This document shows, piece by piece, positions 1-30,039 of a DNA stretch of 30,039 nucleotides (position 1 is the first letter of the stretch; every line of letters begins with the position of its first letter). Location of the stretch: IMG/VR virus record IMGVR_UViG_3300048010_000241, positions 1 through 30,039 of that record; one strand, written 5' to 3'. The position numbers and the translations under genes are program-made. Below the pieces are notes generated by a model. The model saw only the letters and a program-made list of their open reading frames with translations, did not search any database and was not told where the DNA came from. Source of the DNA: a virus.

Positions 1-362
1 TCAATGTTAAGCTTTTGCATTGCCATTTTATCGGCAATTTGACCAGTTCCTATATCTTGTACTTGTTTTACTTTACCTGCAGTTGCAGCAACACCTCTTT
101 GGTCTCCTTCTTGAGCCGCCTCAAGTATTTGAGAGCCCTGTACGTTTGATAGTTGAAGTTGTTTGTCGTAAATATCAGTTGTAGCTCTAATTGCATCATA
201 AAAGTTTTGCTCTAATCTAGCTACTGACTCTTGCTCAAGTTGTTCTTGTTCAAGCTCTAATCTTCCTGCGGCTCTTGCCGCATCTTTGCCTGCATCAGCT
301 GCTAAAAAACCTTTTGCTGCTTGACCTCCTACGGCTATTACTGCGCTTGTTACTGCTGCCAT
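1..362 (-). CDS. Internal virion (cargo/ejection) protein, N-terminal part, cut by window edge
   Basis: An open frame starts with ATG at 362 (MAAVTSAVIAVGGQAAKGF) and runs off the left edge, giving about 120 residues. The first 25 residues are Ala/Gly-rich. Residues about 35-75 are rich in Gln, Glu and Leu and look like a long amphipathic helix, followed by an Ala/Gly/Gln-rich stretch. Podovirus internal virion proteins begin this way; they are packed in the head or neck and ejected with the DNA. The gene lies directly after the tail genes, the usual place for ejected proteins. It is one base from the stop of the acetyltransferase-like gene, so it belongs to the same transcript. The function is inferred from composition and position; no catalytic motif is visible in the part present. 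Confidence 0.6.
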   Translation of the reverse strand, partial: MAAVTSAVIAVGGQAAKGFLAADAGKDAARAAGRLELEQEQLEQESVARLEQNFYDAIRATTDIYDKQLQLSNVQGSQILEAAQEGDQRGVAATAGKVKQVQDIGTGQIADKMAMQKLNI

Positions 363-363
363 A

Positions 364-774
364 TTATAATTTTTTAATCATTTCTGCGTTATATGTATCT
401 CCTTTTATATATCCATTTTTTTCATAAACTTCAATTAAAGAATTTGACTTTAATAACGCGTAGCTATATTTGCAATTACTTAATTTTAAAGTATGAGTTA
501 AAACTTGTACTAAAAAACTCAAAGCTTCTTTTCTTTTCTTTCTGTCTTTATACTCAAAATTAGAAACAATCCAATCGCACCACCCTACTTTTGAGTTAGT
601 CACATATATATACCCTGCGCAAACAGGAATTTCTTTATCATAAACTATAAAACCTCCTTTTCCATTGTTTGGTAAAAAGTCTTTTAATGGAGCTGTCCAT
701 TTCCAGTCTTTCCACCATTTTGTCAAAATGGTTTGATAGTCATTTTCATTTAATTCTCTTATAGTAAATTTCAT
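364..774 (-). CDS. GNAT-like N-acetyltransferase
   Basis: A 136-residue protein whose end has the typical GNAT pattern: a helix, then N-S-L-I-E-V-Y-E-K-N-G-Y (about residues 107-118) and a closing beta strand. The start (KFTIRELNENDYQTI) resembles the first strand and helix of the fold. The acetyl-CoA loop is not clear: the central region (YKDRKKRKEALSFLV, about 75-90) is basic, without a clean R/Q-x-x-G-x-G/A. The family moves an acetyl group from acetyl-CoA to an amine; the target here is unknown. The gene sits among virion genes, so it may modify a phage or host protein late in infection. A TAnnTTTG box ends only five bases before the ATG, so the mRNA may be leaderless or nearly so. Confidence 0.6.
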   Translation of the reverse strand: MKFTIRELNENDYQTILTKWWKDWKWTAPLKDFLPNNGKGGFIVYDKEIPVCAGYIYVTNSKVGWCDWIVSNFEYKDRKKRKEALSFLVQVLTHTLKLSNCKYSYALLKSNSLIEVYEKNGYIKGDTYNAEMIKKL

Positions 775-779
775 TTACG

Positions 780-787
780 CAAAGATA
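780..787 (-). promoter_or_regulatory. Predicted Bacteroidetes-type -7 box (TATCTTTG)
   Basis: The minus strand reads TATCTTTG, matching the Bacteroidetes -7 element TAnnTTTG. It lies in the 20-base gap between the 795-1577 gene and the acetyltransferase-like gene, five bases before that ATG. No clear -33 TTG is seen at the usual distance. Confidence 0.5.
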
Positions 788-794
788 CAAAAAA

Positions 795-1577
795 CTAAGG
801 ATTACTTTTAAACACTTCGGAATCAACTGTAAAAAGCTCTACAGCAGTCTTGCTATCATTTGTTATTTTAAACTCCAAATAATACCCTGTTGCTCCATAA
901 GATTCGGCAACAGGATCTTTTAATACCAATATATAGGCATTAGAAGGCACTACAGAGCCAACTGGCAAAAAGTCTGTAGCATCTACGGAAAGTGTTTTTC
1001 GGTCGCTACTAATGGCTGTTATTTCGCCCACAGCAATAGGACTACTATATGTGTTTCCCGCAATTAACAAGCTGTAATTTAATTCATCCCCTATAGATAT
1101 TAAAGATGATACTCTAAAATCAAATTCTATTGTTATAGTACCAGGGGAAGAACCTGTTGTAGTAACAAAACTACCAATTCCTTGAGTTGATCTTAAAGCT
1201 AAATTTTCTGATCCTGATATTCTTTTTATAAAAGCAAAGAAACTTCCTTCTTTTTTTACAAAATCACTAGCAGGCATAAACCCTGCTCCTAAATCTGTTG
1301 TGATGTTAATATCCCAATTGTCATCACTTTCAAGCTCTATTGTTTTAAATACTTTTACAGTTGTTGGTTCTTGGTTAAAAACACCCGTTAGTGTAGAATC
1401 ATAATCTTCTCCATAATATCGGTTTCTAATAGGGTTTGTATTGTGTCTATATAAATTGCCACTTTTAAAAGTATACAAATATTGATTCATTCCCAATATA
1501 AAATCAGGAAAGTAGCTATAAAAAGATGGCCATCCCTTTACTGTTTCGCTATATGTTACTGTATAATTCTCTGGCAT
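795..1577 (-). CDS. Tail/virion structural protein (gp10/muzzle C-terminal-like)
   Basis: A 260-residue protein with no signal peptide or membrane segment. The N-terminal part has a pattern I associate with phage stabilisation/tail proteins: KGWPSFYSYFPDFILG (about 14-29), then YTFKSGNLYRHN (about 35-46), a GVFNQEP stretch and KVFKTIELE. This pattern also occurs at the end of larger gp10-like tail proteins, so the gene may be a split-off module of the neighbouring muzzle protein, whose own sequence holds a GVFNQES stretch. The rest is beta-rich with Thr, Ser and Gly, as in tail surface proteins. It is 10 bases downstream of the 1588-2514 gene in the same operon. The structural role is fairly likely; the exact position in the tail is not known. 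Confidence 0.6.
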   Translation of the reverse strand: MPENYTVTYSETVKGWPSFYSYFPDFILGMNQYLYTFKSGNLYRHNTNPIRNRYYGEDYDSTLTGVFNQEPTTVKVFKTIELESDDNWDINITTDLGAGFMPASDFVKKEGSFFAFIKRISGSENLALRSTQGIGSFVTTTGSSPGTITIEFDFRVSSLISIGDELNYSLLIAGNTYSSPIAVGEITAISSDRKTLSVDATDFLPVGSVVPSNAYILVLKDPVAESYGATGYYLEFKITNDSKTAVELFTVDSEVFKSNP

Positions 1578-1587
1578 AATTTTTTTT

Positions 1588-2514
1588 TTAAGGGCCTACG
1601 CAAGTCTGTATGTTACTTACAACGCCATTTGTTACTGTTATTACTTGATTATTATCCATTAAATAATTTTGATCTGTAGCTCTGTTAACTCCATTCTGAT
1701 CTAAAAACACAAAGTTATTAAGCACTGGGTAAGTATTTGTGCCGTTTCTAAACTGCGCAAAATAATAAGTTTCAGATGTAGTACCACAATTTATGCCGGT
1801 CGCGCCTCGTGCCTGTCCAGTAAAAGAAGGTAAAGGAGCCTGACACTCAACTTCTAGATTCCATCCTGTTGTAGCACACGGCCCTAAAACCTGAACTGTT
1901 ATTAAGCCTGGTAATCTATTTGGTTTTGGCAACACTAAAGTACTATATTCATTTACGCCACCTCCAACAAAATCTCCTGTTTGAATTGTAACTGATTGAG
2001 GAGATGGCGTTCCTACTAACCAGCCTGTAGCGTCAAATCCATCATAAAAAATGTAATTAGCTGTATTAGGAGCTGCAGGAACACAAGTATTTGTCGAATT
2101 ACCCAATATAGTAAAGGAGTTTGCAACTCCGCTTGTTGATTGCCTATTTCCATCTGTAGGGCTCATTAACCTGTTGTAGTATACTCCGTCATATAGCACC
2201 CTTATTCCATCTGGAATGCTTGCAGGATTAAAATGAATTAATACCGCGCCTGTGTCGCCAGTGCTAGTTCCTGCACTAAACGCTAACTCATAAAGTCCAT
2301 TAGTACCCCCTGGCGGGACAATAGTACCCCCGCATGGGATACCACATTCTTCGCATATAACCGTTGGCCCTAGTATGCCAGCCAGTTGTTGACGATAGTT
2401 TCCATCACTTTGATAAAATCCGTCAGGTGCTTTAACCAAAAGGTCTTCATCATCATAAACTGCAGAGGCAGTTAAAAAGTCATTTGAATCTATGTATTTG
2501 TTTTGTAAGCTCAT
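1588..2514 (-). CDS. Tail-associated structural protein with Cys cluster
   Basis: A 308-residue, Gly/Thr/Ser/Asn-rich, beta-rich protein. Residues 54-61 form CEECGIPC, a CxxC motif plus a third Cys, followed by Gly- and Pro-rich sequence. It then reads ELAFSAGTSTGDTGAVLIHF and VLYDGVYYNRL, patterns seen in tail proteins of Bacteroidetes phages. Further Cys residues occur at wide spacing, including near the end (TCVGP). It lies between the muzzle protein and another tail protein with gaps of 8 and 10 bases. I infer a tail appendage or adhesin. The Cys cluster resembles ACCDCGG in the end of the muzzle protein, so the two may share a small domain. No enzyme motif is seen. Confidence 0.6.
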   Translation of the reverse strand: MSLQNKYIDSNDFLTASAVYDDEDLLVKAPDGFYQSDGNYRQQLAGILGPTVICEECGIPCGGTIVPPGGTNGLYELAFSAGTSTGDTGAVLIHFNPASIPDGIRVLYDGVYYNRLMSPTDGNRQSTSGVANSFTILGNSTNTCVPAAPNTANYIFYDGFDATGWLVGTPSPQSVTIQTGDFVGGGVNEYSTLVLPKPNRLPGLITVQVLGPCATTGWNLEVECQAPLPSFTGQARGATGINCGTTSETYYFAQFRNGTNTYPVLNNFVFLDQNGVNRATDQNYLMDNNQVITVTNGVVSNIQTCVGP

Positions 2515-2522
2515 AATTTAAT

Positions 2523-5500
2523 TTATTCGATTTCAATGGTTGGACAACATTCTGTGTAGTCAAAAGTAAAACTAAAATCAACTCCACTTCCGCCATTATA
2601 TGCTAAATCAGTAATTACACATGGATTATCTAAATCATTACCTGTCGTTTCATAATTTCTTATTTCTACTGATCCTGCATTGCCATTTCCATTGTTTTGA
2701 GTGTTTCTCATCTCTAAAGTGTTTTCACCTCCTAAAATAAAACTAGGATTAAAATGATATGTTACCATTCCAGTCAAAGGACATGTGAAATCAGGAACCG
2801 TAACTTGTTTGTTTGTATCTAAATCTCCAATAAATATAGATCCAATTTGTGCGTTTTGATTTAAATCTAAAGCTCCAATAAAATTGTTATTCAAATACAC
2901 GTCAAAATTATCATCTCTTGCTGAGTTGCTATTACATACTTGCAATACAAATGTTTTATCAGGACATATTGGCGCTGATCCACCGCAATCACAACAAGCA
3001 TCTGTAGGGCTTGTAGCATTATAACAAAGTTCAATCGGAGTAGGCTCTCTCAAATCCCAAACCAAATACAAATAATCTTCAGCGGGAGTATAGTCAAAAT
3101 CAGCCTCATACTGCGAGCCATTTAAAACTATTGGTGTTGCCGTGTTTAGTAGTGGCAACAATGTGTTTATTTGAGTTTCATCATAGTTTGTGTTGCTAGC
3201 CAAGTATTTGAATTTATCTTTTAATGGATCAAATACATATGTTTGCCCTGGGCTTGAACTAGCCTGCATTTTTATTGTAGCAGCATTAGGAGGCAAAGCT
3301 CCAAAAGATGCTTCACCTGTGGTTTCTTCAAACAATGAAACTCCGGTGTCTTGTAAAATTACACTGTTTGTGCTATATGGGCTTAAGTCTGTAGCTAGTT
3401 CCCATCGATATCTTACGGTAGTACTCAAAGTAACATCACCATTAAAGTTAACCACTATTTCTTTTACTGTGACTTGATCAGCATCAGGACAAGCAAAAGA
3501 AGCTGTGTATGTAGCCGATCCCACAGGGGTTATTACCACAGAAGCCTCAGTTGGGTTGTTTAATGTTTTATCAAAGCTAACAGTGCCTGCTCCAGTTATA
3601 TTTCCGTTAAACTGTTCTACACTGTTCCAGGTGACAACCACATTTATTTCTCCTGAGGTTACATTAAAATCAAAATTAACAGGCCCAATAATAGTGCTTA
3701 AATTTATTATTAAATCTGAAACAGAACTAGAATCATTAACGTCCAGCACATAACCACAGGCTCTCTCAACAGGAGGTTGCGGAATTAATGATGTGTTTGA
3801 ACTCAACACATACTCATTCATATAAGGATCAAATCCACCTAATTTTTGAGTTTCAAATGAGGTAGTAAATAAATCTCTAAACCAAGAACGCATTCCAACT
3901 GTAGATATTAAACTTAATTGATCTGACTTAGCAGAACCTCCTTTTATTTGAATTACTGCACTTCTTTTTGAATCAGTAAAAAAGACATCATACCCCCATG
4001 AAGTAAAACTTTCAGGGTTGTTGCTTATCCCGTACTCTTCAAGCCTTGCAAGTTGAGTTCCTAAAACCTCAGGAACTGAGGTAATCGCACCACCAGCTGC
4101 TGCATCTGATAATAAATTTTTACCAACTAACAAATAAGAAATTTTATCTTCTTGTAATGTTAAAATATCGGTCTGTCTTGCATGCATTACTCTAATAGGC
4201 CCATAAGCTGTCTCTAAAGTTTTAAAGTTAGAAAGAGCTAAATTAAACTGATTTAGTTTATTTAAGTTTGATTCTTGATTAAAAACCCCACTATAGGTTA
4301 CATCTGAAAATCGGTCTGCTCTTTGATATTGTTCTTCAGATACAGACGTGACTTTTTCTCCTAGTTGTATAAATGGTTTAGTCAATCCTGATAATACAAA
4401 GTTTTCTTCTACACCATTACCAAATGTGTAGCAATTAAAAAAGCTTAAATCAATAATTGCAGGTTGAGATGCTGTTTGATTTTGGTCAAAGTCACCTGTT
4501 CCTGACATATGATATCCACTTACAACATCAAAAGCTTGTTCGTTTTCATAATACAACTCATCGTTTGCCTCCAAAGGCTCTGTTTCAAAAACAGTTAAGC
4601 TAGATGCTCGTTCAAGTGTAAAACTTACATTACAGTAAGATCCTCTTTTATTAGGTGAACCACACTTAGGTGTACCTGCTGACCACCATAAAAATAACTG
4701 ATTGTTATCAGGTCTTCCGTCTGGACTATTCAGTTGTCTTTGAAATCCGACATAGCTTTGGCCATTTGATGCTCTTACAGAAAAGTCAGCAAAAGCTTTT
4801 ATGTCATCATATTGATTTACCACATTTATAGTGTCGTCACTACCACTGGTAATTCCATTAGTGAAATCAATTCTGTCACCGACAACCCAAGAGTGTAAAT
4901 TGTCATAATCTGTAGAGGCAACAAAATTCTTTTTGTAATTGTAATTTCTACTACCACACTTACTACCCCGCTTTCTTCTATTTGCAGTTAATCTAATTTC
5001 AATTAAAGATCCTGCAGGAATGTCTACATCTATAAATGGATATGAACCTGGTACACTTGAATCATAGTCAGGATTGTCAAAAGAACAACTAGCTGTAGCA
5101 ATAGGATAATTATCTCCATCACCACCACTTCTTTCCACAAAGGCATCAGGTGGCTTGTTGGCTGCAAAATTAGAAGGCTTTAGTCTCATGTATGTACCCG
5201 TTGGCTGTCCACATTCTCCCGATATGACAGTGCCATCAGCATTTTTCGTACATAAAAAATCTTCCGCCTCGCTACCAAAGCCCAAAACTTTTGTCGATGC
5301 ACAATTTAATACAGGGCCATTAGTGTCTGATTTAATAAATAAAGTGTCATTATCTTTTACTTTGTCCCTATTGTCTCCATCTAACAAATAATAAGCATCA
5401 CCCGTTTCTTCTTCTCTAAAAAATATATTACTATAAATTGTTCGATACAATCCCTTAGATTCTTTAATAACAAACTTATATTTAGTTGCCCAATAAGGAG

Positions 5501-7394
5501 GGTAACTATTCATCGTTACTCTAATGTTGTTTTTGTCTATTGAGTTTTCACATGGAATAAATACCGTGTTGTCAGTATCTACTAAAGCGGTTGATGCTCT
5601 TCCGTACTCGTCCATATAAACAACTGCAACTTCATAATCTCTATTACTATGTAAAGATTCCTTTGATGAACTTTGAGAATACAAGCCTGTTGCGCTAACA
5701 CATTGCAAATATTCATAAGCAACAACAGAAGGAACTACAGGCACAGGGGGCGTTACAGTTTGATCAAATTCTTGAAATTTAAGGGCAGGCAAAGTAAAGC
5801 TTATTTCTGTGCTTCCTAAAGAAGCTCCAATAGATATTCCTTGTGGATCGGCAGTTAAGCCAAATCCTACTTTTTCAAATCCACTTTTAGTTACTGCCCC
5901 ACAAATAAATATATCTGTAAGAGACGTTCCTGCAGTTTCAGTTCCCGGTGGATTTCCTATACATGGATTATCAGGAATAGGAACAAACTCATTTACAGCT
6001 GCTATAAATTCAGGACTCGTTGCCATTTCAAACACACTCGAATAATCCTGTTGCAATACAAATAAAAATGTATTTTCAAATAAATTTTCAGGCTCGCTGC
6101 CATCTGCATATGAAGGATCTCCTGTAAATCCTGCGCTAATAAAATTAAAATCTACGCCTATTTGAGCGCCCTCTTCCAGTACTATATTATCTCCTCCAAA
6201 ATCAACAGTAGCAGTAGCGTTTGTAACTAAATTAGATCCATCTACAGTGTATGTAAAATCAGACAAGGTTCCTGTTATTTCATCTGAACTTAATGATTCA
6301 TTAATTAATTCTAAATCATAATCTAGATAAACTTGCGCACCATTTTCATCAACTACATCATATCCATCTATATAGTTTCCATACATTAGCCTATTGCCCA
6401 TTATTGTTTGAGCTTGGGCCTGTAATGGAACGTTGTCAAACAATCGTAATAGTTGAGCCTCAGGAAGGGTAGTGTATATTTTTTTATTTGTAAAACTTAT
6501 AGTTTGTTCCGTATTGTCTAACCAACCCTCATTAACCTTGTTAAATCTTTCTATTACATTAACGCTTTGGCTTGTGCTAAATTTAAAAATAACATCTAAA
6601 TCTTTAACGTTTCTACCTCCAGTATCAAAAGTTATGTCTACTGTGTTAAAAATATTTCTCATCCCCTCTTGATTATAGTTGCTATAATCAAAATTAAATG
6701 GCCCTGGTGTAAAAGCATATCTACTAAATGGTGACATCGCTGAATATTCGCCATCTTCGTACTGCCATCTATAAGCAAAACTTATCAAAATTTCTTCTAA
6801 ATAGTTTTCCCCTCCTCCAACTTTATATTGTTTTATTTTTGGAGCATTTAATGGAGGAGCCAGGATAACTCCTATGTCTTGTTCTGTTAGCAAATCACCA
6901 GCTGCTGTTGGTAACGGATAATTTCTATTAACATTAATTTTTCTTGGGGGATTTAAATTGTCGGTAAAAAACAACAAATCTCCAATTAAATTAACTCCAT
7001 TAACTATAAATTCTTTATCAAAATTTAATACTGAAGTTGATATTACGTGGTAAAATAAAACAAAAGTTCTTGTGTTGTAGGAAACAATTAAATCTACTTT
7101 ACCCGTTGAAGAAGTCGTATTGTCTTTATCATGTACAAACCAATAAATAGTTTCATTGCCTCCATCTTCAAAAGCGCCTATACATTTAGCCTCGTCACTA
7201 AGAGGTGATCCATTAAACTCAAGTTGAACTAAAAGCTCGTTACCTTTAGAATTTTCAACAGCCCCTATTTCCGTGCCCTCTGTAGATCCAAGGCGAACAT
7301 TTAATGCATCAATGTATTCACCCTGCGGAACAAGGCGCTCATCGACACCTTTATTCATGCGTCCTTTTATAAAGTTTTTTGAAATCTTAGGCAT
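2523..7394 (-). CDS. Tail stabilisation / muzzle protein (P22 gp10-like, crAss-like type)
   Basis: A 1623-residue protein, the largest in the window. Its start (FIKGRMNKGVDERLVPQGEY) and then DNLNPPRKINVNRNYP are characteristic of phage tail stabilisation proteins in Bacteroidetes and other marine phages. About residues 1055-1190 hold the other conserved core: AYGPIRVMHARQTDILTLQE, EDKISYLLVGKNLL, EYGISNNPESF, VFFTDSKRSAV, GMRSWFRDLF and LGGFDPYMNEYVLS. The family closes the tail tube end in P22 (gp10) and forms the tail 'muzzle' in crAss-like phages. A Cys-rich end (ACCDCGG, near 1466-1472) precedes beta-rich modules. It is one base downstream of the neck protein gene. Identification rests on remembered family patterns, not on a search. 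Confidence 0.75.
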   Translation of the reverse strand: MPKISKNFIKGRMNKGVDERLVPQGEYIDALNVRLGSTEGTEIGAVENSKGNELLVQLEFNGSPLSDEAKCIGAFEDGGNETIYWFVHDKDNTTSSTGKVDLIVSYNTRTFVLFYHVISTSVLNFDKEFIVNGVNLIGDLLFFTDNLNPPRKINVNRNYPLPTAAGDLLTEQDIGVILAPPLNAPKIKQYKVGGGENYLEEILISFAYRWQYEDGEYSAMSPFSRYAFTPGPFNFDYSNYNQEGMRNIFNTVDITFDTGGRNVKDLDVIFKFSTSQSVNVIERFNKVNEGWLDNTEQTISFTNKKIYTTLPEAQLLRLFDNVPLQAQAQTIMGNRLMYGNYIDGYDVVDENGAQVYLDYDLELINESLSSDEITGTLSDFTYTVDGSNLVTNATATVDFGGDNIVLEEGAQIGVDFNFISAGFTGDPSYADGSEPENLFENTFLFVLQQDYSSVFEMATSPEFIAAVNEFVPIPDNPCIGNPPGTETAGTSLTDIFICGAVTKSGFEKVGFGLTADPQGISIGASLGSTEISFTLPALKFQEFDQTVTPPVPVVPSVVAYEYLQCVSATGLYSQSSSKESLHSNRDYEVAVVYMDEYGRASTALVDTDNTVFIPCENSIDKNNIRVTMNSYPPYWATKYKFVIKESKGLYRTIYSNIFFREEETGDAYYLLDGDNRDKVKDNDTLFIKSDTNGPVLNCASTKVLGFGSEAEDFLCTKNADGTVISGECGQPTGTYMRLKPSNFAANKPPDAFVERSGGDGDNYPIATASCSFDNPDYDSSVPGSYPFIDVDIPAGSLIEIRLTANRRKRGSKCGSRNYNYKKNFVASTDYDNLHSWVVGDRIDFTNGITSGSDDTINVVNQYDDIKAFADFSVRASNGQSYVGFQRQLNSPDGRPDNNQLFLWWSAGTPKCGSPNKRGSYCNVSFTLERASSLTVFETEPLEANDELYYENEQAFDVVSGYHMSGTGDFDQNQTASQPAIIDLSFFNCYTFGNGVEENFVLSGLTKPFIQLGEKVTSVSEEQYQRADRFSDVTYSGVFNQESNLNKLNQFNLALSNFKTLETAYGPIRVMHARQTDILTLQEDKISYLLVGKNLLSDAAAGGAITSVPEVLGTQLARLEEYGISNNPESFTSWGYDVFFTDSKRSAVIQIKGGSAKSDQLSLISTVGMRSWFRDLFTTSFETQKLGGFDPYMNEYVLSSNTSLIPQPPVERACGYVLDVNDSSSVSDLIINLSTIIGPVNFDFNVTSGEINVVVTWNSVEQFNGNITGAGTVSFDKTLNNPTEASVVITPVGSATYTASFACPDADQVTVKEIVVNFNGDVTLSTTVRYRWELATDLSPYSTNSVILQDTGVSLFEETTGEASFGALPPNAATIKMQASSSPGQTYVFDPLKDKFKYLASNTNYDETQINTLLPLLNTATPIVLNGSQYEADFDYTPAEDYLYLVWDLREPTPIELCYNATSPTDACCDCGGSAPICPDKTFVLQVCNSNSARDDNFDVYLNNNFIGALDLNQNAQIGSIFIGDLDTNKQVTVPDFTCPLTGMVTYHFNPSFILGGENTLEMRNTQNNGNGNAGSVEIRNYETTGNDLDNPCVITDLAYNGGSGVDFSFTFDYTECCPTIEIE

Positions 7395-7395
7395 A

Positions 7396-8322
7396 TTACT
7401 TTATCCATTTATTTTGCCCTCTTAGATTCATTAATAATCTTCCAGGGTGTATATTACTTAATCTAATTTTTGCGTTCCTTAGAAGCGCTGATTTTTCCTT
7501 TCTAAGCCTATTTACTATGTACTCCTGAATACCTAATTTACTGTTTAATATTGAGTATTTCATAGAAGCATAAATAAATTCTTCAAAAAGCTTGTTCACG
7601 CTTACTTGAGAGTCATCTCCTTTTTCCATACCATCGGACACATACTCTAATACACAAAGTTCTCCAGCCATATCAGAACTAAAATTAATAACCCCTCCTT
7701 TTCTGTTTATACTAAAAGTAGGATTTTGATTTGCCGTTTCGGTATTCAAACCATATCTAGCTCCCACTGGATATTCAAAATACCAGAGTCCATTAAAAAA
7801 ATATCCCTCTTGTCCGTTATAAGGGCTTTGCTCATTTAAATAAATAGATTTTTTCCCACCTGTTATTCTTTGCATGTCAATTGTTGATGTAGAAGGTTTT
7901 AATATATTTCCTTGATCATCAAATAATATTTTACAAGCATTGTCTTGCAAGTAAGCACCACTCCAATTAGTTTGTATGTTTTCACTTAAGGGAAACAATG
8001 TTCCATTTTTATACATTGAAATTCTAACCCAATTTACATAATCAGGCGGCATAACAAATCTTAAAGTATCACATACCTCAAGCTCTAAAATTTTAACTTC
8101 TTTTAAAGAATCATAATTAAGTTCTTGAATAGCTCTTTTTGCGTGAAAAAGAACATTATACCTTTCAGCATTATTAATTAATTTATCATTGCCAACATAC
8201 ATTAGCATAAAGTTATTTACAATATCATCTATTGGTAAGAATTGATAAGAACCCCAATTAGCACTTTCGCTATTAAAATCTCCTGTATTTTCGTAATAAG
8301 TGTAGTCGTTTATATATGCCAT
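7396..8322 (-). CDS. Head-tail neck/ring protein (P22 gp4 / tail-tube A-like)
   Basis: A 308-residue protein. Residues about 30-80 (DDIVNNFMLMYVGN, then LFHAKRAIQELNYDSLKEVK) match the helical opening of gp4-like tail adaptor proteins. After it comes LRFVMPPDYVNWVRISMYKN, the beta part of that family. Such proteins form a ring under the portal and join the head to the tail. The end is basic (RLRKEKSALLRNAKIRLSNI), with a Gly/Arg tail. Its position between another neck protein and the muzzle protein supports the call. It is two bases from each neighbour, so probably translationally coupled. Confidence 0.7.
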   Translation of the reverse strand: MAYINDYTYYENTGDFNSESANWGSYQFLPIDDIVNNFMLMYVGNDKLINNAERYNVLFHAKRAIQELNYDSLKEVKILELEVCDTLRFVMPPDYVNWVRISMYKNGTLFPLSENIQTNWSGAYLQDNACKILFDDQGNILKPSTSTIDMQRITGGKKSIYLNEQSPYNGQEGYFFNGLWYFEYPVGARYGLNTETANQNPTFSINRKGGVINFSSDMAGELCVLEYVSDGMEKGDDSQVSVNKLFEEFIYASMKYSILNSKLGIQEYIVNRLRKEKSALLRNAKIRLSNIHPGRLLMNLRGQNKWIK

Positions 8323-8324
8323 AA

Positions 8325-9413
8325 TTATTGTCCTTCTTGTTTATTAGCTTCCATTTCTTCTGCTTTTCCAAATGCGGCAATTTGCGCGTCTCTAATTGAA
8401 ACTCCAGCATATTGTAAAATTTTATTAACTAAATTAGTTTCATCTGATAGTGGCAATTCAAAATTTTGATAATCAGCCGCTGTTTCATCAAACGCTGGTT
8501 CACCTCCTCCAAACTGAACATAAGTCCAATTAGGTGTTTTGGGGTATCTTATATATTGACAAAGTATTCTTCCGTAATAACCAGGGGTGTTTTTAGTCCC
8601 CGGGTTTATATTTTCATATCCAAACTCAAAATTTTTGGGATATATCTGAAGTGTTTTATTATCTTGACTATATGCTGGAAATAATTCTGTGGGAGTTGTT
8701 AATGCAGATTGACTCAACATTGTTATTTTAGACTGAGTAACTTTTTCGCATTCATTAACTCCAGCTCGCATACTAAATATATTATAATAATCTCCTACTC
8801 TACTAGTCGGAAATATATTAGCGCTTAATTCAATACTATCAATTTGAGTAACATAATTATTAGGAACATTTGTAACATACGCTGTTTCACCGCTTGTTAA
8901 ATTAACCACCATATCTCCCGGCTGTACTCCTAATCTGTAAAAATCCTTTGTGTCATCAACTAAAATATTTCCAGGTGCAACAGCAGCTGTGTTTATGCTT
9001 TGGGCTACTAAATATTTTGTCAGTAATAATACTTTGTTTAATAAATAATAATCTGATCCTGTTGTATCGATTGTTGGAACACTAAAAGTTGTAGTAAATA
9101 TTAATCCTGAATTAGTACTCTCTGGGGGCAAAGTAGTATAAGAAGGTAATTGCATTGGTTGTAATATTTTTTGTTCTGAAAAAATATTTATTACCTCTTC
9201 TAAATTTTTTACAATATCTGCATAATCACTGCCTGACACTCTTGTGTTTTGTTTTACTATCTGTGAATTATATTGATAGAAGTAATCTTCAAAAATGTCT
9301 AACTGAGCTTGTTTTGCGTATAAGTTAAAATCATTGGGAGTTATATACCCAAAATTATTCTTATTTGCAATTGAAAGCACAGTAGCTCTAACTGTATTTA
9401 TAAGTGATGCCAT
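8325..9413 (-). CDS. Neck/ring structural protein, first gene of the tail operon
   Basis: A 362-residue protein that opens with a helical segment (SLINTVRATVLSIANKNNFG) and then ITPNDFNLYAKQAQLDIFED. I recognise this as the start of a head-tail connector/ring protein common in Bacteroidetes phages, with a pattern like 'YITPeeFNlfakQAQ'. A long beta-rich middle follows and an acidic/Gln-rich helical end (DAQIAAFGKAEEMEANKQEG). It lies between the capsid block and the gp4-like neck protein, as expected for an adaptor. It is the first gene after a terminator-promoter pair, so it leads the tail transcription unit. The ATG at 9413 is supported by the 18-base distance to the predicted -7 box. Confidence 0.6.
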   Translation of the reverse strand: MASLINTVRATVLSIANKNNFGYITPNDFNLYAKQAQLDIFEDYFYQYNSQIVKQNTRVSGSDYADIVKNLEEVINIFSEQKILQPMQLPSYTTLPPESTNSGLIFTTTFSVPTIDTTGSDYYLLNKVLLLTKYLVAQSINTAAVAPGNILVDDTKDFYRLGVQPGDMVVNLTSGETAYVTNVPNNYVTQIDSIELSANIFPTSRVGDYYNIFSMRAGVNECEKVTQSKITMLSQSALTTPTELFPAYSQDNKTLQIYPKNFEFGYENINPGTKNTPGYYGRILCQYIRYPKTPNWTYVQFGGGEPAFDETAADYQNFELPLSDETNLVNKILQYAGVSIRDAQIAAFGKAEEMEANKQEGQ

Positions 9414-9431
9414 CCTTTGTTTTTCTTTCTA

Positions 9432-9439
9432 CAAAGATA
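9432..9439 (-). promoter_or_regulatory. Predicted -7 box (TATCTTTG) of tail operon
   Basis: The minus strand reads TATCTTTG just after the T run of an intrinsic terminator and 18 bases before the ATG of the neck protein. It matches the Bacteroidetes -7 consensus TAnnTTTG. No clear -33 TTG is seen; that place is taken by the terminator hairpin. Confidence 0.6.
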
Positions 9440-9441
9440 AG

Positions 9442-9475
9442 AAAAAAAAAGAGGCCCCTTTTTTTTGAGGCCTCT
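9442..9475 (-). terminator. Rho-independent terminator before the tail operon
   Basis: On the minus strand AGAGGCC (9475-9469) pairs perfectly with GGCCTCT (9456-9450) across a 12-base A-rich loop, and an uninterrupted run of T follows. It starts five bases after the stop of the 9480-10226 gene. Confidence 0.85.
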
Positions 9476-9479
9476 GTGA

Positions 9480-10226
9480 TTAATCTAATTTAGAATCTAA
9501 TATTCTTAATACTTCTAGTCCTTCATCACTCTGTAAAAAGGACGCCAATATAAATAAAGGATCCTCTCCATAAGGAACTGTAAGTAATTTATTTTTGTTT
9601 CCTTTTATGTTATAATAAACATCTTTTTTGTTTTTCAATACTAATAAATTTTCACTAAAAAACTTGGCACATTTATTTTGAAGTTTCAATAAAGGATCAT
9701 TAACAGCTTCCATAAAGTCTTCAGAATATCTTTTAGCAAACATTCTTACATCTCTTTTTAATTCGGCTGAAGTCATTCTTTCTATATTTAGCCCTATTGT
9801 TACTCTTGCAATTGTCTCAAGCATTTCAATATCTAAATCCTTAGCAATTAATTGAGCCTCTAATGATAAATCTAAATTTTCCACTTCAAGTGAAGCATCA
9901 TGTTCTCTATTTACCTCTACAAACTCCTGTCCATTAGCTGGATGATGATGCAAAAACTCTTGCAATATTTGATTGGTTTTAGGGACACTTAAAAAGCCGT
10001 CCTCAAAAATAATAGGCTCTAATATAACATTACCATCTTGCTCATCTTCAAAAATGCTTTTTTGATTTCTTGCATAACGAAGAGATCTATTAACCCCTGT
10101 TGTTTCGTCAAAATATAATAATGATTTTCTTTTTGTATTCCTTGATGGAATAGTGTAGCTCAAAGGAGCTTTTTCTCTGGTAAGTTTGTAACTTTTATCT
10201 ACAAAAGTTTCTTTCTTTTTTTTCAT
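9480..10226 (-). CDS. Probable virion protein of unknown role, between capsid and neck genes
   Basis: A 248-residue protein I cannot assign to a named family with confidence. The N-terminal 35 residues are very basic (MKKKKETF...; SRNTKRKSLLYFD). Residues about 85-105 read KTNQILQEFLHHHPANGQ, a 'FLxxHP' pattern I associate with a conserved phage protein encoded next to the capsid gene. Then come an acidic helix (ASLEVENLDLSLEAQLIAKD) and helical segments up to the end. The position directly after the major capsid gene suggests a head protein such as decoration, head completion or DNA-end binding. It is bracketed by two intrinsic terminators with no clear promoter of its own, so it is probably made by read-through at a low level relative to capsid. 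Confidence 0.55.
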   Translation of the reverse strand: MKKKKETFVDKSYKLTREKAPLSYTIPSRNTKRKSLLYFDETTGVNRSLRYARNQKSIFEDEQDGNVILEPIIFEDGFLSVPKTNQILQEFLHHHPANGQEFVEVNREHDASLEVENLDLSLEAQLIAKDLDIEMLETIARVTIGLNIERMTSAELKRDVRMFAKRYSEDFMEAVNDPLLKLQNKCAKFFSENLLVLKNKKDVYYNIKGNKNKLLTVPYGEDPLFILASFLQSDEGLEVLRILDSKLD

Positions 10227-10248
10227 TTGATTTAAATTTAAATTAATT

Positions 10249-10287
10249 AAAAAAGATTAGGGCCACTAAAATAAGCAGCCCATAATC
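10249..10287 (-). terminator. Rho-independent terminator after the major capsid gene
   Basis: On the minus strand GATTA-t-GGGC (10287-10278) pairs with GCCC-TAATC (10263-10255), with one bulged base and a 14-base loop, then a run of six T. It starts 16 bases past the capsid stop codon. The bulge suggests it may be partial, like the T7 terminator after gene 10. Confidence 0.65.
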
Positions 10288-10302
10288 CTTATACTCTGTA
10301 TC

Positions 10303-11736
10303 TTAGTTAGTAAAGATAAAGAAGTTGTTTGCACCTAAAGTACATAAAGCTCTCTCTGATAAGAAATTAACTTCCATAGCGTCTAAGCTAGAAGTAGCTG
10401 CTCCACCAGCAGAACCTGTAATCCATGTTTTGTAACGTCTATCTTCAGTTTCTGAAGCTCGGTAACGAACATGCAAGAATGGTCTCTTAGCATTTTTGCC
10501 AAGTACTTGATCATATACAGTTGTAGAACCTGCAGGTACTAAAATACCATTTATTGCTCCACCACCTATATCACCTCGCATAGTTGGATCATTAAGGTAT
10601 TTCCAGTCAGACTTGTAAAAGTCATAACCTCTACGGAATCCTGTAAATCCTAAATTAAGGGCCATTTCAGCGTCATTGTCAAATAGACCATAAGAAGTAC
10701 CATTAACATTATTGCCTTGAGCAGAACCATTAAGTTGCGCTAACATGTCATCAACGTCAAATCCAAATTGTCTGTTTAAGAAAATTACGTTTTCTTCAAT
10801 TGATCCTTGCTTGTCTAATCTCTGAATGATTGCATCAAAGTCCGCAAGAGTTGTAGGGTTACCACCACTCCAAACATTTCCTCTGTCTTCAACAACATAG
10901 AAAAGTCCTTCTGAACCTTTGTTACCCACTCCACTAGCAATACCTTCAACAATTGCAGCTGCACCAGAACCAGGTGCTGCTGGAACTGCTTCAACCATAG
11001 CTGTTTCTAGGTAATCTTCAAAACGAAGTCTAGTTTCATGCTCTGATTTTAAGTACCACAAGAAACCTGTTGCACCATTTTCAGTTGTTACTTCAATCCA
11101 TCCAATTTGAGCCATGTCAGAACCAGATACTGCGTAACGGTCTTTAATGATAATTGGTGAATTTTCAAAAATGAAGTCATCAGCTTCTAGCTGACCTTCC
11201 ATTCCGATAGCTCCTTTTTGGAACTCTGAACCATAAATAAACAATGAACATTGTACTCCTGCTGCCATTGCCTGGCCTGCTGCTTCATAGTATGCTACAT
11301 CAATAGTTGCGTTAGCTGTATCAACGGCTGTAACAATAGCTTTGTTACTGTTTGTTGAATTTAAAGAACTATCTGATAACATAACTGTCTGACCAACTCT
11401 GATTGCAATACTACCTGTACCAGGTACTAAAGCATCTCCGATAGTTAGAACAGCTACTGCTGCTCCTGCTGCTGCAGCTGAAGTTACATCTGTATATTTA
11501 GTGTGTAGTCTTCCTTGCTCCGCCCATTTAATAAGGTCAGAGTTAGAAGGCATTTCAGCGCCTACCATTCTTAAGAATGATGCTACTGTTCTGTTTCCAT
11601 ATCTTTCAAATTCTTTTTCATAAGTATCAGGTAAATACTGATTTAAGAAATCAAAATTTGCGATATAATTTGTCTGTAATAAGACCTGTTCCGAACTTGG
11701 TTGTAAGTCAAACCCAGGTACATTTTCTACTGGCAT
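10303..11736 (-). CDS. Major capsid protein (HK97-fold expected)
   Basis: A 477-residue protein that would form the icosahedral shell. The N-terminal part has NRTVASFLRMVGAEMPSNSD (about 48-67) then KWAEQGRLHTKYTDV (70-84), a pattern I recognise from capsid proteins of marine Bacteroidetes phages. An Ala/Gly/Val/Thr-rich segment (about 85-165; SAAAAGAAVAVLTIGDALVP onward) looks like a beta-barrel insertion. SEHETRLRFEDYLETAMVEA follows, fitting the spine helix region, and the C-terminal half is well ordered (EDRRYKTWITG). It has slightly richer base composition than its neighbours, as highly expressed genes often do. It lies after the scaffold gene and before a terminator, the classic place. 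No N-terminal delta domain or protease site is obvious. Confidence 0.85.
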   Translation of the reverse strand: MPVENVPGFDLQPSSEQVLLQTNYIANFDFLNQYLPDTYEKEFERYGNRTVASFLRMVGAEMPSNSDLIKWAEQGRLHTKYTDVTSAAAAGAAVAVLTIGDALVPGTGSIAIRVGQTVMLSDSSLNSTNSNKAIVTAVDTANATIDVAYYEAAGQAMAAGVQCSLFIYGSEFQKGAIGMEGQLEADDFIFENSPIIIKDRYAVSGSDMAQIGWIEVTTENGATGFLWYLKSEHETRLRFEDYLETAMVEAVPAAPGSGAAAIVEGIASGVGNKGSEGLFYVVEDRGNVWSGGNPTTLADFDAIIQRLDKQGSIEENVIFLNRQFGFDVDDMLAQLNGSAQGNNVNGTSYGLFDNDAEMALNLGFTGFRRGYDFYKSDWKYLNDPTMRGDIGGGAINGILVPAGSTTVYDQVLGKNAKRPFLHVRYRASETEDRRYKTWITGSAGGAATSSLDAMEVNFLSERALCTLGANNFFIFTN

Positions 11737-11756
11737 AATTTTAAATTTTTAAGTTT

Positions 11757-12881
11757 TTATTTATTCTTTTTGCTTCTAATCTTCAATCCTCTTCCACTTG
11801 TATCAGAGACTTGTCTTGCTTTAAATCCAGTGTCGCCTATTGCTTGAGGTGTTTGCCTTACATTCATGTTGATGTTTTTACTTTTCTTCGAAACATCTCC
11901 AATAGCATCTGCCTTGCCTTGCTCATAAAAATACTGAGCAAATTTTTCAGGATTCATAGCAGCACTTAATGCTTTATGCCATCCTGAAGCGTCTTTAATT
12001 AAACCGTCTTCACCTACATAATTTTTTACAAAATTATTAAGGTCTTTCTGTTTAGCCTTCATCTCTAAAGTGTCACCATATGCGTACGATATTTTTTTAT
12101 CTCCTACATTGAACTCAAAACCTTTGAACTCGGAATCAAAAACTTTATCAGTTTGCTTCAAAAAGTAATCATTCTTTCTTTGGTTAGCTTCTTGGGTGGT
12201 TTTAGATTGATTAAGAAATTCCTTATACTTTTCTAATTCGTTTAAAGTTTCTTTTGGAATAGAGCTCCCACTTGACTCAAGAGGAACTGAATAGTTTTCC
12301 TTCAGATCGTTTAAATATTTTTTAGCTTTAGAAACTTCTCGTTTTTTTGCAATATTCTTTTTCTTTATATCTTTTTCATCATCAAGATCTTCATCAAATC
12401 CGAATTTATCATTCATCAAATATTGAATATCTTCATTATCTAAATCAGATTCAGTTAAAGAATAGTACTCTTTTAAAAGTTGTTCATCTGAAATTTCATC
12501 GTAATTTTTATTTACTTTGACAAAATCATTAAAACCCCTTCCTGTTTTCTTTTTAAAATCCAAATATTTAGACACTTCTTCAGGTAAAGACTCTGTGTTT
12601 TCTTTTTGAGAAAACAAGTCATCAACAGAATTTATGTCTTTATTATATCTATTTTTAATATATGAAAGAACGTCTTCGTCTTTTATAGTTGGACTTTCAA
12701 CTTCCGACTCAATGTCGGTATTTTGTTCTGCAGTTTGCTTTTCAGCAACTTCCGCAGTAGTCTCTTTATTAGAATTATCTTCTTGAGACAATTCTTGTTC
12801 ATGTTTTTTTAGTAGTTTTTCCTCTACTTCCTGTACAGATTTTTCTGCAATTGGATTTACTTCACTTACTTTAATTTCCAT
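11757..12881 (-). CDS. Capsid scaffolding protein
   Basis: A 374-residue, highly charged, low-complexity protein. The first 90 residues are acidic and helical (VEEKLLKKHEQELSQEDNSN onward). The middle has Asp/Glu-rich helices (YLMNDKFGFDEDLDDEKDIK) and coiled-coil segments. The last 25 residues are basic with Arg/Lys (GRGLKIRSKKNK). Acidic coiled coil plus a basic end is the usual form of scaffolding proteins, which bind the inner face of the capsid protein and leave before DNA enters. The gene lies between portal and major capsid genes, the conserved place. A TAnnTTTG box 15 bases before the ATG suggests that scaffold and capsid have their own promoter. No protease motif is visible. Confidence 0.75.
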   Translation of the reverse strand: MEIKVSEVNPIAEKSVQEVEEKLLKKHEQELSQEDNSNKETTAEVAEKQTAEQNTDIESEVESPTIKDEDVLSYIKNRYNKDINSVDDLFSQKENTESLPEEVSKYLDFKKKTGRGFNDFVKVNKNYDEISDEQLLKEYYSLTESDLDNEDIQYLMNDKFGFDEDLDDEKDIKKKNIAKKREVSKAKKYLNDLKENYSVPLESSGSSIPKETLNELEKYKEFLNQSKTTQEANQRKNDYFLKQTDKVFDSEFKGFEFNVGDKKISYAYGDTLEMKAKQKDLNNFVKNYVGEDGLIKDASGWHKALSAAMNPEKFAQYFYEQGKADAIGDVSKKSKNINMNVRQTPQAIGDTGFKARQVSDTSGRGLKIRSKKNK

Positions 12882-12896
12882 TTGATTTAATTTTTA

Positions 12897-12904
12897 CAAA
12901 GTTA
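12897..12904 (-). promoter_or_regulatory. Predicted -7 box (TAACTTTG) of scaffold-capsid unit
   Basis: In the 50-base gap after the portal gene the minus strand reads TAACTTTG, matching TAnnTTTG, 15 bases before the scaffold ATG. No -33 TTG is visible upstream, where the sequence is nearly pure A/T. Confidence 0.5.
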
Positions 12905-12931
12905 CTATTATATTTAATTATTATTTTAAGC

Positions 12932-15367
12932 TTATCTAGGCTCAAACTCCGCTAAGTCAAAACCATCTAAACTATCTTCATTAGACTCAAAAGTAACAGG
13001 AGGTAAATTGTTTTTACGCTGTTCTATTAATTTTGATTGCTCTGTGTTAGCTTGTGATATTCTTTTTGATTTGGCCTCTTCTCTTTGATCTTCTCTATTT
13101 TTCAAACCTTCTTGTTGAACTCCTTGAATTTGCATTTGCAAATCAAATTCTAACTTCATCAGTTGAGATTTTATTGCAGCTTCGCCTTTCATTTTTTCTA
13201 CACTATAATTGGCTTTTGCTTGTTCAATTTGCATAGCAGCTTGAGTTTCCATTTGCAATTTTTGCATAGCAGTCTGAGCAGCCATTTGTTGAGATTGCAT
13301 ATTAATTTGTGATTGTTGTTGAGCCGCTGCCGCTTTTGCTTGGCGTTCTTGGTCTTGTTTAGCCTTTCTTCTAATCTTAAGCATTTGGTTTGCAAGTTTG
13401 ATATTTTTTATTTCCCTAATATCAATTGCATCTTCTAAATTTATATCTTCTTTTGAAAGCGCCATTTGTATATTTTGCTCCAATAATCTTTGCTGCTCTT
13501 CATCTGGAGTTATTTCAATAAAAATTCCGAAATCGCTTAAGTATAATTTAGAAATTTCATTTAATATTCCGACATTAAACTTCCCCACTTGGTTTACAAA
13601 TTCTTCTCTGAACTCGGAGTATTCTAATAAATCAGCAATTCTTGTAGATAATGCTGTGCATAGTCTTTCACTTTGACCTATACCTGCATCTAAAATATGT
13701 CTTGTTGCAGTGTTGCTGCTTAATGCTGCAAGCTTTTGTAGCCCTACCAATGAATAGCTATCAGGAGTGGCTCCATCTCTTGCTTCATTTAAGCCAGTTA
13801 CATCTCTTAGCATTTGCATATAATGATTATATGTGCCTACTAAACTTTGAATCTTACCTTGACCAGAATTGCTATTTAGCTGTTGAATAGGAACTTTAGC
13901 TTGATTGAAATCTCCATCTTGTGTATAGCTTCTTCCAATAACACTACCCGTTTGAAAAAACATTCTCAATGCATCTTCAGGGTTATATGCTTGACCTGTT
14001 CCTAAGTCTACTTCATTTAATCCATCCGCATCAATAAAAACCCCGTCAGGAACTACTCTTGAAATTACTTGTTGTAATTTTAAATGAGTGATTTGAATTA
14101 AATCTGCAAAGGTAATCATTCTTCTTACTAAAGACTCTAAAACTCCTTTATACATTCTTGGAGCTGCAGCTATAAATTCAGGATACACTTCTTGAGAAGC
14201 AGAAGCTGGCCTAGCCATGTTTTCTGCCATTTCCCATTTTAATAAAATGTTTGTTCCCATAACCATAACTCCCTCATACCATACATCAATAGTTTTAGTT
14301 ATTTTCTCAAAATTACCTTCCTCTTGCATTTCGACTGTTGGATCAAAAGTGTCTTCTTTTTCTATTACTTTTTCAGCTCCTACTGAATTTGTTTTTTTCT
14401 TGTAAGTAAAAGTGTTTGTCGTTTTGTAATTAAAAAATAAAACAGTTGCACTGTCTTTGCTAAATAAACTATTGTTATAATATTGAGCAGTGTTATTATA
14501 GTCATACCAGCTTTGACTGTATTTAGATATTTCATCCATATCTGCTCTAGTCAAGCTAGTATCTATTTTTTTCAACTCAATGATAGGAAGAGTTTTAATT
14601 TCTCCCCAATAAAAACAATCTTGAAAATAAGGATCTTCAGTATAGCTATAAACAACATTGGCCGGATCAACATAATCTATTTTAATTCCAGCTCCAGGTA
14701 AAAAAGAATGCTTACACATAGAAACTCCAAGAACCATCTGATCATAATATAATCTTTTTTGTAAATCATAGTACCTGTTTTCAGCTAAAACCGTATTAAT
14801 TGCTTCTTCTTCAGCTATTTCAATAGCTGGTTTGTATTTTAATTGCATGTGCAAAGTCAGCTCTTCATCAGTCTCTGGAATTTCTTCCTCGCTCATAGCA
14901 AAAGTATTTATTCCTAAACCCTGTTGAACTTGTTTCATGACAGGTTTAGCTAACATGTTTTTCTCTAATGTAGACTGATACTCACTTCTTCGATCTGTAG
15001 ACATGGCGTCTTGAGCATATGCCCTGACTTTGAACAACCTATCAGCCATTCCATTTACAACTATATCTACAAATTTTGGAATAATAGGAACGGGAGTCCA
15101 ATCTAAGTTTAAATAACTTAAATCGCCATCAATTGCTAATTCATTCTTGTATTTTTGAACTGACTGTTCTCCTCTGGCATATAGGCGTAATCTATGAAAA
15201 TCAGCCCATTGATTGTAAAACCTGCTTTGACCTCCGTCTTTGCGAAACCATTCATATTGTATAGCTTGACCTATTTGTAATCCAAATTCGTATTTCTTTT
15301 TAACTGAATCTGATACAAACTGGCTTGGGAACCCTTGAGGGTTTATTGAGATTTTAACGTCCTCCAT
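12932..15367 (-). CDS. Portal protein
   Basis: An 811-residue portal, longer than most. The body (residues 1 to about 620) shows typical portal features: an N-terminal clip/wing region, VPIIPKFVDIVVNGMADRLF (about 92-111), DYVDPANVVYSYTEDPYFQD, and the stem/crown region with DVTGLNEARDGATPDSYSLV and AALSSNTATRHILDAG. Residues about 625-790 form a long Gln/Ala/Lys-rich coiled coil, probably the barrel extending into the head. The protein forms the dodecameric ring for DNA entry and binds terminase. It starts immediately after the TerL stop with no gap, so the two are coupled. Gln-rich repeats in this end also create false ORFs in other frames. Length and order resemble crAss-like portals. Confidence 0.85.
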   Translation of the reverse strand: MEDVKISINPQGFPSQFVSDSVKKKYEFGLQIGQAIQYEWFRKDGGQSRFYNQWADFHRLRLYARGEQSVQKYKNELAIDGDLSYLNLDWTPVPIIPKFVDIVVNGMADRLFKVRAYAQDAMSTDRRSEYQSTLEKNMLAKPVMKQVQQGLGINTFAMSEEEIPETDEELTLHMQLKYKPAIEIAEEEAINTVLAENRYYDLQKRLYYDQMVLGVSMCKHSFLPGAGIKIDYVDPANVVYSYTEDPYFQDCFYWGEIKTLPIIELKKIDTSLTRADMDEISKYSQSWYDYNNTAQYYNNSLFSKDSATVLFFNYKTTNTFTYKKKTNSVGAEKVIEKEDTFDPTVEMQEEGNFEKITKTIDVWYEGVMVMGTNILLKWEMAENMARPASASQEVYPEFIAAAPRMYKGVLESLVRRMITFADLIQITHLKLQQVISRVVPDGVFIDADGLNEVDLGTGQAYNPEDALRMFFQTGSVIGRSYTQDGDFNQAKVPIQQLNSNSGQGKIQSLVGTYNHYMQMLRDVTGLNEARDGATPDSYSLVGLQKLAALSSNTATRHILDAGIGQSERLCTALSTRIADLLEYSEFREEFVNQVGKFNVGILNEISKLYLSDFGIFIEITPDEEQQRLLEQNIQMALSKEDINLEDAIDIREIKNIKLANQMLKIRRKAKQDQERQAKAAAAQQQSQINMQSQQMAAQTAMQKLQMETQAAMQIEQAKANYSVEKMKGEAAIKSQLMKLEFDLQMQIQGVQQEGLKNREDQREEAKSKRISQANTEQSKLIEQRKNNLPPVTFESNEDSLDGFDLAEFEPR

Positions 15368-17614
15368 TTATCTTATAATTTGGCTATAACTTCCCTTATT
15401 GTCATATCTTGCAAAGTTAAGTTTTATTTTTGATTTATTTTTAATGGGCTGGTAAAGTGATTTCTGATTAGCCATTACTGCTAACCCTGAACTTATAGAG
15501 GCATCAAACTTTGTTCTGTTGTTAATATTAAACCTAGCCCAATCCTCTAGTGTTCTGGTAAAATACATTGAACCCATCACATCGGAATCTCTAAAGCTCC
15601 CCAAAAAATCTAATCCCACGTGTTGTTCTATGTAAGATTCAATTGCTGCCGCGTGAGCTTGTTTTATGTCTTCGCTTGAATTTGGTATGCCTCCTAATTC
15701 TTTTTCAGATCCAGATAATTTGTTGTAAACACGATCTGGTCTGTTCATAGAATAACCTCTATATCCTCTATTTTTAAAATGATACAATAACCGAGGTTTA
15801 TTGTTTTCTATAAGTATAGGCATCCCATAAAACACACAAGCCATTAAAACATCTTCAAAAAATATTTCTGCTGTTTGCGGTCTAGCAATGTATTCTAAAA
15901 AAAATTCATTTGTAGGCCCCTCATCCATATGGAATTTAGTCATTCCGTGTAAAGCACCATTAGATCCTCCTCCTCCAACAACTCCTGATATATCATAACT
16001 GTCACATCCAAAGGCGCCCATATGCTCATTCCCTGGATAAGCTTTACCTTGCTTATATAGTTTTTTGTTTTGAAGCTGTTTGTTTGGAGTCCAAGTCACA
16101 TAAAACCTACCTCTATCATTAGGAGAAAATATCACCTCTGTATCTTTAACTCCATTTTTCCAAGAAAAAGAACCTCGTGTAATAAATTGATCTTTAATTA
16201 AAGATTCATTATAATCTATTTGTTGATATATTTTTTGTAGATTAAATAAAGATTGTTTGCTTTCGTCTCTGAAAGCGTGTGATTCTGATCTAGGAAATTG
16301 TCTATAAAACTCATTTAAAGCATCTGCATCATTTTTTAATGACTCCACTTCGTTTTCCCAATAATCAATAGCTCCTTGAGTTATTATATCTTTATATACA
16401 TCAATAGTTTTATCTTTGGGAGCATAAAATACTGGCATGCCGTACACATCAATAAAACCTTCCATATTCCATTCCATGGGTATAAACAATGAATATAAAC
16501 CGCTTTTGGTTTGACCGTTGGCGTTTCTATTATTTATATCAGAATCATAAAATAATTTTTTAAAAGAATCACCTCCTTTTTCTAATGAGTTCGATGTACT
16601 ACCCATCATACATTTTCCTATCACCTTACTACCTAATCTTAAACAAGTTTTTGTAACTCTCCAGTTGTTAAGAATGTTATTTGGCCTTTCCCATTTTCCT
16701 GATTCATCATGAACTAAAAGTTTAAGCTTTTCTCCATCATAACTATTATCTCCTGTATTCTTCCAATCAATAGTCGTATCTAATCCTTCAACTAAATCAA
16801 CTTCTTCGGAATACATATTTTTCTTAGTAATCTTTGAGGCGGGAACCCTAAATGCCAATTCAGTTTTTGGCTTGTCCATTCCATCTTGAACGGGTTTAAA
16901 GAAAAAGGGATAATTATTTGATATAGGAACAACTTTATCTGTAAACATTTTTTTAGCATCCGCCCCGGTTTTAGATAATATTCCAATTCTTGAATCTTTA
17001 GATATTGTTGCTATATTAGCACACTCTTCACTTCCCATATAAGAAAATCCTGAACGCCTAATTTTTAAATAACATATTCCAAAAGAACGAGAATCAGCTT
17101 TACAAGCTTCCCAATACAAATAGAACAACCTATTGGCTTCTCTAAAATTTGGGTATCCAACATCAATTTTAGTCCATTGTAAATACATATAATGAGATCC
17201 AGTAATGTAAGTTTTAATGCCATTGTTGTAAAACCAAAAACCTTCTTCTCTTCTGTCAAATTCTTTTTCTATATAATCAACCCATGTGTTTTTAAAAGAT
17301 GATGGCGCTTCGTGCCATTGAAAAATTGATTGAATTTTTTTAAGCTGTTTGGAGTACTCAAATCTTTCCCAATATTGATTTTTCTGGCTAGAGTCTCTTT
17401 TGTGTATTTTTGAAGGAGCTTTAGGCAAGGCAATTTTAAGTCCGTTAATTGAAACTATATTTTCAATTTGACCTGATTTTGAAATTACAACTACATCATA
17501 TTTTTCATTATATCCATAGCCCCATGATTTAGCTTTGTTTTTTACGCTAATCACACTTTTGGGAATAATATCTTTTAATTCCTTATATAAATTATGTTGA
17601 TCTTCTTTCTGCAA
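15368..17614 (-). CDS. terL: Terminase large subunit (packaging ATPase-nuclease)
   Basis: A 748-residue motor protein that pumps DNA into the head and cuts it. The N-terminal ATPase has an unusual Walker A-like loop, KIRRSGFSYMGS (184-195), in place of GxxxxGKT. Walker B is KLLVHDESGKW (298-308), with the catalytic Glu at 304. A coupling motif follows as MMGSTSNSLEKGGD (336-349). The nuclease half has an Asp cluster in FGCDSYDISG (535-544), with further acidic residues at EYIARP (574-579) and FFEDVL (585-590). The start at 17614 overlaps the upstream small gene by 23 bases, and the stop abuts the portal start. I favour this ATG because the overlap fits the coupling seen in the operon. Confidence 0.9.
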   Translation of the reverse strand: MQKEDQHNLYKELKDIIPKSVISVKNKAKSWGYGYNEKYDVVVISKSGQIENIVSINGLKIALPKAPSKIHKRDSSQKNQYWERFEYSKQLKKIQSIFQWHEAPSSFKNTWVDYIEKEFDRREEGFWFYNNGIKTYITGSHYMYLQWTKIDVGYPNFREANRLFYLYWEACKADSRSFGICYLKIRRSGFSYMGSEECANIATISKDSRIGILSKTGADAKKMFTDKVVPISNNYPFFFKPVQDGMDKPKTELAFRVPASKITKKNMYSEEVDLVEGLDTTIDWKNTGDNSYDGEKLKLLVHDESGKWERPNNILNNWRVTKTCLRLGSKVIGKCMMGSTSNSLEKGGDSFKKLFYDSDINNRNANGQTKSGLYSLFIPMEWNMEGFIDVYGMPVFYAPKDKTIDVYKDIITQGAIDYWENEVESLKNDADALNEFYRQFPRSESHAFRDESKQSLFNLQKIYQQIDYNESLIKDQFITRGSFSWKNGVKDTEVIFSPNDRGRFYVTWTPNKQLQNKKLYKQGKAYPGNEHMGAFGCDSYDISGVVGGGGSNGALHGMTKFHMDEGPTNEFFLEYIARPQTAEIFFEDVLMACVFYGMPILIENNKPRLLYHFKNRGYRGYSMNRPDRVYNKLSGSEKELGGIPNSSEDIKQAHAAAIESYIEQHVGLDFLGSFRDSDVMGSMYFTRTLEDWARFNINNRTKFDASISSGLAVMANQKSLYQPIKNKSKIKLNFARYDNKGSYSQIIR
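15412..15419 (-). promoter_or_regulatory. Possible intragenic -7 box (TAACTTTG) before portal
   Basis: Inside the end of terL the minus strand reads TAACTTTG, 44 bases before the portal ATG. It matches TAnnTTTG but also encodes Asn-Phe-Ala of TerL, and similar boxes occur inside other genes, so it may be chance. Confidence 0.2.
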
Positions 17615-17885
17615 AACCTCTTAATGTTGTGTCTTTTTTATTTTCTACTTCTTCCCCTAATAATTCTTTTTCAGCTTCTATTCTGGTTAATATTTCAAAA
17701 GCATCAAATATTGCTAATTTTTTAGATGCTGCTGCATTTTTTAATCTATCTGCAGCAATATCAGGAGATAAATCATCTAAGTCTTTTTTTAATATACTTT
17801 CATTAGCAACTTTAATAAGCTCTTTAACTGCTTTTTTACCTGCTTTTATTATTTCTAATTTTAAATCTGTATTATTCATTATCAA
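17592..17885 (-). CDS. terS: Probable terminase small subunit
   Basis: A 97-residue, mainly helical protein directly before terL. The pattern AADRLKNAAASKKLAIFDAF (about 45-64) then EILTRIEAEKELL forms two amphipathic helices, as in the oligomerisation core of small terminase subunits. The N-terminal helix (IIKAGKKAVKELIKV) could be the DNA-binding part. TerS recognises phage DNA and starts packaging. The call rests on position and helical pattern; a clear helix-turn-helix is not visible. An alternative start two codons in (MNNTDL, 17879) is equally possible. The start overlaps the end of the oxygenase gene and the stop overlaps terL. Confidence 0.55.
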   Translation of the reverse strand: MIMNNTDLKLEIIKAGKKAVKELIKVANESILKKDLDDLSPDIAADRLKNAAASKKLAIFDAFEILTRIEAEKELLGEEVENKKDTTLRGFAERRST

Positions 17886-18438
17886 AATTATAAAACATTA
17901 CTAAAACAATTCTAGGCTTTATAAATCTATTAGGAAACTTACTATGAAAATAATTACAAGGATAAGATAAAAGCCTGTTTTCCTTAAACCCTATAACAGA
18001 TTTTAAATCCCATAATTCTGAATTATTAGAATCTTCTGTCAAAAGTCTGTTAAATTCATCTTCGTTTAAGTCATTAGGAAATACATCTCCGTATTTTTTA
18101 TGACTCCAAAAAGATGTTCCGGATAATCCTGAGTCTTCAGATTTAATATAAAAAACAACAGCTCTTTCCGGCTTTTGGTTTTCAATTATAGAGTCGTTAT
18201 GAATTCTCCAATCATCGTCTTGATTTAACTTAGCTTCTCTAATAAAAGAAAGTATATTGTTTATTTTTTTACCTTCAATTTTTTCTAATTTTTTTAAAAT
18301 AAAAGATTGTATTTTCTCTGGAGTTTCTTTAACCCAAAAAGATTTACCTGGAGTATCAATTTTATTAAAATTGCTAGAATGATTTAATAATTCTTCAAAC
18401 AAATTATTCGGTAAAAAATCATCTTCTATATATATCAT
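17872..18438 (-). CDS. 2-oxoglutarate/Fe(II)-dependent oxygenase
   Basis: A 188-residue protein with the signature of the 2OG-Fe(II) dioxygenase fold. WRIHNDS (78-83 onward) gives the iron ligands His80 and Asp82, FHSKFPN supplies His165, and PRIVLVMFY supplies Arg176, which would bind 2-oxoglutarate. AVVFYIKSEDSGLSGTSFW is a core double-stranded beta-helix strand with a Gly turn. Such enzymes hydroxylate proteins, nucleic acids or small molecules; the substrate is not indicated. The gene is joined by a 4-base ATGA overlap to the cpn10-like gene and overlaps terS, so it is made together with the packaging proteins. Hydroxylation of a virion or host factor is only a hypothesis. Confidence 0.8.
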   Translation of the reverse strand: MIYIEDDFLPNNLFEELLNHSSNFNKIDTPGKSFWVKETPEKIQSFILKKLEKIEGKKINNILSFIREAKLNQDDDWRIHNDSIIENQKPERAVVFYIKSEDSGLSGTSFWSHKKYGDVFPNDLNEDEFNRLLTEDSNNSELWDLKSVIGFKENRLLSYPCNYFHSKFPNRFIKPRIVLVMFYNFDNE

Positions 18439-18998
18439 AATACTAGAGTTATATTGCTATCAAACATTCTATATAATTTTTCATTATCTACTTTAAATTC
18501 ATATTCTGAATCAGGTTGAAATGAAACCTTATCTCCCTCTTTAATTCCTTGACTATTTAGGTATTTGTTTGAATATTTTACTATACCCATTAAGGGCTCT
18601 TCATCTTGATGTGTTTTCAAGTAAAAGTTTTTTTTAGGTATTGGCTTAATCATACAATATTTAGAATGAGAGTGCCACCCATCTTTATTTTTATACATGA
18701 AAAATTGATCAAATTCTATAAAAAACAAATCATCTTTAAAAAAACTTTTTCCGCTTTTTTCCCTTCCTTTCATGTCGTTATAATATTTAAAAACATTATG
18801 ATGAACTAAAAGAGTATCGCCTATATTAATAGGCCCCGTGTAGTTAATTGGAGTTTCAACTACTATTGCATTTCTATTTGACGCAGTATGATCTTCTTTA
18901 GAGGTGCTGGTAATTAAATCAATATTTCCAATCTTCTTTGTGTTATCATACCTTTTGTCATTGAATGGTTTTACAATGAAATAAAAAGGTGACTTCAT
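18435..18998 (-). CDS. Conserved phage protein, possible tandem cpn10 (GroES)-like
   Basis: A 187-residue protein not in a named family I can cite. By eye it reads as two GroES-like units. The first (about 6-103) has FIVKPFNDKR, a mobile-loop-like GNIDLITSTSKED, then PINIGDTLLVHHN. The second (about 114-187) has CMIKPIPKKN, GIVKYSN, then GIKEGDKVSFQP, and closes with VDNEKLYRMFDSNITLVL. GroES has the same order: VKPL.DR, loop, GxV, V..GDxV.F, DGE.Y, xDILAVI. The second unit lacks a long mobile loop. It may be a divergent co-chaperonin (compare T4 gp31) or another use of the fold. It is joined by ATGA overlaps to both neighbours. The assignment is inference only. Confidence 0.5.
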   Translation of the reverse strand: MKSPFYFIVKPFNDKRYDNTKKIGNIDLITSTSKEDHTASNRNAIVVETPINYTGPINIGDTLLVHHNVFKYYNDMKGREKSGKSFFKDDLFFIEFDQFFMYKNKDGWHSHSKYCMIKPIPKKNFYLKTHQDEEPLMGIVKYSNKYLNSQGIKEGDKVSFQPDSEYEFKVDNEKLYRMFDSNITLVL

Positions 18999-19219
18999 TC
19001 AAAGTTGATATTATACTCTATTGATATTGGCATGTTTTGATTAAATTCTTTCCATAAAAAAACTTCTTGAGAAGAGTTTTCTACCCAAATTTTTATAGAT
19101 TCATTATCATGCTTTATTAAATGTATGTGATATCTTGAACCAAGTACTTCTTGGTTTACTATATAGTGCATTGCACTAGACTTGTAGTCCGCGCCTATTG
19201 AAATTTTTCTTATGTCCAT
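18995..19219 (-). CDS. Small conserved phage protein, unknown function
   Basis: A 74-residue protein starting MDIRKISIGADYKSSAMHYI, with alternating strands and a closing FLWKEF...SIEYNINFE. It is soluble, with no Cys cluster or membrane segment. I recognise the 'IRKISIGxDYK..AMHY' opening from unnamed marine phage proteins but know no function. It is the first gene of the tight chain to portal and overlaps the next gene by ATGA. An all-beta, single-domain structure is likely; a virion or regulatory role cannot be chosen from sequence. Confidence 0.6.
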   Translation of the reverse strand: MDIRKISIGADYKSSAMHYIVNQEVLGSRYHIHLIKHDNESIKIWVENSSQEVFLWKEFNQNMPISIEYNINFE

Positions 19220-19242
19220 TGTTATTAAATTTTATTTTCATA

Positions 19243-20328
19243 TTAATTGTAGTTAGGAATTATTTGCGTAATTACATTTCCACTTGAGTCAATACCTAAC
19301 TCATATTCTGCATTTTTTGTTAATTCGAAATTGAATGCTGTGGGGTTTCCGCCTCCTGACGTATTAAGTCTCTTTATGTATTTAGCTCCTGCAGAGTTTG
19401 ATAACGGAGTTGTCAAGCCTGCATCACTATAAAATCTCTGTACTGCCATTGGATAAGGTTCTGCTGCATAAGCATTAATTGTTGTAGAATTGCTTGACGT
19501 GGTTGAAACGTTATAAGGGTAGCCAAAGTTTGTTCCATCATATAAGGTGTCTATATTTATATCAACCGAAAAATTAAAATTATTTTGAATGCTAAAGCAG
19601 CTGCCTCCTGTAGATTTCAAAGCACCGACTATAATCCTATATTCCCCTACTTCATCAAAGCAAAAAATCCTACTAGCATTCATATTACTATTTAAGAAAT
19701 TACTAGAAACAAGTGATCCACACCCTCCAAAACCACCCGGTGCTGTAGGACATGAAGGGCTTTTATATAACCCTAATGGCTGTGACGCACTTTGAATGTG
19801 ATATCCATGATTTGTACTATTACTCATTACAACTCCTGCCATGTTGGTAGCATTCGCCCAGTTTTGTGTGGAATCAGCTCTTGTTTGTATTACAATTCCA
19901 GCTGCTATTCCGTCTCCTGATTGATTTGAAGATATATTCATATTGACTTCTATGAAAAAAGCCCCTTGTGTTTGAGATGTTTGAAATTGATTACCATAGT
20001 TATCAGCAGAGTATTGAGGATTACTTGGACAAAAGTCCGTTACTGTGCTTCCGTCTAGTGTAGTTGGAACTGTAAATGATGATCCTGTAACCGAAGAAGC
20101 CCCGGTTTGTAAATTTACTAGGTCTTGTGTAGCCCATACTGCCTGAGCCATTTCTAAGAATAGCGTAGCATTTTGAAATGGTAAAAAACTTAAATCAGAC
20201 ACAGGATTAACAACTTGTGTTGGCCATACCTGTGTTGGCCCCTGGTATATTTTAGAGACATTATTCGTGCCTACTTTTATGTTACCAACTAAAGGTGTAA
20301 TCCCATTTACTTTAAAATCTGAGGCCAT
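19243..20328 (-). CDS. Virion surface/adhesin-like structural protein
   Basis: A 361-residue, Ser/Thr/Asn/Gly-rich, beta-rich protein. The opening (KVNGITPLVGNIKVGTNNVS followed by KIYQGPTQVWP) is a recurring N-terminal module of marine phage virion proteins and may be the attachment part. The middle has several Cys (FCPSNPQY, SPSCPTAPGGFGGCGS, GGSCFSI) and looks like a jelly-roll or carbohydrate-binding region. The end is a small domain with LELGID-like strands (NAEYELGIDSSGNVITQII). It directly follows the long fibre gene, with a 9-base gap, so fibre tip or secondary adhesin are reasonable. No enzyme motif is seen, and the receptor is unknown. Confidence 0.55.
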   Translation of the reverse strand: MASDFKVNGITPLVGNIKVGTNNVSKIYQGPTQVWPTQVVNPVSDLSFLPFQNATLFLEMAQAVWATQDLVNLQTGASSVTGSSFTVPTTLDGSTVTDFCPSNPQYSADNYGNQFQTSQTQGAFFIEVNMNISSNQSGDGIAAGIVIQTRADSTQNWANATNMAGVVMSNSTNHGYHIQSASQPLGLYKSPSCPTAPGGFGGCGSLVSSNFLNSNMNASRIFCFDEVGEYRIIVGALKSTGGSCFSIQNNFNFSVDINIDTLYDGTNFGYPYNVSTTSSNSTTINAYAAEPYPMAVQRFYSDAGLTTPLSNSAGAKYIKRLNTSGGGNPTAFNFELTKNAEYELGIDSSGNVITQIIPNYN

Positions 20329-20337
20329 AAAATTATT

Positions 20338-23300
20338 TTAAATTATTACATACATAGTTGTTGCCACAGGATTTGTAATAGCAGTATACTCAGCCTGTGT
20401 TAAGGTAACAATCTCTACCACTGCAGATGTTGCTGCTGACACCGTATCAGAGCCTACTTTATTTGCAAAAATATTGTAATCAGTTTGACCTAAATAGCCA
20501 TCTGAATTTCCACTAGCAATAGGAATTGAAATATCTGGCGTTGCCCCTCCTGAGGATGCTAATGGAGCTGATGCCGTTACATTTGTTACTGTACCTGAAT
20601 TTGATGTATATCCTGAGGGGTTAGTTGAGTCGTATGGGATAAATCCTAAAGCATTCGTTACATCCCCACTTGTTAAGTTTAAGGAACCACTTAATGTTAT
20701 TTCTGGTGTATTTGGATCGTTATCACTTGTGATGCTAAGTCCTGCAACAGTACCTGTTGCTAATACATCAGTAACTGTTCCGCCTCCTGAAGAAGCGCCC
20801 GTAATTGTAACTCTTTTTATACCGCCCCCTTGATCGGTAATAACTGTACTTACATTTCCTGCTCCAACAAATTCAAGAGTATTACCATTATCAACTGTCT
20901 CTTGATTTCCACCGTCACCTAAAATTTCAAAGTCATAATTGTTTAAAGTAGGGAAATTTACTAAGTTTCCAAGTCCATTTACATATTCATTTGCATTTCC
21001 ATCAAAGGAAAGTTCTAAAGTTCCATTTGATGTTATTGTATTTCCTGAGGTTGCATTTCCGTCTGAAGACAATTCAATGCTAGTAATTCCACCGCCTCCG
21101 CCTGAACCATTGGATGCTGCAGTTATTCTACCTTGAGCATCTACAGTTATGTCTGCGTTTGTATAACTTCCTGCTGTTACTGCTGTATCTTCTAGAGTAA
21201 TAGTTACACCTAGTGGTGATGCTGCAACATCTGTATCGATACCTGTTCCACCTGACACTAAAAGTGTACTTCCACTGTTAACTGGCACAGGGTTTGTAGT
21301 TCCCGTATCTGCCCCTAAATTAAGAACAAAAGAACCGCCTCCGCCTCCACCTGAAATTGGGTTAGTTGATGATCCGCTTCCTGTGTTAATTTGAACTACA
21401 CCATTATTTACGAATAATCCACCTGTGGGAATTCCTCCTGCTTGTGCAGCGGCTTCATTAGTGTAAGCAAAATTTGAAATGGTAGGTAGCAAAACTCTAG
21501 GTACTTGTGTTACCCCGCCACCTCTTGTTACGCCACCTTCTGTTATAAGAAGGCCGTTAATATCATTTTGAGTACCAACACCTACTGCAAATTTAGTGAA
21601 TCCTAAACCTAAAGTAAAGTTTGTATTTGGATAAGCAGTATTGTCATTTCTAAATCCTATAGCTAAACTTCCGTCTGTTCCATGAAGATTTCCACCCAAC
21701 ATAAAAGAATTATTAGCTGGATTACCTTGAGAGTCTACAGTCGGCCCCTCGTTGTTTTCTCCAAAAGCAAACATTGAATCTGCTCCTGAAACTACATTTG
21801 AATATCCTAAAACAAATCCGTTTTGCTCAGTGGTAACTTGATTTTGACCACCTGCAATAAAACTTGAATAAGAATTAGTTAAGGTGTTTGTATTTCCAAT
21901 AATTGCAGATTGAACTGGCAATGCTAATGCTTGGTTTACTGATATAGTATTAAAAGTTCCTAAAACATAAGAACTTTGAACATTTCCTGTTATTGAATTG
22001 GATTTTCCCGCAACAATAGAAGATTCTGTTGTAGAAGATGTAGAGTTAGATACTCCAATATTTAAATTATAAGTTCCGTCTGCACCATTACTTCCTATAC
22101 TATTAGGATTCGTTGTTCCTAATAATATGTTATTTCTAGATATAGTCGCTGTTGGAGCTCCAGTTCCTGAATTTTCTCCATTAATCCATAAACCTTTATT
22201 TATTCTTACTCCTCCATTTGAAAAATGAGCTTGGTATTGGGTTCTGTTGGTTAAATTACCAGAACCAATAACACTTCCACCTCCAGCTCCTAAATATAAT
22301 CTGTTATTTTGTGTGCTAGTCCCGACAGATAAATCATTACCAACTACTACCGCTCCAAGTTTCCCTGAAATAGTAAGATCGTTACCAAGTGCAATACTTT
22401 TTCTGCCGACTCCACCTGCTGTATTAGTTATTGTTATTTGTTCTCCAATTGCTCCTGAACTACCCGATATGCTATTTTGATTTCCAATAGCAAAATTACC
22501 GCTCCCTGGATTTGTGGCTGCCGTATCGTTTACAACATTGTTAGCTCCTAAAGAAATATGACCAACTCCTGCGTCTTCAGCCACTCTAGAACTATATCCT
22601 ATTGCGGCAGAACCAACTGAATTAGAAACTGTTCCATTTCCAATTGCTATTGAATTAATTGCTGTACTTAATCCCGCTAACATTGCGATTGAATTTAATC
22701 CATCTGCTTGAGCGTTAATTCCTATTGCTACCGCACTCTCAGCTGTTGCTTGTGCATTAGTTCCCATTGCAATTGAATATACATTTGAAACAGAAGCGTT
22801 TCTTCCAATTGATACGCCAGCTACTGAGCTTGCCGATGCAGTTGAATTATTTCCAATAACTATTGATTGATCTCCGTATGAAGTAGATGCATTTCCTAAA
22901 ATGTAAGATTTTTTGGCTCCAGTTATACTGTTTTCAAATCCAATTGAAATTGAATATTCTGATGTCACATCTGTAGGATCATCTTGTACTATATTTCTAT
23001 ATCCAATACTTCCAGCATAGGGGGAGTTATATATTTGCCCTTCTGCACCTAATATAAAAGACCTATCTGATGTTGCATCTATTAAGGTTGATTCACCAAG
23101 TGCAATACTGCTTGTTGATTTTGATTTAGCACTAAATCCTTGTGAAAAAGAATAATCTGCCTCTGCTGTTGATCCTTGACCTATAGTAAAAGAACAAGTT
23201 CCACTTGAAATAGATGAACTTCCCGCAGCTACTGAGCCAGCACCACTTGCTGTTGTAAATCCTCCCATAGCTGTTGATCGACCTCCACTTGCTGTTGAAC

Positions 23301-24903
23301 CTGTACCCATAGCTGTTGAAAATTCCGCACTTGCTTCTGTGCTGAATCCCATTGCTGTAGAATAATTTCCACTTGCTTCTGTGCTCCCCCCCATAGCAGT
23401 AGAAAAATTTCCACTTGCTATTGTTTCTCTTCCCATAGCTGTTGATTGAGCTCCACTTGCTGTTGTGCTTAAACCCGTAGATATTGATTGAACCCCACTT
23501 GCTGTTGCATCATACCCCATTGCTGTAGAATCACTTCCACTTGCCACAGTGTCTCTTCCCATTGCTGTTGAGGCAAGTGCACTTGCTGTTGTGTTTAACC
23601 CAGATGCAAAAGATTTTTCTCCTGTTGCTGCAGCATTAAAACCTATAGCTACAGCTGTAATATCAGATGCTGTTGAATTAGTACCCATTGCTATCGAGTT
23701 GTCCCCGCTTGCGGTATTTCCAAAACCTATAGCCGTGGAAGTTATTCCACTTGCTGTTGAGTTAGATCCCATTGCATTAGAAAAATCTCCATTTGCAAGG
23801 TTATTAGATAAATTATTATATATTAAAGAATCTGTCCCTGCTCCTGCTTTTACCGGAGCATCTCCTAATTCACTATTTGTTATCCATATAGCTAAATTTC
23901 CAGGTGTTCCTTGACCAGTTATTTGATCTGAATTGTCAATTTTATCCCAAAATACATTTCCTGAAATGTCTTCTGATATGATTGCCCAATCGCCAACTTT
24001 CCAGTCAGTAATTGTTCCACCACTAGCATCAGTAAGTGCTGCACTACCATCTTGATTTACTATCCAATATTTTCCTGTATTTGAAGGAATAAGTTGAATT
24101 GATTGCAAATCTGGATTTCCTCCGTCAGAAACTCCTCCTTCAGCAATAGTTCTAGCGTCCCATGCTGATTGAAATTCAAGTCCTGAACCTTGATAGTTCT
24201 CCCATCTTACCGTTCCATCAGGCTGAGATACTAATACTTGTTCTCCTGATCCTAATAAAGAATCTTTGTCATAAACCTGAGCATTATTAAAAAACAAAGA
24301 AGTACCTAGTTGAGTTTGACCTCCAATACTTAAATTTTGCCCTATACTAGCATTTATTCCTACTGTTAAATTAGTACCGACAGTAACAGACTCTGCAACA
24401 TCTAAGTCACCTTGTCCACTTCCATTGTCTAGATAAACTATTTCACCCGCTATAGGAACTGTAGTAACTTCAGCTGAAGCTCCACCTTGAATTACGGGAG
24501 GAGCTGCGCTTATAACGTTTACGTTTTCAAATGCTGCTGTTAATGTTGTTGTTTCTGAAAGACCTGTAACGCAGTTTATAGTTGTAAAGGTAGCGTTGCC
24601 ATCTTTACCTGCGCTTAAAAGATACTCAGAACAACCACCAGGGAAATTTGCAAAATCTTGTTTTAATAAAGAGTTTACAAGTTTAAATGAAAGTTCTCCT
24701 TCTGCATTAGCTGTAAAAACGGGGAGTCTCCAAGCATTCCCATCAAATGCTTCGTCTATAACAAATTGAGCAATATCTGCCAACGTAAAAGTCTTAGTTT
24801 GCTTTTGAATTGGATTTGAATTTGCGTCAGTTCCAATTAAATAATCTGCCCCAACAATCGGAGATTGATTAGGATACGATGTAGTATTGCTTATTTTTGC
24901 CAT
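20338..24903 (-). CDS. Long tail fibre/adhesin with YadA-like head repeats
   Basis: A 1521-residue fibre. The N-terminal 45 residues (MAKISNTTSYPNQSPIVGAD then YLIGTD) look like a virion anchor. Residues about 375-600 hold 16 consecutive 14-residue repeats of the type S-T-A-M-G-x-x-T-x-A-S-G-x-x, the pattern of YadA/Hep_Hag head repeats, which stack as a trimeric left-handed beta-roll. Irregular repeats with (S/A)IAIGxxA continue to about 1050. The rest has Gly-rich linkers (GGGGG near 1180-1270) and fibre strands such as TVTNVTASAPLASSGG. The C-terminus (TLTQAEYTAITNPVATTMYV) may be the tip. No S74 chaperone motif is evident. It likely binds the host surface. A 7-base G run on the coding strand lies in the repeats. 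Confidence 0.8.
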   Translation of the reverse strand: MAKISNTTSYPNQSPIVGADYLIGTDANSNPIQKQTKTFTLADIAQFVIDEAFDGNAWRLPVFTANAEGELSFKLVNSLLKQDFANFPGGCSEYLLSAGKDGNATFTTINCVTGLSETTTLTAAFENVNVISAAPPVIQGGASAEVTTVPIAGEIVYLDNGSGQGDLDVAESVTVGTNLTVGINASIGQNLSIGGQTQLGTSLFFNNAQVYDKDSLLGSGEQVLVSQPDGTVRWENYQGSGLEFQSAWDARTIAEGGVSDGGNPDLQSIQLIPSNTGKYWIVNQDGSAALTDASGGTITDWKVGDWAIISEDISGNVFWDKIDNSDQITGQGTPGNLAIWITNSELGDAPVKAGAGTDSLIYNNLSNNLANGDFSNAMGSNSTASGITSTAIGFGNTASGDNSIAMGTNSTASDITAVAIGFNAAATGEKSFASGLNTTASALASTAMGRDTVASGSDSTAMGYDATASGVQSISTGLSTTASGAQSTAMGRETIASGNFSTAMGGSTEASGNYSTAMGFSTEASAEFSTAMGTGSTASGGRSTAMGGFTTASGAGSVAAGSSSISSGTCSFTIGQGSTAEADYSFSQGFSAKSKSTSSIALGESTLIDATSDRSFILGAEGQIYNSPYAGSIGYRNIVQDDPTDVTSEYSISIGFENSITGAKKSYILGNASTSYGDQSIVIGNNSTASASSVAGVSIGRNASVSNVYSIAMGTNAQATAESAVAIGINAQADGLNSIAMLAGLSTAINSIAIGNGTVSNSVGSAAIGYSSRVAEDAGVGHISLGANNVVNDTAATNPGSGNFAIGNQNSISGSSGAIGEQITITNTAGGVGRKSIALGNDLTISGKLGAVVVGNDLSVGTSTQNNRLYLGAGGGSVIGSGNLTNRTQYQAHFSNGGVRINKGLWINGENSGTGAPTATISRNNILLGTTNPNSIGSNGADGTYNLNIGVSNSTSSTTESSIVAGKSNSITGNVQSSYVLGTFNTISVNQALALPVQSAIIGNTNTLTNSYSSFIAGGQNQVTTEQNGFVLGYSNVVSGADSMFAFGENNEGPTVDSQGNPANNSFMLGGNLHGTDGSLAIGFRNDNTAYPNTNFTLGLGFTKFAVGVGTQNDINGLLITEGGVTRGGGVTQVPRVLLPTISNFAYTNEAAAQAGGIPTGGLFVNNGVVQINTGSGSSTNPISGGGGGGSFVLNLGADTGTTNPVPVNSGSTLLVSGGTGIDTDVAASPLGVTITLEDTAVTAGSYTNADITVDAQGRITAASNGSGGGGGITSIELSSDGNATSGNTITSNGTLELSFDGNANEYVNGLGNLVNFPTLNNYDFEILGDGGNQETVDNGNTLEFVGAGNVSTVITDQGGGIKRVTITGASSGGGTVTDVLATGTVAGLSITSDNDPNTPEITLSGSLNLTSGDVTNALGFIPYDSTNPSGYTSNSGTVTNVTASAPLASSGGATPDISIPIASGNSDGYLGQTDYNIFANKVGSDTVSAATSAVVEIVTLTQAEYTAITNPVATTMYVII
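23107..23781 (-). repeat. Tandem 42-bp (14-codon) repeats encoding YadA-like units
   Basis: About 16 units of 42 bases encode S-T-A-M-G-x(3)-x-A-S-G-x-x. The plus strand shows recurring 'ccacttgctgttg' and 'cccatagctgttga' at that spacing. The units are diverged, not identical. A (C)7 run on the plus strand sits at 23386-23392. Confidence 0.85.
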
Positions 24904-24907
24904 CTTA

Positions 24908-25150
24908 TTATTTTTCTTTTTCGGGTTCTTTTTCAGTAATCTCTCCTGATTGTAAATTAATCACAGCAGAGTCACCGTACTTTTCTATTAATTCTTTTTC
25001 TGTTTGTGCAAATTTATTTTTGATAATAGAAACTTGTTCTAGTATCAATTGTTTTTGCAACTCTAAATCTCCCAATTGAGTTTTAAGTTTTATGAAATTT
25101 GAATTTAATTCTTGTAAATTTTCCAACTCTTGTTTTTCTACTTTTTTCAT
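24908..25150 (-). CDS. Small coiled-coil protein preceding the fibre
   Basis: An 80-residue protein that is a single long helix over residues 3-58, with Leu/Ile in heptad spacing (ELENLQELNSNFIKLKTQLG, then DLELQKQLILEQV). A short KYGDSAVINLQSGEI strand-turn segment and an acidic/basic tail (KEPEKEK) follow. Proteins of this design occur beside fibre genes in marine phages; fibre trimerisation factor or assembly chaperone is a plausible role but not shown. It is four bases upstream of the fibre start, and a TAnnTTTG box lies 24 bases before its ATG, so the two genes form one unit. Confidence 0.6.
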   Translation of the reverse strand: MKKVEKQELENLQELNSNFIKLKTQLGDLELQKQLILEQVSIIKNKFAQTEKELIEKYGDSAVINLQSGEITEKEPEKEK

Positions 25151-25174
25151 TATTTTATATTTAAGTTAATACTG

Positions 25175-25182
25175 CAAAGGTA
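25175..25182 (-). promoter_or_regulatory. Predicted -7 box (TACCTTTG) of fibre unit
   Basis: In the 40-base gap after the holin gene the minus strand reads TACCTTTG, matching TAnnTTTG, 24 bases before the ATG at 25150. No -33 TTG is visible at the usual distance. Confidence 0.5.
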
Positions 25183-25190
25183 ATCAATTA

Positions 25191-25583
25191 TTATTTATCA
25201 TTTTTTCTAGACTTCTCCCAACTCCTTCCAACAAAATATGCTCCGTAAACTGTAACTAATAATGTTTGAAAAATTGGTATGTAAGCTTCAGCAATTTGAA
25301 ATTCACCAATATTTCCATCTGTAAAACATAATGCTGTAAATATTATAGTAAGATATATTAGAACCATTGGTCTAATATTCTTAGACAAAAAAGAATCAGA
25401 TTGCATGTCATATTTCCATCTAGCAGTAACCTCTTCTTGAGCTTCTTTATCAGCTTGTTCTAAAATTTCTTGAATTTTTTGTTTGGCCTCAAGTCTTTCT
25501 TCATCTGTAGTAACTAAGTCGTCAATAACATTACCAACTTCTTTTATCACCCCACCGGTTAACCATTGTATAATTTTTTTCAT
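25191..25583 (-). CDS. Holin (3TM/GTA-type)
   Basis: A 130-residue membrane protein. Residues 1-56 are a charged amphipathic helix (TTDEERLEAKQKIQEILEQA). The conserved turn ARWKYDMQSDSFLSKNIRP (54-72) precedes two clear membrane helices: about 73-88 (MVLIYLTIIFTALCF) and 101-118 (YIPIFQTLLVTVYGAYFV). A basic tail (RSWEKSRKNDK) ends in the cytoplasm. The 'W..D..SDSfLSk..RP' pattern is typical of the GTA_holin_3TM family, which permeabilises the inner membrane at lysis. The start overlaps the amidase stop by ATGA, a usual lysis cassette. Confidence 0.8.
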   Translation of the reverse strand: MKKIIQWLTGGVIKEVGNVIDDLVTTDEERLEAKQKIQEILEQADKEAQEEVTARWKYDMQSDSFLSKNIRPMVLIYLTIIFTALCFTDGNIGEFQIAEAYIPIFQTLLVTVYGAYFVGRSWEKSRKNDK

Positions 25584-25990
25584 AATCCTTTATATTCGTT
25601 TGTTGCATCAAAGCTTGGACAAGCTTTGGTTGAAAAATCCCTGTGACCATGAATTGATGCATCAGGAAACATATTTTTTAATAATCTTAATAAAGTAAGG
25701 AGACTAGCAATTTGAGAGTTGCTTCTATTGTCTTCCGGACACATATCTGCATCAACTCCTCCTGCGTAACAAATTCCTATGGAAGTTTTATTATGTCCTT
25801 TTGTGTGAGCTCCTGATTTTTCTAATGGCCTTCCTAATTGTATTTGTCCATTTCTTTTAATAAAAAAATGGTAGCCAATTCCTGACCACCCTCTATCTAA
25901 ATGCCATTTGTTAATAGTATCTGCATCTATGTCTTGAGTAGGTTTAGTTGCAGAACAATGAACTATTATTTTATTTATTTTTCTTTTCAT
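25580..25990 (-). CDS. N-acetylmuramoyl-L-alanine amidase (endolysin)
   Basis: A 136-residue enzyme of the Amidase_2/T7 lysozyme type, which cleaves the amide bond between muramic acid and the stem peptide. Residues 9-15 (IVHCSAT) give zinc ligand His11. GIGYHFFIKRNG (37-48) is the substrate strand, with Tyr40 matching T7 Tyr46. HGHRDF (114-119) supplies His116, and KACPSF (122-127) supplies Cys124. A catalytic Lys matching T7 Lys128 is present at 122. The length is close to that of T7 lysozyme (about 150). There is no signal peptide or extra binding domain, so it needs the holin to reach the wall. Confidence 0.93.
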   Translation of the reverse strand: MKRKINKIIVHCSATKPTQDIDADTINKWHLDRGWSGIGYHFFIKRNGQIQLGRPLEKSGAHTKGHNKTSIGICYAGGVDADMCPEDNRSNSQIASLLTLLRLLKNMFPDASIHGHRDFSTKACPSFDATNEYKGL

Positions 25991-26132
25991 TGTAATTAAT
26001 CCAAATTCTCTGTGCCGTATATACTATAGAAGCAGTTAATAGAATTAATTTCAATATCATTTCAATCTGAGTAAATGAAACTGCCAATGATACAATATTA
26101 AAGGCGTATATTTTAAGATCCTGCACAGTCAT
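25971..26132 (-). CDS. One-helix membrane protein in lysis cassette
   Basis: A 53-residue ORF (starts MTVQDLKIYAFNIVSLAVSF; ends QRIWINYNEKKNK). Residues about 8-42 are hydrophobic and could span the membrane once or form a hairpin (FNIVSLAVSF...MILKLILLTASIVYTA), with a basic cytoplasmic end. It overlaps the amidase start by 20 bases and begins with a TAATG coupling to an upstream mini-ORF. Similar short membrane proteins with a 'F..iEMiLKlILL..SIvYT.QRI' pattern occur in marine phages; a role as second holin, antiholin or spanin-like partner is inferred from position. No lipobox is visible. Confidence 0.65.
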   Translation of the reverse strand: MTVQDLKIYAFNIVSLAVSFTQIEMILKLILLTASIVYTAQRIWINYNEKKNK

Positions 26133-26203
26133 TATTCTTTTATAAGTGTATATTCTACTTCAAAGTCCAATAATGCACTGTTATGTTGAGTGTATTCTAC
26201 CAT
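26132..26203 (-). CDS. Possible 23-aa coupled mini-ORF
   Basis: An ORF of 23 codons (MVEYTQHNSALLDFEVEYTL...) begins inside the end of the spike-base gene, with ATG at 26203 overlapping that gene's stop, and ends TAATG, sharing one base with the next start. It may encode a peptide, or simply pass ribosomes on by reinitiation. Only the architecture supports it. Confidence 0.35.
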   Translation of the reverse strand: MVEYTQHNSALLDFEVEYTLIKE

Positions 26204-26463
26204 AGTGCTACAATTTCTCCCGCTGTTGTACCTGTGTCAAACACTTGTAAAACTTGTACTGGAAAAAATTGCCCTGCATAAACACCCGTGAATATTACAT
26301 CATCACCACCAACGGTTTTGACTCTAATATTCCCTGGTGTACCTATATATAAAACACAACCATTATTTCCTTTACCGTTCTGTGAGGAAACGCTAGGAAT
26401 TTCATTAACATCATCTGGAGTAACTAATGCTGCTCTTCCAGCTTGTAATTTTTGATACGCCAT
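26197..26463 (-). CDS. Head-spike-base-like protein (GTA Rcc01079-type)
   Basis: An 88-residue, beta-rich protein. It opens MAYQKLQAGRAALVTPDDVN, then CVLYIGTPGNIRVKTVGGDD, and ends FFPVQVLQVFDTGTTAGEIV-ALW. This pattern (R.a.VTPsD, LYvGt.G.i.V.t.GGd.v.F, G...PvqV..V..TGTTA..IvAL) is that of small proteins called head spike base in the Rhodobacter gene transfer agent and of relatives in marine phages. The family sits at capsid vertices and holds a fibre. The gene lies between lysis genes and the small basic protein cluster, away from capsid genes. The call is based on recalled pattern; the partner fibre could be the 28071-28826 protein, but nothing shows this directly. Confidence 0.65.
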   Translation of the reverse strand: MAYQKLQAGRAALVTPDDVNEIPSVSSQNGKGNNGCVLYIGTPGNIRVKTVGGDDVIFTGVYAGQFFPVQVLQVFDTGTTAGEIVALW

Positions 26464-26466
26464 TTT

Positions 26467-26622
26467 TTAATTATTATAAGGGAACATTCTGTTTAAACTG
26501 TCTCGTCTTTGATTACATCCGCATGGCTTCCCTGTTGCCTTACTGACTGTTTCCACAACTTTTTTTATTCCGGTTGCTTTAGTAAATTTCTCAACGCTAT
26601 CTCCTAATCCTTTTGATTTCAT
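26467..26622 (-). CDS. Small conserved phage protein (KxxGDSVEKFTKATGIKK type)
   Basis: A 51-residue ORF opening KSKGLGDSVEKFTKATGIKK. A central TVSKATGKPCGCNQRR contains a CxC pair. The end RMFPYNN is short and aromatic. This pattern recurs in many marine phages next to other small proteins; no function is known to me. The amphipathic helix plus Cys pair suggests a small structural or metal-binding piece. It lies three bases from the spike-base start and six bases from the upstream gene's stop. Confidence 0.7.
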   Translation of the reverse strand: MKSKGLGDSVEKFTKATGIKKVVETVSKATGKPCGCNQRRDSLNRMFPYNN

Positions 26623-26628
26623 TTTAAT

Positions 26629-26769
26629 TTATTTTTTACACATACATTGTGCAACAGGACATTCTTGAACATCAACAATAAGTTTAGATACTAACAGATT
26701 CCATTTGCATAGAATTTTGCACCAAACCTTTTGCATCCACATCCCTGCTTTTACTAATAATTTTCCCAT
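26629..26769 (-). CDS. Small Cys/Trp-rich protein, unknown
   Basis: A 46-residue ORF (opens MGKLLVKAGMWMQKVWCKIL). It has five Cys in 46 residues (CK...CK, then ECPVAQCMCKK) and an amphipathic, partly hydrophobic helix. It could bind the membrane or a metal; neither is shown. The stop and start sit against the neighbours (zero gap to the 26770 gene's stop), which argues for a real coupled gene. Confidence 0.55.
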   Translation of the reverse strand: MGKLLVKAGMWMQKVWCKILCKWNLLVSKLIVDVQECPVAQCMCKK

Positions 26770-26970
26770 TTATTTTTTCTTTTTCATTGAACAACCAAAG
26801 TTTTTAGCATAATTGGCTTGCTTAATAATAGTGTCAGAATATTTTTTCTGATTTTTCATTACTGAAGAAGCTGCGCTACAAGTATCTTTGAATCCATTTT
26901 TTAAAGCCCATTTTGAGAACTTACCTTGATTCTTTTCTTTTATAGCTGGAAATGCTTTTTTCTTTGCCAT
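26770..26970 (-). CDS. Small basic protein of late cluster
   Basis: A 66-residue, Lys-rich protein (starts MAKKKAFPAIKEKNQGKFSK, ends KNFGCSMKKKK). The middle WALKNGFKDTCSAASSVMKN and YAKNFGCS carry two Cys. I know the pattern from unnamed phage proteins only. Its high charge suggests nucleic acid or capsid contact. It shares one base (TAATG) with the upstream gene. Confidence 0.65.
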   Translation of the reverse strand: MAKKKAFPAIKEKNQGKFSKWALKNGFKDTCSAASSVMKNQKKYSDTIIKQANYAKNFGCSMKKKK

Positions 26971-27167
26971 TACTTCAAGTGATCATGTTTTTTCCAAGAA
27001 GATTCATGTCTGTAAGACATTCCTGAATCTCCACCGTATGCGTGTTTGTACATTTTTTTTGACATTGCTTTAGATTCATCTCTACGATCTTTTAAAGATT
27101 GCTTATGCTTTCCTTTATGCTTACCGCCTAAAGACTCATCTAATCTGTCATTATAACCTTGTGCCAT
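26970..27167 (-). CDS. Small His/Lys-rich protein of late cluster
   Basis: A 65-residue protein (MAQGYNDRLDESLGGKHKGK onward) with a run of His, Lys, Asp and Arg, then MYKHAYGGDSGMSYRHESSW and a basic end. Predicted helical first half and loose second half. Marine phages often carry 'MAQGYNDRLDESLG..HG' proteins of unknown role. It is the first gene after a TAnnTTTG box 27 bases upstream and is coupled to the next gene by TAATG. Confidence 0.65.
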   Translation of the reverse strand: MAQGYNDRLDESLGGKHKGKHKQSLKDRRDESKAMSKKMYKHAYGGDSGMSYRHESSWKKHDHLK

Positions 27168-27194
27168 AACTTTATTTTTAAATTATTTATTTTA

Positions 27195-27202
27195 CAAATA
27201 TA
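27195..27202 (-). promoter_or_regulatory. Predicted -7 box (TATATTTG)
   Basis: In the 35-base gap after the 27203 gene the minus strand reads TATATTTG, matching TAnnTTTG, 27 bases before the ATG at 27167. The flanks are A/T-rich, so chance matches are likelier than at the other sites; no -33 element is seen. Confidence 0.4.
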
Positions 27203-27493
27203 CTAATATTTTCCTTGTCTATTTTTGGGACTAGACTTCTTGGATCCGCCCTTTCCAGCCCACAAATTTTTACATGCCCAATAGCGTGCTGTTAGTTTTG
27301 ATTTTGCTGTTCCGCATTTATGACGGGCCTTGAAGCTCTTTCTTGCAGCTGCTGAATAATTATGTCCATATCCTTTTGCTCCAAAGTGAATAAGCTTTTC
27401 TTTTCCTCCTTCACAGGCTTTGACCATTTTCTTTTTACCCGCTCTATCAGAAGCAGTAGGCTTATTGCAAGCCATCTTTTTTTTATCTGCCAT
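27203..27493 (-). CDS. Basic Cys-containing phage protein
   Basis: A 96-residue basic protein. It starts MADKKKMACNKPTASDRAGK. The middle IHFGAKGYGHNY, then SFKARHKCGTAKSKLTARYW and ACKNLW form a recognisable small domain; related 'F.ARHKC..a..KlsARYWsC' proteins occur in phages and large DNA viruses. The end is Gly/Lys/Ser-rich and loose. Two Cys (in RHKC and YWAC), with one more pair earlier, could bind metal. The domain is known, the role is not. It is one base from the upstream gene stop. Confidence 0.7.
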   Translation of the reverse strand: MADKKKMACNKPTASDRAGKKKMVKACEGGKEKLIHFGAKGYGHNYSAAARKSFKARHKCGTAKSKLTARYWACKNLWAGKGGSKKSSPKNRQGKY

Positions 27494-27494
27494 A

Positions 27495-27746
27495 TCATTT
27501 AGTGTATTTCTTAGTTACCCTGCCAGCTTTTGTGTTTGCAACTACTGTTTTTCCCTTTTTACCTGCGGCTTTTTTCTTTCGAGCTGTTTTGGCTCTTTCG
27601 GCTTTAGTCATTGATTTAGCTTTAGCTAATGGCAGACATCTGTCTGGGTTTTTTTTATTTTTGCTTGTTCCACAAGCTCCTTTGATTGATCCGTCTGTAC
27701 CAATCCTTACCCATTTTTCATCTCGCCATTTTTTAAGCTCACCCAT
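27495..27746 (-). CDS. Small basic phage protein (KWRDEKWVRI type)
   Basis: An 83-residue, very basic protein starting MGELKKWRDEKWVRIGTDGS, with KGACGTSKNKKNPDRCLPLA in the middle and a Lys/Ala-rich helix (TKAERAKTARKKKAAGKKGK). The two Cys are spaced like a small knuckle. This is a common unnamed family in marine phages. It probably touches nucleic acid or another virion part, judged from charge only. Its start shares a base with the previous stop (TAATG). Confidence 0.7.
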   Translation of the reverse strand: MGELKKWRDEKWVRIGTDGSIKGACGTSKNKKNPDRCLPLAKAKSMTKAERAKTARKKKAAGKKGKTVVANTKAGRVTKKYTK

Positions 27747-27907
27747 TAATAACCGCTTTCCGTCATTTTTGTATTGGGATTGTTCTTCATAGAACCGCCC
27801 ATAGTTTTTGCAAATGTGTGTGCTTGAGCTTTACCCATAGCATTGTATGGAAAACTTTTTTTCATTGATTTGCCCGTATCAGGACAACTATAAGTTACTG
27901 TTGGCAT
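27746..27907 (-). CDS. Small conserved protein (TVTYSCPDTGK type)
   Basis: A 53-residue ORF (starts MPTVTYSCPDTGKSMKKSFP; then YNAMGKAQAHTFAKTMGG; ends MTESGY). One Cys; short strand then helix. Similar tiny proteins sit beside basic late proteins in marine phages. The 1-base overlap with the next gene and good A-rich leader support it. Confidence 0.65.
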   Translation of the reverse strand: MPTVTYSCPDTGKSMKKSFPYNAMGKAQAHTFAKTMGGSMKNNPNTKMTESGY

Positions 27908-27912
27908 AATTT

Positions 27913-28071
27913 TTATTTTTTCTTTTTTGATCCTTTAGCGTAATTAGGATCTTTACAATATTTACTAGCTGCCATATTCGCATACGCAGACGGATATGTA
28001 TCAAATGTTTTCTTGGCCCAAGCTATACCTGCGGGACAAATTTTATTTCCTTTTGTTCTCTTTTTCGCCAT
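27913..28071 (-). CDS. Small protein with CPAG/YPSAYANMAASKYC motif
   Basis: A 52-residue ORF. It reads KICPAGIAWAKKTFDTYPSA and AYANMAASKYCKDPNY, then a Lys tail. The pattern 'CP.G...AK..FD.YPSAYAN..AS.yC' is shared by small proteins in phages and giant viruses, with two conserved Cys. The function is unknown to me. It overlaps the upstream fibre-like gene by one base (TAATG). Confidence 0.75.
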   Translation of the reverse strand: MAKKRTKGNKICPAGIAWAKKTFDTYPSAYANMAASKYCKDPNYAKGSKKKK

Positions 28072-28826
28072 TACACTGCTTCTATTCCTATAAACACTTC
28101 TATTTCTGCATCAGACTGTGCAATAGTACCTGATTCTACTCCAGATATATTAATAATATCACCAACTGATAATTCAAAATCAGATCCTGATAATCCAGTT
28201 GCTGTTTTAATTGGAAATCCTCCAGTGTCATTAGTGTCTAAAACTATTCCTGGAATATTTACGCCTGACGCATAATTCCCTGACACAGTTGTTGATCCTG
28301 TTGGAGAAGTCATTTTAAATATTTTAACTTGCCACGAGCTCCCTGCATTTATTGATACTGCATCATCAGAAATCCATTTAAGAGCTATACTTACAATTTT
28401 ACAATTAAAAGGAGCAACAAATACAGAGGAATGGTCTGTTGACGGAACTGAGGCTTGACCAAATTCTAATGTATCTCCAAATACTCCTGGCGATCCACCA
28501 AATAAATTTTTAAAAGTTCCGTTTACTATAAAAGTATTTTTTTGCGTATTTGCAATTGATACAGTATCAGTTGCCACATCAAAAGACACATCTATGTTTT
28601 CTCCTTCAACTATACTAAAGTCACCAAGGTATCCTGTATCAGGCCCACTCGTGCCTTCAAGCTCAATAGTAACTCCTCCCGTTATAGGAAAGCTAGTTAC
28701 TTCATATTTGCTATCAAGAGCTGATGGATCTATTTGTATATTGTCTGTAGATTTATATCCTACTACATATTCTATATCAGTATTTGTAGTTCCTAGTGTG
28801 AATTGTGAAAATTTTTTATTTGCCAT
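28071..28826 (-). CDS. Second fibre/spike-like protein
   Basis: A 251-residue, beta-rich protein. The start (MANKKFSQFTLGTTNTDIEY then VVGYKSTDN) has the form of a virion-anchoring segment like the first 30 residues of the long fibre (both 'DYxxG' type). A middle GVTIELEGTSGPDTGYLGDF strand set leads to a Thr/Ser/Gly-rich domain ending in IFIGIEAV-like strands, a likely jelly-roll or C1q-like tip (FVAPFNCKIVSIALKW; ASGVNIPGIVLDTNDTGG). Such proteins serve as short fibres or head fibres. Its placement in the small-protein cluster, apart from the main fibre, allows a role as head spike fibre. No enzymatic motif is seen. Confidence 0.6.
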   Translation of the reverse strand: MANKKFSQFTLGTTNTDIEYVVGYKSTDNIQIDPSALDSKYEVTSFPITGGVTIELEGTSGPDTGYLGDFSIVEGENIDVSFDVATDTVSIANTQKNTFIVNGTFKNLFGGSPGVFGDTLEFGQASVPSTDHSSVFVAPFNCKIVSIALKWISDDAVSINAGSSWQVKIFKMTSPTGSTTVSGNYASGVNIPGIVLDTNDTGGFPIKTATGLSGSDFELSVGDIINISGVESGTIAQSDAEIEVFIGIEAV

Positions 28827-28844
28827 TTTTAATTATTTATTTAT

Positions 28845-29006
28845 TTATGAACAAGTTTCAGGTATCATTCTACCGTCATTTGTAAACAACTCTTGCTCAC
28901 AAAATTCATCTAGTTCTGTTATTATAAAACACAACTCAGGTATTGCATCGTTTCTTTTTTGAGGAAACGGAGTTCCATTACCTATTCCTGCTGCTAGTCC
29001 ACTCAT
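28845..29006 (-). CDS. Small acidic protein with three Cys, unknown
   Basis: A 53-residue ORF (starts MSGLAAGIGNGTPFPQKRND; then LCFIITELDEFCEQELF; ends MIPETCS). Acidic, unlike its neighbours. The Gly-rich start resembles other tiny phage proteins. A GGAGG sequence lies 12 bases before its ATG, inside the end of the upstream gene; it is the only good Shine-Dalgarno-like match I noticed here and may be chance. Function unknown. Confidence 0.55.
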   Translation of the reverse strand: MSGLAAGIGNGTPFPQKRNDAIPELCFIITELDEFCEQELFTNDGRMIPETCS

Positions 29007-29008
29007 AA

Positions 29009-29323
29009 TTATTTACCTCCTGTGTTACCTTTATTTTTTCTACCCTTACCTTTTTTTCCTCGTGCTCTTCTATCTCCAGGTGTATTTGTTTTACTGCCTC
29101 GATTTTTTTTCTCAGACTCTAAAACATATTTTCCTTTTCCCTTATGAGAAACATCTAAACCATCGTAGTTGCCATATGTACCTTTTCTTCGGTTTTCTCT
29201 ATTATCTGCAACTCTTTGCTTTATTGATTTCTTTTTTTTATTGTACTTACTTTGATAAGCATTGTGCTTTGCACGAGCCCTTTTATTTTTACGATAATAT
29301 TTTGCCGTTCTACTTAGGGCCAT
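29009..29323 (-). CDS. Very basic conserved phage protein, first gene of the late block
   Basis: A 104-residue protein with about one third Lys/Arg. It opens MALSRTAKYYRKNKRARAKH, then YQSKYNKKKKSIKQRV and NRENRRKGTYGNYDGLDVSH, and ends in a Gly/Lys-rich tail with PGDRRARGKKG. This 'YYRKN...AK..aY...YNkk' to 'GTYGN.DG.DvSH' to 'PGDRRARG' set is common in marine phages without assigned role; its charge suggests DNA or RNA binding. I choose the ATG at 29323, not the longer frame from 29383, because the conserved part begins there and the predicted -7 box lies 19 bases upstream. Confidence 0.75.
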   Translation of the reverse strand: MALSRTAKYYRKNKRARAKHNAYQSKYNKKKKSIKQRVADNRENRRKGTYGNYDGLDVSHKGKGKYVLESEKKNRGSKTNTPGDRRARGKKGKGRKNKGNTGGK

Positions 29324-29334
29324 TTTTAAAAAGT

Positions 29335-29350
29335 TATCTTTGCAAAGATA
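29335..29350. promoter_or_regulatory. Palindromic divergent promoter/operator TATCTTTG-CAAAGATA
   Basis: A perfect 16-bp palindrome made of one TAnnTTTG box on each strand. The plus box (29335-29342) is 21 bases before the regulator ATG (29364); the minus box (29343-29350) is 19 bases before the basic protein ATG (29323). It can act as two back-to-back -7 elements and, being symmetric, as a site for a dimeric repressor. Confidence 0.65.
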
Positions 29351-29363
29351 CAAATTTAATCTA

Positions 29364-29792
29364 ATGAAATTTTCACCAGCCAACGACTACTTAAAGTATT
29401 GGAAAGTTGTAAGACAATGGGCTAGATCAAAACATGGCCTATCAACTTCTGAAATTGAAATGCTATTATTTTTATATAGTGAAGGTTTATTTACAAGAAA
29501 AGATTTTCAAGAATATAATGAAATAATGTCTTGGGATAAAAGAAGGTTTAACAATCTTTTAAAAAATGGATGGATAATTAAATGGCGTGAAAGAAAAGGC
29601 CGTGAATCTATATTGTATGACCTGGCGTATAAAAGTAAGCGCGTATGCGCTTCGATTTATAAAAAATTAAATAAAGAAGAATCTATATCAGAAGATCGAA
29701 GAAACAATCCAATGTTTGTTAGCGGTACTAAATACAGCGATAAAGTTTATCGTAAGATAATAAAGAAAATGAACAATGAAAGAAAATCATAG
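29364..29792 (+). CDS. Winged-helix (MarR-like) putative regulator
   Basis: The only plus-strand gene, 142 residues. Helices at about 8-24 (DYLKYWKVVRQWARSKH) and 28-50 (STSEIEMLLFLYSEGLFTRK) plus a recognition helix around 55-69 (MSWDKRRFNNLLKNGW) and a wing at 70-88 (IIKWRERKGRESILYDL) give the MarR-type winged helix order. The next helix (YKSKRVCASIYKKLN) could join a dimer. Such proteins bind palindromic DNA as dimers. The gene lies 14 bases from a perfect palindrome, so control of its own and the late promoter is likely but unproven. I take the ATG at 29364 rather than 29340, which would start inside the -7 box. The end overlaps the GroES stop by six bases. Confidence 0.7.
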   Translation: MKFSPANDYLKYWKVVRQWARSKHGLSTSEIEMLLFLYSEGLFTRKDFQEYNEIMSWDKRRFNNLLKNGWIIKWRERKGRESILYDLAYKSKRVCASIYKKLNKEESISEDRRNNPMFVSGTKYSDKVYRKIIKKMNNERKS

Positions 29793-30039
29793 TACAACTA
29801 CTATATCTCTTTCTTGGATAATGCTTACCATTTCATCATTAAGCATCATCTTGTGTCCTGAGGCTTTGTCAAAATAAATTACATCCCCTTCTTTTACAAC
29901 ATCAACTTCAGTACCTGGGATAACTATCAAACCTTTTTTGTATCTTAGTTGGTTACTATCGTCTGACGTTAGTAAAATCCCTGAATCTGTTTTTTGTTGC
30001 TCAACAATTTCTGTAATTACAATATACTTACCTACTGCT
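29787..30039 (-). CDS. groES: Co-chaperonin GroES (cpn10), C-terminal part, cut by window edge
   Basis: An open frame enters at the right edge and stops (TGA) at 29787, giving 83 residues. It reads GKYIVITEIVEQQKTDSGIL, where TDSGILL fits the mobile loop that docks on GroEL. Then come KKGLIVIPGTEVDVVKEGDV, IYFDKASGHKMML and a final ERDIVVVL, the usual closing beta strand of GroES. Only the first few residues are missing. Phage co-chaperonins (T4 gp31 is the known case) replace host GroES so that GroEL can fold the capsid protein. Short phage-encoded GroES proteins of this form are common in marine phages. The gene end overlaps convergently with the regulator. Confidence 0.85.
   Translation of the reverse strand, partial: AVGKYIVITEIVEQQKTDSGILLTSDDSNQLRYKKGLIVIPGTEVDVVKEGDVIYFDKASGHKMMLNDEMVSIIQERDIVVVL

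Follow-up and report, generated by a model that had tools for sequence, protein, structure and literature searches.

A perfect palindrome of opposed -7 boxes as a probable bidirectional promoter beside a winged-helix gene of flavobacterial phages

The palindrome and its predicted promoter boxes

The locus described here raises the question of whether a single palindrome lying between two divergent phage genes serves as a promoter, as an operator, or as both at once. The stretch that was analyzed, hereafter the window, covers the 30,039 nucleotides of the IMG/VR record IMGVR_UViG_3300048010_000241 and is of the flavobacterial podophage type. Its terminase, portal and structural proteins match PHROGs 6681, 6547 and 13704, and its nearest relatives by terminase are the uncultured Caudoviricetes genome MW202828 and phages of Flavobacterium, Cellulophaga, Tenacibaculum and Maribacter. 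All credible genes of the window run leftward, with the exception of one gene encoding a protein of 142 residues. The features of the locus are as follows.

29335..29350, no strand: perfect 16-bp palindrome TATCTTTGCAAAGATA, read directly from the sequence; putative shared symmetric -7 element
29335..29342, plus strand: predicted -7 box TATCTTTG of the winged-helix gene; TAnnTTTG consensus, starting 29 nt before the ATG
29343..29350, minus strand: predicted -7 box TATCTTTG of the leftward late block; TAnnTTTG consensus, starting 27 nt before the minus-strand ATG
29364..29792, plus strand: winged-helix protein, 142 aa, MarR-like predicted fold (AlphaFold2, Foldseek, VIA-align, PHROG)
29009..29323, minus strand: basic protein, 104 aa, opening the leftward block (PHROG 6437)
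29787..30038, minus strand: GroES-like co-chaperonin, convergent with the winged-helix gene (Pfam Cpn10, PHROG 3188)

The palindrome is the single exact copy of TATCTTTGCAAAGATA in the record and sits between the minus-strand ATG (29323-29321) and the plus-strand ATG (29364-29366). An earlier sequence-only reading had described it as two opposed -7 boxes placed at 21 and 19 bases from the divergent start codons; the palindrome is real, and direct reading of the gaps between box ends and ATGs reproduced both distances exactly. Shuffling of the window, whose GC content is 34%, yields 0.97 perfect 16-bp palindromes where 2 are present. The perfection of the repeat was therefore rejected as evidence by itself, about one being expected per window. 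The other of the two, ATCTTTAATTAAAGAT, lies within the terminase gene (16190-16205). The pattern TAnnTTTGCAAAnnTA, corresponding to two head-to-head -7 boxes, is expected 0.01 times and is present once, at the divergent start. In most of some 150 related phages this element, or a loosened version of it, stands at the front of the operon for the same putative DNA-binding protein, which marks it as a control point under selection and not as a palindrome arisen by chance.

In Flavobacterium psychrophilum the sigma-A box has been mapped as TAnnTTTG and occupies positions -12 to -5 (PMC9723704). Both boxes of the palindrome match this consensus, and transposition of the mapped position predicts that transcription begins near 29347 toward the right and near 29338 toward the left. 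The other TAnnTTTG boxes that precede genes in these phages peak at 28-31 nt before the ATG, and the boxes of the head-to-head pair, found at 27-31 nt, match this peak, so that both opposed boxes stand at the usual promoter-to-ATG distance. The phage boxes differ from the published sigma-A promoter (PMC9723704) in that they abut head to head and in that no clear conserved -33 element of the TTG type was seen on either side among 53 aligned exact sites, a comparison confounded by flanking coding constraint.

We consider it probable, on the evidence of the sequence, that the sigma-A RNA polymerase of the Bacteroidota host uses the palindrome as a symmetric bidirectional promoter. The same 16 bp offer the consensus box TATCTTTG on each strand, which would permit the polymerase to bind in either orientation and to start at two points about 10 bp apart. 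The leftward start would drive the basic-protein gene opening the structural block, the rightward start would drive the winged-helix gene, and both boxes would be used; the genes are placed on either side accordingly, with ATGs at 29323 and 29364. Since the boxes abut completely, only one polymerase at a time could open the site, and the expression of the two units would be tied together.

A perfect inverted repeat may also be read as an RNA hairpin, a terminator or a recombination site. This is extremely improbable, as the repeat has neither loop nor T run, is intergenic between divergent starts, and varies among relatives in spacing and arms as promoter boxes would. Moreover, with each predicted transcript beginning within the repeat, neither RNA would contain the whole of it.

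The winged-helix protein and its neighbors

The 142-aa protein was modeled by AlphaFold2 as a confident winged helix (pLDDT 87.5), and MarR-type chains head both the Foldseek and the VIA-align lists obtained with this model. VIA-align scores reach Z 9.8, with an rmsd of 3.5 over 110 residues, and Foldseek gives E-values of 6e-4 to HsmR and 1e-3 to MarR at a moderate TM of about 0.47. The sequence matches PHROG 17028 and, weakly, PHROG 12817 'transcriptional regulator' (1e-3), whereas the Pfam search returned no family, and no MarR match at E up to 1. The models thus support a winged-helix fold of the MarR type with moderate confidence, and the label 'MarR-like fold' is a fair one. Assignment to the MarR family would go beyond the sequence matches, which include no Pfam MarR model and of which only PHROG 12817 points that way. 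The earlier description of a MarR-like plus-strand protein beside the palindrome stands as regards the predicted fold and the sole credible rightward gene.

The 104-aa basic protein shares 55% identity with gp46 of the elemo phage, which stands in tandem with the winged-helix gene of that phage. This left-hand gene (window 29009-29323; elemo gp46, 2512-2781 of locus L321) remains the neighbor of the winged-helix gene while the order flips between divergent and tandem across phages. In the complete relative MW202828.1 (40229-43803), the winged-helix gene is the lone rightward gene inside a leftward block, a rightward replication block begins about 3 kb beyond it, and the boxes are back to back, not head to head.

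Conservation, spacing and symmetry among relatives

Relatives of the winged-helix gene were retrieved by protein-based searches, resulting in 148 non-redundant loci. Retrieval was independent of DNA within each clade; some search seeds, however, came from palindrome-bearing loci, and exact sites are consequently overrepresented in the set as a whole through the choice of clades. A head-to-head pair of the form TAnnTTT(G/A)N(0-6)CAAAnnTA is found directly upstream of the winged-helix gene in 119 loci, against 0.3% of shuffled upstream regions, and ATG-started frames flank the pair on both sides in 113 of these 119. Nine further relatives carry the pair at the divergent head of an operon made of a small gene and the winged-helix gene. 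Eight of them form the L283 clade and display TATCTTTACAAAGATA; the ninth is the cultured Maribacter phage Panino, where the exact 16-mer (2610-2625 of locus L320) lies between a leftward gene and an operon of the basic-protein and winged-helix genes. Two other loci, L071 and L107, similarly have the element at the head of the winged-helix operon. Conservation of the palindrome in relatives keeping the gene had been proposed as a test of the earlier reading, and the outcome is mixed: the opposed pair is kept, directly or at the operon head, in 128 of the 148 relatives, while the exact palindrome lies directly upstream in only 53 (54 with Panino).

The left-hand partner gene varies by clade and the element stays. 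Several unrelated left genes adjoin the exact palindrome, and a tie of the palindrome to the adjacent left gene was accordingly rejected. In several deep clades all 16 bases are kept without exception (33 of 33 rows). A tree-based count of palindrome origins is loose, as it relies on 116 columns and leaves many forks unresolved.

The two boxes are not equally preserved. In many relatives the rightward box reads TTTA instead of TTTG, for which reason rightward activity may be weak there. The search pattern itself requires an intact minus box, which all 119 pairs thus possess, and most loci with a degraded plus box have one too; several of the remaining loci likewise keep the leftward box while the rightward one is broken or displaced. 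Survival of the minus box beside a degraded plus box (L011, L273, L274, L343, L358, L457) would be expected of an ordinary leftward late promoter in which neither the palindrome nor the rightward box has a role of its own. We regard this explanation as unlikely, given that the plus box keeps the customary distance to the winged-helix ATG and that head-to-head boxes occur in only about 1 in 100 of the divergent pairs not heading a winged-helix operon. The latter figure derives from the same contigs, where head-to-head boxes are present in 52 of the 61 divergent pairs including the winged-helix gene and in 6 of 106 other pairs, five of the six being winged-helix operon heads; the pairs were taken from naive gene calls, spurious frames included.

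The spacing between arms varies as well: among the 119 loci it is 0 bp in 77, 1 in 4, 2 in 13, 3 in 12, 4 in 3, 5 in 9 and 6 in 1, and the arms are unequal in 24 of the 77 loci at spacing 0. If the boxes act as promoters, each should be conserved independently of the other. The sequence-only reading had placed a dimeric repressor site over both -7 elements, promoter and operator being the same bases. The promoter half of this proposal is borne out by the opposed boxes, their usual distance to the ATGs and their retention in relatives. The repressor half is not supported as it was put, since a rigid dimer operator should not tolerate spacings of 0-6 bp, unequal arms and a degraded plus box. With the regulator-side box decaying first, these sequence patterns fit a bidirectional sigma-A promoter better than such an operator.

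In MarR-type autoregulated divergent operons, the regulator is transcribed away from a palindrome common to the divergent operon. The phage winged-helix gene is likewise transcribed away from such a palindrome, but its product has no Pfam MarR match, its binding is putative and the arm spacing varies among relatives. A one-site switch, where this protein would dimerize on the palindrome and repress both promoters, the -7 boxes being the operator bases, is a possibility that we rate at less than even. It draws on the MarR-like predicted fold and on the 16 bases held throughout several deep clades. Against it, the arms are often unequal, the unchanged palindrome of the exact sites goes with 22 different versions of the protein's recognition-helix region, and the protein is retained with no such box pair within the roughly 3 kb examined in phi38:1 and in the elemo phages, whose homologous gene pair is in tandem. 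The one-site switch and the bidirectional promoter are not mutually exclusive, and the confidences given to them need not total one.

Specificity for the winged-helix operon

The exact 16-mer occurs at 114 places in IMG/VR, 83 of them in loci carrying the winged-helix gene. In a first scan of the 114 stretches the gene was a direct neighbor in 80; when adjacency was defined more strictly and a broader profile was used, it was the neighbor in 61, and a further 22 had it at another position of the locus. This operon specificity, together with the fact that the element stays at the front of the operon in rearranged gene orders, speaks for the one-site switch. The form with 3 additional bases between the arms, TATCTTTGnnnCAAAGATA, is equally gene-specific (39 stretches, 30 with the winged-helix gene), a tolerance that a rigid dimer would not allow. 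The TA/TA palindrome, built from the commoner box, has the winged-helix gene nearby in just 5 of 120 sampled stretches.

Boxes elsewhere in these phages are mostly TATATTTG (46-50%), TATCTTTG amounting to about 25%, yet the clades with an exact palindrome hold TATCTTTG on both arms. This preference also counts in favor of the one-site switch. Something beyond the need for any -7 box seems to favor TATCTTTG at the winged-helix operon; both the preference and the fully kept 16 bases would be accounted for if the protein were involved, or if selection kept a strong box on each strand. It is conceivable, though rather doubtful, that the protein reads the same TATCTTTG half-sites as RNA polymerase. 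The same 16 bp would then double as a pair of promoters and as the operator of a late-gene switch under autoregulation, the regulator vying with sigma for each base, and many flavobacterial phages would share this conserved element. In relatives, the phage groEL genes mostly have TATATTTG as their promoter box, in contrast to the TATCTTTG that forms the arms of the palindrome. A comparison of box dinucleotides between winged-helix and groEL promoters within palindrome-selected loci was attempted, and its winged-helix side was discarded as circular.

The TATCTTTG arms, invariant in several clades, might instead mark the operator of a host regulator or of another phage regulator that overlaps the promoters by happenstance. 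This is very unlikely, as the element tracks the winged-helix operon and not other operons, and Bacteroidia chromosomes seldom contain an exact copy (4 of 149 genomes, the seed genome included). Among the matches listed, and without a control, most exact genome matches bear Bacteroidota titles. The looser form TANNTTTGCAAANNTA occurs about 117 times in 60 Bacteroidia genomes against 51 for the backward-read control, i.e. about twofold. With this modest excess and the rarity of the exact 16-mer, a general Bacteroidota bidirectional promoter was set aside as weakly supported. In a few of the Bacteroidia genomes (G002, G041, G023) TANNTTTGCAAANNTA is present 8-14 times and its backward-read control 0-2 times, a hint that symmetric -7 elements may be in use in some hosts.

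Relation to known bidirectional promoters

Symmetric bidirectional promoters, described by Warman, Grainger and colleagues in E. coli and on Salmonella plasmids (PMC12825309, PMC10268837), are established in E. coli, where a pseudo-symmetric core is read both ways by polymerase engaged in two orientations. The divergent starts are 18, 10 or 23 bp apart (PMC12825309), and the 10 bp predicted from box position for the phage palindrome falls within a reported class. One binding event excludes the other at such promoters, and the same is proposed for the phage palindrome. Since basal transcription was too low for polymerase competition in the five E. coli cases tested (PMC12825309), mutual exclusion between the two directions at the palindrome, as well as any timing, is what we infer from its geometry. 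As a predicted promoter, the phage element differs from these in using the Bacteroidota -7 box in place of the -10 hexamer, in occurring in a phage, in its perfect symmetry over 16 bp and in its tie to one gene family across wide divergence.

A literature search, in which few subscription journals were covered, found no published description of the element. Bidirectional promoters have been described from proteobacterial -10 elements, and the phage palindrome would be their counterpart built, with full symmetry, from the Bacteroidota -7 box. The exact element is present in a cultured phage, Maribacter phage Panino, and the dozens of natural variants in spacing and symmetry would make the rules of two-way initiation directly testable.
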